A stretch of DNA of 64,000 nt from Verrucomicrobiota bacterium (GCA_026397715.1 JAPLUN010000420.1:44533-108532), one strand, 5' to 3'. Counted from the first letter of the stretch, positions 1-64,000 are shown. Program-made: numbers and translations. The notes: generated from the letters alone by a model not told the origin.

Positions 1-205
1 AGACTTCCTGATTGGGACTGTGATGACCCAGTTCCGCGACGATTTTGATGAGGTTTTCCGCAGCTTCCTTGTCGGTTTCCCGACCGGTCAGCCAGACGCC
101 GTGGTGGATGTGCTCACCCCAGATCTCGCGGTAAAACTGGTCAAGGTCATCGTAGTGAGAGGCGGCACCGTCGATGGTTGGGGTGTATTCGGACGTGGTG
201 GTCAT
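1..205 (-). CDS. SAM-dependent methyltransferase, N-terminal part (cut by window edge)
   Basis: Reading leftward from an ATG three bases after the FAD hydroxylase stop gives an open frame of 68 codons that runs off the window. The start (MTTTSEYTPTIDGAASHYDD) is followed by FYREIWGEHIHHGVW, a motif typical of class I SAM methyltransferases of the tocopherol/natural-product O- or C-methyltransferase type. The SAM-binding glycine motif would lie outside the window. Its place directly behind a type III polyketide synthase and a flavin hydroxylase implies that it methylates the polyketide-derived phenol. The frame is absent from the ORF track, probably because it has no stop here. Confidence 0.8.
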   Translation of the reverse strand, partial: MTTTSEYTPTIDGAASHYDDLDQFYREIWGEHIHHGVWLTGRETDKEAAENLIKIVAELGHHSPNQEV

Positions 206-208
206 GAT

Positions 209-1405
209 TTAAAGCAGGCGCAGCTGCAAACTGTCCGCAGGGACGCGTTTGAGGGTGTTGAACGGGATCGTGAGCATCGCATAAAATGATCCCATGTGTC
301 TGGCGACGGGGCCCTGGCAGAGCAGGAACTTCAAAATGACATCACGCAGCATGGAGAGCGCTTTACCGCGCCAGGTGCCCAGCCACATGCCCCATTCAGC
401 GCGGAAGGTGGCGGTCTTGGCCGCCTTGCGACGGAAGCGATTGTAGGCAGGGAGCAGCTTCTGCGGATCGGCCTGGCAGAGGATGGCGGCGAGGAACTCG
501 GCGTCGGCAAAGCCGGTGTTCATGCCCTGGCCGCCGATGGGGCTCATGCCATGCGCGGCATCTCCGCAAAGAATGACGCGCCCTTCGTAATAACGATCCG
601 AATTGAAGCGACGTGGCGTGAAGACGCTTTCGTTGACCTGATCGTCGACAGGGACGTCCATGCCGGTGCGCTGCCGGGTCAGCTGACTGACGAGCCCGGG
701 GGGCGGATGATCCAGACGCGTGTCCGTCTGCACCACCCAGCGCCGCTGGCCGCCGGGCAGCGGAAATGACTCCACCGAGCCCGTGGCTGTGAAAAACAGA
801 TGCGCCTCATCGCCGAGGCCGGAGCGGTCGATGAAATCTCCCATGACAAAGTGGCAGTCATAGACGTGGCCCGGTGCCCGCATGCCGATCAGCTCGCGCA
901 CGCGGCTGCGGCTGCCATCACACGCGATCACGAAGCGCGCGGTGAGCGTGCGTCCGCTGGCTTGCACGCTGCAATGATCCTCAAACTGCCTCACGTCGCT
1001 CACTTCACAGCCGAGCTCGATGAGCTCCTGCCCCAGATGCTTCTGCAGGATCGCGATGGTGGTGACCTGCGGCAGTGAAAGAATGAAGCGGTGGACGTCC
1101 GGAATCTCACGAAACGAAACGCAGCCAAGCCTGCCACGCTGGCCGTGCACAAAGCAGTCACGCACTTTCAATCCGCTGGCAATGAACTCTGCCGCAAGGC
1201 CCAGCTTGTCGATGATCTGCAATGAGGGCGGCGTGATGCCGATGGCTGCCGAGTGCGCGATGGGTTCCTCACGCCGCTCCAGCACGCGGAGACGCAAGCC
1301 CTGCTGCTTCAGCAGACAGGCCAGCAGCAGGCCCACAGGACCGCCGCCCACGATGATCACATCGTAGTCTGTCGTGCTTTTCGCACTGTCATTTCCCGTT
1401 TTCAT
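209..1405 (-). CDS. FAD-dependent aromatic hydroxylase (PHBH-type monooxygenase)
   Basis: 398-residue flavoprotein of the p-hydroxybenzoate hydroxylase/UbiH class. Visible are the Rossmann motif GGGPVG at residues 20-25, the CDGS motif near 162-165 and the FAD ribityl-binding GDAAHGMSPIGGQGMNTG from 281. These enzymes insert one oxygen from O2 into an aromatic ring using NAD(P)H. The start overlaps the end of the type III polyketide synthase gene by 4 bases (ATGA), and a methyltransferase starts three bases after its stop, so the three are very probably co-translated. By analogy with SrsC of the Streptomyces srsABC cluster it would hydroxylate an alkylresorcinol or alkylpyrone-like product. 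The substrate is inferred. Confidence 0.85.
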   Translation of the reverse strand: MKTGNDSAKSTTDYDVIIVGGGPVGLLLACLLKQQGLRLRVLERREEPIAHSAAIGITPPSLQIIDKLGLAAEFIASGLKVRDCFVHGQRGRLGCVSFREIPDVHRFILSLPQVTTIAILQKHLGQELIELGCEVSDVRQFEDHCSVQASGRTLTARFVIACDGSRSRVRELIGMRAPGHVYDCHFVMGDFIDRSGLGDEAHLFFTATGSVESFPLPGGQRRWVVQTDTRLDHPPPGLVSQLTRQRTGMDVPVDDQVNESVFTPRRFNSDRYYEGRVILCGDAAHGMSPIGGQGMNTGFADAEFLAAILCQADPQKLLPAYNRFRRKAAKTATFRAEWGMWLGTWRGKALSMLRDVILKFLLCQGPVARHMGSFYAMLTIPFNTLKRVPADSLQLRLL

Positions 1406-2559
1406 ATCACGGCGTGTGCCAGCGCGTCAGGCTGGGCTTTCTGGGTGGTCGAAATCGCCGCGCCGCAGCGTTCCAGCACCGCCGTTTCCACCGTGAGTCC
1501 CGGGCCAAAGGCAATGGCGCAGGTCATGGCACGCTCGGATTCCGCTTCTTCGAGGAAGCCTTTGAGAACAAACATCACCGTCGGGCTGCTCATGTTGCCG
1601 TAGTCACGCAGCACGCTGCGGGACATCTCCAGCTCTGCGGGCGGAAGGGAGAGCTGCTCCTCGATCTGATCGAGGATCGCACGGCCGCCCGGGTGTACGG
1701 CCCACTCGTCGATGTCCGCCGGTGTGAGCCCGCGCTTGTCGAGGATGCCGCCGAGAATTTCCCGGATGTTGCTGCCGATGAGATCGGGCACATAGGCGGA
1801 AAGCACCATGTTGAAACCGTGGTCGCCAATGTCCCAGGCCATGTGCGCCTCACCGGAAGGCACGAGTGCCGAATGGAAGCCATGCACCCGGTAGTAGGGC
1901 CGGTCATGCGCCGGCTCGCGAGCGCTGACGATGGCCGCAGCCGCACCATCGGCAAACAGTGAATTGGCCACGATGCTCTCCGGTTTGCCGCTGACTTGGA
2001 GATGCAGGGAGCAGAGTTCGAGGCACATCACCAGCACCACGGCCTGCGGATTGGCCTCACAAAACTGCGTCGCCATGCGCAGCGCAGGAAAGGCGGCGTA
2101 GCAGCCCATGAACCCGATGGTGTAGCGCTCGACGTTTTCATTAAGCCCCACGTCACGGATGATGTGGTAGTCCGGCCCTGGATTGGAAAAGCCGGTGCAG
2201 GAGGCGAACACCACATGCGTGATGTCGCTCCTGGCAAAGTGTGGACACTCGGCCAGAGCCTTGTGCGCCAGCTTCACGGCGAGTTCGCGCGAGGCCTTGG
2301 CATAAAGGGCGTTGCGCTGCCCCGTGGTGGGCGAGTTCATGGTGCCATCCGGCAATGTGTGGAAAAGCCCTCCGTCTTCCTTCATGAAGTCGTCGCAGGC
2401 GCTGTAGCGCGTCTCAATGCCGGTGCGCTCGTAGATCATGTCGATCAGACGTTTGGCCCGCGGCTCGGACACCCAGTTCTTCATGCGCTCACGTGTGAAC
2501 TCATTGCTGTAGATGAAGTCCGGCGTCTCGGTGGCAATGTGATGAATGAAAGCAGGCAT
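1402..2559 (-). CDS. Type III polyketide synthase
   Basis: 385-residue chalcone-synthase-like enzyme. The three catalytic residues of the family can be placed: Cys121 in FASCTGFSNPGPD, His289 in WAVHPGGRAILD and Asn322 in YGNMSSPTVMF. Type III synthases extend a starter acyl-CoA with malonyl-CoA and cyclise it to resorcinols, pyrones or chromones. Length is normal. It sits in a leftward operon with a YceI protein upstream (2 bases between) and a FAD hydroxylase downstream (4-base overlap), then a methyltransferase. The arrangement resembles bacterial phenolic-lipid clusters (srsABC). Chain length and starter cannot be read from sequence alone. Confidence 0.92.
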   Translation of the reverse strand: MPAFIHHIATETPDFIYSNEFTRERMKNWVSEPRAKRLIDMIYERTGIETRYSACDDFMKEDGGLFHTLPDGTMNSPTTGQRNALYAKASRELAVKLAHKALAECPHFARSDITHVVFASCTGFSNPGPDYHIIRDVGLNENVERYTIGFMGCYAAFPALRMATQFCEANPQAVVLVMCLELCSLHLQVSGKPESIVANSLFADGAAAAIVSAREPAHDRPYYRVHGFHSALVPSGEAHMAWDIGDHGFNMVLSAYVPDLIGSNIREILGGILDKRGLTPADIDEWAVHPGGRAILDQIEEQLSLPPAELEMSRSVLRDYGNMSSPTVMFVLKGFLEEAESERAMTCAIAFGPGLTVETAVLERCGAAISTTQKAQPDALAHAVI

Positions 2560-2561
2560 GA

Positions 2562-3128
2562 TCAGGATGGATTGCGTTTGAGGGAGACAGCGGCATGCAC
2601 CTTGATCGTATCACCCACACGGATGAACAGCAGCACAGAGGGGACCTTGATGTCGCTCTTTTTCAGCGAGAGATCGAAATCGAGATCAAACGTGGACTTG
2701 TCACCCTGCTTCTTCCATTGGCTGATCCGGCCTGTGATTATCTGCGTTTTACCCAGCATGGTGAGTTTCAATGGGAGCGTGGAAGGTGCCGCATCTCCCT
2801 GCCGGATGGCGGAGAAGGGCGTGTCGATGACGCCTGTGATGAGGGGATGGGCTGTGGCCTGCATGGCCTTGAGCATGTTTTCATCGCGCTTTGCCTCGGC
2901 GGTGTTCATCTTCGCGACTTCGACAGTCACTGTGGCTTCCACCCGGGTGGGATTCCCGGCGGCATCGGTGGTGACGGTGGTTGCAAACGGTTTCGCTGCC
3001 ACCTTGCCGCCCCAGTCATGCAGCGTGGAGGTGCCATCGAAGGAGATCTGGCTGGTGCCAGACCATTGGGTGGTGTCGGCCAGTACGGAACCGGCCATGA
3101 GAGATAACAAACAGAGGGAGAATTTCAT
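2562..3128 (-). CDS. YceI family periplasmic lipid-binding protein
   Basis: 188 residues from the chosen ATG. The longer frame in the track adds 22 residues without signal-peptide character, whereas MKFSLCLLSLMAGSVLA is a clear Sec signal. The mature part fits the YceI lipocalin-like barrel: early FDGTSTLHDWGG, then the VEATVTVEVAKMNT stretch and a C-terminal IKVPSVLLFIRVGDTIKV strand pair. YceI proteins bind polyisoprenoid or amphiphilic lipids. It is the first gene of the type III polyketide operon, 2 bases before the synthase, so a role in carrying the polyketide lipid or its quinone is a reasonable inference. Confidence 0.85.
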   Translation of the reverse strand: MKFSLCLLSLMAGSVLADTTQWSGTSQISFDGTSTLHDWGGKVAAKPFATTVTTDAAGNPTRVEATVTVEVAKMNTAEAKRDENMLKAMQATAHPLITGVIDTPFSAIRQGDAAPSTLPLKLTMLGKTQIITGRISQWKKQGDKSTFDLDFDLSLKKSDIKVPSVLLFIRVGDTIKVHAAVSLKRNPS

Positions 3129-3308
3129 AAAACTAACGTGAAAGGGCAGGGGGCAGCCGGGCTGCCATTGATGGGGTAGATTGTCCGATGGCACTCGATT
3201 CTGGGTCGGACGTGGACAGGGTGCACTTCAGCTCAGGGCGCAAGCACACCGCCTGCGATATACGCTGATGATGTGCGGTTTAGTTGCCGCAGACACCGTA
3301 TTCAGAAA

Positions 3309-3791
3309 TCAAATCAACAGCCGTATGGTGGACATCTCGCGCAATGCCACGGCGCGGCTGTGGTGGGAATCCCGCAGCGTGTTTCTGCAAACCACCTCAA
3401 GGATCACACTCGCCTGCCGGGTGTCATAATCCACCCTTTCCAAGCTGGAGCATTGCTTGTCCTTGATGAACTTCTTCGCTTCCTCGTCCGGACCCGTCAG
3501 GGTACCCGTCACTTGGTTGCTGGAGAGACTGTGGTCTCCCTCCTCCTCCGGACGACAAAAACTGACGACCAATTTTGCCAGCAACCCGGTGTGGTCACAG
3601 ACCTCAGGCGTGTAATCATCCTCACGGTGATGCAGACGCACCTGCATGCCCTGTTCCGTCCGGCAGATCATGACACGATGGCTGCCATCCAGCTCTGCGA
3701 GCGCCGCAAACACTGCGGGCATGACCGCAGTGGCCGTGCCAGCGTAGGCAAGCAACAACAGAACGACCAGCAGGCTGTGGATGCGCTTCAT
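3309..3791 (-). CDS. Hypothetical secreted protein
   Basis: 160 residues starting with MKRIHSLLVVLLLLAYAGTATA, a good signal peptide. The mature part has cysteines at CRTEQGM, EVCDHTG, SFCRPEE, DKQCSS and VVCRN, possibly disulfide-linked, and no domain that I recognise. It is separated by about 180 bases from the polyketide operon on the same strand, so it is probably transcribed separately. Confidence 0.6.
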   Translation of the reverse strand: MKRIHSLLVVLLLLAYAGTATAVMPAVFAALAELDGSHRVMICRTEQGMQVRLHHREDDYTPEVCDHTGLLAKLVVSFCRPEEEGDHSLSSNQVTGTLTGPDEEAKKFIKDKQCSSLERVDYDTRQASVILEVVCRNTLRDSHHSRAVALREMSTIRLLI

Positions 3792-4190
3792 GCAACAGAA
3801 TCTCTCAGCGTCAGAGCCCTCACGTTTCCACAGCCTGCCATTGGTTCAACCTATTCCGTCCAATCCACTTTGATGCGGGTGATACTCAATCTCATCGGCC
3901 GCCGCTCAAAGCTCGATCCTACCTCTGGCTCGCCGCATCCCTCCGCGCCATGATTCCAGCATCCCAGCTGTCTTCCAAAAATAACTGCCGTTCCCCACAT
4001 CCACACTTCCGACCCGATGCGATAATTCAGTGATCACCGACACAAAGCTCGACCCCTCTAGGAAGAGCCGGCCACAAAAGTGATTGTCAGGCGCGAGGCC
4101 CTCATCGGTCCCGCGCCTCTTTTTCTTTTTTACCCGCAAGAACGATCGGGCTCTGTAGAATGACCGCCATCGGCATTCATTTTTACCAGC
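3792..4190. other. Intergenic gap between divergent genes
   Basis: About 400 bases without a credible gene. A 149-codon leftward frame here overlaps the DUF434 gene and has no protein-like features. The only structure seen is a hairpin followed by a T-rich run near the right side (listed separately), facing right, with no rightward gene in front of it. Confidence 0.6.
4089..4131 (+). terminator. Hairpin plus T-tract (terminator-like)
   Basis: AGGCGCG pairs with CGCGCCT (7 bp, 16-base loop), followed by TCTTTTTCTTTTTT. On the plus strand this is a plausible intrinsic terminator. No upstream plus-strand gene explains it, so it could end an unrecognised short transcript. Confidence 0.4.
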
Positions 4191-4916
4191 ATGAGCAGCG
4201 CGGACAGACATCGTGGCAGGCATCCGGCGGACGAGGAACTTTTCAGCATGGAGGCAGCACCCGCCCTCCGGCAGGCGGTGGCGGAGCTCTCCTGGCTCCT
4301 GAGCCGTGGCTATGCGATGAACTCGGCCGTGAAGCTGGTGGGCGACCGCCATCAACTGCGGGAACGCCAGCGCCTGGCCGCAAGCCGTGCCGCCTGCTCA
4401 GACACGGCACGCGAGGCACGCGCACAGCAGCACCTGCCGGCGGAGGCCCTGCGCGGCCGCACACTCATGGTGGACGGCTTCAATCTGCTGGTGAGCCTGG
4501 AGGCCGCCCTCAGCGGCGGTGTGCTGCTGCGCTGCCGGGACGGCTGCCTGCGTGACATGTCCGCCGTCCACGGCTCCTACCACGCCGTGGTAGAGACCGA
4601 CGCCGCGCTGACCCTCGCCGCCGCCCGCCTCGCCGAACTCCACACCGCTTCCATACACTGGCTGCTGGACAAGCCCGTTTCCAACAGCGGCCGCCTGGCG
4701 GGACGCATTCGTGAGCTGGCCGAGCAGCATGGCTGGACCTGGACGGTGGAAGCCGTGTTCAATCCCGACGCCGATCTCATCGCCGCACGCGACGCCGTCG
4801 TCGTCAGTTCCGACGCCATGGTGATCGATCGCTCAGCCTGCTGGTACAACCTCGCCGCCGACCTCATCCTCACCCACCGCTGCGGCCCCGCCTGGGTGCT
4901 GGATCTGCGCGAGTGA
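4191..4916 (+). CDS. DUF434 domain-containing protein
   Basis: 241 residues. The N-terminal third (about residues 25-60) carries ELSWLLSRGYAMNSAVKLVGDRHQL, the signature of DUF434. The rest has TLMVDGFNLLVSLEAALSGG and later DADLIAARDAVVVSSDAMVIDR, a nuclease- or PIN-like alternation of acidic residues and beta strands. Function is unknown. No operon partner; the next gene on the same strand is about 180 bases away. Confidence 0.75.
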   Translation: MSSADRHRGRHPADEELFSMEAAPALRQAVAELSWLLSRGYAMNSAVKLVGDRHQLRERQRLAASRAACSDTAREARAQQHLPAEALRGRTLMVDGFNLLVSLEAALSGGVLLRCRDGCLRDMSAVHGSYHAVVETDAALTLAAARLAELHTASIHWLLDKPVSNSGRLAGRIRELAEQHGWTWTVEAVFNPDADLIAARDAVVVSSDAMVIDRSACWYNLAADLILTHRCGPAWVLDLRE

Positions 4917-5093
4917 CGCCTGTGTTTCAAAAAAAAATGGCCGGGCAGTTTCGACACATCCATCGCCTTTCCTTCAAAATTTTTTTACCCTTTTTCGAAT
5001 CACCCAGTGCCCCACCCGCATTCGTCATTCGACATTATTTAGTCATTCGGTTTTACTCGTTCGTCATTGGCAGCTCCTCCTCCAACTCTCTCC

Positions 5094-6758
5094 ATGCCCA
5101 AGAACCGCCGCTGGCCCTCCCTCGCTCTGCGCCTCTGGCGCGTGGCGGTGCTGGCGCTGGCGGTCATGGCCATCCGGCGCTCACACTCTCCTGCGGCGGT
5201 AGCATTGACGGTGGACCGCGTGAGGGATTTTTTTCCTGCAGCAGCGGCTCTGACACCCCAGAACGGAATGCAGGCGGTGAAGGATGCCTCGGGCATCACG
5301 CTCGGCCATGTCATGCAGACTTCGCCGGAAGCGGATGACATCATCGGCTACTCGGGGCCGACGAACACGCTCATCGCGCTCGACTTACGTGGCAAAGTCC
5401 TGGGGCTGCGCATCCTGAGCAGCGGCGATACGACGGATCACTTGGCCGAGGTGGTGCGCGAACGTGCGTTCTTCAAGCAGTTCACGGGCAAGAAGGCTGC
5501 GGAGCTTTCAAGCCTGCTGCCGCAGGCCGTTTCCGGGGCAACGCTGACGAGCAGCGCGATTGCTGAAGGGGTGCTGCGCCGCCTGGGCAAAAGCGCGGCG
5601 ACCTCGCTGCGGTTTCCTGACGCGATCACGCTGGATGAGGTCAAGAAGCTCGAACCTCGGTCGGCGAAACTGCGCGAATCCAAACAGCATCCCGGTTCGC
5701 AGGAAGTGCTGGATGAGAAAGGTGCAGTGATCGCGCTGGCGGTGCGCACGGCGCCGGCCTCAGATGGAACGGTCGGCTACAAAGGACCGAGCGACACCTT
5801 CATGCTGATGGATGCGAGCGGCACGACGCTGCGCGGCATCGCGCTGCGGAGGAGCTATGACACGGAGCAGTATGTGGGCTACGTCACAGGCGATCCGGCG
5901 TTTTTGAAAACGTTCGATGGCATGACGACGGAGAAGATCGCGCACATCGACTTCAATGCCGCCGGGGTGGAAGGCGTATCCGGCGCTACGCAGACGAGCT
6001 ACGGTATCGCCGAAGGAGTACGGGTGCGTGCTAAGTCCCTGCTGCATGAACAGGAGGCCCGCAGCGGCTGGTGGCAGCAGATTCGCTGGCGCTGGCAGGA
6101 CAGCGGCCATGTGACGATCCTGCTGGCGGCTTTGGTGATGGCCTTCACCCCGCTGCGGGGCCGGGCATGGTGCCGCCATTTGCATCATGCGCTGCTGGTG
6201 ATCTATGGAGGTTTCATTGCGGGTGAGATGCTATCGCAAGGACTGCTGGCAGGCTGGGCGACACATGGAACCCCTTGGAAAAACGCCCATGGGCTGGTGC
6301 TGCTGGCTGCCGTGGCGCTGCTGGGGCCGGTGTTCACCAGCAAGCAGCTCTACTGCCACCACATCTGCCCGCACGGTGCACTGCAACAGCTCTTGGTGCG
6401 GCGGCTGCCGTGGCAGTGGTCGCCCTCGAAAGCGGTCGACAAACTGCTGTCCAAACTGCCTTTCGTGCTGCTCGCGTTGGTGCTGTTCAGCGTGGCCTTT
6501 GCGCTTCCAATCGATCTGAACGCGCTGGAGCCCTTCGATGCCTATCTGTTTCGCGTGGCTGGCTGGGCGAGCATCGGGATCGCCATCAGCGGCCTGCTGG
6601 TATCCCTCTTCACGCCTCTGGCGTACTGCCGCTACGGGTGCCCGACAGGGGCGTTGTTCAAACTGCTGCGCTTCACGGGTGATGGAGATCGCTTCGGCGC
6701 GCGCGATTGGATAGCCGCGCTGTGTGTGACGTTCGTTCTTCTCTTGGCTCCGGGCTGA
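5094..6758 (+). CDS. NosR/NirI-like FMN-binding and 4Fe-4S membrane protein
   Basis: 554 residues from MPKNRRWPSL. The track start 9 codons upstream is less likely, because the ATG at 5094 leads directly into an N-terminal signal anchor. Two FMN-binding domains each contain the flavinylation-type motif SGAT (about residues 147-150, and VSGATQTSYGIAEGV near 300). They are followed by several membrane segments and two polyferredoxin half-motifs, YCHHICPHGALQQLL and YCRYGCPTGALFKLL. This is the order found in NosR/NirI and related electron-transfer proteins that pass electrons across the membrane through covalent FMN and Fe-S clusters. No nos genes or ApbE flavinyltransferase are in the window, so its redox partner is unknown. 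Confidence 0.8.
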   Translation: MPKNRRWPSLALRLWRVAVLALAVMAIRRSHSPAAVALTVDRVRDFFPAAAALTPQNGMQAVKDASGITLGHVMQTSPEADDIIGYSGPTNTLIALDLRGKVLGLRILSSGDTTDHLAEVVRERAFFKQFTGKKAAELSSLLPQAVSGATLTSSAIAEGVLRRLGKSAATSLRFPDAITLDEVKKLEPRSAKLRESKQHPGSQEVLDEKGAVIALAVRTAPASDGTVGYKGPSDTFMLMDASGTTLRGIALRRSYDTEQYVGYVTGDPAFLKTFDGMTTEKIAHIDFNAAGVEGVSGATQTSYGIAEGVRVRAKSLLHEQEARSGWWQQIRWRWQDSGHVTILLAALVMAFTPLRGRAWCRHLHHALLVIYGGFIAGEMLSQGLLAGWATHGTPWKNAHGLVLLAAVALLGPVFTSKQLYCHHICPHGALQQLLVRRLPWQWSPSKAVDKLLSKLPFVLLALVLFSVAFALPIDLNALEPFDAYLFRVAGWASIGIAISGLLVSLFTPLAYCRYGCPTGALFKLLRFTGDGDRFGARDWIAALCVTFVLLLAPG

Positions 6759-6781
6759 AACCGGACTACCAACATCCAATC

Positions 6782-7573
6782 ATGTCACTCATTTCCGGCT
6801 TAGAATTGAAATACGGACGTTTTGCGATCCACGGACTCGTGGAGATCCTCGTATCGCTTCAATTTCTGGTGATTCTCATCATGGCGTTTATGGCGCCAGA
6901 AGACCAGGAAACCTTCCGGCAGCTCCTGAAGCTCGACCCTGCCGCAGTCTGGAGAGGCGAAGTCTGGCGCCTCCTCAGTCACGTGCTCATCCCCTGGCGG
7001 GGGGCCTCTCTCATCTCAGCCCTGATTGGCGTCATGCTGCTGTTCACCATGGGACGCACGCTCGACCATGCCTGGGGTGCTTTTCGGGTGAACATTTACA
7101 TCTATGGCTGGATCATCTTTTCCACCGCAGGGACGATGATCTTTCACTGGCAGATTCCCAGCCTCTATCTCTACCAATCCATCCTGTTCGCCTTTGCCGC
7201 CCTGGTCCCCGACTACGAAATCAGCCTCTACTTTGTGCTGCCGATCAAAATGAAGTGGCTCGCGTTTCTCGCGGCAGGCACCACCGCCTTCTTCATCATG
7301 CAGGATTCCGGGCTGCTGTTCCCGGTGCTGCTGGGGCATCTGAACTTCTTGATCGCTTTCGGCCCCGGATTCGTCAGCGAACGGGCGCGCATGGCTCAGG
7401 TGGCCTCACGGCGCAGCCGGTTTGAGTCCGCCAAGCTCCCGCAGGGCACCTTTTTCCACCAATGCTCGGTCTGCAAAAAGACGGAGCTGGATGATGCGCA
7501 GCTGGAATTCCGGGTGCTGGACTCCGGCGATGAAATCTGCAGCACGTGCCGTGCAAAACGGACCGGAGGATAG
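6782..7573 (+). CDS. Rhomboid-like membrane protein with C-terminal zinc ribbon
   Basis: 263 residues from MSLISGLELKYGRFA. The upstream extension in the track overlaps the previous gene. There are about six hydrophobic helices. The N-terminal loop RGEVWRLLSHVLIPW resembles the WR motif of the rhomboid fold, but no GxSG catalytic serine motif is visible, so it is probably a non-proteolytic rhomboid relative. The C-terminus carries CSVCKK and CSTCRA, a four-cysteine zinc ribbon on a soluble tail. Its stop lies 5 bases before the XerC/D start. Confidence 0.65.
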   Translation: MSLISGLELKYGRFAIHGLVEILVSLQFLVILIMAFMAPEDQETFRQLLKLDPAAVWRGEVWRLLSHVLIPWRGASLISALIGVMLLFTMGRTLDHAWGAFRVNIYIYGWIIFSTAGTMIFHWQIPSLYLYQSILFAFAALVPDYEISLYFVLPIKMKWLAFLAAGTTAFFIMQDSGLLFPVLLGHLNFLIAFGPGFVSERARMAQVASRRSRFESAKLPQGTFFHQCSVCKKTELDDAQLEFRVLDSGDEICSTCRAKRTGG

Positions 7574-7578
7574 CAGCC

Positions 7579-8466
7579 ATGGAGGACAAGCTCGCCGCCG
7601 AGTTTCTGGAGTTCATGGAAGTGGAGCGTCGCTCCTCTGACCGCACGCTGGCGAATTACGAGCTGGCCCTGCGGCAGTTCCGCGAATGGCGCACGCCGTT
7701 CAAAGGCTGGAGCGAACTCACCGCCGATGACTTCCGCGCGTTCTTGTTTGATCTGATGAAACGCGAACGCGGGCGGGCGACGATCCGGCTGCAGTTCGCG
7801 GCGCTGCGCAGTTTCTTCAAATGGCTGACGCGCCGGCGGGGCTGGCAAGCCAATCCGCTGCTGGAGGTGCAGCTGCCCAAGCGGGAAAAGAAGCTGCCCG
7901 TGGTGCTCACGGTGACGCAGGTGGAGGCCATGCTGGCGCTGCCGCTGAGCCTGGAAAAATCCAAGCGTGATGCTGTGTGGGCGCCGGAGCGTGACACGGC
8001 GATCCTGGAACTGTTTTACAGCACCGGCATGCGACTCAGCGAACTGGTGGGGCTGAACGTGGCGGACATTGACACCTACACCGAGACCGTGCGCGTGTTT
8101 GGCAAGGGGAAGAAGGAGCGGCTCTGCCCGGTGGGATCCAAAGCACTGGAGGCCGTGCAGCGCTATCGTGCAAAAGCCGGTGTGCATGATGGGGCGTTGT
8201 TTCTCAGCAAGCTGCGCACCCGCATCACGGCACAGTCCGTGGACGATGTGATCATGAAATACTGGCGTGCCTCCGGCCTGCCGGTCCACCTCACCCCGCA
8301 CAAGCTGCGCCACAGCTTCGCAACGCATCTGCTGAACAACGGCGCGGATCTGCGCAGCGTGCAGGAGCTGCTGGGACATGCGAGCCTTTCGACCACACAG
8401 ATCTACACGCATGTCTCCACGCAGCGCATGAAGGAAGTCTATGAGGCCGCGCACCCGCGGGCGTGA
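7579..8466 (+). CDS. xerC: Tyrosine recombinase XerC/XerD
   Basis: 295 residues, normal length for XerC/D. The catalytic set is complete: Arg152 (STGMRLSEL), the beta-hairpin Lys in GKGKKER near 176-179, His241 and Arg244 (HKLRHSF), His267 (LGHASLS) and Tyr276 (QIYTHVS). An N-terminal SAM-like core-binding domain precedes it. Xer proteins resolve chromosome dimers at dif. Start chosen 5 bases after the rhomboid-like stop; the track start lies inside that gene. No phage or integron context is seen, so a housekeeping role is likely. XerC and XerD cannot be told apart with confidence. Confidence 0.88.
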   Translation: MEDKLAAEFLEFMEVERRSSDRTLANYELALRQFREWRTPFKGWSELTADDFRAFLFDLMKRERGRATIRLQFAALRSFFKWLTRRRGWQANPLLEVQLPKREKKLPVVLTVTQVEAMLALPLSLEKSKRDAVWAPERDTAILELFYSTGMRLSELVGLNVADIDTYTETVRVFGKGKKERLCPVGSKALEAVQRYRAKAGVHDGALFLSKLRTRITAQSVDDVIMKYWRASGLPVHLTPHKLRHSFATHLLNNGADLRSVQELLGHASLSTTQIYTHVSTQRMKEVYEAAHPRA

Positions 8467-8516
8467 GTTGAGGGATTGAAAACAGCCAGGAGTCGGTTTA
8501 AGGTGCCCGTACTCTC

Positions 8517-8768
8517 ATGACCTCTTTGCTTGAAGTCGAATTCCCGGTCACCTTGACATTGCACGCGAAGAGCCGTGCAGACGTGGAACAACGCAGCCGC
8601 TTCCTGCTGGCGCTGAAGTACTTCGAACTCGGAGAAGTCAGTTCAGGACAGGCCGCAACCATGTGCGGCATGGGCCGGGTGGCCTTCCTCGCCGAATGCA
8701 GCCGCTGTGGAGTTCCGGTAAGCGAACTGGACGGTGATGATCTCGAACGGGAATTCGACGATGGCTGA
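8517..8768 (+). CDS. UPF0175 family antitoxin
   Basis: 83 residues with the UPF0175 pattern: FLLALKYFELGEVSSGQAATMCGMGRVAFLAECSRCGVPV, a helix-turn-helix-like segment of the kind found in antitoxins partnered with DUF3368 PIN proteins. The gene ends inside the start of the PIN gene (8-base overlap), typical of coupled toxin-antitoxin genes. It likely binds its own promoter and neutralises the downstream nuclease. Confidence 0.8.
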   Translation: MTSLLEVEFPVTLTLHAKSRADVEQRSRFLLALKYFELGEVSSGQAATMCGMGRVAFLAECSRCGVPVSELDGDDLEREFDDG

Positions 8769-9255
8769 TTTCTTTGCTCATCCCATTGTCTGCAACACCG
8801 GCCCGCTCATTGCGCTGAGCCGTGCCAACCTCGGGCATTTACTGTCAAAGCTGTTTCCGCGCGTGATGACCACACAGGCAGTGGTCGCCGAACTAACCGC
8901 CAAAGATGCGGGTGACGCCGCCGAGATCCAGCAAACTCTCGCTCATATCGAAATCGTGGTGGCATCAACACCCGACCCTCTGCTCGTCACGGAGTTGGAT
9001 GCCGGTGAGGCGTCCGTCATTCAGGCGGCGCGGGATCATGGCATCACCGGTGTCTTGATTGACGAACGCCGGGCGCGACGTATCGCAGCAGAGGCCTATC
9101 ATCTGGAAGTGCGGGGCACCTGTGCAGTGTTCCTGCGTGCGAAACGTGAAGGATTGCTCCCAAGCATCAGACCCGTGTTGGAGAACCTTGTCGCCAAAGG
9201 CTACTTCATTGGCCCTCAACTCATGACGGAATGCCTGCGCCTGGCAGGGGAATAG
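8761..9255 (+). CDS. DUF3368 PIN-domain toxin
   Basis: 164 residues from the ATG overlapping the antitoxin end. PIN-fold acidic residues are visible: Asn/Thr in VCNTGPLIALS near the N-terminus, Glu in ELDAGEASVIQAA in the middle, and Asp in GVLIDERRARRIA. The family acts as a ribonuclease toxin. The N-terminal motif reads CNTGPL where many PIN domains have an Asp, as is common in DUF3368. Confidence 0.82.
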   Translation: MADFFAHPIVCNTGPLIALSRANLGHLLSKLFPRVMTTQAVVAELTAKDAGDAAEIQQTLAHIEIVVASTPDPLLVTELDAGEASVIQAARDHGITGVLIDERRARRIAAEAYHLEVRGTCAVFLRAKREGLLPSIRPVLENLVAKGYFIGPQLMTECLRLAGE

Positions 9256-9339
9256 CGTAATGGGCGTCATCTTTCTGCCTGCCGCCGTTCTCCGCGCCGG
9301 ACCTGCAGGCACTCAGAAAACGGCAGCATGCTGCAATGA

Positions 9340-11685
9340 TCACTTCTTCACCCAGGTCGCTACCGGTGTGGCGGTATGCGCTGGCGCTTCATCGAGGGCA
9401 AAGGTGATGCAGAGGCTTTGCGGACCTTTGGCACCCTCGACCGAAGCCTTGAGCACGTGGATGTTGGCCTTCACCAAGTCACGGGACTGTTCGCTGGCGG
9501 GTTCAGGCGGTATGCCTGCACTGAAGGTGGCCGAGGCGGGAGAAACAATCGTAGCGACGAGGGTTTTGCCCCCGAGGGTGAGCTTGGCCGTGGTGCCGGT
9601 AGGGGTGATCTCCGCCATGGTGTGCATGCTCCAGGTGATGCTGCCGGTGTTTTTCATGATGAGGTCATCCTGCACCACAATGTAGGGCTTCTCCCCGCGC
9701 ACGACCATGATACCCCGATGGACATCCTTCGCGGGTTTGGAGTAGGCCTTGGTCATGTCCACCACGGCGAGGCCGCGTTCCGGTGTGGAAGCACCGAGCA
9801 GCACCGCTGCCTTGGCGTCGAATTCCTGCTGATTGCCATCAATGACGAGGGTGTTCTGACCCAGCGTGTTTTCGAGGTAGAGGGTGAAGCGCTTGGTGCG
9901 GTCCGCGCCGGGTTTGACCTCAAATCCGGGAGCTTTGTCTGTCTCAGCACCAAGCTCGATGCCCCAGCGCTGCCCGCCGGCCTCCATCACAAAGCTGCCG
10001 ATGTCGAGCTGCGCCGTGGTGTCTTCATTCTCGCCGCCTTTGACGGCGACGAAGTAATCCGTCTTTTCCCAGCCGGAGCGTGAGGTGGCCACAAAGCCGC
10101 CGGGCTGAGCGTAGTCCATCGTGTCCGCTGTGCCGTCTCCTGCGGCGTGCACGTTGTAGTAGATGAAGTTGCCGACCTGGCCAAAATAGGCGGCGGTCAC
10201 AGGCTGCTTGCCAGCGGCGGCGACAGCACGGAGGCCGGGATTTCCCGCGATGCCACTCAGCCAGGTGGCGACCCACGGACGGGAGGATGCAGCGTTTGTG
10301 GCATCTCCAAAATTGAACGTCTGACCGCTGGGGCCCATCATGTGCATGCGGGCGGTGTTAAACTGCGGAATGCCTTCCAGCAGGCTGATGTTGAGATCGC
10401 GTCCAGGGGCAGTGGCAGTGGCCGTGGCAGCCTTGAGGGACTCGGAGAGCATGGCCACGTAGTCCATCACCGTTTCACCGGCCTGCAGGCCTTCAGGCCA
10501 CACACCTGCCGGAGCAAAACGGACGATGCCTTTGCCAAAGACCTTGGCGGCCGCATCCGCTGCTTTTTTGGCGATGGAAGGATCTTCATCCACGAGGCAG
10601 ATGGCGGAGAGCAGCAGGGCGGAGGCGGCGGCCATCTGCTTGCTGTCTGGAAGGAGTTTGCCCACATCTGGTTTCGCCTGGGGTTTCGCGGGCACCTTTG
10701 CTGGCGCCTTCGACTTCGTTCCCGTCTGGCCGCCGGAGGTGCCTTTGGCGCTCTCGGGGATTTCTTCGCCCTCAAGATGTGCGATGAGGGCCCCGATACC
10801 TTTCTCCGCAAGATAGGTGCGGATGACAGCAGCCTGCTCAGCGTTCAATCCGGCGCGGAACCAGTCATAACCCAACGCAGTAGCCACCACGAGGTCGGTC
10901 AAATTGTCCATCAGATCAGGGTGCCAGTCGCGGAAGGTCACTTTGTCTGTCAGGGCGATGAGTTCACGCGCGCCACGCTCCTGCCATTTGAGGTCTCCAT
11001 CGCCGAAATGCAGAGATCCGAGCAGGCCCATGCGGTAAACGGCCTTCGGACCTTCACCGCCGGTCTCGCCGTTGATACGAGTCAGCTCCGGATCCTTCAA
11101 CAGATCCTCCCCGGAGGCTTTCATGGCTTCCATGATCTTCGCCAGCACAGGATCCGCTGCGATCTGCCCTTTCAGCGCCGCCCAGCCAGCGGCGTTGTGA
11201 ATCAGACGCGGCCGCACTTTGGCAATGCCGCTGAGGTAATCGTTGGCCGAGGGAGCCTTGAATTTCGCCACGGGGACCACCGCGATCACGGGCCGATCAG
11301 GTGCAGGCTTTTTCACGACGGCGGCGGTTTTGGCACCTCCCTTGGGCGCGGCGGCGGGCGGAGTGGCGGGGGGTGTCCCCGCTGGAGTCGCAGGCATCGC
11401 CACTGCGGGTGCGGGCGCAGGGGCGGCCTGCATCGCGGCATAGCGTCCCTTGGCGTATTCAAAGTCAGCCGGGCTCAGAGTGGCAATGGCCACGTCGAAC
11501 TCGCGCCCGTCCTTCGTCTTGATCTTCAGCGTCTTGGCAACGGCATCGACCGAAATCAGGGTGGCCTCCACCGTTTTGCCGGAGGTGTTCGTCCAGGTAT
11601 GGAATTCTTCTGCGAGCTGCGCACTGGCGCTGGCAGCGAACAGGCAGACGGAAGCAAGAGAGAGGAAACGCGAGGCGGTTTTCAT
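9340..11685 (-). CDS. Secreted SHD1 plus heparinase II/III-like protein
   Basis: 781 residues from MKTASRFLSLASVCLFAASASA, a clear signal peptide (the track start adds 19 residues upstream). Residues about 25-85 (FHTWTNTSGKTVEATLISVD, then REFDVAIATLSPADFEY) form an SHD1 domain, often attached to secreted PVC proteins. An Ala/Pro-rich linker follows, then an alpha-toroid region (HPDLMDNLTDLVVATALGYDWF) and a C-terminal beta-sandwich rich in heparinase II/III-like motifs (PGGFVATSRSGWEKTDYFVAVKGG shortened here). Such proteins cleave acidic polysaccharides by beta-elimination. Catalytic residues were not assigned. Confidence 0.7.
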   Translation of the reverse strand: MKTASRFLSLASVCLFAASASAQLAEEFHTWTNTSGKTVEATLISVDAVAKTLKIKTKDGREFDVAIATLSPADFEYAKGRYAAMQAAPAPAPAVAMPATPAGTPPATPPAAAPKGGAKTAAVVKKPAPDRPVIAVVPVAKFKAPSANDYLSGIAKVRPRLIHNAAGWAALKGQIAADPVLAKIMEAMKASGEDLLKDPELTRINGETGGEGPKAVYRMGLLGSLHFGDGDLKWQERGARELIALTDKVTFRDWHPDLMDNLTDLVVATALGYDWFRAGLNAEQAAVIRTYLAEKGIGALIAHLEGEEIPESAKGTSGGQTGTKSKAPAKVPAKPQAKPDVGKLLPDSKQMAAASALLLSAICLVDEDPSIAKKAADAAAKVFGKGIVRFAPAGVWPEGLQAGETVMDYVAMLSESLKAATATATAPGRDLNISLLEGIPQFNTARMHMMGPSGQTFNFGDATNAASSRPWVATWLSGIAGNPGLRAVAAAGKQPVTAAYFGQVGNFIYYNVHAAGDGTADTMDYAQPGGFVATSRSGWEKTDYFVAVKGGENEDTTAQLDIGSFVMEAGGQRWGIELGAETDKAPGFEVKPGADRTKRFTLYLENTLGQNTLVIDGNQQEFDAKAAVLLGASTPERGLAVVDMTKAYSKPAKDVHRGIMVVRGEKPYIVVQDDLIMKNTGSITWSMHTMAEITPTGTTAKLTLGGKTLVATIVSPASATFSAGIPPEPASEQSRDLVKANIHVLKASVEGAKGPQSLCITFALDEAPAHTATPVATWVKK

Positions 11686-11792
11686 GACGGAAGGGTTGAG
11701 AGTGACGCTAAAGCAGCGGGTAGGAGCACCTAGGTCAAGCATAAACGCAGCTTGGAGGCCCGAGTTTGGCGGAAAGACGCGTATCTCAGCAA

Positions 11793-12428
11793 CTAATTTC
11801 CAGTCACCAATGTGAGACGAAAGCGCCCGTCATACTGGCCGCCGGCATGCAACCGGCAGCAATGCAGGCAGGCGGTGGGGCGGCGGAACTTGCGCACACG
11901 CTGCACCTTGGTGTGGCAGGCGGGGCAGGCGTAGGTCAGTTTGCGCTCAACTTCATTGCGCGGCAGGGGCAGACGGTGCTGTGCCTTTTCACCTGCGATG
12001 CCGAGATCGGCACAGGCCTGACGCCATTCACGGCCATGCGGCTCGATGCGCTTGCGGCCGCTGCGATGATAGGCAATCAAATGGGCCAGCTCATGCTTCA
12101 GAGTGCGCTCCACCTGGCCTTCGAACTCACGCAGCTTCGGGTTCAACTCAATGGCCCAGCCCGGATAGCGCGCATAGCCTGCCGTGCTGCGCAGGCGCGC
12201 ATTCCATGCCACGGTGACGAGTTTGGCTCCGCCCGGCAGATCCAGCGCCAGCAGCATGGCTCGCGTCTGCTCCTCCAGTTCCGCATCCCGGCCATCAGGG
12301 ATGGTTTCATCCGCTGAACCCTCTGCGGGTTCTGGCGGGGGTGTCAGGTCACGCACCTTGCGAAATGGCACCCAGTGCGGCAGGGCGGAAAAATCAAAAT
12401 TCAGCTGGGAGAGATCGAGCATGCTCAC
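11793..12428 (-). CDS. SprT-like zinc metalloprotease domain protein
   Basis: 211 residues. HELAH at 112-116 is the zinc-binding HExxH, followed by HGREW at 131-135, the second SprT signature. The C-terminal zinc ribbon has CPAC near 168-171 and CLHC near 187-190. The SprT/Spartan family includes DNA-protein crosslink proteases, but bacterial members are mostly uncharacterised. Its ATG overlaps the serine acetyltransferase stop by 4 bases, so the two genes are translationally coupled. Confidence 0.85.
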   Translation of the reverse strand: MSMLDLSQLNFDFSALPHWVPFRKVRDLTPPPEPAEGSADETIPDGRDAELEEQTRAMLLALDLPGGAKLVTVAWNARLRSTAGYARYPGWAIELNPKLREFEGQVERTLKHELAHLIAYHRSGRKRIEPHGREWRQACADLGIAGEKAQHRLPLPRNEVERKLTYACPACHTKVQRVRKFRRPTACLHCCRLHAGGQYDGRFRLTLVTGN

Positions 12429-13345
12429 TTCTTCTTTTTAACCTGGACCTTGTGTTCCTGTTCACCCAGAGCGTAGAGCATGTCGGGGGCCACAGACTCG
12501 AGGATGAATACGTTTGCGCCGATGGTGCTGCGCGCACCAATGATCGTGTCGCCGCCGACAATCGTCGCGTTGGCATACACGGTGACGTGGTCTTCCAGCG
12601 TGGGGTGGCGCTTTTTGCCGCGCAGCGCCTGCCCGGCGGCGAGGGAGCGTGCGACGAGACCGACGCCTTGATACAGTTTCACGTGATTTCCAAGAGTCGC
12701 CGTCTCACCGATCACCACGCCGGTGCCGTGGTCGATGAAGAAGTGCGTGCCAATTTGCGCGCCGGGGTGAATGTCGATGCCGGTGCGGCTGTGCGCCCAC
12801 TCCGTCATCATGCGCGGGATCACCGGCACGTTCTTCAGATAGAGCACATGGGCCGTGCGCTGAATCGCGATGGCTTCGAGGCCGGGATAGGCGAGGATGA
12901 TTTCCTCAAAGCCACGGGCTGCGGGATCGCCGGCGTAGGCGGCCTCGACATCCATTTTCAGCAGGGCACGTACTTCGGCCAGTCTCATCAAGAAACTGCA
13001 CACCACGTCAGCGGCTTCCGCATCGCGGTTTTCAGGGTTGCCATTGAGGCGCAGGCTGCGGCGCACCTCCACATTCAGGCGCTCACGGATGCTGGCGACG
13101 AGTTCATTGGTCATCAGCTCCAGCTCCTGGGAAGACACGGCTTCATCCGAAAAGAAGCCGGGAAAGAGTAGGTGTAACAGATCTTCGCACAGAGCGGCGA
13201 TGGCGCGTTTGGACGGCAGATTGCCGCAATCGACATGGTTGATCCCGCCCACCTCGTGATACGAGGTCATCAGGCTGGAAACGATTTCATTTTGGCGGCA
13301 ATCCATGTGTGCACTCAGCGATACCGTGCTGTGATCTGGATTCAA
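12425..13345 (-). CDS. Serine O-acetyltransferase (EpsC/CysE type)
   Basis: 306 residues. The N-terminal helical domain (residues 1-165) is followed by the left-handed beta-helix of hexapeptide repeats: GIDIHPGAQIGTHFFIDHG, GVVIGETATLGNHVKLYQGV and HPTLEDHVTVYANATIVGG. The catalytic His sits in FIDHGTG. It makes O-acetylserine from serine and acetyl-CoA, the first step of cysteine synthesis. The Lys-rich end (KVQVKKKK) lacks the usual C-terminal Ile that binds cysteine synthase in enteric CysE, so complex formation is doubtful. The sprT gene overlaps its stop. Confidence 0.88.
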   Translation of the reverse strand: MNPDHSTVSLSAHMDCRQNEIVSSLMTSYHEVGGINHVDCGNLPSKRAIAALCEDLLHLLFPGFFSDEAVSSQELELMTNELVASIRERLNVEVRRSLRLNGNPENRDAEAADVVCSFLMRLAEVRALLKMDVEAAYAGDPAARGFEEIILAYPGLEAIAIQRTAHVLYLKNVPVIPRMMTEWAHSRTGIDIHPGAQIGTHFFIDHGTGVVIGETATLGNHVKLYQGVGLVARSLAAGQALRGKKRHPTLEDHVTVYANATIVGGDTIIGARSTIGANVFILESVAPDMLYALGEQEHKVQVKKKK

Positions 13346-13435
13346 GCGCGGGGGTTAGATGATTGCTGTGAATAACTCAGGGTTTGCAGCTTCATCTGGC
13401 AATTGCAGCCCTGTGTCCCAAATTGTTTCCTCCTC

Positions 13436-14062
13436 ATGATGACTTCAAACGTACGCTTGGAAAACCTTTGGCGACGTCTGAGTTTGTCGGGCGATGCCTC
13501 TGTCTGGCATGCGCGGCTGCTCAGATGCTATGCGGAGCCGCAGCGTGCGTACCATACTCTGCAGCATATTGAAGAATGCCTGCTCCTTTTGGACGACGCC
13601 AAAGCGACCGGTTTGATTGCGAAGCCGGACCTCATTGAGATGGCTTTGTGGTTTCATGATGCGGTGTATGACCCTCAGGGCAGCGAAAACGAAGAACTCA
13701 GCGCGCGGATGGCGCTGGAGGCACTCGGCGATAGTGAGATGGCGTGCGAGGTGGCGCGACTCATCCTGCTGACGAAGTCACACCAGCCGGGAGACGGACC
13801 AGATGATGCGTGGATCATCGACATTGATCTCGCGATTTTTGCACAGCCGATGGAGCGTGTGCGGGAATATGAACGGCAGATTCGTGCGGAGTATGCGTGG
13901 GTGCCGGAAGAGGTGTACGTGGAGAAGCGCGCGGAGATTCTGACTGGCTTTTTGAAGCGCGAGCAGATCTACCTCACCGCATGGGCACGCGAGCGATATG
14001 AATCGCAGGCGCGGGCGAATCTGCGAGAGCTGGAACGGGTCGTGAACTCGTTCACTGATTGA
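13436..14062 (+). CDS. HD-domain-like metal-dependent phosphohydrolase
   Basis: About 208 residues from MMTSNVRLENLW (the track starts 11 codons earlier). It has YHTLQHIEECLLLLDD followed by ALWFHDAVYD, the spaced His ... His-Asp metal ligands of the HD superfamily as seen in the 'predicted metal-dependent HD phosphohydrolase' family. A later IIDIDLAIF supplies another acidic residue. The substrate is unknown. The 3' end overlaps a convergent lipoprotein gene by 11 bases. Confidence 0.78.
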   Translation: MMTSNVRLENLWRRLSLSGDASVWHARLLRCYAEPQRAYHTLQHIEECLLLLDDAKATGLIAKPDLIEMALWFHDAVYDPQGSENEELSARMALEALGDSEMACEVARLILLTKSHQPGDGPDDAWIIDIDLAIFAQPMERVREYERQIRAEYAWVPEEVYVEKRAEILTGFLKREQIYLTAWARERYESQARANLRELERVVNSFTD

Positions 14063-14669
14063 CGCTGCGTGCACCCCAGGGATAGGGGCGCGCAGCACCG
14101 TCGGAGAAGTACTGATTCAACTGAGCTTGGGTGCGCCGCAGCAGATCCAGCTCGATGCGACGCGGCTTTCCGCCCACCTCCACCTCAAGGGTCACATGGA
14201 TGGAGGTGCCGTAGTTGAAGATCGGAAAGCTTCCGGCCTCGGTTTCTGTCTCCTTGTGCGGAGCGGCGGTGACCACTTCGTTTTGGAAATCCAGTGACCC
14301 GCTGGGGACCATCATGCGTTTGAACTTAACCTGATGAGGGACGGAATCGAAGTTCCACAGAACAATCGAGAGCTTGCCGGAAGCGAGGGAATCGCGTGGC
14401 CCGAGTGCTCCGAGCGCCTGCGCTGTGCCATGCGCGACTGGGATCACCTTTTTATCGTGATCCACGAGGATGACGAGCCCGAGCTTGTCCTTCAGCAGCC
14501 AGTCGCCATTGTCGTAGTACTTGGAGTAAACTGTCTTGCTGGCTTCACCCGTGGTGCCGTCATAGTGGCCGACGGTCATGGTTCCCGCATTGCAGCCGGC
14601 CAGCAGAATGAGAAGGCCGGACATGAAAAGCCGCAATCCAGGAAACGTTTTGTTGGCACAGCTTTTCAT
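14052..14669 (-). CDS. Hypothetical lipoprotein
   Basis: 205 residues from MKSCANKTFPGLRLFMSG. A hydrophobic segment ends in the lipobox LLAGC, so it is predicted to be lipid-anchored. The body is mostly beta (LSIVLWNFDSVPHQVKF, IHVTLEVEVGG), consistent with an immunoglobulin-like fold. I do not recognise the family. The convergent HD gene overlaps its end by 11 bases. Confidence 0.65.
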   Translation of the reverse strand: MKSCANKTFPGLRLFMSGLLILLAGCNAGTMTVGHYDGTTGEASKTVYSKYYDNGDWLLKDKLGLVILVDHDKKVIPVAHGTAQALGALGPRDSLASGKLSIVLWNFDSVPHQVKFKRMMVPSGSLDFQNEVVTAAPHKETETEAGSFPIFNYGTSIHVTLEVEVGGKPRRIELDLLRRTQAQLNQYFSDGAARPYPWGARSVNQ

Positions 14670-14725
14670 AAGATGCCTGAAAGAAATACCGGGGCGCATT
14701 GAAGATTCAAGCCAGTCTTGTGCAC

Positions 14726-15022
14726 CTACCGCAGACGCTTGCGCCAGTAGCCAGGGCGACGGCTGTGATGAGCCACGGCATAGATCGTGATCTTCTCTTC
14801 CTCTGCATCATGATGGTAGTAGAGATGATAAGGAAAACGCTTCAGGCGGAAGATCCGCACGCCATTGCCCACAAGCTGAAACAGGGCTGGATCTTGTGCG
14901 ATGGTTTCCAGGGCGGCTTCCATGGCCTGCACAAAGTCTTCGCCAAGACCAAACCTCGTCTTGGAGTAAATCGCCGCATCGCGATACTCCTCGAGTGCCT
15001 CCAGTTCGAAATGCAGCGTCAT
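14726..15022 (-). CDS. RelE/ParE-family toxin
   Basis: 98 residues, ParE-like: ALEEYRDAAIYSKTRFGLGEDFVQAMEAALETI (two helices) then RIFRLKRFPYHLYYHHD and ITIYAVAHHSRRPGYWRKR, the beta-strand core and C-terminal H-R-R-P-x-Y-W end typical of this family. Such toxins act on mRNA at the ribosome (RelE) or on gyrase (ParE); which one cannot be told. Its start overlaps the antitoxin stop by 4 bases. Confidence 0.85.
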   Translation of the reverse strand: MTLHFELEALEEYRDAAIYSKTRFGLGEDFVQAMEAALETIAQDPALFQLVGNGVRIFRLKRFPYHLYYHHDAEEEKITIYAVAHHSRRPGYWRKRLR

Positions 15023-15252
15023 GCTTTCGCAGAGAGAGCCTCGCGGACCATCTGATGCGCCGCATCTGCTTCCACCAGCCGCGAAAGACCGCGCTCCACA
15101 TTGCTCATTCGCGTGCGCACGATCTTCATCTGCTCCGAGATCGCCTCAGTCGAAGGAGATGCGCTTTCCATCAACTGCTCCGCGAGATCGATGCGCATGT
15201 CTGCAGATAGCTGCAATGCCTCTTGCAAGAGATAAGATACGCTGGTGGCCAT
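15019..15252 (-). CDS. Addiction-module antitoxin
   Basis: 77 residues starting MATSVSYLLQEALQLSADMR. The segment LLQEALQLSADMRIDLAEQL matches the short helical antitoxins ('addiction module protein') that sit ahead of ParE/RelE toxins. The track merged it into a 225-codon frame; the ATG at 15252 gives the right size and the expected 4-base overlap with the toxin. Its 5' end faces the helicase gene head to head. Confidence 0.82.
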   Translation of the reverse strand: MATSVSYLLQEALQLSADMRIDLAEQLMESASPSTEAISEQMKIVRTRMSNVERGLSRLVEADAAHQMVREALSAKA

Positions 15253-15318
15253 ACATGAAAGATACGAACAAGCCTGGTTCGTGACAAGCTTGAATTCGTG
15301 CGTCATAGAGAGCGGCGC

Positions 15319-17784
15319 ATGCTTCCATCTCTCAACCAGCTCAAACTCCCCGACCCGTGGCAGCACCAGGCGGTGAATTTGCTGCGTTCGGGCTGTGACG
15401 TGGTCGTCAGTGCGCCGACGGGTGCGGGGAAAACGTACATTTTTGAGCTGCTGCATCAGGGACGGCATTTGCAGGGCCCGGCAATCTACACGGTGCCGAC
15501 GCGGGCGCTGGCGAATGACAAGTACGCCGAATGGAAGGAGGCGAAGTGGAATGTAGGCATCGCCACGGGGGACATCGCGGAGAATGTGGATGCGCCGGTC
15601 GTTGTGGCCACATTGGAGACGCAGATCGAGCGGCTGGTGCGCGGCGAAGGTCCGGCGCTGCTGGTGATCGATGAGTATCAGATGATCTCGGACCACTCGC
15701 GTGGCGCGAACTACGAGGCAGCCATTGCTCTGGCACCGCAGGACACGCGGCTGCTGCTGCTGAGCGGCTCTGTGGCGAACCCTGAGGATGTGGCGGCGTG
15801 GCTGGTGAGTCTGGGCCGCAAGGCGGAAGTGGTCATGACGCGTGAACGACCCGTGCCTCTAGAAGAGGTGCCGATGGAGACGCTGCCGCAGCGACAGAAG
15901 CAGTTTCAGAACTACTGGCCGCGCTTTGCTGCTGCCGTGATGATCGCTGATCTCGCACCGCTGCTGATCTTTGCACCGCGCCGCAAGGAAGCGGAGTCCA
16001 TTGCGCGCAGACTCGCCGCCGATCTGCCGATGGGCGATCCGCTGGAGCTCACGGCGGAACAGCGTGCGGTGTGTGGAAAAGATCTGGCGACGCTGCTGGA
16101 GAAACGCGTGGCTTTTCACCACAGCGGGCTGTCGTATGGCGCACGCGCAGGTGTGATCGAACCGCTGGCGAAAGCGGGGCAGCTGCGTGTCATTGCCGCG
16201 ACAATGGGTCTCGCGGCAGGCATCAATTTCTCGGTGCGCAGCGTGCATGTGGCCGGCACGACGTTTCACGATGGCAAGAGCGAGCACAAACTCGCGCCTG
16301 ATGAGCTGCTGCAGATGTATGGCCGCGCTGGAAGACGCGGGTTGGATGACAAAGGTCATGTGATCACCAGCCGTGACAGTCCTTCCATCTTTGATGCGCG
16401 GCCGGCGCGACTGCACCGCAGCACCCTGCTGGCATGGCCGATTTTTCTGCGTGTGATGAAACACGCCGCGCTGCGGGAGGAGAATCCTTTCGAGGCCGCG
16501 ACGCGCTTTGCCGGAAGGTTGTTTGCCAAAGTACCGCCGCTGCTCGGGCTGGAGGAACTGGAGCCGAACGTGGTGCATCCGCAGCATGAAAATGCGAAGG
16601 CACTCTTCGGTCTCGAAGCCACGGAGAAGCAGGTCTTGAACTCCTATGGTGAATGGGAGCGCAAGCACCGCCATGCGCTGCAACGCGTGCCACTGAGCCG
16701 TGTGCATGCGGTGCTGAGTGTTCCGGCTTTCGCCGCGAGGTTTGCGCATGGCATCGGTCGTGTGGGAAAAATCCGCCGCGAAAAGGAAGTGACCTACGGC
16801 GTCGAGATCAGTCTCGGCACGCCGGTGGGAGATGACGTGAAGCCGACGAAATCGATTCGCCGTCTGCTCAAACTGCCGCGTAACGCAAAAACAATACCAC
16901 TGGAGGAAATCACCGTGCTGCATGCGGGTGAACTCGCGAAGGCCATCCTCGCGCATGGGGAGGATGTCATCCAAGACGTGGCTCCCGAATTCATCGGCAC
17001 CGTGACGAAAGAGAACCTGGTCTTTGCGTGCTTCGATCTCGCGCCCATTGAGGTGATGGCCTATGAGGATGGTCATGGCAGGCTGCTCTTTGCGCCGCAG
17101 GAACGCAGCATTGTAGTGCAGAACGCGACTGGGGTTCATATGGCCGAAACGGCCACGACCGATCGCGAACCGCGTGGCGGATCACCGATTCATGCATGGC
17201 GCACGCTGGGCCTAATCGATGCCGGGGGCGTGCCCACGCGGCGTGGAGAAATCTTCAGCTTCTTCCAGCATGGTGAGGGACTGGCTATTGTGGCGGCTCT
17301 CGAAGACGAAAGCTATCCTGCGGATGATCTGGTGCATCACATGGCGAATCTGCGCAGCGGCTCCAAGTTTGATCTGCCGCTGGACTGCGCTTCTGAACGA
17401 CTCGCGGCGGTGTGCCGTGGCACCTACGGTTTTGTGAATCATCACGGCTATCTCGATAACGGTCTGCCGGATGACTATGGCGAAGGCGCGGCGGAGTTGC
17501 TTGATGCCTTGCTGCATCCGGAGCAGCCCGGTGCGCAGGATTTGAAAGCGGGCATCGCGGAAGGGGACATCTCCCGCGCGTATGTGGAATGGCTGAGTTT
17601 GCTGAGGCACATCACGCATGCGCCGGATCATCCGTGGAGAAGGTGGAAGGAGCTTAAGGAGGCTGCGAAGCAGACGCTGAAGCACCACACCAAGACTCTG
17701 CGCCATTTCTTCCATCTGGACCTGCCGCCGCTGACGAACAAGCAGAGGCATGGCAAGACGCGGCATTATTTGATGGTGAAGTAG
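15319..17784 (+). CDS. Ski2-like DEAD/DEAH-box helicase
   Basis: 821 residues from the ATG at 15319, with AGAGAG just upstream; a GTG at 15298 would add 7 residues. Motif I is APTGAGKT, motif II DEYQ, motif III SGS (in place of SAT), then TMGLAAGINFSVRSVHVAGT and QMYGRAGRRG (motifs V and VI), all in the first 360 residues. This is the superfamily 2, Ski2-like arrangement. The remaining 450 residues have no domain I recognise, and could be a substrate-specific region. It is an RNA or DNA helicase by family; the biological role is unknown. Confidence 0.85.
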   Translation: MLPSLNQLKLPDPWQHQAVNLLRSGCDVVVSAPTGAGKTYIFELLHQGRHLQGPAIYTVPTRALANDKYAEWKEAKWNVGIATGDIAENVDAPVVVATLETQIERLVRGEGPALLVIDEYQMISDHSRGANYEAAIALAPQDTRLLLLSGSVANPEDVAAWLVSLGRKAEVVMTRERPVPLEEVPMETLPQRQKQFQNYWPRFAAAVMIADLAPLLIFAPRRKEAESIARRLAADLPMGDPLELTAEQRAVCGKDLATLLEKRVAFHHSGLSYGARAGVIEPLAKAGQLRVIAATMGLAAGINFSVRSVHVAGTTFHDGKSEHKLAPDELLQMYGRAGRRGLDDKGHVITSRDSPSIFDARPARLHRSTLLAWPIFLRVMKHAALREENPFEAATRFAGRLFAKVPPLLGLEELEPNVVHPQHENAKALFGLEATEKQVLNSYGEWERKHRHALQRVPLSRVHAVLSVPAFAARFAHGIGRVGKIRREKEVTYGVEISLGTPVGDDVKPTKSIRRLLKLPRNAKTIPLEEITVLHAGELAKAILAHGEDVIQDVAPEFIGTVTKENLVFACFDLAPIEVMAYEDGHGRLLFAPQERSIVVQNATGVHMAETATTDREPRGGSPIHAWRTLGLIDAGGVPTRRGEIFSFFQHGEGLAIVAALEDESYPADDLVHHMANLRSGSKFDLPLDCASERLAAVCRGTYGFVNHHGYLDNGLPDDYGEGAAELLDALLHPEQPGAQDLKAGIAEGDISRAYVEWLSLLRHITHAPDHPWRRWKELKEAAKQTLKHHTKTLRHFFHLDLPPLTNKQRHGKTRHYLMVK

Positions 17785-17842
17785 TGCGGGCAATCCTGTC
17801 CGCATCGAGCGCGTCTGAAGCGGGCAGGATTGCCCGCACTAC
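17781..17842. repeat. Palindromic repeat, GCGGGCAATC family, copy 1
   Basis: 23-base arms (17781-17803 and 17820-17842) pair with a single mismatch around a 16-base loop. The left arm contains the helicase stop codon. A closely related palindrome lies at 41998-42060. The pair suggests a REP-like repeat family that may also work as a transcription terminator, although no T-tract follows. Confidence 0.85.
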
Positions 17843-17900
17843 CTTTGGCTTTGGGAGGAAATGCGGGATGATTTGAAGAGTCGGAGATGCTTCCCACATT

Positions 17901-18833
17901 ATGAAGATGAATCTGGATCATCCACGCATCGCCATCATCGGCTCCGGGGCGGTCGGCTGCTACTATGGCGGGCGGCTGGCGCAGCATGGACATGAGGTGC
18001 ATTTTCTCATGCGCTCAGATTATGAGCAGGTGAAGCAGCATGGGCTCAAGATCAGCAGCCCTCTCGGTGACTTCACTTTGCCGCGGGTGCACTGCCACCG
18101 CAGCACAGCGGAGATCGGGGAGTGCGATCTGGTCATCATTGCGATGAAGGCCACCTCGAATGAGGCGTTGCTCTCTTTGCTGCCGCCGCTGCTGCACAAA
18201 AAGACGATGATCCTCACGCTGCAAAACGGGCTGGGCAGCGATGACTTTTTGGCGCGGCACTTTGGCTCTGCGCATGTGCTGGGCGGTCTGTGCTTTGTGT
18301 GCATCAACCGCATCGCGCCGGGGGTGATTCATCACATCGCGCAGGGGCAGATCGCGCTGGGTGAGCACAGTGGTCCGCCGCAGGTGCGCACGGAGGCGCT
18401 GGCGGCGGAGTTCCGGCGCTGTGGGATCGAGTGCAAGGTGGAGCCCTGTTTGCTCACGGCGCGGTGGAAGAAGCTGGTCTGGAATATTCCGTTCAACGGT
18501 CTTTCGATTGCAGCGGGTGGCAAGGACACAGCGGCGATTTTGGCGGATCCGGTGTTGGAACAACGCGTGCGGCATTTGATGCGGGAGATCATCGAGACCG
18601 CAGGCAGGCTAGGGCATGCGATTCCGCTGTCGCTCATTGATGACATGATCGAGCGCACTCGTACCATGTCTGCTTACAAGCCGAGCAGCCTCATTGATTT
18701 TCTGGCGGGCAGTGAGGTGGAGCTTGAGGCGATCTGGGGCGAGCCGGTGCGCCAGGCGAAGGCGGCGGGGATTGAGATGCCGCAGGTGGAGAGGTTGTAT
18801 CAGGAGTTGAAGGAGAGGATTGCCGCCAGATAG
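17901..18833 (+). CDS. Ketopantoate reductase-like (ApbA/PanE family) oxidoreductase
   Basis: 310 residues. The N-terminal Rossmann motif is AIIGSGAVGCYYGGRLA. LTLQNGLGSDDFLA holds the family's conserved Asn-Gly, and RWKKLVWNIPFNGLS the catalytic Lys and Asn region. The last part, PSSLIDFLAGSEVELE, is the usual PanE C-terminal substrate motif. The reaction is NADPH reduction of 2-dehydropantoate for coenzyme A synthesis, but many paralogues have other 2-keto substrates. It is followed after 11 bases by purine nucleoside phosphorylase. Confidence 0.82.
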   Translation: MKMNLDHPRIAIIGSGAVGCYYGGRLAQHGHEVHFLMRSDYEQVKQHGLKISSPLGDFTLPRVHCHRSTAEIGECDLVIIAMKATSNEALLSLLPPLLHKKTMILTLQNGLGSDDFLARHFGSAHVLGGLCFVCINRIAPGVIHHIAQGQIALGEHSGPPQVRTEALAAEFRRCGIECKVEPCLLTARWKKLVWNIPFNGLSIAAGGKDTAAILADPVLEQRVRHLMREIIETAGRLGHAIPLSLIDDMIERTRTMSAYKPSSLIDFLAGSEVELEAIWGEPVRQAKAAGIEMPQVERLYQELKERIAAR

Positions 18834-18844
18834 TGGTGTGAACC

Positions 18845-19603
18845 ATGTCACTCATCGCCCTTCAAAACGCCCGTCCTGAAACTGCCATCGTGCTGGGTTC
18901 CGGTCTTGGAACCGTGGCGGATGCGTTTGGGATTGAAAGTGAAGTCGCGTATGGCGAGGTGCCTGGACTGAGTGCTTCGACAGTGCCGGGGCATGCAGGG
19001 CGCTTCGTTTTGGCGCAGCATCACGGCAAGCCCATCCTGCTCGCTCAAGGGCGGCGGCATTTGTATGAAGGTCTCACGGCGCATGAGGTCACGGCGAGCA
19101 TCCGCTTCATGCACGAGATCGGAGTGAAGCGTGTCGTGCTCACTAATGCGGCGGGTGCGATCCATGAGAGCTTCCATGTGGGTGGTTTGATGCTCATCAC
19201 GGATCACATCAATCTCCAAGGCACCACGCCGCTGCTGGGTGGACCGAACTTCCATGACATGAGCGAGGTCTATTCGCGGGCGTGGTGTGAAAAATTCCAT
19301 GCGGCGAGTTTGGAGATCGGTTTGAAGCTGCATGCGGGCGTGTATGCCGGGCTGCTGGGTCCGCAGTATGAAACACCCGCGGAAATTCGCATGCTGCGCA
19401 CGCTGGGCGCGGATGCCGTGGGCATGTCCACGGTGCCCGAGGCCATTCAGGCGCGTGCGCTGGGTATGGAAGTGGCAGGCATTTCGATGCTCACCAACTG
19501 GGCTGCGGGTCTGCGGGCGCAGACGCTGCACCACGCGGAGGTGGTGGAGGTGGGGAAAACGGCGGGGATGTATCTGGCAAGGCTGCTGAAGGCGGCGGTG
19601 TGA
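18845..19603 (+). CDS. Purine nucleoside phosphorylase
   Basis: 252 residues. The family motifs are VLGSGLGTVAD (phosphate loop), VPGHAGRFV, AQGRRHLYEG, LTNAAGAIHE and GADAVGMSTVPEAIQA. This is the trimeric PNP class (PunA/XapA), which splits purine nucleosides with phosphate to base and ribose-1-phosphate. It is slightly shorter than many homologues (about 270). Nothing regulatory was seen. It overlaps the following gene by 4 bases if that gene uses its GTG start. Confidence 0.88.
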   Translation: MSLIALQNARPETAIVLGSGLGTVADAFGIESEVAYGEVPGLSASTVPGHAGRFVLAQHHGKPILLAQGRRHLYEGLTAHEVTASIRFMHEIGVKRVVLTNAAGAIHESFHVGGLMLITDHINLQGTTPLLGGPNFHDMSEVYSRAWCEKFHAASLEIGLKLHAGVYAGLLGPQYETPAEIRMLRTLGADAVGMSTVPEAIQARALGMEVAGISMLTNWAAGLRAQTLHHAEVVEVGKTAGMYLARLLKAAV

Positions 19604-20169
19604 AACACAAAATTATGAATCTTGCTGAATGCAAAGAACGGCTGATGAGCGTTGGGGTCGTGTTTGAGCGTGGCCTGACTGCTCAGGAGTTCGAAGGCGT
19701 TGAGCGCGACTATGGCTTTTGCTTTCCCGAAGATCTCAAAGAGTTTCTCGCTTACGCACTGCCAGTATCACGGAAGTGGATCGATTGGAGGAACGGCCCC
19801 AAAGACAAAATCCTTTACATGATGCAGTGGCCGCTGGATGGCATCTGCTTCGACATCGAACACAATACATTCTGGATGGAAGAGTGGGGTGCCAGGCCTG
19901 CTTCTTTGGCGGATGCGTTTGAAATCGCGAAAGAACGCGTTTTCAAGGCACCACAGCTCATTCCGATTTATTCGCACCGGTTCATGCCGGGGAAACCCTC
20001 ACAAGCAGGCAATCCTGTGTTTTCTGTCTATCAAACAGACATCATCTACTATGGAAAAAACCTTGAAGATTATCTGCATAACGAGTTTCGCGATGCCTTT
20101 GGCATAGCTTCGCCTGTGAAGGCCGGAGAGCCTAGAGAGATCGAGTTTTGGTCGGACTTGGCGGGCTAA
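19600..20169 (+). CDS. SMI1/KNR4 (SUKH) family protein
   Basis: 189 residues. The N-terminal half has LTAQEFEGVERDYGFCFPEDLKEFLAYALP split around the typical SUKH 'E..YG..FP.D...FL' motif, then WPLDGICFDIEH. The SUKH family includes immunity proteins against contact-dependent toxins, although no toxin is near. The GTG at 19600 overlaps the PNP stop (GTGA); an ATG at 19615 is the alternative start. Confidence 0.75.
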   Translation: MKHKIMNLAECKERLMSVGVVFERGLTAQEFEGVERDYGFCFPEDLKEFLAYALPVSRKWIDWRNGPKDKILYMMQWPLDGICFDIEHNTFWMEEWGARPASLADAFEIAKERVFKAPQLIPIYSHRFMPGKPSQAGNPVFSVYQTDIIYYGKNLEDYLHNEFRDAFGIASPVKAGEPREIEFWSDLAG

Positions 20170-20191
20170 AAACTGCCAAAGTGAAAGCTAC

Positions 20192-21229
20192 CTAGCAGCA
20201 CCCGTTCGCCTTCTCCATCTCACAGGCATGCTCTTCGGTGCAGCACGGCATGAGGGGGCGGCCTTCGGTGGCTTCGGGGGCTTCCATTTCGGGATTGGGG
20301 GCCTGGGGGGCGAGGCCGAGGTCGCGGAGGAGCTTCATGTCCTCGTTGGCGCGGGGGTTGGCGGCGGTGAGGAGTTTGTCGCCGTAGAAGATGGAGTTGG
20401 CTCCGGCGAAGTAGGCGAGGGCCTGGGCTTCGCGGCTCAAATTCGTGCGGCCGGCGCTGAGGCGCACCTTGGCCTTCGGCACGGCGATGCGGGTGACGGC
20501 GATCATGCGGACGAAGGCGAAGGAATCGACGACTTCGTTGTCTCCCATGGGGGTGCCTTTGATGGGCATGAGGGCATTGATCGGGATGCTCTCGGGCTGG
20601 GGATTGAAGTTGGAGATGACCTCCAGCATCTTCAGGCGGTCTTCGATGGTCTCGCCGAGGCCGAGGATGCCGCCGCAGCAGACGGACATGCCGGCATCCT
20701 GCGCGTGGCGGATGGTGCGGAGGCGGTCGTCAAAGGTGTGCGTGCTGACGATGTTTGGGTAGTGCTCCGGGGAGGTGTCCACATTGTGGTTGTAGGCGGT
20801 GACGCCGGCTTCCTTGAGATCGGTGGCCTCATCCGCGCCGAGTTCGCCGAGGGTGACGCAGACTTCCATGCCGAGCTTGGAAACGTCGCGCACGATGTCG
20901 AGCACCTGGTCGAATTTCTGGGTGCCTTTGCGCACGCCTTTCCAGGCGGCGCCCATGCAGAAGCGGGTGGAACCATTGGCACGGGCGGCGAGGGCGCGCT
21001 CCATGACCTGCTCCTTGGGCATGAGATTTTCTTTTTGCAGGCCGGTGCTGTAGCGGGCGCTCTGGGCGCAGTAGCCGCAGTCTTCGCTGCAACCGCCGGT
21101 CTTGATGCTGAGGAGGGTGCAGAGCTGCACTTCGTTGCCGGTCCAATGCTCGTCATGCACGGCGCGGGCCTGCTTGAGGAGATCGAAAAAGGGCTGGTGA
21201 TAGATGCGGTGAAGTTCGGCGAAAGTCAT
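20192..21229 (-). CDS. bioB: Biotin synthase with cysteine-rich tail
   Basis: 345 residues from MTFAELHRIYHQPFF (the track frame begins 16 codons earlier without support). The radical-SAM cluster motif is CSEDCGYC at residues 47-54. YNHNVDTSPEHYPNI and the later AGRTNLSREAQAL match BioB, which inserts sulfur into dethiobiotin. The C-terminus has an unusual extension with Cys at 329, 330, 336, 344 and 345 and one His. No other bio genes are in the window. Divergent from the autotransporter gene. Confidence 0.92.
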   Translation of the reverse strand: MTFAELHRIYHQPFFDLLKQARAVHDEHWTGNEVQLCTLLSIKTGGCSEDCGYCAQSARYSTGLQKENLMPKEQVMERALAARANGSTRFCMGAAWKGVRKGTQKFDQVLDIVRDVSKLGMEVCVTLGELGADEATDLKEAGVTAYNHNVDTSPEHYPNIVSTHTFDDRLRTIRHAQDAGMSVCCGGILGLGETIEDRLKMLEVISNFNPQPESIPINALMPIKGTPMGDNEVVDSFAFVRMIAVTRIAVPKAKVRLSAGRTNLSREAQALAYFAGANSIFYGDKLLTAANPRANEDMKLLRDLGLAPQAPNPEMEAPEATEGRPLMPCCTEEHACEMEKANGCC

Positions 21230-21439
21230 GGCGAATGGTGGCAGCCCCGATAGTGGGCGAAAACGGCCCGGATGCACGGGGAAAGTGATGGGCGCGAGCC
21301 AGCAGCGACCCCGGAGAAGGCGGAAGGCTGCAGGAGCACTGATTTTCCCGAACGCAGCAAGCGAATTTCAATAATCGCGGTGGCGGCACAGTACTAGCTT
21401 GTAAATAGTGATTGGTTATACGAACAACCGCGATTCATA

Positions 21440-23551
21440 ATGAGAAAGAAACTTGCGCTGATAGTTGTTATATTGTCGACCCTGCAACAGCCAGCCGCGC
21501 TGGCAATCGTGGGGGTGAATTCAGCTTCTCCAGGCATCATCGGCAATCAGCACATCACTTTTGCCTCCGGTCTGGATCTCGGGCGGACCGTAGGCTTTGT
21601 AAGTTATAGCAATTCAAACGGGACGGGCACTTTGGTGCCATCGTTGGAAGCGGGGACTCTGAAGTTTCTCACTGCAGCGCACAACGTGGACTTCAACAAT
21701 GATGGCGTGCTGGACGCTGGCCTCGGAACGATCATTTTTTATTTTGGCAATGCTCCCGGAGAAAATGGCGGGACGGCCACCTACTCTGTGACGGCCACGG
21801 CGACGCAGATTGCCGTGAATCCGCTGTGGGCCACCAAGCCTGGAGGTGCCGCCGGAGGTACACCGACCAATGACCTCGCCGTGGTGAGCTTCAAGATCAA
21901 TCAGGTGACGACCGTCACTGCCGAATCCCCCGTCATTCAGGCTTCAGCCGTGAGTTCCACCTCACCCGTGGGCCTGGCTGGGGTGGTGGCGGGCCATGGC
22001 CTGCATTCGGATGGAACGGTGATTCTGGGTGGAAATGCTGGGGCGGGGCAGCAAGTGGACGGTATTCTCAAAGGCGGCACGAACACCATCGACTTTGTGG
22101 GAGTGCCGACGATCACCGTGGGCGGCACGATCAATGACACTTCAGGCACGGTGATTTTGTTGGACCTTGACAAGCCGGACGGCACCACGAGCACCCTTGG
22201 AGCGATAACGGGAGGCCCCAATGAGGCTGGCACTGCGAAGGGAGACAGTGGCTCTGCGCTTTATGCCGACACCAACAAGGATGGCAAACTGGAGGTGGTC
22301 GGAGTGCTCAATGGCGGAGACAACCCGTATCCCACAGGAGTCAGCACCTTTGGAGACATCTCGCAGTATGCCCCCATCCTGACGCCAACGAACCTGGCCT
22401 TTCTCAAGGCGCAAAACGTCTATGTGGGAACGTCGCTGAATGGAGTCTCGGCGGGGAACTATGGTGGAGTAGGTTTCATGATCGCTGATGGCGCTGGCCT
22501 GAACAATTTCACCTACGGCCTGACCGCCGCCATGTTGACGCAGTCTCAGGGCCAGCAAGTGCTCCAAGGCTCCCTTGGCACGGTGCAGACGCGCACCAGC
22601 AGCGTGGCCCGTGGCACCTCAAATCTTGAAAATGTCGGGGGTGATGAGGTCACATTGAGCGATCTGGCAGGCTTTGGCTCGCGCCGGTGGGAAGCGTGGG
22701 CGGCAAGCAATCTGGCGCGCGTGGATTCCCAAGGACGCGGCAGCCGGAGCAGCGGACTGGACGCCCACTACGGTGCGGCCACGGTGGGGGTGGACTTTCT
22801 GGCCACCTCCCATGTGATGCTCGGCGCTTACTGGAGCTACTTGTACGGCCGTGGCAGCGCTACGGATCTGAAACTCGACAGCAGCGGGAATGCGCTGGGC
22901 TTCACGGTGGTGGGTGAATGGTACGGCCTGTGCAGCACCTTCATCTACAACTACTCCCACGCCGAGACTGATCTGCGCCGCAGCATCGGCACGGCGCAGG
23001 CATTCGCCAAGCCCAGCTCGTCTTCGCATACTCTTGACTGGATGCTCGCCTACAATATGCGGCACCGTGGCTGGGTGCATGGACCTACAGGCGGTCTGCG
23101 CTACACCTTTGGGAATGTGGGAGGCTACACCGAGCAGTCAGACACTCCAGTACCGGGATTGCTGAGCGCGAGCAGCCAGGACTTCAGCGTGTTCCGACTG
23201 AATCTCGGATACAATGCGGCCTACCACTTCGAAACCAACTTTGGCAAGGTGGTGCCTTACTTGAGTGCGAACTGGATTTACCTGGCCCAGCACAGCAGCA
23301 GCAGCACCGCCTCTTATCAAGGCACTCCCTTCTCGATCGTGGGCAGTGGTGGCGGCCTGGTACCCTTCGGCTCCGGTCCCAGCACCGCGACAGGCGGCTC
23401 CGGCACTTACAGCAACTTCGCCAATGTGCAGATGGGGGTGGAACTAATCGCCCATGAGCGTCTGAAGCTCAATCTGCAGACCTACGTCAGCGTGTTTCGT
23501 TCCGGCACGATGGAAGTGGGTGGTGGCGTCCAAGTCGGCTTTATTTTCTGA
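21440..23551 (+). CDS. Serine-protease autotransporter
   Basis: 703 residues. After a signal peptide (MRKKLALIVVILSTL) the passenger is a trypsin-like domain whose triad can be read: His81 in FLTAAHN, Asp145 in TNDLAVV and Ser270 in AKGDSGSALY. From about residue 430 the sequence becomes a beta-barrel translocator (RRWEAWAASNLARVD, GVDFLATSHVMLGAYW) and ends GGGVQVGFIF, with the terminal Phe expected of an outer-membrane barrel. This is the layout of type Va secretion, with the protease displayed or released at the cell surface. The host protein target is unknown. Confidence 0.85.
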   Translation: MRKKLALIVVILSTLQQPAALAIVGVNSASPGIIGNQHITFASGLDLGRTVGFVSYSNSNGTGTLVPSLEAGTLKFLTAAHNVDFNNDGVLDAGLGTIIFYFGNAPGENGGTATYSVTATATQIAVNPLWATKPGGAAGGTPTNDLAVVSFKINQVTTVTAESPVIQASAVSSTSPVGLAGVVAGHGLHSDGTVILGGNAGAGQQVDGILKGGTNTIDFVGVPTITVGGTINDTSGTVILLDLDKPDGTTSTLGAITGGPNEAGTAKGDSGSALYADTNKDGKLEVVGVLNGGDNPYPTGVSTFGDISQYAPILTPTNLAFLKAQNVYVGTSLNGVSAGNYGGVGFMIADGAGLNNFTYGLTAAMLTQSQGQQVLQGSLGTVQTRTSSVARGTSNLENVGGDEVTLSDLAGFGSRRWEAWAASNLARVDSQGRGSRSSGLDAHYGAATVGVDFLATSHVMLGAYWSYLYGRGSATDLKLDSSGNALGFTVVGEWYGLCSTFIYNYSHAETDLRRSIGTAQAFAKPSSSSHTLDWMLAYNMRHRGWVHGPTGGLRYTFGNVGGYTEQSDTPVPGLLSASSQDFSVFRLNLGYNAAYHFETNFGKVVPYLSANWIYLAQHSSSSTASYQGTPFSIVGSGGGLVPFGSGPSTATGGSGTYSNFANVQMGVELIAHERLKLNLQTYVSVFRSGTMEVGGGVQVGFIF

Positions 23552-23596
23552 GTGCTGCAAGAGCATGGCGGTGGAGACCGACTTTGTCGCACCATC

Positions 23597-24865
23597 ATGA
23601 ATCGCCGCACTTTTTTCCACCAAACGTCCGCGCTCGCCGCTGTCTCCGCACTGCCGAAACTTTACGCTGCGGATGAGGCCGGGAAGAAGGTCAAAGTGGC
23701 CGTGGTGGCGCTGGGACGCGGCATGCAGCATGTGCAGGCCCTGCTCAAAATTCCGGGCGTGGAGATCGCCTACCTGGCCGAGGTGGACCCGAAGCGCCTC
23801 GAATTGGGCCTCAAGGTCGTCAATGACACGCAGAAGGTGTCCTGCGTGGGCGTGAAGGATTTCCGCACCATCCTGGATGACAAAACGCTGGATGCCGTCT
23901 TCATCGCCACGCCCAATTTCTGGCACACCCCGGCCGCGCTGCTGTGCATGCAGGCTGGCAAGCATGTCTATGTGGAAAAACCCGGCAGCCAGAATGCACA
24001 TGAGGCGGAGATGATTGTGGCGGCTTCGAAGAAGTATGACCGGCTGGTGCAGATGGGGAATCAACGCCGCACGTGGATGAAGGAGGCGATTGAGGCGCTG
24101 CATGGCGGTGCCATCGGTCCCGTCCGCTTTGGCCGTGGCTTCTACTACAACACGCGCAAATCGGTGGCCACGAATGAGAAGCCGGCGTCACCGGACATCG
24201 ATTACGACCTCTGGCAGGGCCCCGTGCCGGACGATGCGAAGCATGATTTCAAATCGATGGCGCACTACGACTGGCACTGGTTCTGGCATTGGGGCAACGG
24301 CGAACTCGGCAACAACGGCATCCACACGCTGGACATCCTGCGCTGGGGCCTGAAGGGCGACTATCCGCTGCGCACGACCTACAACGGCGGCCGCTACTTC
24401 TACAATGACGCGCAGGAAACGCCGGACACCGGCACGGCGGTCTATGATTTCGGCCACGCTGGCTGCGAATGGGTGCAGAGCAGCTGCCACGCCCGTGCGG
24501 CGGAGAAGCCGCTGGGCGAAGTGATCTTCTATGGCGACAACGGCACCATGGCCATCGCCCGTGATTCCTGGATCAACTACGACCTGAAAGGCGTGGAGAT
24601 GAGCAAGGGCAAAGGCGCGGGTGGCGGTGATCCCGCGCACATGGGCAATTTCATCGAGGCCATCCGTGGCAATGCGAAGCTGAACAGCCCCATCGAAGAA
24701 GGCCAGAAAAGCACCATGATGTGCCACCTGGGCAACATGGCCTACCGCACGAATACCGTGGTAAAGTGTGATCCGAAGACGGGGAAGGTGCTGGATAACG
24801 CGGAGGCGCTGAAGCTCTGGGGCCGCGATGGTGGGTATCGGAAGGGGTGGGAGCCGAAGATATAG
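23597..24865 (+). CDS. Gfo/Idh/MocA family oxidoreductase, secreted
   Basis: 422 residues from MNRRTFFHQTSALAAVSALP, which resembles a Tat signal (RRTFF) and is common for these proteins in PVC bacteria. The Rossmann part VAVVALGRGMQHVQALL is followed by FIATPNFWHTPAALL and VYVEKPGSQN, the EKP motif with the catalytic Lys. A C-terminal alpha/beta substrate domain follows. NAD(P)-dependent sugar or inositol-like oxidation is the family activity; the specific substrate is unknown. It follows the autotransporter by 45 bases. Confidence 0.85.
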   Translation: MNRRTFFHQTSALAAVSALPKLYAADEAGKKVKVAVVALGRGMQHVQALLKIPGVEIAYLAEVDPKRLELGLKVVNDTQKVSCVGVKDFRTILDDKTLDAVFIATPNFWHTPAALLCMQAGKHVYVEKPGSQNAHEAEMIVAASKKYDRLVQMGNQRRTWMKEAIEALHGGAIGPVRFGRGFYYNTRKSVATNEKPASPDIDYDLWQGPVPDDAKHDFKSMAHYDWHWFWHWGNGELGNNGIHTLDILRWGLKGDYPLRTTYNGGRYFYNDAQETPDTGTAVYDFGHAGCEWVQSSCHARAAEKPLGEVIFYGDNGTMAIARDSWINYDLKGVEMSKGKGAGGGDPAHMGNFIEAIRGNAKLNSPIEEGQKSTMMCHLGNMAYRTNTVVKCDPKTGKVLDNAEALKLWGRDGGYRKGWEPKI

Positions 24866-24878
24866 CCGACCAGATCAC

Positions 24879-25244
24879 ATGCCTCCCTACTGGAAAACAT
24901 TTGTCGAACAGCATCAGCTGATCGGACGAGAGTTCTTGCTGCCTGATGATGTCGATTTGTCAGGTGTTGGCACAGACATCGAGATTCTCGGTGAAGCCAA
25001 CATTTTGATGGAGCAGACTGAAAGCTATCCTGGAATAGCGGTGGCTTCTGCCGGATTCATTCCCGTAGGGAACTGCGGCATTGGTACTGGCGATCCTTAC
25101 TTCATCAATGTGCATGAGGGAGAAGGCGGTCCTTTATACCGAATTTATCATGATGAAGTGATCAATGAGCAATATGACGCCAAGACAGCCATTGCCATTG
25201 TCTTGCAGGACTATCGGCAGTTATTGAAGCACATGCCTTCGTAA
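24879..25244 (+). CDS. SUKH-like small protein
   Basis: 121 residues from the ATG at 24879. The end FINVHEGEGGPLYRIYHDEV and YDAKTAIAIVLQDYRQLL is like the SUKH/SMI1 fold (YxxxH near the end of the barrel and a closing helix). It lies 13 bases after the oxidoreductase. It could be an immunity protein, but no toxin is adjacent. Confidence 0.6.
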   Translation: MPPYWKTFVEQHQLIGREFLLPDDVDLSGVGTDIEILGEANILMEQTESYPGIAVASAGFIPVGNCGIGTGDPYFINVHEGEGGPLYRIYHDEVINEQYDAKTAIAIVLQDYRQLLKHMPS

Positions 25245-25269
25245 ACACATTGGCAGACCCGATTCACGA

Positions 25270-27018
25270 TTACCGGAACACCACGTCCACGCCCATGGCG
25301 CTCTCTTTGGCGAAGCCGGGAATCCAATGGGGCTTCCGCAGGGCGATGACGCGGTAGATCATGGAGAGGACGTGGAGGATTAGCAGGCGGTCGATGAGGC
25401 GGTAGCCACGGCGGCGGCGCATGAGGAGCTCAATGGCCCAGCCGAGATAGCGGGGGTGCAGCCAGAAGGGTTTGAAGTCGGTCTTGATGCGGTAGCGCGC
25501 GCGCAGGCCACGCTTGGTGTATTTCGCTTTGTAGGCGCGTTTGGCTTCGCGCAAGCGCGTCTCCATGTCTGGGGTGAACTCGGTGAAGTAATACTCACGC
25601 GCCAGCGCGAGCAGACGGAAGGTGTCGCGCATGTATTCGAGGTCGGCCACGGGGACTCCGGCACGCGGGGCCAGGGCGATCATCTGCTCCAGCCGGTCCA
25701 TGCAGCGGGCGGCGCTGCGCAGGGCGGCCTCCGGCTCCTGCACAAAGTAGCGCAGCAGTTTTTTGACGCTGTGATTGATGAAAATGTTGCCCCAATAGAC
25801 CTGGAGCAGCGGCGGGATACGCACGCGGCGGAAGAAGAGTTTTTGCTGGGCGAATTCTTCTACGTAGAGGAGCTCGCGGATCACCTCGTCGGAGTAGCGC
25901 AGGAGTTCGATGAGGGCCTCGGCATCGCCCAGCGCACGCTCTTTGGCGAAGGCGCGCACGGCGTCCTCCACGGGCATGCCGTCCTTGATGATGCGGATGG
26001 TGACGAAGGTGTTGAGGTCGATCCAGATGGCTTCAGGGTCGATCAATGCGATGCGGCGGAAGGGAACCCAGCCGCCGGTCTGGCACCAGACCATGCAGCC
26101 GATGACGTTCTTGGCGTGCTTCAGCTCATGCGCGTAGCGTTCGTATTCCCAGCCGGTAAAGCTGGGGTACTCGCCGCAGCCTTCGTACTCGCGCCGCGTT
26201 TGCAGCTCCACGATCTTCGCCACGTCGGTGCGGAAGAAGTTCGAATTCAGCGGCAGGTAGCGGAAGAAATCGGACTCGCCGTATTTCATCGAGATGACGA
26301 GCGCCGGGCTGGTGAGGCCTTCAAACACGCTGGTGAAGGTGCGGCGGTGCCACATCAGATCGCCAATGCGATAGGCGCCGACGGTCCAGGTGCGGAAGAT
26401 GAGGCGGCGGGCATGCTTCTCGCACACGGGCAGCAGATCGAGCAGGAGCAGCCGCGCCTGAGCGGGTTTTTGGATGACAAGCTCGCTGCGGAATTCGTCG
26501 TGCACGCCTTTGCCATCGGCTTCGCCAATGCGCAGGATGATGCCTGCCACCTGCGGGAAGCTGGTGAAGAAACCGTCGAGCAATTCGGCGAGGTAGTCGT
26601 TCACGCCGCGTTTGGCTTCCGTCATTTGCCGCCGCAGTTCCGGCGTGTAGGTCATCACATCCATCGTCAGATGAATCTGCAGGCCGCGGGTTGTGAAGAT
26701 CTCGAAGCAGCGGGTGAATTCTCCGCGGTAGATCGCGATGCGTGCGCGCAGCTCCGGCTCCAGCCATACGTGATCCGCCAGGTGCGTCACGTCATCGAGT
26801 GAGACGGCGTTGAAGCCCCATGCGGCGGCTTGATCGGCGAAGCGCGTGATGTCCTCCCGCACCTGTGCCCACCACGCATCCGCAGCGGCGTCGCGCGTCT
26901 TGGGCAGATGATGCCAGGGAATCTTGGACCAGTTGATCGTACGCACGTCATGCCCGCGAAAGAACGGGCCGATGGCGTCGATGAGGTGAAGTGGTTGCAA
27001 GCGCCGCGAATGAAGCAC
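25270..27018 (-). CDS. Large conserved protein, glycosidase-like TIM barrel (unassigned)
   Basis: 582 residues from a GTG, with no upstream ATG in frame. The N-terminal half reads like an (alpha/beta)8 glycosidase: WGFNAVSLDDVTHLADH, RGLQIHLTMDVMTYTPE, VAGIILRIGEADG (an Asp/Glu pair at a strand end) and MVWCQTGGW. The C-terminal half is alpha-helical and Arg-rich (RRRRGYRLIDRLLI). It could be a GH20/GH67-like enzyme, but catalytic residues and family are unassigned. No signal peptide. The next gene on the same strand starts 604 bases upstream. Confidence 0.55.
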   Translation of the reverse strand: MLHSRRLQPLHLIDAIGPFFRGHDVRTINWSKIPWHHLPKTRDAAADAWWAQVREDITRFADQAAAWGFNAVSLDDVTHLADHVWLEPELRARIAIYRGEFTRCFEIFTTRGLQIHLTMDVMTYTPELRRQMTEAKRGVNDYLAELLDGFFTSFPQVAGIILRIGEADGKGVHDEFRSELVIQKPAQARLLLLDLLPVCEKHARRLIFRTWTVGAYRIGDLMWHRRTFTSVFEGLTSPALVISMKYGESDFFRYLPLNSNFFRTDVAKIVELQTRREYEGCGEYPSFTGWEYERYAHELKHAKNVIGCMVWCQTGGWVPFRRIALIDPEAIWIDLNTFVTIRIIKDGMPVEDAVRAFAKERALGDAEALIELLRYSDEVIRELLYVEEFAQQKLFFRRVRIPPLLQVYWGNIFINHSVKKLLRYFVQEPEAALRSAARCMDRLEQMIALAPRAGVPVADLEYMRDTFRLLALAREYYFTEFTPDMETRLREAKRAYKAKYTKRGLRARYRIKTDFKPFWLHPRYLGWAIELLMRRRRGYRLIDRLLILHVLSMIYRVIALRKPHWIPGFAKESAMGVDVVFR

Positions 27019-27070
27019 GCGGGGGCGGGATGCAAGTGACGATGTACGGTGAGAACGGGCTGCTCGCGGT

Positions 27071-27622
27071 TTACTTGACCCGTGCCTTGAGGATTTCGCG
27101 GAAGGGCTTGCCGTCGAAGCTCAGGTCTTCGAGCACGGCGCGGCCGTTGAACACACGCACCTCGGCGGTGATGCCCTGTACACTTCGAATGTTTTCCGCG
27201 AACCACTTGTCGGCCTCAGGCGCGAGCTTTTCGTTGACGTAGAAGCGGTCGAATGGCCATTCGATCCAGGCCTTGTCTTCGTACACGTAACCTGTTTTTA
27301 CACGGATGTAGTCGCCACTGGCGGGTGGTGTGGGCGAAAGGCTGGAGGCGGTGGCAAAGCCATCGGTCCCGGTGGTGAGCACCGCATAGACCTGCGTGTG
27401 TTGCTTCAGTTCCACGCCCGCTGGCACTGCAGCCTGGCTCTGGCTTGGCCTCACGGCGAGATAGCGACCGCGCAGGGGATCATAGGGATCCGGGGCGCTG
27501 CATTTGAGTTTGATGAGCGTGCCCTTGGCGAGCACCTGCTCATGCGTCCAGATTTGGGACAAAGGGGCGGCCCACTGCGCCAGCACGGCGAGGCCGAAGA
27601 TGATGAGGGGAAGCGTTTTCAT
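27071..27622 (-). CDS. GDYXXLXY protein
   Basis: 183 residues with an N-terminal membrane anchor (LIIFGLAVLAQWAAPL). SGDYIRVKTGYVYEDK matches the GDYXXLXY motif, and FYVNEKLAPEADKWFAEN follows. This family almost always accompanies DUF2157/DUF4401 membrane proteins, and here the DUF2157 gene overlaps it by 4 bases. The function of the pair is unknown; a membrane complex is likely. Confidence 0.82.
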   Translation of the reverse strand: MKTLPLIIFGLAVLAQWAAPLSQIWTHEQVLAKGTLIKLKCSAPDPYDPLRGRYLAVRPSQSQAAVPAGVELKQHTQVYAVLTTGTDGFATASSLSPTPPASGDYIRVKTGYVYEDKAWIEWPFDRFYVNEKLAPEADKWFAENIRSVQGITAEVRVFNGRAVLEDLSFDGKPFREILKARVK

Positions 27623-28953
27623 ACGATAGCGGCTTGTTTCTTTTTGAGCTGACGGCTCATGAGGATGTTGAAGGCCAGGAAGGCCACACCGACGCCGATG
27701 AAGGCCACGCCTTTGGCGAGGAGAGAGAAATGGCTGTCCGCCATGCGGGCGATGATGAGCACGGAGAGAAGCGTGGCCCCGAGACGCGGAGCGCCTTTTT
27801 TGCCGGCAAACTCCAGCACGATGAGCGTGATGCCAATGACGGCGAGATGCAGTGTGACGAGCCAGGACAGGAATGTGCTGTCATACGCATGTTTGCTCTG
27901 GACGAAGGGGATGGTGAGCAAGGGCAGCAAGGCCACGGATGCGATGGCCAGCACCGCCCAGCGCTTGCGCAAGGAGGCCAGCAGCACAAAAACCGCGAGC
28001 ACGGTGAGCAGTGCCCAGCAGCATGGCAATTGCAGGGCATGTGAAGCGCCCTTGAGGATGTCATCGCTCACATCGCGAAAGGTGGCGGCCACGCCATAAC
28101 CGAGCAGCCAGAGCGATCCGAGCACGACCTGCGGCTTGCGACGGATGGGCTCTTCGTTGCCGTTTTGACTGAGCGGAAACAGAGCGAAGGCAGCGGCGGT
28201 CAGTGTCCAGAGCCAGAAAAAGCTTTGGGCGTCATAACCGCTGAAGTAGTCGCTGCTTCGAGGGATGACAAAGATCTCCAGGCTGCAAAAGCCGAAGATG
28301 GCGCTGATCGTCATCACCCAGCGAACGGAGACCGAAAGCGGTGCCTGGTTTTTCCATCCTGGCCAGTAGGGCAGCAGTCCGAGCAGCAGCAGCGGATACA
28401 GCAGCGGGCTGTCAAACCACGGCCTGCCGCGATCGACCTGGTTCACGCTCCAGATCGCGATGGCGATGAGGTAAAAGATCGCCACGGAGTGCGAGCGCAG
28501 CACCCAGGCCAGCGGGAGGCTTAGCAGCATCCACCAGAACAGAAAATCCGGCCAATCGCCGCCGAGATTGTAGATCTGCGAGACAAGGGCAATGCACGCG
28601 CCGGTGGCGAGCGCCTGCAGCAGCGCGGCTGTTTCGCGCACCCAGGCCGAAGAGGCCTCACCACGCTGGAGCACACGGAAACTGAAGAGCTGCGTGAGCA
28701 GCAGCGGCAGAAACGCGAAGAGCAGCCGCACGGGCCGCGAGAAGTCATCCCAGTTGTAGCCGATCACCGCGATCAAGCCGCTGCCGATGAGCAAAGCGCC
28801 GAGCGCGCCCATCACGATCTGCGCCAGTCCCGGCTGGGAGTCGTCCACCGCGTTGCGCTCGCGCAAGGTGCGTGCTGCGTCTGCGGTGAGGAGCCCTTCA
28901 CGTTCCCACTGCGGGAGTTGTTCGAGGAGCCAGCGTTGGTGGGAGGAGTTCAT
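27619..28953 (-). CDS. DUF2157 membrane protein
   Basis: 444 residues, about 12 hydrophobic segments. The first 40 residues are cytosolic and charged (LEQLPQWEREGLLTADAARTLRER), which is the DUF2157 signature, followed by GALLIGSGLIAVIGYNWDDFSR. The GDYXXLXY partner starts inside its stop (4-base overlap), so the two make an operon of two. Confidence 0.85.
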   Translation of the reverse strand: MNSSHQRWLLEQLPQWEREGLLTADAARTLRERNAVDDSQPGLAQIVMGALGALLIGSGLIAVIGYNWDDFSRPVRLLFAFLPLLLTQLFSFRVLQRGEASSAWVRETAALLQALATGACIALVSQIYNLGGDWPDFLFWWMLLSLPLAWVLRSHSVAIFYLIAIAIWSVNQVDRGRPWFDSPLLYPLLLLGLLPYWPGWKNQAPLSVSVRWVMTISAIFGFCSLEIFVIPRSSDYFSGYDAQSFFWLWTLTAAAFALFPLSQNGNEEPIRRKPQVVLGSLWLLGYGVAATFRDVSDDILKGASHALQLPCCWALLTVLAVFVLLASLRKRWAVLAIASVALLPLLTIPFVQSKHAYDSTFLSWLVTLHLAVIGITLIVLEFAGKKGAPRLGATLLSVLIIARMADSHFSLLAKGVAFIGVGVAFLAFNILMSRQLKKKQAAIV

Positions 28954-28986
28954 GGGAGAGATGTAACCGAGCCGAGTTTGAGCGAT

Positions 28987-29280
28987 TCAGCACAAGAAGG
29001 CGAATTGATTAACTCGATGAGTGGATTGGTGGAGATGATTGAGGCGGCTCATTTCAGCGCTTTCCAGAGTGTCAGATGTGGTGCCTTCACTCAGCCCTAA
29101 CTTCCTCTCCTCCAGCTCGCGGTTGATGAACTGAACGTCTACCACAAGCTTTGCCTCCGAACGAAACGCCTCCGGTCTGCCAAGGATGCGGTATTCTTGA
29201 AATTTGGCACCGATGAGTGCGCCGATACAAGCGCAGCCCAGAATGATGCCGAGGCGAAGCAAGAAACGGAAGACAGTCAT
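28987..29280 (-). CDS. Wzz-like remnant, shortest of three tandem paralogues
   Basis: 97 residues. The first 70 match the start of the two larger upstream neighbours: membrane helix, then EYRILGRPEAFRSEAKLVV, and LESAEMSRL. After SAEMSR the similarity stops, and the coiled coil and second membrane helix are gone. I read it as a 3'-truncated copy and doubt it is functional. Confidence 0.6.
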   Translation of the reverse strand: MTVFRFLLRLGIILGCACIGALIGAKFQEYRILGRPEAFRSEAKLVVDVQFINRELEERKLGLSEGTTSDTLESAEMSRLNHLHQSTHRVNQFAFLC

Positions 29281-29288
29281 GGTGAAAA

Positions 29289-29945
29289 TTAACTCTGCCC
29301 GATTTCGACAGACCGGACGCCAGGCGGCAAGGTAAAAGGCGACTTGGGTGACCGGACGATGATCAACCTCAGCACCAGACCGACGAGAGCACCGAGCAAG
29401 CCGCCGCCACCAGCACCGATGGCGATGGGCAGGCGCCAGTCTTCGAAGTACTCCGTGGCAGCAGAAGCGCGTTGCTGCACGGCCGTCAGGGATTGCAGAT
29501 ATTCCTTGGGTGGCGGCGGATTTGACAGACTGTGCGCGTGGATTCGAAAACTGACAAATTCATCAATGAGGGCATCAAGGAACAACCGGGTGCCTTTGGG
29601 CTCCGTTCCAGTCGCGAGGATATTGAAAACATCATTATCCAAGGCCTGAGCGGCGCGGATTGTCACATCACCTGCTTTAAGGCCAGGATTGAGAGCCTTC
29701 ACACGGTTCGAGGCACGACGCTTCAATTCAGGGGATTCAATGGTTTCAATGATGACGTTGATCCTGCCGATTCGCTCTGCTTCATCGCGAATTGGATGAT
29801 GCACGGGAACCACGATGATGGCCTCCGAGCGAAACTCCATGGGCTTGGAAATGATGCGGAGCGCTTGGACGGCGGTGCCGATGCTGGCACCCGCCAGAAC
29901 GCAGCCGAGAATAACGGGGATGCTCAGGAGATTCATGGCGGTCAT
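29289..29945 (-). CDS. Wzz/chain-length-determinant-like protein, mid-size paralogue
   Basis: 218 residues with a first membrane helix (ILGCVLAGASIGTAV), the shared loop ALRIISKPMEFRSEAIIVV and NVFNILATGTEPKGTRLFLDALIDEF, and a final helix DWRLPIAIGAGGGGLLGALVG. Compared with the 343-residue neighbour the long coiled coil between them is deleted. This is the topology of polysaccharide co-polymerases (Wzz/KdpG-type). No polysaccharide polymerase or flippase is nearby. Confidence 0.7.
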   Translation of the reverse strand: MTAMNLLSIPVILGCVLAGASIGTAVQALRIISKPMEFRSEAIIVVPVHHPIRDEAERIGRINVIIETIESPELKRRASNRVKALNPGLKAGDVTIRAAQALDNDVFNILATGTEPKGTRLFLDALIDEFVSFRIHAHSLSNPPPPKEYLQSLTAVQQRASAATEYFEDWRLPIAIGAGGGGLLGALVGLVLRLIIVRSPKSPFTLPPGVRSVEIGQS

Positions 29946-29946
29946 T

Positions 29947-30978
29947 TCATCCGATCACCGCCGGGATCTGCGGAGGCCCGGGAGCGCGCACCAAGATCAG
30001 GCTCAACACCAAGCCGATGAGGCCCCCCAGCAAACCACCGCCACCAGCACCCACGGCGATGGGCAGGCGCCAGTCTTCGACGTTTTCGAGGGCAGGGGTG
30101 GCGCGTTCCTGGATGGCGACATAGTCGGCGGTTGTTGTATTGAATGCGGACTGTATTTTCTCGACCTGTTCGAACAGTTTCTCATAGGCATGCTTGTCCG
30201 TTTCGAGTTTTTCCTGGAGCGTCTTCAATTCATCGAGGGAGGCTTCCCTGCGATCCAGGTCTTTTTCGATGTCGTGAATTTCGGATTCGATGGATTCAAG
30301 CTGGGTTTGCAAGGACGCACGGGAGGCATCGTCGTCTCTCATCGACTTGATCTTGAGACGGAGGTCGTCGCGCTGATTGCGCTGGGAGTTGAGGCGCGGC
30401 ACGAGCCGCTCCAGGTCTGATCTGACGCTGAGCGTGGCTGCCCCCTGAGCACGCGCTTTCTTCAGTTTCTCCGCAGAGTCTTCCATGCGCTTCTGCCGTG
30501 TGATCACCTCTTGAAGAAAATTCTGGAGCACCTTGCCCTGCGCCTGCTCGCGGACACTTTGGCGGAAGGAGATGAACTCATCGAGCAGGGCATCGAGAAA
30601 GATCCTCGTGTATTTGGGCTCGGTGCCGGTGGCGAGGATGTTGAAAATGGCGCTGCCCTTGGTTTGAGCGACACGGATGGACACGTCACATGCTTTAATT
30701 CCGGGGTTCAATGCTTTCACTCGCTCCAAAGCGCGGCGGCTCATTTCAGAGGACTCGATGGTTTCGATGATCGTCCCGTAGAAGTCCTGCTGCTGCTCAC
30801 GCCAGATGATGCTGTCATTGAAGACCATCTGGCCACCGGCGACGAGCTTGGCCAGCGAGCGGAACTCCTGGGGCCTGCCGGTAATGCGCATTGCCTGCAA
30901 GGCGACGCCGATGCTGGCGACAATGAATGCACACACAAAAATGATGAGGAGGCGTGGCAGGATGCGTGAGGAGTTCAT
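29947..30978 (-). CDS. Wzz/chain-length-determinant-like protein, full-length paralogue
   Basis: 343 residues. Helix 1 lies near residues 10-28, then ITGRPQEFRSLAKLV and NILATGTEPKYTRIFLDALL, a coiled coil of about 140 residues (residues 150-290, rich in E, K, R and L) and the closing helix DWRLPIAVGAGGGGLLGGLIG. It is the first gene of the three-gene tandem. Wzz-type proteins set the length of surface polysaccharide chains. The three genes are only 1-8 bases apart, so they form one operon. Confidence 0.75.
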   Translation of the reverse strand: MNSSRILPRLLIIFVCAFIVASIGVALQAMRITGRPQEFRSLAKLVAGGQMVFNDSIIWREQQQDFYGTIIETIESSEMSRRALERVKALNPGIKACDVSIRVAQTKGSAIFNILATGTEPKYTRIFLDALLDEFISFRQSVREQAQGKVLQNFLQEVITRQKRMEDSAEKLKKARAQGAATLSVRSDLERLVPRLNSQRNQRDDLRLKIKSMRDDDASRASLQTQLESIESEIHDIEKDLDRREASLDELKTLQEKLETDKHAYEKLFEQVEKIQSAFNTTTADYVAIQERATPALENVEDWRLPIAVGAGGGGLLGGLIGLVLSLILVRAPGPPQIPAVIG

Positions 30979-31101
30979 GGTTAAATCAATGGAATGCCGG
31001 TTCTGCCAGAATGGCGGCGGTGTGGCCAGATAAATCCGGGGCCTATGACGCAGAAAGATCGTTTCTAGGTTTGTTCAAAAAAATCCCTCGGAGTTCAAAC
31101 G

Positions 31102-31128
31102 AAAAAGCCCAAGCCTTGCGGCTTGGGC
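31102..31128 (-). terminator. Intrinsic terminator downstream of msrA
   Basis: GCCCAAGCC pairs with GGCTTGGGC (9 bp, 4-base loop), and the minus-strand transcript then runs into UUUUU (AAAAA at 31102-31106). It ends leftward transcription from msrA and isolates it from the Wzz genes. A second hairpin (CCGCACTC/GAGTGCGG, 31140-31158) lies between it and msrA. Confidence 0.85.
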
Positions 31129-31177
31129 TGAATCGGAAACCGCACTCGGAGAGTGCGGACCACTTCATGAAGGGAAG

Positions 31178-31846
31178 TTACTTCGCCTCGGGCTTGATCT
31201 TGCCTTTCTCTTCGAGCTTGTGCTTGAACTTCTCGGTCTTGGGATCAACGACGGCGCGGACGTAGCCTTGGTTCGGGTGAAGGGCTTTGAAGTTCTGGTG
31301 ATAGTCTTCGGCGGGGTAGAACTTCTTCAGCGGGGCGATCTCGGTGGCGATGGGGTCTTTCCATTTCTTCTGCACTTCGATCTTGGAGGCTTCGGCGATC
31401 TTGTGCTGCTCCTCCGTGGTGTAGTAGATGGCGGAGCGGTACTGGCTGCCGTAGTCGTTGCCCTGGAAGGCGGTGCCTTTGGGCATGAACTTGCCGTGGT
31501 GCTCGCCGTCTTCCTTGGTCACGCTGGTGGGGTCATGCGCATCCCAGAAGAGGTCGATGATTTCCTTGTAGGTGACGACCGTGGGATCGAACTCGACCTT
31601 GATGACTTCGGCGTGGCCGGTCTCGCCGGTGCAGACGTCTTCATAGGTGGGGTTTTCGGTTTTGCCGCCGGCATAGCCGCTGACGACATTCTTGACGCCC
31701 TTGACGAGGAGGTACTGAGCCTCGACGCACCAGAAGCAGCCACCACCGATGATGGCGGTTTCAGTTTTGGCGGCGTCAGCGGCAGAGGAGGTCGGGGCGA
31801 GGGAGGCCATGAGAAAGAGAGTGAGGAGGGTGAGCGCGGTTTTCAT
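31178..31846 (-). CDS. msrA: Peptide methionine sulfoxide reductase MsrA, exported
   Basis: 222 residues. The active site is GGGCFWC (Cys37 and Cys40), and later YHQNF and GSQYRSAIYY are family motifs. A signal peptide (MKTALTLLTLFLMASLAP) puts it outside the cytoplasm, so it repairs oxidised methionine in envelope proteins. It is followed by a strong terminator, hence monocistronic. Confidence 0.92.
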   Translation of the reverse strand: MKTALTLLTLFLMASLAPTSSAADAAKTETAIIGGGCFWCVEAQYLLVKGVKNVVSGYAGGKTENPTYEDVCTGETGHAEVIKVEFDPTVVTYKEIIDLFWDAHDPTSVTKEDGEHHGKFMPKGTAFQGNDYGSQYRSAIYYTTEEQHKIAEASKIEVQKKWKDPIATEIAPLKKFYPAEDYHQNFKALHPNQGYVRAVVDPKTEKFKHKLEEKGKIKPEAK

Positions 31847-32031
31847 GGGTTAGATACGAACGAGTTGGGTCAGAGAGTCAATCATCCGTCCTGTGAGAGG
31901 CGAAACTTTCGGCGGAATTCCCGAAAAGGGGATGAATGGCCGCAAAGAGCCGCAAAAAAGGGGCAAAAAACCAGAGCAGCGGAGTCTGATACTTTTTTGC
32001 GTTTTCTGGCGGCCATCTCTACTCTGCTCTC

Positions 32032-32412
32032 ATGGATGAACTTTCGACTCTCTGCGCCCGGGTGGGCGAAACCAAGCTGCGCGAGATGGTGACGGCGTTT
32101 TACCGGCGCGTGCGGGTGGATGATGTGATCGGCACGATGTATCCGCCGGATGACTGGGAGAATGCAGAGAAGCGGCTGGCAGATTTCATTGTGTATCGTT
32201 TCGGCGGACCGCAGACCTACATCGAGGAGCGCGGGCATCCGCGACTGCGCGGCAGGCACATGCCGTTTTCCATCGGGGAAGCAGAGCGCGACCGCTGGAT
32301 GAAACTGATGAGCGAGGCGATGACCGAGGTGGCGGTGCCCGACCCCGAGGCGCCCATCATCAGTACGTTCTTTGCGCAGGTGGCGGACATGATGCGGAAC
32401 CGTCCGGGCTGA
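32032..32412 (+). CDS. Group II truncated haemoglobin
   Basis: 126 residues. FYRRV (B10 Tyr at about 24), the proximal His76 in RGRHMPFSIG and Trp89 (G8) in DRWMKLM match the group II truncated haemoglobin class, which binds O2 or NO. The 2-hydroxyacid dehydrogenase starts 45 bases downstream on the same strand. Confidence 0.85.
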   Translation: MDELSTLCARVGETKLREMVTAFYRRVRVDDVIGTMYPPDDWENAEKRLADFIVYRFGGPQTYIEERGHPRLRGRHMPFSIGEAERDRWMKLMSEAMTEVAVPDPEAPIISTFFAQVADMMRNRPG

Positions 32413-32457
32413 ATCGCTGCTTGTCAGGCGGGGCTGTCGCAGGATGATAGCCACCCC

Positions 32458-33396
32458 ATGGAAAAGACCCCTGTCCTCATTCTCGCTCCGTTGCCAGATT
32501 TCCTCATGCAGCCGCTGCTGGCGGCGCATGTGTGTCATGATTACTTCCATGCGGCGGACAAGGCGGCGCTGCTGGGAAAGGTGGGTGCGGAGATCCGGGG
32601 CATCGTGATGGCCGGGGGCAGTGTGTCGCCTGTGCCATTGCTGGAGCAGCTGCCGAAGCTGGAGATCATCAGCGTGTTTGGCGTGGGGTATGACGGCGTG
32701 CCGGTGGACTGGTGCAAAGCGCATGGCATCCGCGTGACGAACACGCCGGATGTGCTGACGGAAGACGTGGCGGACACGGCGAGCGCACTGGTATTGATGA
32801 CGAGCCGGAAGCTGATCGCGGCGAATCGTTTCCTGCATGCGGGTGCCTGGACAAAGGGTGCCTTCCCACTGGCGCATGCGCTGCATGGCAAGCTGGCGGG
32901 CATCGTGGGCCTGGGGCGCATTGGCAAGGCGATCGCGCATCGGCTGGAAGCGCATGGGATGCGCATCGCCTATCACGGTCGCACCAAGCAGGACGTGAGC
33001 TGGGAGTATGTGGACTCGCTGGTCGCTCTCGCGCAGAAGGTGGACTTTTTGATCGTAGCCTGCCCCGGTGGCGCGGCGACGAAGCACCTGATCAACGCGG
33101 AGGTGCTGACCGCACTGGGCACGAAGGGCACGCTGATCAACATCGCGCGTGGTTCGGTGGTGGATGAGGCGGCGCTGATCACCGCGCTGCAAAACGGCAC
33201 CATTCGCGGTGCGGGGCTGGATGTATTTGAGAATGAACCCCATGTGCCGGAGGCGCTGATGCAGTGCGAGAACGCGGTGCTGCTGCCCCACCTGGGCAGC
33301 GGAACGCATGAAACGCGTGCGGAGATGGCCCGGCTGGTGGTGGAGAATCTGGCGGCGCATTTCAGCGGCACAGCGCTGCTGACGCCCGTGTGCTGA
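32458..33396 (+). CDS. D-2-hydroxyacid dehydrogenase
   Basis: 312 residues. The NAD(P)-binding motif is GIVGLGRIGKAIAHRL; NIARGSVVDEAALI gives the catalytic Arg; FENEPHVPEAL and LLPHLGSGTHETR supply the Glu and His of the R-E-H triad. It is probably a glyoxylate/hydroxypyruvate reductase, but substrate specificity in this family is not readable from sequence. Confidence 0.88.
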   Translation: MEKTPVLILAPLPDFLMQPLLAAHVCHDYFHAADKAALLGKVGAEIRGIVMAGGSVSPVPLLEQLPKLEIISVFGVGYDGVPVDWCKAHGIRVTNTPDVLTEDVADTASALVLMTSRKLIAANRFLHAGAWTKGAFPLAHALHGKLAGIVGLGRIGKAIAHRLEAHGMRIAYHGRTKQDVSWEYVDSLVALAQKVDFLIVACPGGAATKHLINAEVLTALGTKGTLINIARGSVVDEAALITALQNGTIRGAGLDVFENEPHVPEALMQCENAVLLPHLGSGTHETRAEMARLVVENLAAHFSGTALLTPVC

Positions 33397-33474
33397 GGTG
33401 TTGTTCGTAGGATTGCCTGTGCGTTTTGGCCGATTGCCTGCTTGCCCTTCAAGCTTGAGCCACTATTAAACTTC

Positions 33475-34065
33475 ATGGGCAAATTCATTCTCGGAGCAGT
33501 TCTCGCCGCCATGGCCGTCTTCGGCTGGGAGGCGGTGTCGTGGACAGCCCTCGGCTGGCATCAAAATGGATTCCGGGCGTTTCGTGATGAATCCAAGGTT
33601 GCCGAAGTGATCAAAGCCAACGTGACCTCCGGCCATGGCATCTATCTGCTGCCTGGCATAGGCGAGGCGCCGAAAATCGCCACCGCGGAAGAAAAGAAAG
33701 CCTTCGAAGCAGAGCAGCAGAAAGCGATGAAGGACGGCCCCTACGTTTATGCCATCGTTCGTCCGGGCAGAGGCGATTACAGCATGGGAATGAACATGAC
33801 TTTGAGTTTCATCCGCTGCCTGATCTGCGCCCTTTTGATTGCGGGTCTGCTTTCCCAGACAGCGTTGTTTTATCAGGCGCGCATTGCCTTCGTGGCAGCG
33901 GCAGGATTGTTCGCCGGCCTGACCGCCGACCTGCCGATGTGGATCTGGTTTGAAAATCCAGGCCGCGATGCGGCGGTGAACATCGCCGATCACTTGATCG
34001 CCTGGGTCATCGGCGGTGCCGTGCTGGGCATCTTTGTGGGCAAGGACCCGGTGGCGGAACGGTGA
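33475..34065 (+). CDS. Hypothetical membrane protein
   Basis: 196 residues from MGKFILGAVLAAMAVFGW (track start is 11 codons earlier). Four hydrophobic helices: one at the N-terminus, then LICALLIAGLLSQTALF, FVAAAGLFAGLTADLPMW and LIAWVIGGAVLGIFVG. A soluble region of about 80 residues with GHGIYLLPGIGEAPKI lies between the first two. Family not recognised. Confidence 0.65.
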   Translation: MGKFILGAVLAAMAVFGWEAVSWTALGWHQNGFRAFRDESKVAEVIKANVTSGHGIYLLPGIGEAPKIATAEEKKAFEAEQQKAMKDGPYVYAIVRPGRGDYSMGMNMTLSFIRCLICALLIAGLLSQTALFYQARIAFVAAAGLFAGLTADLPMWIWFENPGRDAAVNIADHLIAWVIGGAVLGIFVGKDPVAER

Positions 34066-34087
34066 AGATTCCGTCAATCCTCCTCTG

Positions 34088-34153
34088 CCTCTTACTCATA
34101 CTCTTCCTCCCGGAGGTATGGAACCGTCAGGGAGGGGGAGTATGAGTAAGAGG
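34088..34153. terminator. Long inverted repeat between convergent genes
   Basis: CCTCTTACTCATACTC pairs perfectly with GAGTATGAGTAAGAGG (16 bp) across a 34-base loop that itself contains CCTCCCGG. It separates two convergent genes and would act in both directions. No T-tract, so it may be a repeat rather than a terminator. Confidence 0.6.
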
Positions 34154-34160
34154 AGGAAGT

Positions 34161-36131
34161 TCAGGCGGTGACGCCGCTGGTCTTCAGCACGGCCTGCGCC
34201 ACCTCTTCGGGGGTGACCAGGGTCATGCAGTTGTAGTGGCCAAAGGGGCACTCGCGCTCAAAGCAGGGGCTGCACTCGATCTTGTGCTGGATGACGGTGT
34301 GGCGGTCGCCGAGCGGGCCGGTTTCAATCGGGCAGGTGGAGCCGAAGATGCTCACGGTGGGAATGCCCAGCGCTGCCGCCAGATGCATGGTGCCGGTGTC
34401 ATTGGTGAGCAGGAGCTGGCAGCCGCGCAGTTTGACGATGAGCTCGGAGAGGCGTGTTTTGCCCACGAGGTTTTCATGCGGTGCCTGGAGCATGGCGGAG
34501 AGCTTTTCGCCCATTTCCTTCTCCCCGGGTGCACCGAACAATTCCCAGCGGAACTGCGGATGCTGGGCGGAGATTTGATTCACCACGGCAGCAAAGCGCT
34601 CCAGCGGCCAGCGCTTGGCGGGCCCGTACTCGGCACCGGCACAAACGCCGACACGGATGGTGCCATCCGTCGAGACCGGCGGAGTTCCGGCGTCCCACAC
34701 GCCGGGCTGCTCGATGTCGGCACCGATGCCTTTGGCGATGCGCAGGTAGCGGTGCGCATGGTGCTCCTTGCTTCCTTTGGCCGGGCCGCCCTTGATGATT
34801 TGATTGAGCAGTTTCGAGCGTAAAGAGCCTTTCACCCCGACGCGGCGGGGAACGCCAGCGAGCCAGATTTCCAGCGTGCTGCGCGTGGAGTTGGTGCAGA
34901 AAACGGCGGCATCAAACTTCACCCCAGTGGCCTTGATGCGCCTGGCCACGGCGAAGAGGCCTTCTTTGGCGGGCTTACCGATGTAGCGCGAGACTTCAGG
35001 CATGGAGAGCCATAGCTCCGCCAGTTTGTCCGGGCCGAGAATGGTGATCTTCATGTCCGGGCGGCCGCGTTTGATGGCGCGCACCATGGGGAAGGCCATG
35101 CAGGCATCTCCGAGCCAATTGGGGCTGCGGATGAGCAGCTCAAAGGGCTGCAGGCGGCTCATGTCGTAGCCTGTGGGAAAGGCCACACCGCGACGATAAT
35201 CGGCCAGCAGGAATCGCGGCTTCGGCAGCTTCCAGCGGTTGTGCACCCAGAACCAGCTGGCTGGCTGCTCGCGGATCAGCTTCTCCACGGCGGCATTGAT
35301 CGCCAAAGTCAGGCCATCGGCATTGGGTTGCGATTCATCGGCTTTGACCTCCGGTGCGCAGACCAAGCGCCAGCGCGCCGGGCCGTCATTGTAAACCATC
35401 ATGGGCAGCACCACCGCATCCGTGCGGATGGCCATGAGCGCCGCGATGGTGGTGGTGGAGGCCAGGCGGTCGAAGAAAGGGCACCACAGGCCGTGATCTC
35501 CGGCGTGCTGATCCACCAGCACACCGACCTGACCGGCTTCGCGCATGAACTTCATGGGGGCGTTGAACCCGGCCTGGCGGTCAAACAGCGCATAGCCCAG
35601 CTTTTCTCGGCGGCGGAGCACCAGGGCATTGAGCCTGGGATTGTGCAGCGGCTGGTAGATGGCGCCGGCCTTGTGACCGCGCACATACATGGACGGCACC
35701 TGGGTCAGGATTTCCCAGCAGCTGGCATGCAGCACCAGATTCAGCAGCGGACGTTTGCCGTTGTCATAGGCGGCCTGGGCGCGCTCGATGCCTTCGGACC
35801 GCACATGCCTGCAGATCGCGGCCTCGGACATCAGCGGCAGTTTGAAACCGCAGAGCACGTTGGCGAACAGGCTCTTGAAGTGCTCATAGGCGAGGGCCTT
35901 GAGTTCGGCGGGGGATTTTTCGCGGCCAAAGGCGATGTGCAGGTTGTGCAGCGCGAGGCGGCGGTATTTGCCAGCCACCAAATAAGCCACAGCGCCCAGC
36001 ACCCGGCCGGTGAACCACACCACGATGAGCGGCAGCAGCCACAGCACGCCTTCGATGCACCGGAACAGCGCGTAAACCAGCCACTGCACGGTGCGTGTAG
36101 ATAATCTGGCGGATTCTTTGGCGTTGCCCAT
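34161..36131 (-). CDS. Fused lipid A acyltransferase (LpxL/HtrB) and heptosyltransferase (GT9)
   Basis: 656 residues from MGNAKESARL, with AAAGGAAG five bases upstream; the track starts 7 codons earlier. Residues 1 to about 320 are the LpxL/HtrB-type acyltransferase: membrane helix, FGREKSPAELKALAYEHF, LVLHASCWE (the HX4E catalytic motif) and VLVDQHAG. Residues about 330 to 656 are a glycosyltransferase family 9 (WaaF/WaaC-like) enzyme: LLIRSPNWLGDACMAFP, GVCAGAEYGPAKRWP and TNDTGTMHLAAALGIPTVSIFG. The two would be made as one polypeptide, an inner-membrane enzyme acting in lipid A-core synthesis. Confidence 0.85.
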   Translation of the reverse strand: MGNAKESARLSTRTVQWLVYALFRCIEGVLWLLPLIVVWFTGRVLGAVAYLVAGKYRRLALHNLHIAFGREKSPAELKALAYEHFKSLFANVLCGFKLPLMSEAAICRHVRSEGIERAQAAYDNGKRPLLNLVLHASCWEILTQVPSMYVRGHKAGAIYQPLHNPRLNALVLRRREKLGYALFDRQAGFNAPMKFMREAGQVGVLVDQHAGDHGLWCPFFDRLASTTTIAALMAIRTDAVVLPMMVYNDGPARWRLVCAPEVKADESQPNADGLTLAINAAVEKLIREQPASWFWVHNRWKLPKPRFLLADYRRGVAFPTGYDMSRLQPFELLIRSPNWLGDACMAFPMVRAIKRGRPDMKITILGPDKLAELWLSMPEVSRYIGKPAKEGLFAVARRIKATGVKFDAAVFCTNSTRSTLEIWLAGVPRRVGVKGSLRSKLLNQIIKGGPAKGSKEHHAHRYLRIAKGIGADIEQPGVWDAGTPPVSTDGTIRVGVCAGAEYGPAKRWPLERFAAVVNQISAQHPQFRWELFGAPGEKEMGEKLSAMLQAPHENLVGKTRLSELIVKLRGCQLLLTNDTGTMHLAAALGIPTVSIFGSTCPIETGPLGDRHTVIQHKIECSPCFERECPFGHYNCMTLVTPEEVAQAVLKTSGVTA

Positions 36132-36212
36132 GTGGCTTCCTTTATGCCGCAACGCTTCCGGGCACGCAACCGTTCATGCGAGATCAGCGGCGGCGGCTTC
36201 GTTTGGCGAGGC

Positions 36213-37544
36213 ATGCACCGCTTTTTTCTCCTGCTCATGACTTGCTGCCCGCTGCTGCATGCAGCCGCTGCGAAGCCGAACATTGTTTTCATCATGGCCG
36301 ATGATCTCGGCTGGGCGGACGTGGCCTTTCATGCAGGCACGGCCCCCACTCCCACGCTGGACAAACTGGCCCGGGAGGGCCTGGAGCTCACGCATCACTA
36401 CTCCGCGCCCGTATGCAGCCCTACGCGCACAGGATTGATGACCGGGCGCTGCTGGAGCCGCTTTGGCGTCACGACCCCGCAGAGTGAACGGGCGCTGCCG
36501 TGGGATACGGTGACGCTGCCGCGCGCGCTCAAATCCATGGGCTATGAGACCTGCCTCACGGGCAAGTGGCACCTCGGTTCGAAACCCGCGTGGGGCCCGA
36601 ATCACTTTGGCTTTGATCACAGCTACGGCTCGCTGGGTGGCGGTGTGGGGCCGTGGGATCACCATTACAAGAAAGGCGAGTTCACCGAGACATGGCATCG
36701 GGATGAAAAGCTCATCACGGAACCCGGTCATGTGACGGACTTGATCGCGAAGGAGGCCTGTGACTGGCTGGCGGCTCGGAAGGACGCGCCGTTTTTCCTC
36801 TATGTGCCGCTGACGGCGGTGCATCTGCCCGTGAAGGAGCCGGAGGAGTGGTTATCCAAGGTGCCTGCGGGCATCACCGGTGCGGTGGCCCGGCAATACG
36901 CCGCGTGCATCATGCACATGGATGGGGCGGTGGGGCAGATCGTGGCTGCGCTGGAAAAGAACGGGCAGCGCAGCAACACGCTGCTGGTCTTCACCAGCGA
37001 CAATGGCGGCAGCACCGCTGAGAACAACGGCCAGGCCTACCCTTCGGATGGATATGCCACAGGCCCGCTGCCGGGAAACAACCGGCCGCTGCGCGATGAG
37101 AAGGGCAGCGTCTATGAAGGCGGCACGCGTGTGCCCTGCCTTCTGAACTGGCCCGGCACGCTGAAACCCGGCACGCACGACGCACCCGTGCAGATCATCG
37201 ACTGGATGCCCACTTTCTGCGCTCTGGCCGGATTCAAACCGGCCAAGGATCTGAAGTGGGACGGCGTGAATCTTTGGCCGCAGCTGGCCGAAGGAGCGCC
37301 ACCACCGCCGCGCACGCTCTACACCGTGGGCCCCAACTTCAAGTCACGAGCCCTGCGCTGCGACCCCTGGAAGCTGGTGGTGCAGGGCACTGCGGGGAAA
37401 GAGAAATTCGAGCTCTATGACATCATCGCCGATCCGAATGAAACCAAGGACCAGGCCGCGCAGCAGCCCGATGCGCTGGCCACGATGAAGGAGCGGCTGA
37501 GCGTCATGGCACGGGCGGACCGCGATGCGGTGGCGAAGGACTGA
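36213..37544 (+). CDS. Secreted sulfatase
   Basis: 443 residues from MHRFFLLLMTCCPLLHAAAA, a signal peptide (track start 27 codons upstream). The formylglycine motif is Cys68-Ser-Pro-Thr-Arg, preceded by the metal-binding Asp pair in MADDLGW and followed by LTGKWHLG and FTSDNGG. Formylglycine-dependent sulfatase; such enzymes hydrolyse sulfate from polysaccharides in PVC bacteria. It is divergent (81 bases) from the lipid A fusion gene. Confidence 0.9.
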   Translation: MHRFFLLLMTCCPLLHAAAAKPNIVFIMADDLGWADVAFHAGTAPTPTLDKLAREGLELTHHYSAPVCSPTRTGLMTGRCWSRFGVTTPQSERALPWDTVTLPRALKSMGYETCLTGKWHLGSKPAWGPNHFGFDHSYGSLGGGVGPWDHHYKKGEFTETWHRDEKLITEPGHVTDLIAKEACDWLAARKDAPFFLYVPLTAVHLPVKEPEEWLSKVPAGITGAVARQYAACIMHMDGAVGQIVAALEKNGQRSNTLLVFTSDNGGSTAENNGQAYPSDGYATGPLPGNNRPLRDEKGSVYEGGTRVPCLLNWPGTLKPGTHDAPVQIIDWMPTFCALAGFKPAKDLKWDGVNLWPQLAEGAPPPPRTLYTVGPNFKSRALRCDPWKLVVQGTAGKEKFELYDIIADPNETKDQAAQQPDALATMKERLSVMARADRDAVAKD

Positions 37545-37559
37545 GAGTGTTTTCTGAAC

Positions 37560-37704
37560 GTAGGTTGGGTGTGTTTGGCGGATGGTGCCTGCTCCACCAC
37601 CTACATGCTGCTTCGCCAAACCGCCCGACTCTGGGAGCGTTCGCAGGCTGCAGTGCGTTGCCACACGCTGAGGGACGGGCGGGCTTTCGCCACACCCATC
37701 CTAC
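37560..37704 (+). repeat. 145-bp interspersed repeat, copy A
   Basis: Begins GTAGGTTGGGTGTG and ends CACACCCATCCTAC, so the ends are inverted repeats (13 of 14 matching). It is the reverse complement of a 144-bp element at 47006-47149 over its full length with few changes, except a variable stretch near the middle. The element lies between the sulfatase and the response regulator terminator. Confidence 0.85.
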
Positions 37705-37720
37705 GTCGGAGTTCAGTCAC

Positions 37721-37753
37721 AAAAAAAACGGGCGGTGCCTGCGCACCGCCCGT
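37721..37753 (-). terminator. Intrinsic terminator of the response regulator gene
   Basis: ACGGGCGGTGC pairs with GCACCGCCCGT (11 bp, 4-base loop), and on the minus strand it is followed by U8 (A8 at 37721-37728). It lies just after the stop of the leftward response regulator. Confidence 0.9.
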
Positions 37754-37779
37754 TGGAAAGATCACCGTCTTGAGAAATC

Positions 37780-38418
37780 CTATTTCTCCACCCAGCGGAC
37801 GGCTTCCATGAGCAGTTCGCGAGCGGAGGCGAGGCCGAGCTTCTGACGGATGTTCGCCTTGTGGGCGTCCACCGTCTTGGCGCTGAGGGCCAGCTTTTCG
37901 GCGATGCTGTGGGAGTCGAAGCCGCGGCCCACCATCTCGAAGATTTCGAGCTGACGGTCGCTGAGCATGCGGGCGGGTTCGCCACGGGAGCCGCCGCGAG
38001 GGCCGCCACCGGAGACGATGCTGCCGAGCAGGGAAGCGCTGAAGAAGAAGGAACCAGCGGCCACCTGACGGAGACCCTGAAGCACGCGGGTGCTCGGTTC
38101 GCCCTTCATCACATAGCCCATGGCACCAGCGCGCAGGCAGCGCTCAGCATACACGTTTTCATCGTGCATCGAGTACACGAGAATCTGCATGTTTGGATGG
38201 CTGGCACGCAGCTTTTTGATGAGGTCCACACCGCTGCGATCCTTCAAGGTGATGTCGAGCACGACTACGTCGGGCTTGAGTTTGGCGATTTGCTGGAGAG
38301 CGGTATTGGCATCTTCAGCGCTGCCGATGACCTGCATGTCTTCCTGCTGGTCGATTAGTTTCTTAAGCCCTTCGATAACGATAGGGTGGTCGTCGAGTAT
38401 ATAGATTTTGCTTTTCAC
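37780..38418 (-). CDS. NarL/FixJ-type response regulator
   Basis: 212 residues. The receiver has Asp9-Asp10, the phospho-acceptor Asp55 (VVLDITLKD) and Lys105 (GYVMKGEPST). A glycine-rich linker leads to the LuxR-type helix-turn-helix with LSDRQLEIFEMVGRGF and IAEKLALSAKTVDAHKANI. No histidine kinase is in the window, so it is an orphan. Its terminator is directly downstream. Confidence 0.9.
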   Translation of the reverse strand: MKSKIYILDDHPIVIEGLKKLIDQQEDMQVIGSAEDANTALQQIAKLKPDVVVLDITLKDRSGVDLIKKLRASHPNMQILVYSMHDENVYAERCLRAGAMGYVMKGEPSTRVLQGLRQVAAGSFFFSASLLGSIVSGGGPRGGSRGEPARMLSDRQLEIFEMVGRGFDSHSIAEKLALSAKTVDAHKANIRQKLGLASARELLMEAVRWVEK

Positions 38419-38623
38419 GGTTCAACTAGAAGACTCATTTTCAAAAGAATGTCAAGCCGACGTTCTTAAGAAACTTTGAGCAAGGAATGCACTCCATTGC
38501 ATTTCAATGTTTGAGAGCATGGTCATTTAACCCAAAATGCCGCCTCCATACAACCCCAAAGCAGGGTTTTAAGGCTTAAAAAGCCACTCCGACGATATCG
38601 CGATTGGTTTTCAGATCGCTCCC

Positions 38624-39019
38624 ATGATCGATGTCGTCTTCGTCATCATGCTGTTTTTCATGGTCATGACGGGCTCCGTGAAGGTGGAGCGTGAGCTTCG
38701 CACCCGGCTGCCCAACCCCGGAAATCCGGAGCAGGCCGTGCAGTTCCCCGCTGAAGAAATCACCATCGGCATTTTTGAGGACGGCACGGTGACAATGAAC
38801 GAAGCGGCCTTTGATTCACCCAAAGACAAAAGGATGCCCATGCTGACACGCACCCTGCAGCAGCTGGCGGACTCTTCCACACGCCAGAAGCAAAAGGTAC
38901 TGGTAACGATCCAAGCCGAAGAGCAGGCGAGCTACGAGCGGGTCATTGATGTGCTCAATTCGCTGCATCAAGCCGGGATTCAAAACGTGACTTTCACGGT
39001 CGGCAACGACCCGCTTTGA
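38624..39019 (+). CDS. exbD: ExbD/TolR biopolymer transport protein, 5' end disrupted
   Basis: 131 residues from an internal ATG. MIDVVFVIMLFFMV is the ExbD membrane helix with the proton-path Asp, and the periplasmic part follows. The cytosolic N-terminus normally preceding it is encoded upstream in the same frame (IGFQIAP before the Met), and an ATG at 38537 starts MPPPYNPKAGF, but an in-frame TAA at 38570-38572 interrupts it. No exbB/motA-like or TonB gene is adjacent. The internal ATG has no visible ribosome site, so this may be a pseudogene. Confidence 0.65.
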   Translation: MIDVVFVIMLFFMVMTGSVKVERELRTRLPNPGNPEQAVQFPAEEITIGIFEDGTVTMNEAAFDSPKDKRMPMLTRTLQQLADSSTRQKQKVLVTIQAEEQASYERVIDVLNSLHQAGIQNVTFTVGNDPL

Positions 39020-39061
39020 TCTCCGCCGACAGGCTTCTGCCGCAGCGCGCGTTCTTTGCGC

Positions 39062-41959
39062 ATGTCTCGCTGCTTTCTCTTCCTGCTGCTTTCAGCCAGC
39101 GCCTTCGCCCAGCTCGCCAACAGCCCGCCGGTGCCTCAGTGGCTGGCGGCACCCGATGCCGGCACGACCTTCACCCAGACCGTGAAGCATGAGGGCAAGC
39201 TGCTCAAAGCGGTGCTGCTCACCGCCAGCGATGGCGCGGTTGAGATCATGCTCGATGGCAAGAGCATCGCCACCGTCAAAGCCGCCGAAACCGCGACTGG
39301 CACCGACCTCACGCAGCAGCTGGGTGATGGCAAAGCGCATCAGCTTGGGCTGCATGTGCACGGCAAAGCGAAGACTGCCGCAAGACTGGAGCTCAATGGC
39401 GATCTCGCCGCCGTGCGCTGGATCGCCACCGATGCCGCGTGGCAGAACGCGGTGGTGGCAGGCCCCACCGATGCCGATCCGGCCACGAACCCCTTCGATT
39501 TAAAGAAGACCTTCGACGCCTACAACTCCTGGCAGCTGGCCAAACCGGGCGCGCAGAATCAGGCCACCGATCCCGCCACGCTCACCTTGCCGCCGGGTTT
39601 CAAAGCGGAGCTCATCCGCTCCGCGCAGGCGGGTGAAGACTCCTGGGTGTCGATGGCGTTTGATCCGCAGGGCCGCATAACGCTGGGCAAAGAGAAGAAG
39701 GGACTGCTGCGCCTCACACTCAGCGGCAGCGGCGACCAGAAGGTGGAAGTCATCGACGATGAGCTGCTGGAGTGCCGCGGCTTGCTGTATGCGCACGGTT
39801 CGCTGTTCGCCAACGCGAACAACTCGAAGACGCTCTACCGTCTCACCGACACGAACGGCGACGGCACCTTTGACGAGCGCAAAGAACTCGTCCGCACCGA
39901 AGGCGGCGTGGGTCATGGCCGCAATCACATCAAGCTCGGCCCGGATGGCGACATCTACGTGGCGCATGGCAACAACGTGCTGCTGCCCAAGAACCTCGAT
40001 CCCGACTCACCGCTGAAGAACTACGCCAATGACCAGCTCATCCCGAACCCGTGGGACAGCAGCATGTTTGACGGCAACGTGGAACTGCCCGCCGGCCACA
40101 TCCTGCGCGTGAAGCCGGATGGCAGCAAAGTGACGCTCCTCGCAGGTGGTTTGCGCAACCCGCTCGACATTGCTTTCAATAACAGGGGCGACTTGTTTAC
40201 GTTTGACGCGGACATGGAGCGTGATGTGGGAACGCCTTGGTACATGCCGACGCGAGTACTGCAGATTGTGCCCGGGGGTGACTACGGCTGGCGGCGTGGC
40301 ACGGGACGTTTTCCGGCGTGGTATGCGGACACGTTGCCGAGTGTGATCGATATTGGACTGTCGTCACCCACGGGGATTTACTTTGGGTATGGGGCGGAGT
40401 TTCCGCAGAAGTATCAAGACGCGCTCTACCTCCTCGACTGGAGCTATGGGCGCATCATCGCGGTGCATTTTGACAGCACCGTGACGCAGGAAACATTCAT
40501 TGCAGGCAGGCCGTTGAACGTCACCGACGGCTGTATCGGCCCTGACGGGGCTATGTGGTTTATCACGGGCGGACGCGGAACCCAGAGTGGACTCTATCGT
40601 GTGACATACACAGGTGCCGACCTTCAGAAAGCTCAGCCAGTTGCGCCAGTGAAAGGGAATCTACACACGGAAGCAATGACCAAGGCCAAGGAGAGGTTGA
40701 TTGGATCAATGCGTGCGTCGAGTGAGCCAGAGCCAGACCTGGATTTTATCTGGCGGAGTCTCTATGGTTGGTCGACTCCCACCGAAATTCGGTTTGCAGC
40801 CCGCCTCGCGCTTGAGCGCATTCCCGCAGCCCAATGGAGACAACGGGCGTTGAGAGAAAATGATAAAGACGCGACGATGGCCGCCCTGCTGGCCCTGGCA
40901 CGAGTGGGAACGGCGGAAGATCTGTCGCCCATCCTGCAACGGGTCGTGACGTTCTACCGAGACGAAGCTTTTTCGGTGGCTGCGCTTCGCACCATCAGCG
41001 TGGCCTGTGCGCGACTCGGAAGGCCGGGCGATGAAGATCAACGCAGGCTGCTGAACCACGCGGAACGCTTCTACCCGGTTTATGGAGATAAAGAAGATCT
41101 CCTTTACCAAGACCCGACCTTCCTCAACCGCGAGCTCTGCCGCCTGCTCGTCTATTTGAAATCTCCGAAGGTCATCGAGAAGACGATGCCGCTGCTCAAG
41201 GCGGCCACGACTTCGGAGGACCTCTTGTTTTACCCCTTCATGCTGCGCTATCTCAAGGACGGCTGGACGCTGGAGCAACGGAAGATCGCGTTTGAGGCGC
41301 TGAACAAGGCGGAGAAGATGAACGGGGCCTCGACCTTCTTCAAAGCGATCAGCGACACGCGCAGCGAGCTGGCGGCGGCGCTGAAGCCGGAGGAGGCCAC
41401 GCAGCTCGCAGCGGTAATCTCGCCGGCGAAGCCTGCGGTGCTTTCTGCGCATGCGCTGCCGGGGCATTCGTTCAAGAACTGGACGCTGGAAGATCTGACC
41501 CCATTGCTGGCGAAGATGGATGCGAAGACGCGCAGCCGCGACAGCGCGAAGGATGCGCTCATTCGTGCGCAGTGTGTGTTCTGCCATAAAGTGAGCAATG
41601 ACCCCGCGCTGCCAGCGGGTGTGTTTGGGCCGGATCTGGTGCAGGTGTCTGCACGCTTCAACCGCCGCGATCTGCTGGATCACATCTTGAATCCCTCCAA
41701 GTTCATCGACGAAAAATTCCGCTACGTGACGGTGAAGACCAGCGATGGCAAAACGATCACCGGCAGTCTGGAAAGCGAGGACGATGAGCGCGTGGTGCTG
41801 AAGCCGAATCCGCTCGCTCCCGAGAAGAGCGAGATCGCGAAGGCGATGATCAAGGAGCGCAGCGTGTCGGAGATTTCACCGATGCCGCAGGGCTTGCTCA
41901 ATTCGCTGAAGGCAGAGCAGATTCTCGATCTGCTGGCGTGGTTTGAGAATTTGAAGTGA
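39062..41959 (+). CDS. PVC-type membrane-bound dehydrogenase/HEAT/haem-binding protein
   Basis: 965 residues from MSRCFLFLLLSASAFA, a signal peptide (a TTG two codons earlier is less likely). From about 180: LPPGFKAELIRSAQAGEDSWVSM and further repeats such as GRGTQSGLYRVTY form a six-bladed propeller typical of PQQ-like or membrane-bound dehydrogenase domains. Helical HEAT repeats occupy about 540-840, and the end carries CVFCHK (CXXCH) with the 'haem-binding, Pirellula/Verrucomicrobium type' pattern GVFGPDLVQVSARF. These proteins are PVC-specific. Substrate unknown; likely periplasmic oxidation of sugars or sugar alcohols. Confidence 0.85.
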   Translation: MSRCFLFLLLSASAFAQLANSPPVPQWLAAPDAGTTFTQTVKHEGKLLKAVLLTASDGAVEIMLDGKSIATVKAAETATGTDLTQQLGDGKAHQLGLHVHGKAKTAARLELNGDLAAVRWIATDAAWQNAVVAGPTDADPATNPFDLKKTFDAYNSWQLAKPGAQNQATDPATLTLPPGFKAELIRSAQAGEDSWVSMAFDPQGRITLGKEKKGLLRLTLSGSGDQKVEVIDDELLECRGLLYAHGSLFANANNSKTLYRLTDTNGDGTFDERKELVRTEGGVGHGRNHIKLGPDGDIYVAHGNNVLLPKNLDPDSPLKNYANDQLIPNPWDSSMFDGNVELPAGHILRVKPDGSKVTLLAGGLRNPLDIAFNNRGDLFTFDADMERDVGTPWYMPTRVLQIVPGGDYGWRRGTGRFPAWYADTLPSVIDIGLSSPTGIYFGYGAEFPQKYQDALYLLDWSYGRIIAVHFDSTVTQETFIAGRPLNVTDGCIGPDGAMWFITGGRGTQSGLYRVTYTGADLQKAQPVAPVKGNLHTEAMTKAKERLIGSMRASSEPEPDLDFIWRSLYGWSTPTEIRFAARLALERIPAAQWRQRALRENDKDATMAALLALARVGTAEDLSPILQRVVTFYRDEAFSVAALRTISVACARLGRPGDEDQRRLLNHAERFYPVYGDKEDLLYQDPTFLNRELCRLLVYLKSPKVIEKTMPLLKAATTSEDLLFYPFMLRYLKDGWTLEQRKIAFEALNKAEKMNGASTFFKAISDTRSELAAALKPEEATQLAAVISPAKPAVLSAHALPGHSFKNWTLEDLTPLLAKMDAKTRSRDSAKDALIRAQCVFCHKVSNDPALPAGVFGPDLVQVSARFNRRDLLDHILNPSKFIDEKFRYVTVKTSDGKTITGSLESEDDERVVLKPNPLAPEKSEIAKAMIKERSVSEISPMPQGLLNSLKAEQILDLLAWFENLK

Positions 41960-41997
41960 GGGTTTTTCATGCGGTGCCCGCGAAGCGCAATCGCTGG

Positions 41998-42060
41998 GGT
42001 AGAGCGGGCAATCTTGCCCGCGCAGCAGGCGGCTTCTCGGGCAAGATTGCCCGAGCTACC
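41998..42060. repeat. Palindromic repeat, GCGGGCAATC family, copy 2
   Basis: 23-base arms (41998-42020 and 42038-42060) pair with two mismatches around a 17-base loop. The arms are close to the palindrome at 17781-17842 (GTAGAGCGGGCAATC here, GTAGTGCGGGCAATC there). Confidence 0.85.
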
Positions 42061-42143
42061 ATGGCTTCGCACACGTCCCTGCCACATGCCTGCCTTTTGC
42101 GCCGCACAGTTGACACGGCGCATGAGGCTACCATACTCGCACC

Positions 42144-42569
42144 ATGTCCTCCTGCTCCAAAGCATCGCTGCTGCCGCGAATCGCGCGGCTGGTGATCGTG
42201 GGGACGATCTGTCTGTCTCTGGGTCTGCACTGGGCCTTGCTGCAAGGCGTCGCGTGGGCGGGGATGCTGGTCTCCTTTGCCAGCAAAGGGACGGTGCTGG
42301 AGGCGGTGCAGAAAACCTTCGATGGGCAGCACGGCTGCCCGCTTTGCAAAAAAGTGAAGGAAGGCAGCAACTCCAACCGCAAGCAGCCGCAGCAGGCGGG
42401 ACAGTCCATGCAGAAGATCAACGCTGTGCTGGTGGAGATGACGACCTTGGTCGCACCTGCAGGAAACATTTTCTCATTCGTGCCGCTGCACGAAACGTTG
42501 GTGCAACGCACCGAACTGCCGGAGACGCCACCGCCACGATACGGCAGCAACCTCCGCTCTCTGAGTTGA
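42144..42569 (+). CDS. Small membrane protein with FDGQHxCxLCKKVKEG motif, copy 1
   Basis: 141 residues. One N-terminal membrane helix (LVIVGTICLSLGLHWALLQGVAW), then EAVQKTFDGQHGCPLCKKVKEG, which holds a CXXC, then a less conserved tail with VAPAGNIFSF and ETPPPR. It is a paralogue of the protein at 44328. The CXXC and neighbouring His suggest metal binding. It resembles DUF2946-type proteins in layout, though not clearly in sequence. It opens the metal-related gene block. Confidence 0.75.
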   Translation: MSSCSKASLLPRIARLVIVGTICLSLGLHWALLQGVAWAGMLVSFASKGTVLEAVQKTFDGQHGCPLCKKVKEGSNSNRKQPQQAGQSMQKINAVLVEMTTLVAPAGNIFSFVPLHETLVQRTELPETPPPRYGSNLRSLS

Positions 42570-42716
42570 GCCTCATGCACGCACCCGCCGCCTGAACTCG
42601 CAGGCGTGTGATCTGCCGCGTGTCTGCAAACACCCCATCCGCACCGCCATGCCCTGAAGGGACGCACATGGCGCGTGAGGTCTTCAGTTCATGCGTCCCT
42701 ACTCATTCATCTTTTC

Positions 42717-43205
42717 ATGTTCCTTTTTTCAAAACACCTCCTCGCAGCCGTTTGCGTGCTGCCCTTCACTTCACTCATCCACGCTCAGGAAGCGGCTCCT
42801 TCGGCGGAGTCCCTCACACGCGGCCAGACGGTTTACATGCAGGTCTGCTTCGCGTGCCATCAACCCACCGGTCTGGGCCTGCCGGGCATGTTTCCGCCGC
42901 TGGCCAGCTCGGACTGGGTGGCGGCGAAAAAGCCGGATCGCATCATCCGCATGGTGCTGCATGGCTTCACCGGACCCATCACGCTCAATGGCAAACCCTT
43001 TGCCTCTCCCGCGCCGCTGATGCCGCCACAGGGTGCGGCACTGAGCGACACGCAAATCGCCGATGTGCTGAGCTATGTGCGCAGCAGCTTTGGCAACAAA
43101 GCGGGGGCCGTCACGCCCGCTGAGGTCGCTGCCATCCGTGAGGCTGAGAAGGCGCGCAGCGCGATGTGGACGGAGGCCGAAATCCTCAAAATCCCCACCG
43201 AATAA
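42717..43205 (+). CDS. Class I cytochrome c
   Basis: 162 residues from MFLFSKHLLAAVCVLPF, a signal peptide. The haem-binding site is CFACH (Cys44, Cys47, His48), with a downstream Met in SPAPLMPPQG as axial ligand. It is a small periplasmic mono-haem cytochrome. The SCO-like gene starts 4 bases after its stop. Confidence 0.88.
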   Translation: MFLFSKHLLAAVCVLPFTSLIHAQEAAPSAESLTRGQTVYMQVCFACHQPTGLGLPGMFPPLASSDWVAAKKPDRIIRMVLHGFTGPITLNGKPFASPAPLMPPQGAALSDTQIADVLSYVRSSFGNKAGAVTPAEVAAIREAEKARSAMWTEAEILKIPTE

Positions 43206-43209
43206 CACG

Positions 43210-43935
43210 ATGCCGGATTCACCTTCAGAGTCTCCGTCTCCGGGCATTCGCTACACCTCCGCCGGTGATGATCTTCGCGTAAGCACCGGCTCCTGGGTGC
43301 GCATGGTGCTGGGCATCGGCATGGCCATCGCGGGTGTGCTGGTGCTGGGGCATTACGCCCGGCAGGCGCTCCCGCAGGCACCGCTGCCAGTGGTCACGCA
43401 AATCAAAAGCGACCTCGAAGCCACCGAGCGCAGCGGGCAGACGGTGAAACTTTCCGCCCTGCGCGGGAAGGTCACCGTCATGGCCTGTCTCTACACCGTG
43501 TGCCCGCATGGATGCGCGGCGGTGGTGGCGCAGATGCAGAAGCTCAATGCCGCCTACCGCACGCGGCCGGATTTCCATCTGGTCTCTCTTGCGGTGGCGC
43601 CGGAGCGCGACACCTCGGGCTTCCTCAAGGCCTACGCCGAAGGCGTGGGTGCCAGGCCCGAAGATCCCTGGTGGTTCGTGACCGGTGAGCAGCAGCGCAT
43701 CTGGGACTACATGACTCATGATCTGCAGCTGCAGGCTCCCGCCGCCATCCCGGAGGAAAAGCGCATCAACCCGCTGGACCTCTACGAGCACGACCTGCGC
43801 ATGGTCCTCATCGACCGTCAGGGCCGCGTGCGCGGCTACTACGCCGTCTTCCACCCTCAAGCCGAGATCGCCACGATCATGACTGAAAAGCTCAGCCGTG
43901 ACGTGCAGCGTCTTCTCGACAACCCCGCTGAATAA
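43210..43935 (+). CDS. SCO1/SenC-like copper chaperone
   Basis: 241 residues from MPDSPSESPSPG. An N-terminal membrane anchor (MVLGIGMAIAGVLVLGHY) is followed by a thioredoxin fold: VKLSALRGKVTVMACLYTVCPHGC has the CXXXC copper/thiol motif, and DLYEHDLRMVLIDRQGRV near the end contains the usual His. SCO proteins deliver copper to cytochrome oxidase or act as thiol reductases. The family normally has a longer loop around the cysteine pair. It sits between the cytochrome c (4 bases) and the HMA protein (25 bases). Confidence 0.85.
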   Translation: MPDSPSESPSPGIRYTSAGDDLRVSTGSWVRMVLGIGMAIAGVLVLGHYARQALPQAPLPVVTQIKSDLEATERSGQTVKLSALRGKVTVMACLYTVCPHGCAAVVAQMQKLNAAYRTRPDFHLVSLAVAPERDTSGFLKAYAEGVGARPEDPWWFVTGEQQRIWDYMTHDLQLQAPAAIPEEKRINPLDLYEHDLRMVLIDRQGRVRGYYAVFHPQAEIATIMTEKLSRDVQRLLDNPAE

Positions 43936-43960
43936 TCAACACACCCCACATCCAAAATTT

Positions 43961-44278
43961 ATGAAACACCTTCTCACACTCCTCCTCAGTCTCATCACCA
44001 TCGCCTCATGCAACGCCGGAGATCCGGTGACATTCGTCTATCAGGGCGAAGTCGCGGGCATCATGTGCATCCACTGCACCAACAAAGTCGAAGCTGCGAT
44101 GAAGAAGCTCCCCGACGTGCAGAGCGTCAAAATCACGCGCAATGAAAAAGGCGGCCTGCCCAGGCTCGAAATCATCGCCACCAACGCGAGGATCACCCGC
44201 GAAGACGCCGTGAAGGCGCTGGGGGACGATGCGAAGATGTATGACATCCGCAGCCTGAAGCTGGTCAAGGCGAAGTAA
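43961..44278 (+). CDS. HMA (heavy-metal-associated) domain protein
   Basis: 105 residues from MKHLLTLLLSLITIASC, an exported or lipoprotein-like signal. The HMA domain has GIMCIHCTNKVEAAMKKLPDVQSVKI, where CIHC is the CXXC metal-binding site, then RLEIIATNARITREDAVKAL. Such proteins bind Cu(I) or other soft metals in the periplasm. It lies between the SCO-like gene and the second small membrane protein. Confidence 0.85.
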   Translation: MKHLLTLLLSLITIASCNAGDPVTFVYQGEVAGIMCIHCTNKVEAAMKKLPDVQSVKITRNEKGGLPRLEIIATNARITREDAVKALGDDAKMYDIRSLKLVKAK

Positions 44279-44327
44279 CCCCGTGCATGTCTTGACACTG
44301 AAACTCCCGCTTCCATAATCGCCCCGC

Positions 44328-44750
44328 ATGTTTCCCGCCGCATCTGCACCTCCACGTCCCTGGCTGCGCCACGCGCAGCGCGGGACGGTGCTGCTGCTGT
44401 GCCTGGCGCTGGGGCTGCAATGGGCGCTGCTGCAAGGCATCGCATGGACGGGGATGTTCATCAGCTTTGCGCGTGAGGGATCGGTGATCGAGGCCGTGGA
44501 GAAGACCTTTGACGGGCAGCATGCCTGCGAGCTGTGCAAGAAGGTGAAGGAGGGGACGCAGGACTCCAACAACCACGAACAAGGCACGCAGGAAGAGGGT
44601 GCCGGGAAGGGGCTGGCTGCGGTGCTCACGAGCACCGTGGTGCTGATTCCTCCCGCAGGAGATACGATTTCATTCGCGATGATTCGCGAAATGATGGTGA
44701 AGCGAAACGAGATGCCGGAGACGCCACCGCCACGACGCGGGCAGGTCTGA
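44328..44750 (+). CDS. Small membrane protein with FDGQHxCxLCKKVKEG motif, copy 2
   Basis: 140 residues. Same design as the protein at 42144: helix LLLCLALGLQWALLQGIAW, then EAVEKTFDGQHACELCKKVKEG, then IPPAGDTISF and a last ETPPPR. The two share roughly the helix-to-motif stretch and diverge in the tail. Two hairpins follow it, and the TonB receptor starts 119 bases on. Confidence 0.75.
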   Translation: MFPAASAPPRPWLRHAQRGTVLLLCLALGLQWALLQGIAWTGMFISFAREGSVIEAVEKTFDGQHACELCKKVKEGTQDSNNHEQGTQEEGAGKGLAAVLTSTVVLIPPAGDTISFAMIREMMVKRNEMPETPPPRRGQV

Positions 44751-44758
44751 ACAAGCAG

Positions 44759-44812
44759 AGCGGTTTTGGAAAACCGCTGCTCTCCTCCATACGCCGGGCT
44801 TCGAAGTCCGGC
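44759..44812. repeat. Two short hairpins before the TonB receptor gene
   Basis: AGCGGTTTTGGAAAACCGCT (44759-44778) and GCCGGGCTTCGAAGTCCGGC (44793-44812) are near-perfect palindromes in a 119-base gap. They could terminate or attenuate transcription into the receptor gene. No T-tract. Confidence 0.55.
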
Positions 44813-44869
44813 CCACCCCCATGCGCATGCCGCCTTCTCTGCGGCTGCCATTTTGCCTCTCATTATTTC

Positions 44870-46993
44870 ATGAAACCATTTTCTATTCTCTTTTCTCTCT
44901 CTCTGACCGGCGCTGCGCTCGCGCAGCCTGCCACCTCGAAACTCCCCCCGACGACCGAACTCAAGGAAGTCATCATCACGGCGAAGAAAGATTCGCCTTC
45001 ACTCACAGTCCCAAGCCTGGAACTCCGCAAGGAACAGATCGCTGCATCCACGCCCGGCGGCGCCGGTGTGGTGGACGCGGAGTTTTACAAACGCGGCCGT
45101 GCCTCCACGCTGAAGGACGCGCTGGACTTCGCACCCGGCGTGCTGATTCAATCGCGCTTCGGTGCGGAGGAGTCGCGCCTTTCCATCCGTGGCTCCGGCC
45201 TGCAGCGCACCTTCCATGGTCGCGGCATCTGGTTGATGCAGGATGGCATCCCGCTGAACCTGGCGGACGGCGGCTTTGACATGCAGGCCATCGAGCCGCT
45301 GACGGCGAACTACATCGAAGTCTTCCGTGGTGCGAACGCGCTGCAGTACGGCTCCTCCACACTCGGGGGTGCGATCAACTTCATCTCCAACACGGGCTAC
45401 ACCGCGCCTGCCAGCCAGGCGCGCGTGGAGATCGGCAGCTTCAACACGCAGCGCGCGCAGATCTCCTCCGGCTTTGTCAGCGGGAACACGGATGTGTACG
45501 TGAGCATCACCGCTTCCCACACGGACGGATTCCGCGACTGGAGCAAGCAGGAGAGCTTCCGCGTCTTTGCGAACGTGGGCACCAAGATCAGCCCGAACTT
45601 GGAGAACCGCATCTACGTCACCTATGTTGACAGCAACTCCCAGCTCCCCGGAAACCTGACCAAGGCGCAGATGCAGGCCAATCCGCAGCAGGCCGCGCGG
45701 GGTTCCTTCATCCCGACCGCGCCCGGCGGCGCAGGCTACCAGGAGCGCAACTACCGGCTCTTCCGTCTGGCGGACAAGCTGACCTACAGCGACGGAGACA
45801 ACACCCTGACGCTGTCCACCTTCTGGTCATGGAAGGATCTGAATCATCCGATCTTCCAGGTCATTGACCAGCTCAGCAACGACCTCGGCTTTGACCTGCG
45901 CTACGAGCACAAGGGCAGTCTGCTGGGGCATGAAAACACCCTCACCGTGGGCACGGGCTTCATGTATGGCGGGACGAATGACAACCGCTTCTTCAACATC
46001 AATGGCTCACGTGGTGCGCAGGTGGCCGCCTACCGCCTGCAGGCCACGAACTTCAACTTCTACTTCCAGGACAAGCTGCAGCTCACGGAGAAGCTCTCCG
46101 CGTTTGCCGGTGCGCAGGTGGCCTATGCCTCACGCGAGCTGGACGAGCTGCAGTTCTTCACCGGCCCCAATCCGCCCGGCCAGTTCGGCCTGCCAAACAC
46201 CTTCAACAACAGCGACCGCCTGGAAGCCTGGGGCTTCAGTCCAAAACTCGGTCTGCTCTACGAAGTGGACCCCAAGACACAGATCTATTTCAACGCGAGC
46301 CGCAGCTTCGAACCGCCCACCTTGGGCGAGGCCACACCCGCCGGCACGGGCCTGCTGCAGTTGAAGCCGCAGACCGCCACCACCTTGGAAATCGGCACGC
46401 GCGGCCAGCGCGACCGTGTCTCCTGGGACTTCAGCTACTACTATGCGTGGGTGGAGCGCGAGCTGCTCGGCCTGGGCTCCCCCATCCTCACCCCCACGAC
46501 CACCGTGAACGCCGGCAGCACCATCCATCAGGGCGTCGAATTCGCGCTGAATGCGGATCTGCTGCGCGGCCTCGCGGTTTCATCCGACCGCCTGGTTCTG
46601 AACCAGAACTTCCTCTGGAACAACTTCAGCTTCAACAAGGACGCCGCCTATGGCAGCCGCCTGCTGCCCGGCTACTCGCCGGTGTATTACCGCGCGCAGC
46701 TCATCTATGAGCATCCCTGCGGCTTTTACGCCGGCCCCACGCTGGAGTGGTCTCCCTTCCGCTATGCCGCCGACCTGGCACGCACCACCTTTGCAGATCC
46801 GTATGCGCTGCTGGGCCTGAAGTTCGGCTACCGCACCAAGAAGGGCCTGTCCTTCTACGTTGAGGCCCGCAACCTCACCGACGAAAACTACAGCCCCACC
46901 GTCAACGTGGTGACCAATGCCACCACCTCCCCCGCCGTGTTCCTTCCCGGCGACGGCCGCTCCTTCTACGGCGGCATCGAGTGGAAGTGGTGA
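44870..46993 (+). CDS. TonB-dependent outer-membrane receptor
   Basis: 707 residues from MKPFSILFSLSLTGAALA, a signal peptide; the 112-codon upstream part in the track overlaps the previous gene. ELKEVIITAKKD is a TonB-box-like start. The plug follows (STLKDALDFAPGVLIQSRFG, ESRLSIRGSGLQRTFHGRG, YGSSTLGGAINFISN), then the barrel, ending in YGGIEWKW. It imports a metal complex or siderophore with ExbBD/TonB energy. Copper- or iron-type cargo is inferred from the neighbours. Confidence 0.9.
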   Translation: MKPFSILFSLSLTGAALAQPATSKLPPTTELKEVIITAKKDSPSLTVPSLELRKEQIAASTPGGAGVVDAEFYKRGRASTLKDALDFAPGVLIQSRFGAEESRLSIRGSGLQRTFHGRGIWLMQDGIPLNLADGGFDMQAIEPLTANYIEVFRGANALQYGSSTLGGAINFISNTGYTAPASQARVEIGSFNTQRAQISSGFVSGNTDVYVSITASHTDGFRDWSKQESFRVFANVGTKISPNLENRIYVTYVDSNSQLPGNLTKAQMQANPQQAARGSFIPTAPGGAGYQERNYRLFRLADKLTYSDGDNTLTLSTFWSWKDLNHPIFQVIDQLSNDLGFDLRYEHKGSLLGHENTLTVGTGFMYGGTNDNRFFNINGSRGAQVAAYRLQATNFNFYFQDKLQLTEKLSAFAGAQVAYASRELDELQFFTGPNPPGQFGLPNTFNNSDRLEAWGFSPKLGLLYEVDPKTQIYFNASRSFEPPTLGEATPAGTGLLQLKPQTATTLEIGTRGQRDRVSWDFSYYYAWVERELLGLGSPILTPTTTVNAGSTIHQGVEFALNADLLRGLAVSSDRLVLNQNFLWNNFSFNKDAAYGSRLLPGYSPVYYRAQLIYEHPCGFYAGPTLEWSPFRYAADLARTTFADPYALLGLKFGYRTKKGLSFYVEARNLTDENYSPTVNVVTNATTSPAVFLPGDGRSFYGGIEWKW

Positions 46994-47005
46994 GGGCCTC
47001 CTGCT

Positions 47006-47149
47006 GTAGGATGGGTGTGGCGACAGCCCGCCCGTCCCTCAGCGCATCGAAAACACACCGGCCTGCGAACGTTCTCGCAGTCGGGCGGTTTGGCGAAGCC
47101 ACTTTGATGTGATTGAGAGAACCCCATCCGCCAAACACACCCAACCTAC
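47006..47149 (-). repeat. 145-bp interspersed repeat, copy B (inverted)
   Basis: Reverse complement of the element at 37560-37704. Starts GTAGGATGGGTGTG on the plus strand and ends CACACCCAACCTAC. It lies between the TonB receptor and the PepSY gene. Confidence 0.85.
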
Positions 47150-47195
47150 GGCCAAGCCACCCCACCGTTCGTCATTCGTCATTTCCTTTCCCCTC

Positions 47196-47900
47196 ATGAA
47201 CTCCCGCCTCATCCGCAAACTCCACCGCTGGCTCGGCCTGCTCTTCAGTGTCTCCGTGCTCATCGCCTCCGGCAGCGGCGTCCTGCACAATGTCATGACG
47301 CGCACCCAGGCGCCACCACCGCAGGCGAAGCCCTCGGGCGGCGGCATGGATGTGAACGCGATCAAAGTCAGCGTGGCCGAGGCGGTCGCCAAACTGGCCG
47401 AAGAAAAACCCGAGGTGCAGGCGGTCAATCTGCGCGGCATCGGCGGCCAGCCCTGGTACCAGATTTACACCAAGACCTCACGCGCACCGCAGTACGTCAG
47501 CGCCGTGGATGGCAAGGTGGACTCCGCCATGGATGAAGCCTACGCCGCCGAGATCGCGAAAAATTTCCTCGCTGGAGCCGGGGTGAAAAAGACGGACTTC
47601 CTCACCGCCTTCAACACCGAGTACATCAACATCTTCCGCATCCTGCCCGTGTACCGCTTTGACACCGGAGATGCGCTGGACACCCGCGTCTATGTCTCCA
47701 CCACCACCGGCAGCGTGACGCGCCACACCGACAAGCAGCGCCAGTTTGAAGCCACCGTGTTCACAAACTTCCACAAGCTCGGCTTCATCCCCAACAAGGA
47801 CACCCGCGACCTCGTGCTCACCGTGGTGACCTTCGGCGTCTTCCTCGTCGCCTGCCTCGGCATCGCGCTTTTCTTTGCCACCCGGCCAAAGAAACGGTGA
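47196..47900 (+). CDS. PepSY-associated transmembrane protein
   Basis: 234 residues from MNSRLIRKLHRWLGLLFSV (track start 29 codons earlier, inside the repeat). RKLHRWLGLLF and the N-terminal helix, then PepSY-like segments IKVSVAEAVAKLAEEK and YVSTTTGSVTRHTDKQRQF, and a final helix VTFGVFLVACLGIALFF. PepSY-TM proteins often accompany TonB receptors for siderophores and can act in ferric reduction. It follows the receptor, separated only by the repeat. Confidence 0.8.
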   Translation: MNSRLIRKLHRWLGLLFSVSVLIASGSGVLHNVMTRTQAPPPQAKPSGGGMDVNAIKVSVAEAVAKLAEEKPEVQAVNLRGIGGQPWYQIYTKTSRAPQYVSAVDGKVDSAMDEAYAAEIAKNFLAGAGVKKTDFLTAFNTEYINIFRILPVYRFDTGDALDTRVYVSTTTGSVTRHTDKQRQFEATVFTNFHKLGFIPNKDTRDLVLTVVTFGVFLVACLGIALFFATRPKKR

Positions 47901-47932
47901 GAGTTCACTCGCGGCTGAGTATAAAATGAAGC

Positions 47933-49171
47933 ATGCGCCGCCTCCTGCTCCTCACTCTGCTGCTCGCAGGTTGCGGCCGTGAGGTGAGGCAGGTGCCCCT
48001 GCCAGCGCAGGCCTATGTGTGGCAGCGGGCTTGGACTCCGGAGGTGTCAGCGGCAGTGCGTGCATCCGGGTTCGATGCCCTGCATGTGCTCGCCGCCGAG
48101 TTCAGCTACAAGAATGACAAGCCCGAGATCACGGTCATCACCCCTGACTGGCGGGCGCTGGGAGATTCTGGCAGGCCAATCAGCGCGGTGCTGCGCGTGC
48201 ATGCTTCCGTGGGGAAAACCGGCTGGAACGAAGCGCTGATCCAGGAGATGCGCCGGCTGTGCACCGACACCGTCTCCCGGTTCAAAGCCGGTGGCGTGAG
48301 TGTGGCCGAACTTCAGCTCGACTATGACTGCGCGGAATCACGACTGGCAGACTACGCGCGGCTGCTGGGCGCTTTGCACACGGACGTTCGCATCTGCATC
48401 ACCGCACTGCCCGCGTGGCTGCGGCATGCCTCGGCGAAGAATCTGCTGCGCCTGTCTCCCGGTTATGTGCTTCAGGTGCACTCCCTGCACCTGCCGAAAA
48501 ACGGTGGCCTGACCGGGCTCATGGATCTGAATGAAACGCACGCGGCGGTGGAGCGTGCGGAGCAGATTGGCGTGCCGTTTCGCGTGGCGCTGCCGACTTA
48601 CTCCTGCGTGGTGGAGTTTGCGGACGATGGCCGCGTACGCGAAGTGCACGGCGAGGACATGCCCGCCGGCCTTGCCCTCAGCAGCCGCAGCTATGCGGTG
48701 CTCGATTCGGATGCCTACGCTTTGTCGGCGCTCATTGCGGACTGGCGTGCCCATGCTTCCCCGCTTATGCATGCTATTATCTGGTATCGTCTGCCAGTCA
48801 GCGGCGACCGCCTGAACTGGTCCGCAGAATTGCTGAACAAGGTCAGCATGGGCGAAACGCTCAAGCGCGGCTGGGTGGCGGCGGTCCGTCCCAACAAAGA
48901 AGGCCACAGTGAAATCATTCTGCAACAAAAGGGCGAAGCGCCGGATGATCTGCCGCATGAAGTGCTGGTCTCATGGCAGGGTGGCGAGACCGAGGGCTGC
49001 GATGGCCTGCGTGGCTACAAGGTCACGAAGCAGGCGCCCGGGAGCCTGACACTGAGGCTGGAGCAACCGGCACGTTTTGGACGTGTGCAGCCGGAGCAGC
49101 AGATCGTGGCCGGGTGGCTGCGCCTGCCGGAGGGGCCGGAGGTGAAAATGGCGGCGCGCATAATTCGTTGA
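47933..49171 (+). CDS. DUF3142 lipoprotein
   Basis: 412 residues. Signal and lipobox LLLAGC, then YVWQRAWTPEVSAAVRASGFD and ELQLDYDCAESRLADYARLL, the DUF3142 signature, with TIM-barrel-like repeats (VRICITALPAWL, PFRVALPTYSC). It may be a glycosidase-like surface protein; activity unknown. The next gene starts 42 bases later, likely in the same operon. Confidence 0.8.
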   Translation: MRRLLLLTLLLAGCGREVRQVPLPAQAYVWQRAWTPEVSAAVRASGFDALHVLAAEFSYKNDKPEITVITPDWRALGDSGRPISAVLRVHASVGKTGWNEALIQEMRRLCTDTVSRFKAGGVSVAELQLDYDCAESRLADYARLLGALHTDVRICITALPAWLRHASAKNLLRLSPGYVLQVHSLHLPKNGGLTGLMDLNETHAAVERAEQIGVPFRVALPTYSCVVEFADDGRVREVHGEDMPAGLALSSRSYAVLDSDAYALSALIADWRAHASPLMHAIIWYRLPVSGDRLNWSAELLNKVSMGETLKRGWVAAVRPNKEGHSEIILQQKGEAPDDLPHEVLVSWQGGETEGCDGLRGYKVTKQAPGSLTLRLEQPARFGRVQPEQQIVAGWLRLPEGPEVKMAARIIR

Positions 49172-49213
49172 AAAGTCCTTAGCGTTTTTCATTAACGGAA
49201 TAAAACTGCCGCC

Positions 49214-51466
49214 ATGACTCTGCGCCCCACTTCGGGCCATGGCTGGCTTTGCGCTTCGACCCTGCTCGGCACCGTCGCTGTCCTTGCCTGCGGCCCCTTT
49301 TTTCCTGAAAACGCCCTGGATCAGCCACGAGGCATCCTGCGGCCTCCCTTGTTTCATTTCCAAAGTGAAATGAAACAGACGGCACTGCCGCCCGACATTC
49401 TTGTGACGCAGCCGCCCGGCACGCCTGCCTTCACCCTCGATCTCGAAATGGAGGAGCTGAAGCAGATCATGGCAGGACAGCCCGTGGATGAGGCCTGGTT
49501 CCACAGCTACCGGGAGCTGAGGCGCGCGATGCTCCATGACGGCGACCGTTCGGAGCACAACATGCGTCCCAAAGACGACATGAACACTCCGGCCTGGTCC
49601 AAGGTGAAACAGGACCTTGCCAAAATCATCGCTCCCCTGCCGGAGGACATGCGGCTCTATTTGCAAGGCGCGGCGGCACATCTGGATGCGAAGGATTCGG
49701 TCGCTGATGACCCCTTCAAAACAGCGTGCGACTTCTGGCGGCAGCTGCTCGCGCTGCCCGCAGAGAAGCGCGCCAACCGCAGCACCTGGGCGGCATGGAT
49801 GCTCTTCCGCACCACGTCGTATGAAGAGCAGGGCCGCTGGCTGGCCGAGACGCGCAGGCTGGCGCGCGCAGGATTCAAAGACTGCCTGCATCTGGGCATC
49901 GAGGCCGCCTACATTCTCGGCAGGGAGAGCAGCGACTATGCGGAAGCCTCCGAAGTGAAAGCAGCCGAGTGGAAGCGTGCCGCCATGCTGCGCGCTCCGC
50001 TGGGCCTCAGCCGTGCGGAGGACCGCCTGCGGCATGACCGGCGCCTGCTCATGGATTGGAGCGAGGACTTTGCGCGCGAAGTCGTGGCAGACCCATTTCT
50101 CCGGCGTGTGCAAATGCTCCAGCTCATTGAAAGCATGGAGTCTCTGGGTGGCTGGTCGACGGGCCAGCCGCAGAAGCCTTTGATCGATGACAATCTGCAG
50201 CAGTGGCTGGCGTCTTTTGAGAAAGCAGGAGTCACAGACCAGCAGGAGGCCGTCCTGCTGGCCTGGATCACCTACAATGCCGCCCGCTTTGACGAGGCCC
50301 GCCGCTGGCTGGCACTGGCGCCCGCCGAGGATGTGAACGCCCTGGCCCTGCGTGGCAAGCTCGCGGCCATGAGGGGGAACCGCCATGAGGCCCAGCAGGC
50401 CCTCACACGCATGGCGACCAAGCTGCCCACGCCTGAACCCGATGCGCGCAGAGAGTGGGAGGATGCCCAAAGCAACGAATGGTACCCCCTCAGCAGCGCC
50501 AATTATTCCGCCGTTCGCACGCACAAGCTTCTCGCGGATTGCGCTGTGGCGCAGGTCGCCCGCAATGACTTTGCCGGTGCCTTGCAAACCTTTCTGCGCA
50601 CCGACTACTGGAGTGATGCAGCCTACATCTCCGAGCGGCTGCTGTCCGTGGATGAGCTGCTCACGCTCTCACACAGTGGCAAGATTCGGCCGCTGAAAAA
50701 AATGGTCGTGCCGGATGCTGAGCCTCGGACCGGTCCGCTGAGCATTGGCTTTCTGCAAACGAAATACGGTGGGTGGCAGGAGCCTGATGGGATCGACCGC
50801 TTCACCTATCTCGTCGCCCGCCGGCTGGCCCGTGAGGGCTTGATCAAAGAAGCCTGCAAGCTGCTGCCACCGGACCTCGAACGCGCGCTCCTGCGTTTCG
50901 ATGCCGAACGGCGCCGCTCCAAAGATGCACGCCTGCCTGCCGCAGAACGCGGACGCGCGCTGTGGACGGCGGCACAGATCGAGCGCAGCCTCGGCATGGA
51001 ATTGTTTGGCTATGAAGACGCTCCGGACTTCACGCTGTGCTCAGGTTTGTTCAAACTGGACTCTTTCCAAGAACGGCGGAAGTCACCACTGTGGCGCTCC
51101 AGCTGGGAGGATGCACCGCAGACACCCGAGGAGACGCTGAACTTCAAACCCGTGCTCCCCGCCACGGCAGACGAGCTCTGGAGCCTGCGTCACTACAGCC
51201 CGCCTACCGAACGACGCTTTCACTACCGCTACGTCGCGGCTGATCTCGCTTGGCGTGCGGCGGGTCTCATGCCGGATGACCAGGAAGAAACCGCCCACGT
51301 GCTCGCCACGGCGGGCGACTGGCTTAAAAATCGCGACAACAAATCTGCCGATCGTTTTTACAAGGCCCTGGTGAACCGCAATCCCTCCGTGCCTCTGGCT
51401 CAGGAGGCCGACCAAAAGCGCTGGTTTCCGGAAGTGAACTGGCACTTTGATCTCACCCTGGAGTGA
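49214..51466 (+). CDS. Secreted helical-repeat protein with ACGPFFP motif
   Basis: 750 residues. The N-terminal hydrophobic segment ends in VLACGPFFPE, consistent with a lipoprotein-type start. The rest is alpha-helical and Leu/Ala/Arg-rich in TPR-like pairs (EAVLLAWITYNAARFDEARRW, LALRGKLAAMRGNRHEAQQAL). It follows the DUF3142 gene and probably works with it. I recognise no enzyme signature. Confidence 0.65.
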   Translation: MTLRPTSGHGWLCASTLLGTVAVLACGPFFPENALDQPRGILRPPLFHFQSEMKQTALPPDILVTQPPGTPAFTLDLEMEELKQIMAGQPVDEAWFHSYRELRRAMLHDGDRSEHNMRPKDDMNTPAWSKVKQDLAKIIAPLPEDMRLYLQGAAAHLDAKDSVADDPFKTACDFWRQLLALPAEKRANRSTWAAWMLFRTTSYEEQGRWLAETRRLARAGFKDCLHLGIEAAYILGRESSDYAEASEVKAAEWKRAAMLRAPLGLSRAEDRLRHDRRLLMDWSEDFAREVVADPFLRRVQMLQLIESMESLGGWSTGQPQKPLIDDNLQQWLASFEKAGVTDQQEAVLLAWITYNAARFDEARRWLALAPAEDVNALALRGKLAAMRGNRHEAQQALTRMATKLPTPEPDARREWEDAQSNEWYPLSSANYSAVRTHKLLADCAVAQVARNDFAGALQTFLRTDYWSDAAYISERLLSVDELLTLSHSGKIRPLKKMVVPDAEPRTGPLSIGFLQTKYGGWQEPDGIDRFTYLVARRLAREGLIKEACKLLPPDLERALLRFDAERRRSKDARLPAAERGRALWTAAQIERSLGMELFGYEDAPDFTLCSGLFKLDSFQERRKSPLWRSSWEDAPQTPEETLNFKPVLPATADELWSLRHYSPPTERRFHYRYVAADLAWRAAGLMPDDQEETAHVLATAGDWLKNRDNKSADRFYKALVNRNPSVPLAQEADQKRWFPEVNWHFDLTLE

Positions 51467-51487
51467 AGCGCCGGAGATCTTTCCTGC

Positions 51488-51511
51488 GCCACCCGGCCGA
51501 AGAAACGGTGA
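51488..51511 (+). pseudogene. Short copy of the PepSY gene 3' end
   Basis: 24 bases encode ATRPKKR and a stop, identical in protein to the last codons of the PepSY gene at 47877-47900 and differing by one base in DNA. Nothing upstream matches, so it is a fragment left from a duplication or recombination, or a coincidence of sequence. Confidence 0.45.
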
Positions 51512-51578
51512 ATTACAAACGAGGCGTGTTTTTGCCCTTCCTGTTTTTCAGGGGATCGGTTAAACACGCCTATCGCTT

Positions 51579-52064
51579 ATGAAAAACATTCTGATCCTCG
51601 CCACCTTCGCGCTCTGCCTCACCACCGCGCGTGCTGACTTGACCGCCTCTCACCAGGCAGCCATCGAAAAACTGGTGGTCGCCCTTCAGGTGCAAAAACA
51701 ATTCGAGAGCAACCTGATCCTCGGCTTTGAGGCCGGCATGGGCGGCACGGCAGACCAGATCAAAGCCATGCCCCCGGAGATGCAGCAGAAGTTCGCCACC
51801 GGCATGGAAAAGGTCAAGACCGCCATCCTTGAGCAGATGGGCTGGGCAAAGCTCAAGCCTGAGATCGTCGTGATCTATGGCAAAAATTTCACCGAACAGG
51901 AGGCGAAGGACGTCACTGCGCTGATGGAATCGCCCGCCGGCCAGCTGCTTCTTGGCAAGCAGCTCAAGGTGTCTGCCGACTTGATGAAGGAGACTCAGGA
52001 GAAGATGAAAGTATTGCAGCCGCAGATCATGCAGATCATGCAGGCAGAGATGACCAAGCAATAA
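51579..52064 (+). CDS. DUF2059 exported protein
   Basis: 161 residues with signal MKNILILATFALCLTTARA. The family pattern is visible: a helical region with YGKNFTEQEAKDVTALMESPAGQLLLGKQ, in which the FTEQEAKDVTALMESPAG stretch is the DUF2059 core. Function unknown. Confidence 0.82.
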   Translation: MKNILILATFALCLTTARADLTASHQAAIEKLVVALQVQKQFESNLILGFEAGMGGTADQIKAMPPEMQQKFATGMEKVKTAILEQMGWAKLKPEIVVIYGKNFTEQEAKDVTALMESPAGQLLLGKQLKVSADLMKETQEKMKVLQPQIMQIMQAEMTKQ

Positions 52065-52095
52065 GACGAACCCGGTTGCGTACGTTTCCTTCGCC

Positions 52096-53112
52096 ATGAT
52101 CTCACGCCTTCTGTCCCTTCCTGCTGTCACCCTTCTGTCCCTTGCCAGCGCCAGCCTGCTGCACGCGCAGGCCCCTACGGCAGAGCTGGTTTCCGTGGAA
52201 AAAATCTCGGACAAGGCCCCGCACAACGGCGCCACCGACATCACGCGGTTTCAGAACCTCTTCTACTGCTGCTTCCGTGAGGCAGACTCCCCCACCAAAG
52301 GCGAGGGCGTCATCCACACCCTCATCTCCGCCAATGGCAAGGTCTGGGTGGACAACGTCACCCTCAACGAGCCCGGCGTGGATCTGCGCGATCCCAAGCT
52401 CATCGTCACGCCGGATGAAAAGCGCCTCTACCTGCTCTGCGGCGGTGAGTCCGCCACGCTGGGCCGCCAGACACGCTACGCCACCTCCATGGACGGCAAG
52501 GTCTGGACCCCGCTGCAGAAGCTCCTGGCCAAAGGCGACTGGCTCTGGCGCGCCACCATCAATCCGGCGGACAAACGCTTCTACGGCGCCAGCTTCAACA
52601 TCCACCCCAGCTCCGGCGGCCCTGCGCCCGAGAAGGAGTGGTCGCTGAAAACCTACGCCAGCGAGGACGGCTCCGTCTGGCAGCTCTCCTCCCTCATGAA
52701 CGTGCCCGGCCAGCCCGGAGAAACCACGCTGCGCTTCCTCAAAGACGGCACCGCACTCGCCCTCATCGCCCGTCAGGGTGGCGACCGCAAAGGCGTGATC
52801 GGCATGGCCAAGGCCCCGTATCGCGACTGGACCTACGCCGCCACCGGCCTGCCCCTCGGCGGCCCGAACTTCATCGAACTGCCCGATGGCAAACTCATCG
52901 CCGGCTCCCGTGGTTTCGGCAAAACCCCCGGCGCCCACATGGTCCTCTTCGCCATGACCCCCACCAGCCTCACCCCCATCCTCGAACTCCCCAGCGGCGG
53001 CGACTGCAGCTACCCCGGCCTCTACTGGCACGACGACCTCCTCCACGTGACCTATTACTCCAGCCACGAAGGCAAACCCGCGATCTATTATGCGCGGGTG
53101 AAGGTGAAGTAG
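52096..53112 (+). CDS. Sialidase-like (BNR/propeller) exported protein
   Basis: 338 residues with a signal peptide (LPAVTLLSLASASLLHA). The body is a propeller with repeated strands such as FYCCFREADSP, RLYLLCGGES, RYATSMDGKVW, TYASEDGSVW and YYSSHEGKPAIYYARV. The FREAD and SxDGxxW (Asp-box-like) patterns suggest an exo-sialidase or glycoside-lyase relative; catalytic residues were not assigned. Confidence 0.65.
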   Translation: MISRLLSLPAVTLLSLASASLLHAQAPTAELVSVEKISDKAPHNGATDITRFQNLFYCCFREADSPTKGEGVIHTLISANGKVWVDNVTLNEPGVDLRDPKLIVTPDEKRLYLLCGGESATLGRQTRYATSMDGKVWTPLQKLLAKGDWLWRATINPADKRFYGASFNIHPSSGGPAPEKEWSLKTYASEDGSVWQLSSLMNVPGQPGETTLRFLKDGTALALIARQGGDRKGVIGMAKAPYRDWTYAATGLPLGGPNFIELPDGKLIAGSRGFGKTPGAHMVLFAMTPTSLTPILELPSGGDCSYPGLYWHDDLLHVTYYSSHEGKPAIYYARVKVK

Positions 53113-53177
53113 GTGATGCTTCCTGCCGTGCATTCCCACAATGCTCCATTCACGCTACCATCAACGGGTTGCACGAT

Positions 53178-53474
53178 TTAACACATCCATGCACCCGTCT
53201 GTTGGATCGTGGTGATGCTCCCATCTTCCACGCGAATCCCGAATTCCAATCCTCTACAGTACCAGTCCTTGCTCTTCGTGCTGGTCTTCACAACGAAATC
53301 ATAATCAGGGTCTGTAGGTTCTTCTCGCTCGTCCCAATGCGATGAGCGATACTCTTCACGCGTTTGCAGTCCGCAAACGTCCTGCCGGGTGAGTGTCTGC
53401 AGGACCGCGCAAATATGAGCTTCCAGTTCATTGCGCGGCTGATAAGGCTGGTCGGGTTCACCAAGAATTCGCAT
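53178..53474 (-). CDS. Hypothetical small protein
   Basis: 98 residues. Acidic, with YDFVVKTSTKSKDWYCRGLEFGIRVEDG near the end. No domain recognised. It lies downstream of another leftward hypothetical gene (73 bases apart). Confidence 0.5.
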   Translation of the reverse strand: MRILGEPDQPYQPRNELEAHICAVLQTLTRQDVCGLQTREEYRSSHWDEREEPTDPDYDFVVKTSTKSKDWYCRGLEFGIRVEDGSITTIQQTGAWMC

Positions 53475-53546
53475 CGGGTCTCCTTGCTAAGTTTCCGGCC
53501 GCAGCGGCACCAATGGGAGGACAGGCATTCCGCATGAGGAGCAGCT

Positions 53547-54017
53547 TCACGATTGGCTAAGAGGTTGGAATTCCAGCGAGGCAGGCGACTCAAAACTTCC
53601 TTCGAATCTGCATATCGAATCGTGCCCGGCAAGAAATCCAAAATTCGCCGCATAGTAGATCACATGCGCATCTCCGACAGGCACGGGCAATGAGAAGGTA
53701 AACACAGCGTGGCGGCGGGAATCGCGCGTGCGCGTTGAATAGCGGGAAAACAACAGCTCAATCACATCTCGCTCGGTGCGGTTGGCGAGGGGGTCGAGGG
53801 AAAAGAAGGACGTCAAATCCGTGCCTGCATCCTGCGAAGCCTGAAGGCTGCGGATTGAAAAATGAGGCTCGTCCGAAAAACCGTTCAACCGATGCCTCAG
53901 CGCCTCTGCAGAAATAGAGCGACGATAAACTTCAATTCGCGGAGCGGTGGCTGCATCAGGCCGATTTATTTCCGACATGACAATCTGCTCAAGAATATTG
54001 AATGAGTCGAAGCTCAT
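53547..54017 (-). CDS. Hypothetical protein
   Basis: About 156 residues from the ATG at 54017; a TTG at 54080 would add 21 residues and an ATG at 53978 would remove 13. Contains TERDVIELLFSRYSTRTRDSRRHAVFTFSLPVPVGDAH. No recognised domain. Confidence 0.5.
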   Translation of the reverse strand: MSFDSFNILEQIVMSEINRPDAATAPRIEVYRRSISAEALRHRLNGFSDEPHFSIRSLQASQDAGTDLTSFFSLDPLANRTERDVIELLFSRYSTRTRDSRRHAVFTFSLPVPVGDAHVIYYAANFGFLAGHDSICRFEGSFESPASLEFQPLSQS

Positions 54018-54119
54018 GTTGCGAAGGGCTGCTGGCCAAGCCTGAGCATGGGATGCGAGACCTTTTTTGTCGAGCGCCAATGGCTCACGCTTTCAGAGAA
54101 AAAAGACGCCTGTCACTAT

Positions 54120-54674
54120 TTACGAAGCGGGTTCGGCTTTTGGATCATGTCGATGGGAGCGCCAGAGCTTCTTCTCGATGATTCTGAAATTGGGCTGCGG
54201 ACGAATGATCTTTAAATAAGCGCCCAGGTGGCGAAGCTCGACATCGGACTTGTCGCCCTCAAAAGGGGGAATCCAAATGTGGTTTCCGTAGGCCCGCTCC
54301 AGCTTCTCAGGACTGTCATCCACCATGAGCGTTTGCTCCAGGGAGATTCCGAGCCGTCTCACCTTGCGAAGGTCTTTGATGTTGTAGGGCTCGTAAGTCT
54401 CAAGATTGGTCCGCTGCGTGCAGCGCTCGGCAGTCCAGAAGAACTGCAGCGGACGGTCTCCGAAGACCTGCCGAACGACAGCGTCCGCATATTCTCGCCC
54501 CGAAGATGTCCAGACTGCCACATCAAACGCCTCGAAGCAGTAGGCAATGAACTCGTCCAAGAATGGACGTCGATACACGACAAAAGGCCCAACCACGAAA
54601 TCTGGCTCATGATCGAGTGGCTGCCTCGTGGCATGCACCAGCGTTTCATCAAGATCTAGAATAAGAGTAGGCAC
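54120..54674 (-). CDS. NIF/FCP1-like HAD phosphatase
   Basis: 184 residues. The N-terminus has ILDLDETLVHATRQP with the DXDXT HAD nucleophile motif (DLDET), then VVYRRPFLDEFI, VAVWTSSGREYADAVV, DLRKVRRLGISLEQTLMVDDSPEKL. This matches the NLI-interacting/FCP1-homology phosphatases. Protein phosphatase activity is the family expectation; substrate unknown. Confidence 0.85.
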   Translation of the reverse strand: MPTLILDLDETLVHATRQPLDHEPDFVVGPFVVYRRPFLDEFIAYCFEAFDVAVWTSSGREYADAVVRQVFGDRPLQFFWTAERCTQRTNLETYEPYNIKDLRKVRRLGISLEQTLMVDDSPEKLERAYGNHIWIPPFEGDKSDVELRHLGAYLKIIRPQPNFRIIEKKLWRSHRHDPKAEPAS

Positions 54675-54733
54675 TTTGTTCTTCAGTGGATGTCTAGGGG
54701 TGCGGATGCATGCAGCCTCCCGGCAGAAACAAA

Positions 54734-55108
54734 TCAGGAAGATGGGGAAATCGGCAAATGACGAAGGCGTACGCGATGACCTGAGATCGTGAGCAGCGCG
54801 CCTGTGGCGAGCGCTGTCTCTGCGAGTGCGATGGCCGCGCAGACGTGGTCGCGGGCAGCAGGATCAAATTCATTGTCCATGCGCAGAAGAATGACGCTGG
54901 GGCCGCTCTGCTGCGTGGTGTAGAGAAGTTGGGAAAAATCCAGATCCTGGGTGAGCACCACCTGCTGGTGCTCCCGTGCCCAGTTCATGAGTACTGTATC
55001 CGGGGCATTGCCCGGCCCGAGCGTGCTCCAGTGACAGGCCTCCCAGCCATGGGAAACGAGCAGAGGCACCCAGTCAGGACTCAGATTCATGTCCACCAGC
55101 AGCTTCAT
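54734..55108 (-). CDS. DUF5615 PIN-like toxin
   Basis: 124 residues. KLLVDMNLSPDWVPLL, VVLTQDLDFSQLL and VILLRMDNEFDPAARD match DUF5615 (PIN-like, Mut7-C type) and hold the acidic residues expected of a nuclease. It is coupled to the DUF433 gene by a 4-base overlap. Confidence 0.8.
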   Translation of the reverse strand: MKLLVDMNLSPDWVPLLVSHGWEACHWSTLGPGNAPDTVLMNWAREHQQVVLTQDLDFSQLLYTTQQSGPSVILLRMDNEFDPAARDHVCAAIALAETALATGALLTISGHRVRLRHLPISPSS

Positions 55109-55332
55109 GCAGCGGCCATGGCAAGCTCTTCATCATCCACGCGCAAAGCGGCATACCTCAGGCAGGCGTCAATGTCCGCCGCCTCAAGATAGGGATAGGC
55201 CGCGAGGATCTGCTCGGGCGTGCGGTGATTGGCCAGCTGGCGCAGGATGTTCGCAGCCGTGACACGGAGGCCGCGAATGCAGGGCTTTCCAGACATGACA
55301 GCGGGATCAAGGGTGATGCGGTCCGTGCTCAT
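55105..55332 (-). CDS. DUF433 antitoxin
   Basis: 75 residues, MSTDRITLDPAVMSGKPCIRG, then HRTPEQILAAYPYLEAADIDACLRYAA. This is the DUF433 winged-helix-like family that precedes DUF5615 toxins. The track merged it into a 250-codon frame; the ATG at 55332 gives the right length. Confidence 0.85.
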   Translation of the reverse strand: MSTDRITLDPAVMSGKPCIRGLRVTAANILRQLANHRTPEQILAAYPYLEAADIDACLRYAALRVDDEELAMAAA

Positions 55333-55417
55333 GGCGGTGATATTACTGAACGGACGGCGAGTTTGCAAAGACTGTGGCAGAATTCGCCGTGCCAGGACTT
55401 GTGGCGCGCGCGGCAGC

Positions 55418-55443
55418 CCCCCCGCCCCCGGCGGGGCGGGGGG
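55418..55443. repeat. GC-only hairpin
   Basis: CCCCCCGCCCC pairs with GGGGCGGGGGG (11 bp, 4-base loop CGGC). A very strong stem between the DUF3987-like gene and the DUF433 gene. No T-tract. It may slow or stop transcription into the toxin-antitoxin genes. Confidence 0.7.
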
Positions 55444-55483
55444 AAACTTCCGCAACTTCAACATCTTCTGCGGGGGGGTATAC
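55442..55483 (-). repeat. ~42-bp repeat, outside copy (inverted)
   Basis: On the minus strand reads GTATACCCCCCCGCAG then GAAGATGTTGAAGTTGCGG, with 4 mismatches in 42 to the copy at 56743 in the DUF3987-like gene. The orientation is reversed relative to the copies in that gene. Confidence 0.8.
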
Positions 55484-55490
55484 CTGCACG

Positions 55491-57059
55491 TCAGTCCCAC
55501 TGGAAGGTGTAGGTGATGCATTTGCCCACCTTGGAGCGGATGCGGCAGTGGCCCTTCTCGGTGAGCTGGGGGAGGATCTCGCCGTAGAGGCGGGAGACGG
55601 TGAGGGCGCCCTGGCGGCCTGGATTGGCGGCAAAGCGGCGGGTCAGCTCCGTGCGGGTGTAGTCCGCGCTGCGCTGGCCGGGGTGGTCTCCGCTGATTTG
55701 GGACATCAGCCACTCCCCGGTGTCCTCCACCAGGACACGCCGGCTCTGGGCCTCCAGCTCCATGAGGGCGTCCAGACAGGCGTCCTGGTGCTGTTCGGCC
55801 AGGGCAAGGACATCCTGGGTGATGGTGTAGGGGTCTGCGATGCTGCCCCTGGCCCACCGGCAGGCCTGGAAGATGACGGCCAGCTTGAGACAGCGGGCGG
55901 GGCTTTCATTGAGGCTGGAAAGCAGGCTCTCCTCGCCACTGGTGTATCCTGGTATTCGCTTGCAGCGCTCGCGGTTGCGCTTCTGCAGGCTGATCCAGTA
56001 CTCCCGTGCCTCCTGGGTGAAGCTGTTCGCCCCCACCACGCCTTGAAGGTCGGACAGCTTGCGAAACTGCTCTGCCAGTTCGTCGAGTGCGGCACCTTCC
56101 AGGCTGCGCGGCCACCAGATCTCCCGTGCCTGCTGGCTGGCCAGGTAGAAGCCAAAGCGGCGGCGCAGCCCGCTGCCCGCCTCCAGATTGTCCAGCCGTG
56201 CCACCCCAAAGGTGGCTCCGATGCAGAGGCTCAGCGTGGCCTGCGGGATGTGGCGCTCTGAGCTGCCGCCTTCGTGCAGCTTGCGCTCCCGCAGGTAGTT
56301 CTGGGTCCAGGGTGCACCATCGTAGAGCTTCAGGTACCTGGCAGACACCTCCTTGCCGTGGGCGCTGGTCTCCCAGGTGCGCAGCAGGGTGTTGCCCTCA
56401 TCCTCAAACTGCATGCGGTGGGGCTGCTGCTCAAAGCTGTCAAACAGCGCGGAGTCGCTCGCATTGCCATACAGCAGATCACTGCTCATGAGGATCTTCT
56501 GGGCGATCTTTTCCGCCGGCTTGAACGTGGTGCTCTTGCGCAGCCCGGCGGGCGTGGCGATGAAGTTGTACATGGTCAGCGGCTTGCTGCCGCCAAAGTC
56601 CAGCGTGACAGCGGGCGTCAGCAGTCTGCCGCACAGGGAGAGGATGGGTGCCAAGATGAGGCCGTCCGGCAGCTCCGAGACCTTTCGCACGAAGTCGCGG
56701 TAGTCTGCCAGGATGGAATCCTCCGGGATGGGGTGCTCGCGTGTACACCCCCCAGCAGAAGATGTGGAAGTTGCGGAAGTTTCTCCACTGGCAGCCGCTG
56801 CGTGCGTATACCCCCCCGAGGTATTTGGGGAAGTTGGGGAGGTTTCTCCGCTCGTGGGTCCTGTCAGGGTAGACCCTCCCGAGGAAACTGTGGAAGTCTC
56901 TTCGTCGTCGGACGCGGGTGAGGACGCCTGGGGCGCAGGCGCAGGGCCAGTCTCAGGCGGCTGAGGCTGGCCGGATGGCGGGCGCTGAAGCCGGAGCTTC
57001 CACGCCGCGCGTTCTGCAAGCTCTTCTTCAGTAGGAATGAAAGGTGTGATCGTGGGCAT
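55491..57059 (-). CDS. DUF3987-like protein with N-terminal repeats
   Basis: 522 residues. The first 110 are low-complexity Ser/Thr/Pro/Gly with 21-residue repeats (GGYTHAAAASGETSATSTSSA). Then comes a domain with YNFIATPAGLRKSTTFKPAEKIA (P-loop-like), MQFEDEGNTLLRTWE (acidic Walker B-like) and later helices, as in the DUF3987 family found in plasmids, phages and integrative elements. It ends with a winged-helix-like RTELTRRFAANPGRQGAL. It may be a primase/helicase-related protein. The gene just upstream (leftward) starts 23 bases before its start. Confidence 0.55.
   Translation of the reverse strand: MPTITPFIPTEEELAERAAWKLRLQRPPSGQPQPPETGPAPAPQASSPASDDEETSTVSSGGSTLTGPTSGETSPTSPNTSGGYTHAAAASGETSATSTSSAGGCTREHPIPEDSILADYRDFVRKVSELPDGLILAPILSLCGRLLTPAVTLDFGGSKPLTMYNFIATPAGLRKSTTFKPAEKIAQKILMSSDLLYGNASDSALFDSFEQQPHRMQFEDEGNTLLRTWETSAHGKEVSARYLKLYDGAPWTQNYLRERKLHEGGSSERHIPQATLSLCIGATFGVARLDNLEAGSGLRRRFGFYLASQQAREIWWPRSLEGAALDELAEQFRKLSDLQGVVGANSFTQEAREYWISLQKRNRERCKRIPGYTSGEESLLSSLNESPARCLKLAVIFQACRWARGSIADPYTITQDVLALAEQHQDACLDALMELEAQSRRVLVEDTGEWLMSQISGDHPGQRSADYTRTELTRRFAANPGRQGALTVSRLYGEILPQLTEKGHCRIRSKVGKCITYTFQWD
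56743..56904 (+). repeat. 63-bp tandem repeat, three decayed copies
   Basis: Copies start at 56743, 56806 and 56869, exactly 63 bases apart. The core of each (about 36-44 bases) reads GTAYACCCCCC, then GAAG..GTTTC on the plus strand. In the leftward gene the repeat encodes a 21-residue unit. A related copy lies outside the gene at 55442-55483 in the opposite orientation. Confidence 0.85.
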
Positions 57060-57082
57060 AAAAATAGAAAGGGGTGAAGGGT

Positions 57083-57454
57083 TCAGCGTTTGCGGCGGGC
57101 CTGGGTGAGGGAGCGCGGCGCGGGTGGCGGCCGGTTGCGGATCTCCTCCATCCGCTGGTCCACCTCTTCCGGCGTGAGCATCTCCACTTCTGGAAGGGTG
57201 CCGGGCGGGGCTTTGGCCGCACGCGCCAGCGCCTCCTCCACCGTCTGCGCCACGGGTGCCCCGGCATACGGGTCATAGTGGTGCCGCCACACCGGCCGGC
57301 GGCGGCTGGGCTTGGTGAGCACCAAACTGGCCAGTTGATCGGAGGTGAGGACAAACTGGCTGAGTGGCGGGCGGGGCGTTTTGCTGGGAGGTGTGTTCAT
57401 CGTGGTGTCTTGTGGTTCTGGGTTTCTGGTTGGTTGTTCCTGGTTCTTAGACAT
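57083..57454 (-). CDS. Hypothetical protein, Pro/Arg-rich
   Basis: About 123 residues from MSKNQEQPTRN; an earlier ATG at 57475 and a later one at 57400 are possible. Contains VLTSDQLASLVLTKPSRRRPVWRHHYD and EEALARAAKAPPGTLPEVEMLTPEEVDQRMEEI. No domain recognised. The DUF3987-like gene starts 23 bases after its stop, so both are probably co-transcribed. Confidence 0.55.
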   Translation of the reverse strand: MSKNQEQPTRNPEPQDTTMNTPPSKTPRPPLSQFVLTSDQLASLVLTKPSRRRPVWRHHYDPYAGAPVAQTVEEALARAAKAPPGTLPEVEMLTPEEVDQRMEEIRNRPPPAPRSLTQARRKR

Positions 57455-57475
57455 CGGTATGATGTGGTTTAACAT

Positions 57476-57788
57476 GGTAGTATGCGGGCGCGCCGGGGCA
57501 TGGAAATGCCGGAAAGGCGCGGAGACCGCGTGCGGGGGTGCGTGGTGGGCCGGAAGCCGCCTGCGGCTTCAGCGTCTTGCGCGGGTTGCGATGCCGGAGT
57601 TCTTCACTGCCGCTTCGCTGTCATCTCTGCTGCAGGCCGCGTTCTTCACGCCGGCCCTTCGTCAGGAATGGAAACAGACTTGGGCCCGTTTTTCAAATGT
57701 CAACGAAGATTGCTGAGAAATAACGCATATCATCGCAGAAAGCGTTGAATCATGGTAGCTAATGCCAGACTCAGTCGCAGGCGTCGCG
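57476..57788. other. Intergenic gap
   Basis: About 313 bases. No gene I trust, although the track lists frames. A hairpin (GAAGCCGC / GCGGCTTC, 57553-57570) lies in the middle. The promoter for the leftward hypothetical/DUF3987 pair should be at the left side. Confidence 0.55.
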
Positions 57789-58235
57789 TCAGCTCCAGTA
57801 GGTGCGTATCACCACGGTGCCTCGGATGGGATGATGAATCAGCTCGGCAAACGCCGCTCCGCCTCCCGTTCGAATCTCATAAGTCACGGTCCCGTCCTCG
57901 GACTTTTCCTGCGTGGTCTTGGGATCGGAAATGCCGGGACAACTGCGCACCCAGTCGCTGATGGCTTTCGGTTCACCGAAAAAAGAGACGCGAAACTGCC
58001 GCGTGAACATGTTCCCCTTGGTCGTGATGGAGAAGCTTTCAGCGTCCTTGGGAAAGTCACGCACTCGCGCCCATTCAATGACCGCCTCCCGCGCGCTCCT
58101 CTCGGTGAAATGGGGATACCCCGGCGGCCCGAAGGTGATGTCGAGTCCGTAGATCAGGGCCACCAATGAAACGAGGGTGAGGGCCATGCCCACAGCCACG
58201 CCGCCGATGAATGAGCGTTTTCTTCCGTGTGCCAT
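57789..58235 (-). CDS. Hypothetical membrane-anchored protein
   Basis: 148 residues. One helix near the N-terminus (GGVAVGMALTLVSLVALIYGL), then a soluble domain with FSITTKGNMFTRQFRVSFFGEPKAISDWVRSCPGI. Family not recognised. Confidence 0.6.
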   Translation of the reverse strand: MAHGRKRSFIGGVAVGMALTLVSLVALIYGLDITFGPPGYPHFTERSAREAVIEWARVRDFPKDAESFSITTKGNMFTRQFRVSFFGEPKAISDWVRSCPGISDPKTTQEKSEDGTVTYEIRTGGGAAFAELIHHPIRGTVVIRTYWS

Positions 58236-58281
58236 AGGAGTCGATGTTTGGTCAGGCGTGTGACTTCAAGCCAGGGGCATG

Positions 58282-58662
58282 CTAAGGGGCCGACGCATCG
58301 GACTTCACATCCTCGGCAGGTGCATAGTAGAAAGCAATGGCTCGCACCTTGCGTGCGGTAGCATAACAGATCGCCGCAACCAGCAGACCCATAATACCAG
58401 CCTCTGGTTTGCCGATATAAAGGGCCGATACAATCACGCCCGCCACGAGCAAGGGCTTCAAAGCCCAGCCCTTCCAGCCGGTGAGGAGAGCAGGAATCAC
58501 CGGGGCCAGCAACCCTCCGAGTCCCATCGAAAGTACTCTGGCATCCATATCCCCTTCGCCTTGTCTGCCATCAATCCACGAGCGAATCGAGAATACGAAG
58601 GCACATCCCAGCACGAAAGCGCTGGCGAACTGCAGGCCGAATGATTTCCAAGACCATTTCAT
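58282..58662 (-). CDS. Hypothetical membrane protein
   Basis: 126 residues from MKWSWKSFGLQFASAFVLG (track start 24 codons earlier). Four hydrophobic segments: FASAFVLGCAFVFSI, GGLLAPVIPALL, LLVAGVIVSALYI, IMGLLVAAICYA. Acidic tail. No family recognised. Confidence 0.6.
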   Translation of the reverse strand: MKWSWKSFGLQFASAFVLGCAFVFSIRSWIDGRQGEGDMDARVLSMGLGGLLAPVIPALLTGWKGWALKPLLVAGVIVSALYIGKPEAGIMGLLVAAICYATARKVRAIAFYYAPAEDVKSDASAP

Positions 58663-58730
58663 GGGATTTGTCGTTGAGCCGAAGGTGGCAAGTACGGGGT
58701 CGCGAACACGATGCCGAATGATGGAGGGTC

Positions 58731-59117
58731 TCACGATGACCTGGAGCGGGAACCCGCATCCGCCGGTGCTGTCCTGCCAAAACGGCGCTCAAGCCATTTC
58801 GTCACCGAGGACACGGGTGCAAACATCACCAGCACCACCATGCCCCAGGAGCGATAGCTTGGCGGCAGATGAGGGAAGGCCACGGTGAACACGAACGTGA
58901 TGCAGGAAAGGACCATCAAAAAGCCCAGCACCTTCCACCACGCAAAAGGACCACCGTCAGACAGCCGGTTGAAGAGAAGAGCCGCCGGCAGAAGACAGAA
59001 TCCCTGAAGATAGATCGGCACCCCAACGGCGCTGCCAAGGGTAAAACCAAGGATAACCGCCACCGTCACTAAAAGCGTGTTTCGCATAATCAAAGCGGTC
59101 TCGCGAAGAATTTTCAT
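58731..59117 (-). CDS. Hypothetical membrane protein
   Basis: 128 residues from MKILRETALIMRN; ATG at 59084 (MRNTLLV) is the alternative. Four helices, among them LLVTVAVILGFTLGSAVGVPIYL and VLGFLMVLSCITFVFTVAF. Ends with an Arg/Ser-rich tail. Unrecognised. Confidence 0.55.
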   Translation of the reverse strand: MKILRETALIMRNTLLVTVAVILGFTLGSAVGVPIYLQGFCLLPAALLFNRLSDGGPFAWWKVLGFLMVLSCITFVFTVAFPHLPPSYRSWGMVVLVMFAPVSSVTKWLERRFGRTAPADAGSRSRSS

Positions 59118-59213
59118 GGCTGTGTGTGAGGCTGGGAGCGTGAAGTGTCCTCAGTCTTTTGGTATCGTTTTATCTTCCTGTGCCCTGTGCGAGCAACATA
59201 AAAATGAATGCGA

Positions 59214-59441
59214 TCAAACTCGGGGCCTTGCCCTGACCCTCGGTTCCAGCTCCCACACCAGCGCGCGGCCGGTGCCCTTGCGCCGCACCAGCCCGATCTC
59301 CTCTTCCAGCCTGCGCGTCCACTCCGGACAAGCACGCTCATAGGGCAGCGCGAGCGTCTCCCGCAGCTCCACCCACGTCGCTCCCTGGCGTTTGCGTTTC
59401 AGGTGCTGCTGGATGGCGGCTTTGAACTCGGTGTAGTGCAT
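59214..59441 (-). CDS. Small winged-helix-like protein
   Basis: 75 residues: MHYTEFKAAIQQHLKRKRQGATWVELRETLALPYERACPEWTRRLEEEIGL in shortened form, then RRKGTGRALVWEL. The helix-turn-helix-wing pattern suggests DNA binding. Not assigned to a family. The 240-base gap to the next gene holds nothing recognisable. Confidence 0.55.
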   Translation of the reverse strand: MHYTEFKAAIQQHLKRKRQGATWVELRETLALPYERACPEWTRRLEEEIGLVRRKGTGRALVWELEPRVRARPRV

Positions 59442-59682
59442 GGCGGAGTCTTGACGCTAGAAACTCAGCGACTGCACCCAGCGGCGCAAGCGGGACTTCA
59501 CCTGCATGGCAGCGCCATCCACTCAGCCCGGCTGCTATCCCTCTCTCGGTCCCGGCCACTTGCGCTTCGGGCTGAAGGGCTCCTTCTTGGGTGATTGCTG
59601 CCGAGAGTGGAGCTTCGGTAGTGCCGCGCATTGAAGCAACGGATGGCAGACCACGCTCCGAAGGCGCTGGGTGCTCACTCCG

Positions 59683-60195
59683 TCACGGTTGTGCGAGGTC
59701 GCTCCAGGTGGGATCCGGGTCCCCGTGGGACGCTGGGTCGATTTTTGCACGCAGAACCGTGATGAGAGAGGAAATGACATTGGAGCGGGTGCCGCGGGCG
59801 TACAGCTGCGCAGCGGTGCCACGCTCGAAATAAATGCCCACGGCAAACGGCGCAGACGGAACATCGTAACTAGGAACGCGCGTTTCTATCTCGGTGACCG
59901 AATGTGGCGCGAGGGTCTGCCACCCGGGGCCGGTGCCGCACCAGCCCAGGCTGCGATACTTCCAGCCCGCAGGCTCCTGAATTTTGTAGCTGTAATGCGG
60001 AGCGGACAGCCCTTCGCCATAGAAGGAAAAGGAAGTGTCGGTGTCATTGACGATCTGGAAGCTCGCCAACCGCCCGTGCTTCCCCTCATGAAATCCCACG
60101 AAGCGTATCGACGGGCCGCGCTGCCAGGCGAACCAGACAAGGGTTCCCCCCAGAAGAATCACGATGAGAGCGAGAATGATGAGTCTGGGCTTCAT
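59683..60195 (-). CDS. Hypothetical membrane-anchored protein
   Basis: 170 residues from MKPRLIILALIVILLGGTLVWF (track start 21 codons earlier). A single anchor helix, then a soluble beta-rich domain with RLASFQIVNDTDTSFSFYGEG and APHSVTEIETRVPS. Unrecognised. Confidence 0.55.
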   Translation of the reverse strand: MKPRLIILALIVILLGGTLVWFAWQRGPSIRFVGFHEGKHGRLASFQIVNDTDTSFSFYGEGLSAPHYSYKIQEPAGWKYRSLGWCGTGPGWQTLAPHSVTEIETRVPSYDVPSAPFAVGIYFERGTAAQLYARGTRSNVISSLITVLRAKIDPASHGDPDPTWSDLAQP

Positions 60196-60315
60196 AGAGA
60201 ACGTCTCGACACCTGCCGCCTCAAACTTCACCACCACGCCGGGAGGCGCAAGGTGCACATGGAAATCCGTGGGCGCACCCGTGGGTTTGGGAGTTGTGCC
60301 AGCCCAGCCGGGAAC

Positions 60316-60579
60316 TTATTCAGCCTTCGTACCTTTGTCTGGCCCTGCTCTCAATTTTCGCACCAGCGCCACCACTCCAAAACCAAGCAAAACCCAGACG
60401 AGCGAGGACACTCCCACCGGGACATGAGGCAGGCTTGCTCCATCCAGCACAAAGGCGGTCGCCATCCAGGCGAGAATGAACAAAGCCGCCGGATGGGTCT
60501 GGTTCCCCAGAAAACGACGGCCATAAATGGCAAACAAGAAGGGGGCAACCCCCGCGATGGATAACAGTAACCAGGTCAT
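60316..60579 (-). CDS. Hypothetical small membrane protein
   Basis: 87 residues with three hydrophobic helices (WLLLSIAGVAPFLFAIYG, LFILAWMATAFVLDG, LVWVLLGFGVVALV). Unrecognised. Confidence 0.55.
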   Translation of the reverse strand: MTWLLLSIAGVAPFLFAIYGRRFLGNQTHPAALFILAWMATAFVLDGASLPHVPVGVSSLVWVLLGFGVVALVRKLRAGPDKGTKAE

Positions 60580-60643
60580 TGGAAAAACCTAGGTAGATTC
60601 AGCAGTGGAATCAAGCCCAATCGCGCTGGAGCCATGTCACCAG

Positions 60644-60940
60644 CTAAGCCACCGGCACGCCATCAATCGCATAGAACTGCGCCACCGCAGCGCCTTCGCG
60701 CAAAGTCCTCGCGCATTGATACTCCTCCGAATGGAAGAACTGCTTGGCGGCAGCGAAGGTGGGGAATTCGAGAATGACCACGCGCTCGGTCACTTCGGGG
60801 CCTTCGAGCGTCATGGACTCACCTCCACGCGCAATGAAACGCCCGCCGTATTGCGCGATGATGCCTGGAGTCTGCTTCATGTACTCCGCGTAGCGGGGCC
60901 AGTCCGTCACTTGTACGCGTCCGATGATGTAGGCTGCCAT
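60644..60940 (-). CDS. DUF1330 protein
   Basis: 98 residues from MAAYIIGRVQVTDWPRYAEY; the track merged an upstream 48 codons. GGESMTLEGPEVTERVVILEFPTFAAAKQFFHSEEYQ is the DUF1330 (ferredoxin-like fold) pattern. Function unknown. Confidence 0.88.
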   Translation of the reverse strand: MAAYIIGRVQVTDWPRYAEYMKQTPGIIAQYGGRFIARGGESMTLEGPEVTERVVILEFPTFAAAKQFFHSEEYQCARTLREGAAVAQFYAIDGVPVA

Positions 60941-61017
60941 GGTTTCAGTGAGGTTGGGGTGTTGGTACACAGCGATGCTAGGCGAAAAGGCGCTGAGCGC
61001 GCAAGGCTGAAAAGCCG

Positions 61018-61338
61018 TCATTCCATCATGTCTCCTGGCATCGACTGCATCATCTCCGGGAGCATCCTCATGCCCGTGTGCCATTTCTTCAAATCCACCT
61101 TCTGCGTTGTGCCGTCTTGTTTCAGGATGAGGTCGATCTGATTGTCGTCGGCGTTTTCCCCGAGCTCAAACAACTCCTCAGGTGTCATCGGCTTCCCACG
61201 GTAGGTGATCGTATCCTGCCCGGAGCTGGCGTCGTGATCCAGGACAACCACCTTCTTGTGCACACAGGAAGTGGTGAAGAGAAGCAGGGCTGCAAGCAGG
61301 TGCCGAAAGATGACGGCTTTGGACTCGACGTAGTGCAT
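61018..61338 (-). CDS. Hypothetical small lipoprotein
   Basis: About 106 residues from MHYVESKAVIFRHL. A hydrophobic stretch ends in TTSC, a lipobox-like end, then VVVLDHDASSGQDTITYRGKPMTPEELFELGENADDNQIDLILK. Unrecognised. Confidence 0.55.
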   Translation of the reverse strand: MHYVESKAVIFRHLLAALLLFTTSCVHKKVVVLDHDASSGQDTITYRGKPMTPEELFELGENADDNQIDLILKQDGTTQKVDLKKWHTGMRMLPEMMQSMPGDMME

Positions 61339-61386
61339 GAACGAAAAACGATGCTCCGCCAAGGCTTGCCAGGTGCAAGGGGGACT

Positions 61387-61851
61387 TCAATCTGCGGTCT
61401 CTGCACGCAACTGACTGCGGATCTCCATGAGCAGCCGGCCCAGCATGTTTTTGCCTGATCCATCGCCGCCGTCGCCCCAGTAGTCGTCATTGGGCGTGCT
61501 TTCGATCAGCCTGCGGCTTCCAGTGGAAAGGAGCAGCTCTTTCAGCTCGGCATGCTGCGTGAACTTGGCCACGAGAGCCTGGCGCATGACGGCGATCTTC
61601 ACGGCCTCCCAATCCTTGCGCAGAGGAACCTTTCGATCCCGCCCAAGGCGTGCAGCCATCATTGGCGAGCCCGCCTTGCGGATTTTCTCGGCCTGGCTCT
61701 CATCCTGAAACTTCTGCGCCTGAAAGTAGTGCTCTGAAGTGGGCCAGGTTTTTTTGCCGATCTTCACCGGAAAAGCGGAGAAGTTTGAAAACTCACCGAA
61801 AGCATCTCCGGTGCTGTAAAACCTGATCGGCTCAGCAGTGGAGGAGTCCAT
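61387..61851 (-). CDS. NADAR-family protein
   Basis: 154 residues. FGEFSNFSAFPVKIGKKTWPTSEHYFQAQKF is the NADAR motif (quoted in part), with KWDGGGDGSG-like DYWGDGGDGSGKNMLGRLLMEI at the end. The family contains ADP-ribose N-glycosidases acting on ADP-ribosylated nucleic acid or riboflavin metabolites. No ADP-ribosyltransferase is nearby. Confidence 0.88.
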   Translation of the reverse strand: MDSSTAEPIRFYSTGDAFGEFSNFSAFPVKIGKKTWPTSEHYFQAQKFQDESQAEKIRKAGSPMMAARLGRDRKVPLRKDWEAVKIAVMRQALVAKFTQHAELKELLLSTGSRRLIESTPNDDYWGDGGDGSGKNMLGRLLMEIRSQLRAETAD

Positions 61852-61908
61852 GAGTTAACATTGAATCATGCTTTCCAGCAGCAGTCAGGCACAACAGTCC
61901 TGCCACCA

Positions 61909-62478
61909 TCACACCAGATCCGCACGCGTGAACGCAGCCACCACCGGATAGCCTTTGGCCTCGATGGCCTCGCGGCCGCCTTCGGAGCGATCCACGAGGA
62001 TCAAAGCGAAGGCGACTTTGCCGCCTTCTTCTTCGATGGCCTCGATGGCCTTCAGCGTGGAGCCGCCGGTGGTGATGACGTCATCGACGACGACGACGGG
62101 CTGGGTGGTGATGAAGTTCCCCTCAATGCGTTTGCCACGGCCATGGCCTTTGGGTTCCTTGCGCACCACGAAGGCCTGCACGGGCGGTGTATCTCCGGCG
62201 ATGCTGGAGCTCATGGCCACGGCGAGCGTGATGGGGTCCGCACCCATGGTGAGGCCACCGAGGGAGCCGATGCTGAGGCCGCGCTTCGCTTCCTCCTCAC
62301 GCAGCAGCGCATGCAGCACACGACCCACGAGCACCGCGCCCCGGGAGTCGAGCGTGGTCACGCGGCAGTCCACGTAAAGATCGCTCTCCTTGCCGGAGGC
62401 GAGGGTGAATTTGCCGGTCTTGATGGACTTGGCTTTGAGAATTTGCAGGAGTTCTTCGCTGTCTTGCTGGAGGGACAT
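61909..62478 (-). CDS. pyrE: Orotate phosphoribosyltransferase
   Basis: 189 residues from MSLQQDSEELLQILKAKS (track start 25 codons earlier). Family motifs: GKFTLASGKESDLYVDCR, VRKEPKGHGRGKRIEG and the PRPP loop VVVVDDVITTGGSTLKA. It joins orotate with PRPP in UMP synthesis. No other pyr gene in the window. Confidence 0.92.
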   Translation of the reverse strand: MSLQQDSEELLQILKAKSIKTGKFTLASGKESDLYVDCRVTTLDSRGAVLVGRVLHALLREEEAKRGLSIGSLGGLTMGADPITLAVAMSSSIAGDTPPVQAFVVRKEPKGHGRGKRIEGNFITTQPVVVVDDVITTGGSTLKAIEAIEEEGGKVAFALILVDRSEGGREAIEAKGYPVVAAFTRADLV

Positions 62479-62602
62479 GAGGCGACTTAGAATTGAGGAC
62501 CGTGGATGACAAGGGGCGACTGAAGGCAGGAACACATTTTTCTGCATGATCACGCCTAATGCAGGTTGACGCTTTCCAAGATATTTCCTTAGCTGGGCCC
62601 TT

Positions 62603-64000
62603 ATGAAGAAAAAACGGGCCCTTTATTTTCTGCTGCCGGCTTTGTTGTTCATCCTAGGCGGTATCTATGCAGTGGAGCCCGGTTGGTATGCACGGGCATC
62701 CAGGTCCAGTCTCTGCCTGCAGGAGGAGCGCTCGCTGCCCGCAGGCCATTACGTTGGAAACGGCATCCTGGTGAAGCTCGATCCTTATTTAGCGACTCCC
62801 CGCGCACGCCAGATGGAGGTGACCTTCCCGGCGGGAACCGTGCTGGAGGACGTGACGCTGAACACCACCAACGGCGCGGTCGTGAATCTGAACAACTGCA
62901 TCTTGCGCAGGGTGGCGTTCAAAATGACCTCACGCGGCAGCTTCAATCTGACGGGTTGCGCGCTGGAGGACTGCTACGTGACCCATGACAAGGGAGTCTT
63001 CCGCCGCAGCAACGGTGTGGCATTCACCATCGAGGATCTTTACGGAGAGGTCGGTCCGCCGATGCTGAACATGACAGAGTGCGTGGTGGCTGGCAGCACG
63101 CTGGCGTCGCCTTTTTTATGCGGGATGACCGCCAAACGCTGCACCTTTGTGTCCTGTGTGCAGGAATCTTATCCTACCGATGGGAGCCAGCGCTCCACGC
63201 GCTTCTTCGAGTGCCTGTTTGACAATACCAAATTTACCGGAACGGATGTCTTGCTGACCACCAGCCAGTGCCGCTTCACCCAATGTGAATGTCTGGATGT
63301 GCTTTCAAGAACCGCCGCGAACTTTGTGGTGACGCCCGTGGTGCTGAAGCTGGCATGGGAGAAGGGCAATCCGGAGCTGCCGGACAAGACCGTCAACGGC
63401 AAGGTGGTTTTTGAAAAAATCTCCGCGTCATTCGCGGCTGGCTGCAGCCAGGCCCATCAATGGGATGGCAGCCACCTGAAGGTCGCGTCTTTACCAGACA
63501 CAGGCGCCACACCCCAGCAGTTGCAGCAGGTCTGGAAGCTCATCGACATGAGCAGCGCTGTCGCGAACGCCAACAACAATGCCCCGGCAGCACCCCAAGG
63601 TGCGGCACCGGCTGGCAATAACGCAGTGATCACCGGCACTGCCGCCGCCGCCGGCGTGTCCTTCAAGTCACGCATCAATCAGGTGAACGGCCTGCTGATC
63701 TCCCAGCTCTCTTCGGGCGGCGAGGCCGGGCAGGTCACGCGCATGAACCTCGCCGCGCTGCCTTCGCTGGGGGAGTCTCCTTCCACGCTCAAGTTCAATC
63801 AAGATGTCGGAGAGAGCATGAGCAAGGCGCTCAATGAGGTCAGCAAATTCTCCCAGCTGCGCCACGGTGGCTGGCCGGTGGGCCACTCGCTGGAGATCGG
63901 TTTTGAAGACAAGTACATCGGCAAGGACGGCCCCTCCGCCGCCGTGGCCTGCGCCCTGCTGCTGGAAGCCGCGCTCACCGGCAAGAAATGGGACCCTGCT
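62603..64000 (+). CDS. Membrane-anchored beta-solenoid-like protein with Lon-type (S16) protease domain, 3' end cut
   Basis: At least 466 codons without a stop; the frame is absent from the track because it runs off the window. A signal anchor (RALYFLLPALLFILGGIY) is followed by about 250 residues with repeated short motifs and cysteines (NNCILRRVAF, TGCALEDCYV, TECVVAG, KRCTFVSC, FECLFDN, SQCRFTQC), like a pentapeptide/beta-helix. An Asn/Ala-rich linker follows, then an S16-like domain with GHSLEIGFEDKYIGKDGPSAAVACALL; DGPSA is the Lon serine motif (Ser445). The Lys of the dyad would be beyond the window. Confidence 0.72.
   Translation, partial: MKKKRALYFLLPALLFILGGIYAVEPGWYARASRSSLCLQEERSLPAGHYVGNGILVKLDPYLATPRARQMEVTFPAGTVLEDVTLNTTNGAVVNLNNCILRRVAFKMTSRGSFNLTGCALEDCYVTHDKGVFRRSNGVAFTIEDLYGEVGPPMLNMTECVVAGSTLASPFLCGMTAKRCTFVSCVQESYPTDGSQRSTRFFECLFDNTKFTGTDVLLTTSQCRFTQCECLDVLSRTAANFVVTPVVLKLAWEKGNPELPDKTVNGKVVFEKISASFAAGCSQAHQWDGSHLKVASLPDTGATPQQLQQVWKLIDMSSAVANANNNAPAAPQGAAPAGNNAVITGTAAAAGVSFKSRINQVNGLLISQLSSGGEAGQVTRMNLAALPSLGESPSTLKFNQDVGESMSKALNEVSKFSQLRHGGWPVGHSLEIGFEDKYIGKDGPSAAVACALLLEAALTGKKWDPA

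Follow-up and report, generated by a model that had tools for sequence, protein, structure and literature searches.

Duplicated CXXC small proteins at a copper-type locus of a Verrucomicrobiota bacterium are predicted to be metal-sensing upstream ORFs

At this locus, a block of metal-handling genes carries two copies of a small protein. The window, i.e. the whole stretch of 64,000 nucleotides that has been analysed (Verrucomicrobiota bacterium, GCA_026397715.1 JAPLUN010000420.1:44533-108532), contains at positions 42144-47900 seven genes on the + strand, in the order small protein 1, cytochrome c, SCO protein, HMA protein, small protein 2, TonB-dependent receptor and PepSY protein; our ORF calls and Pfam/NCBIfam searches have recovered all seven genes in the order given by a preliminary description of the sequence. 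That description had treated the small proteins as working parts of a copper acquisition or cytochrome-assembly machine; we consider it likely instead, mainly by analogy with known systems, that the two small ORFs are metal-sensing upstream ORFs (uORFs), with copper as the most likely metal, that would act in cis as nascent chains.

Small protein 1 (42144..42569, 141 aa) consists of a membrane helix, the sequence TFDGQHGCPLC and the tail PETPPPR; between it and the next gene is located a C-rich intergenic leader of 147 nt (42570..42716). The gene that follows encodes an exported class I cytochrome c (42717..43205; CFACH; Cytochrom_C 7e-12), the ORF of which opens with a GTG at 42675; the ATG at 42717 is preferred, and the starts at 43210, 43961, 44870 and 47196 are likewise preferred over the longest ORFs, since signal peptides follow them, while the start at 44870 is also backed by the genus relatives of the receptor. 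Next is a SCO1/SenC-type copper chaperone (43210..43935; 7.6e-14), which belongs to the SCO1-SenC Pfam family by a match of 52.3 bits against a cut-off of 22.8 and retains the metal ligands: CPHGC corresponds to the CxxxC of SCO proteins and the distal histidine is located within YEHDLRMVLID. An HMA-domain protein, exported through a signal peptide (43961..44278; CIHC; CopZ/MerP-like; 2.4e-5), precedes small protein 2 (44328..44750, 140 aa; TFDGQHACELC, tail PETPPPR), and the two small ORFs share the prediction of a copper-sensing arrest uORF. Intergenic leader 2 (44751..44869, 119 nt) contains hairpins and a pyrimidine tract, followed by an ATG without a Shine-Dalgarno sequence, and leads to the TonB-dependent receptor (44870..46993; barrel 1.3e-34, plug 7e-16) and to a short PepSY_TM protein with two membrane helices (47196..47900; 2.1e-5, slightly under the Pfam cut-off). 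A CuA-type COX2 is encoded in the same genome.

While the gene content and order of the block are as had been described, its treatment as one unit has to be revised: the block comprises two transcription units, each opened by one small protein with its own near-consensus promoter, since TTGACA promoters adjoin both small-ORF start codons. From the end of the -10 box to the ATG there are 6 nt at small protein 1 (promoter 1, 42110..42137, + strand; TTGACA-16-CATACT) and 8 nt at small protein 2 (promoter 2, 44292..44319, + strand; TTGACA-16-CATAAT); in a scan of 6.1 kb, these promoters are the only two promoter-like sites, both directly upstream of the small ORFs. Transcription usually starts approximately 5-9 nt downstream of the -10 box; with -10 boxes at 6 and 8 nt from the ATG, the 5' ends of both mRNAs are expected to coincide with the start codon or to lie only a few bases away from it, and the position of the promoters indicates that the mRNAs are probably leaderless. 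In the genus loci, all 15 distinct sites that combine an exact TTGACA, a spacing of 16-18 and a good -10 box are located 6-11 nt upstream of a family start codon; among distant family members, several have a GTG start at 6-7 nt from the promoter and many have no clear promoter. We have also considered the leaderless start as a trait specific to the family and have rejected it: the whole genome (6.76 Mb) contains nine sites of similar pattern, two of which are promoters 1 and 2, and at four of the remaining seven the -10 box is likewise followed by a start codon after 9-11 nt, so that short or absent leaders seem to be usual in this organism.

The duplication reported by the preliminary description is a real pair and more than a chance resemblance: small proteins 1 and 2 are 49-55% identical, relatives occur in 32 of 37 related genomes, and members have been found, with strict thresholds, in 69 of 289 sampled Verrucomicrobiota genomes. 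Profile searches gave 131 matches in loci from the genus and the phylum sample, and the addition of a named genome collection has brought the family to 186 distinct members. A pattern search across 84,980 species returned 79 matches, 74 of which encode relatives, assigned to Verrucomicrobiota wherever the title names the phylum or a lower group; since the pattern was limited to [KMD]TFDGEHP, members in other phyla with a different motif would have escaped this search. The window proteins have no match in Pfam, NCBIfam or PHROGs, none of 44 family members has a credible match in Pfam/NCBIfam, and plasmid and viral copies were looked for and not found. A published description of this verrucomicrobial leader family could not be found in the open-access literature, and we regard it as undescribed, unnamed and spread across Verrucomicrobiota.

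The comparison of the members has revealed three conserved parts, namely the helix end QxxAWxxM, the CXXC site TFDGxHPCxLC and a proline cassette, P[PE]xPPP[RKQ], near the stop codon; in the alignment of 129 members, information peaks at Q-A-W-M, T-F, C..C and PPP(R). The small proteins start with a hydrophobic helix that carries N-terminal Arg residues, and the end of this helix retains Q in 125, A in 119, W in 124 and M in all 129 aligned members; a putative role of the invariant Met, which may help Cu(I) binding, can be proposed. At the CXXC site, T is present in 128, F in 123 and each of the two cysteines in 129 of the 129, and a His is located two residues upstream of the first Cys in 74; the CXXC itself occurs in all 130 complete members. 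An AlphaFold2 model of the small protein (pLDDT 76, pTM 0.37) places a helix at residues 11-50, and the CXXC opens a second helix at 68-87; beyond these features the model is too poor to be informative, also as regards the role of the Met. Thus far, the preliminary description had read the pair correctly, as a shared motif with a CXXC and a His (TFDGQHGCPLC and TFDGQHACELC) and one membrane helix predicted in each protein; the conserved PETPPPR at the C-terminus, the third such part, had gone unmentioned.

In this tail, the final two prolines of P[PE]xPPP are present in 127 and 129 of the 129 aligned members, and the next residue is R, K or Q in 119. A PP occurs in 183 of all 186 members and is located within the last 22 residues in 129 of 130, the remaining one having a PPP with a longer tail; 105 of 129 members carry a PPP within the last 12 residues, compared with 7 of the 969 control ORFs, each of at least 250 aa and some of them non-genes. 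The distance from the tail to the stop codon is 1-14 residues, mostly 3-5, with 10 residues after the last PP in small protein 1 and 5 in small protein 2; a few members end with PVPI or PIPI instead of the PPP cassette. Since PPPR is encoded by many codon combinations across the members, selection acts on the peptide and not on the RNA. The second cysteine is separated from the last PP by 63.6 +/- 3.3 residues (range 56-72).

The genes that surround the family members agree with the copper context that had been read from the SCO and HMA genes, and with the import context at the outer membrane that the TonB receptor and the PepSY protein of the block provide. A survey of neighbours in other genomes, as the preliminary description had suggested, indicates that the family travels with copper- or import-type genes: 107 of the 129 members are followed by at least one of a TonB receptor (73), a MetA-type outer-membrane (OM) barrel (21), SCO (19), HMA (15), PepSY (15), cytochrome c (14) or MauG/propeller protein (13). 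The Pfam names near the members include MauG, a CorA Cu(I)-binding protein (locus L056), NosL and TonB; these CorA-type, MauG and NosL neighbours add to the evidence of the SCO metal ligands and the HMA domain, and four small genomes have an ECF sigma factor next to a member. No recognised neighbour is present for 22 of the 129. According to profiles derived from the window, 46 of the 129 have no cytochrome, SCO or TonB-receptor neighbour, a situation that the preliminary description had named as contrary to its proposal and that holds for this minority; about half of the 46 are located upstream of OM barrels or MauG/CorA genes; among the others, a few are followed by tonB or by an ECF sigma factor, and some by unrecognised genes. 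Measured from simple longest-ORF gene calls, a median of approximately 130 nt separates the small ORF from the gene behind it, against 26 nt or less for most cytochrome c-SCO and SCO-HMA gaps.

The conservation, the first position and the long gap fit regulatory uORFs, of the type of CruR and CutF, better than components of an acquisition or assembly apparatus. The closest form of the latter proposal, i.e. that the small proteins are membrane-anchored copper chaperones or docking factors, in which the CXXC would bind Cu(I) on the periplasmic side and the PPPR tail would hold a partner such as TonB, SCO or the receptor, is in our judgement unlikely. The CXXC proteins do adjoin SCO and HMA genes, they have one predicted membrane helix, proline-rich tails are able to bind proteins, so that the conserved tail could bind a partner protein instead of arresting, and CutF itself was initially taken for a chaperone (PMC8456105); however, the chain between the CXXC and the tail is mostly poorly conserved, with the exception of single positions (e.g. 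a Pro in 96 of 129), and the motif is fixed to the last few codons, spaced from the CXXC as in an arrest sequence. A chaperone would not need to be always first, nor to be followed by a long leader, and a single binding partner is improbable since the downstream genes vary widely (TonB receptor, OM barrel, SCO, MauG, tonB, ECF sigma).

The uORF reading finds its nearest precedent in CruR of Bordetella pertussis, a 145-aa DUF2946 protein with a CXXC and a C-terminal RAPP that heads the operon of CrtA, a TonB receptor, and CrpH, a PepSY_TM protein: without copper, the ribosome is stalled at RAPP and the operon is read, while copper bound to the CXXC releases the ribosome, and transcription is then terminated by Rho (PMC9426467). 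The arrest of CruR was later demonstrated in vitro (PMC12992588), and CrtA and CrpH supply copper for respiratory oxidases (PMC12914433, PMC13038864). The combination of a CXXC leader, a TonB receptor and a PepSY_TM protein, sometimes with SCO, is described in Bordetella (PMC9426467, PMC12914433, PMC13038864); the preliminary description had not recognised the set of this block as a described system. The proteins studied here resemble CruR and DUF2946 (PF11162) in their length of approximately 140 aa, N-terminal export signal or helix, CXXC and C-terminal PP motif, which in CruR is located 3 residues from the end; CruR is also the first gene, with a long leader of 162 nt, and the family studied here shares this arrangement at the head of copper operons. 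Both have a TonB receptor and PepSY_TM downstream, and DUF2946 operons also occur with SCO and PCuAC.

Membership in DUF2946 has nevertheless been rejected: PF11162 gave no match above its cut-off in any of the 37 genomes, nor in any of 44 diverse family members; hhalign of the family against 7 DUF2946 sequences, a small and Burkholderiales-heavy set, gave a probability of 0.8%; none of 186 members ends with a C-terminal RAPP or RGPP; and the spacing from CXXC to PP, with a mean of 63.6, differs from the 45-48 of 8 DUF2946 controls (rule: 45 plus or minus one or two). The analogy with CruR rests on anatomy, since no homology with DUF2946 could be demonstrated, and common ancestry with DUF2946 or CutF is beyond the reach of fast-changing sequences of 140 residues. 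The RAPP/RGPP peptides (ApdA, ApdP, CruR) are also small, exported and located upstream of TonB- or copper-related genes, with a C-terminal proline arrest motif (PMC12992588); a search for RAPP/RGPP would miss the present family, since no member carries it.

The tail itself is closer to that of CutF from Rhodobacter capsulatus, which acts through translation and controls the next gene, a multicopper oxidase that is induced by copper; this gene is not expressed unless both the CXXXC of CutF and its tail, P109EPEGPPPRL118, are intact (PMC8456105, PMC9973294); CutF tails alone caused no strong stalling in E. coli (PMC9973294). CutF is likewise a small exported protein with a Cys motif and a C-terminal PP, and its PEPEGPPPRL can be compared with the PETPPPRRG found here; it differs in its CXXXC, its spacing of 45 residues and its copper-induced downstream gene. 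Both window proteins have the following published features of CutF-like proteins (PMC9973294): fewer than 150 aa, a PP in the last 15 residues, a Cys motif and a downstream gene on the same strand within 1000 nt; the published set is mostly from Pseudomonadota and Bacteroidota (PMC9973294), whereas the present family is from Verrucomicrobiota. In the verrucomicrobial proteins, the tail (PETPPPRRG) is like that of CutF and the gene set like that of CruR.

On this basis, we propose that RNA polymerase would start almost at the start codon, giving a probably leaderless mRNA; that the N-terminal helix would enter the membrane with its N-terminus inside, leaving the CXXC exposed outside the ribosome; and that the ribosome would slow or stall at PPP(R/K/Q), with the CXXC then approximately 64 residues from the peptidyl-transferase centre. 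The CutF site, at a spacing of 45, has been placed in the periplasmic vestibule of SecY, by counting approximately 30 residues in the ribosome and approximately 17 to cross (PMC9973294); by the same count, a site at 64 would be located clearly outside the translocon, which suggests that the CXXC reads periplasmic metal. Metal on the CXXC, perhaps with help from the invariant Met and from the His that many members have, would alter the stall: at low copper, most likely as in CruR, the stall would be kept and the downstream genes transcribed or translated, while copper would release the stall and expression would end in the intergenic leader. The first unit (cytochrome c, SCO, HMA) would then serve copper delivery to the periplasm and the terminal oxidase, and the second (TonB receptor, PepSY) the uptake, and possibly the reduction, of a copper chelate.

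An arrest uORF that senses another soft metal, the redox state or disulfide formation through the CXXC is quite unlikely; a CXXC alone does not define the metal, and relatives of CutF with a His motif are found upstream of Ni/Co genes (PMC9973294), but the SCO, CorA Cu(I)-binding, MauG and NosL neighbours indicate copper. It is highly improbable that the peptide only monitors its own membrane insertion, the metal genes being incidental: an N-terminal helix with a C-terminal arrest motif is indeed seen in SecM, VemP and ApdA-type peptides, but those monitors lack an invariant CXXC, and the neighbours here are not sec or yidC genes.

The step that would follow copper-gated arrest, through Rho or RNA structure, is expected in the leaders. 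Leader 1 has no visible Shine-Dalgarno sequence, no intrinsic terminator has been found on the + strand between the small ORF and the next gene, and an Rfam search of the block returned no credible RNA element; a Rho-dependent step is only a guess, since the leader shows only a weak excess of C over G (p = 0.018). The hairpins of leader 2 are located at 44759-44778, at CCGGGCT..AGTCCGG and at GCATGCCGCC..GCGGCTGC. In the genus, the leader of the receptor measures approximately 107-147 nt and has a pyrimidine tract upstream of the ATG but no Shine-Dalgarno sequence; its length and the GC-rich last hairpin are largely kept. The hairpins are stable, a covariation check found compensatory support in just 2 of 16 pairs, and two of the hairpins resemble mobile palindromes. 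These leaders bear on the opposite sign of response, with the logic of CutF, in which metal would prolong the stall, the ribosome would open the leader RNA structure, and metal excess would switch the downstream gene on. The PPPR tail is of the CutF type, and the receptor leader, with its genus-kept hairpins, has no Shine-Dalgarno sequence; we consider this sign doubtful, as genes for uptake and oxidase supply should be more strongly expressed when copper is scarce, which is the case in Bordetella, and the predicted consensus hairpins leave the receptor start codon uncovered.

Beyond this locus, it is possible, if short of probable, that Verrucomicrobiota have evolved, independently of DUF2946, a phylum-wide class of copper-sensing arrest peptides, leaderless, with PPP(R/K/Q) and a CXXC approximately 64 residues out that reads periplasmic copper. 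If so, nascent-protein control of copper genes would extend to a third major phylum and be the rule there, and the known metal-gated arrest motifs would gain a second one, which differs from RAPP, resembles that of CutF and has a fixed sensor-to-motif distance; this distance between CXXC and PPP bears on where along the ribosome-translocon path the metal alters the stall. A PPPR leader gene would also mark undiscovered copper genes, the candidates for uptake being those TonB receptors near PqqU, MetA-type barrels and CorA/MauG pairs that are located downstream of it, and the 186 natural variants are a ready mutational series.

As regards the cargo of the receptor, its best matches are PqqU/YncD, with 152.8 bits in NCBIfam and 145 bits to the nearest solved structure. 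A role as importer of PQQ has been rejected: 152.8 bits is far under the cut-off of 1200 bits of NF041535, and the PQQ contacts Q84, Y99, Q121, K274 and R304, placed by eye on the alignment, are not retained. The copper receptor CrtA (PDB 9RVQ/9RVX) occupies the same place in its operon, between the leader gene and the PepSY gene, but the receptor reaches only 33.6 bits to 9RVQ, against 145 bits to PqqU, and by this measure would belong to another subfamily; since the receptor is without the PQQ contacts and distant from CrtA, its cargo, putatively a copper chelate, is a prediction from the gene context. The PepSY_TM protein, of 235 aa, scores 24.9 bits against a cut-off of 28.8 and has two hydrophobic segments by eye; the PepSY_TM class of CrpH needs at least four membrane helices, and the protein of this block, with two, falls outside it.

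The gene of a large PVC-type heme-binding CxxCH protein (39056-41959, + strand; TIGR02604/TIGR02603) is located directly upstream of unit 1, the unit of small protein 1, cytochrome c, SCO and HMA; promoter 1 sets this gene apart from the unit. A palindromic, REP-like repeat (41999-42058) is also situated upstream of promoter 1, and palindromes that resemble it (GTAGANCG...) occur within the leader 5' of the TonB receptor in relatives. The gene of a DUF3142 lipoprotein (47933-49171, + strand) starts approximately 30 nt downstream of the PepSY gene, and unit 2 perhaps extends to it; such a gene also follows PepSY in locus L038.

In other genomes, different genes follow the small protein: those of a di-haem protein of the MauG type and a Cu(I)-binding protein of the CorA type (L056:2274-8999 and L060), which together resemble the copper-repressed CorA/CorB pair of methanotrophs, an ECF sigma factor at four loci (L143, L147, L149 and L150), or tonB at two (L140 and L145), the loci of the last two types belonging to genomes of ~2.2-2.5 Mb. 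Two or three family members occur in tandem at each of loci L057, L058 and L037, at times upstream of the same genes, as if they were two sensors in series.

In one sub-branch of the family (L217, L218, L222, L233 and L116), the C-terminal PPPR is replaced by PVPI, which is a natural variant of the tail. Elsewhere in the window's own genome, a strong promoter (L240, G000:C69:5907) is followed, 11 nt on, by a hydrophobic small ORF of 85 aa that ends in SSIPVP, possibly a leader peptide unrelated to the family.
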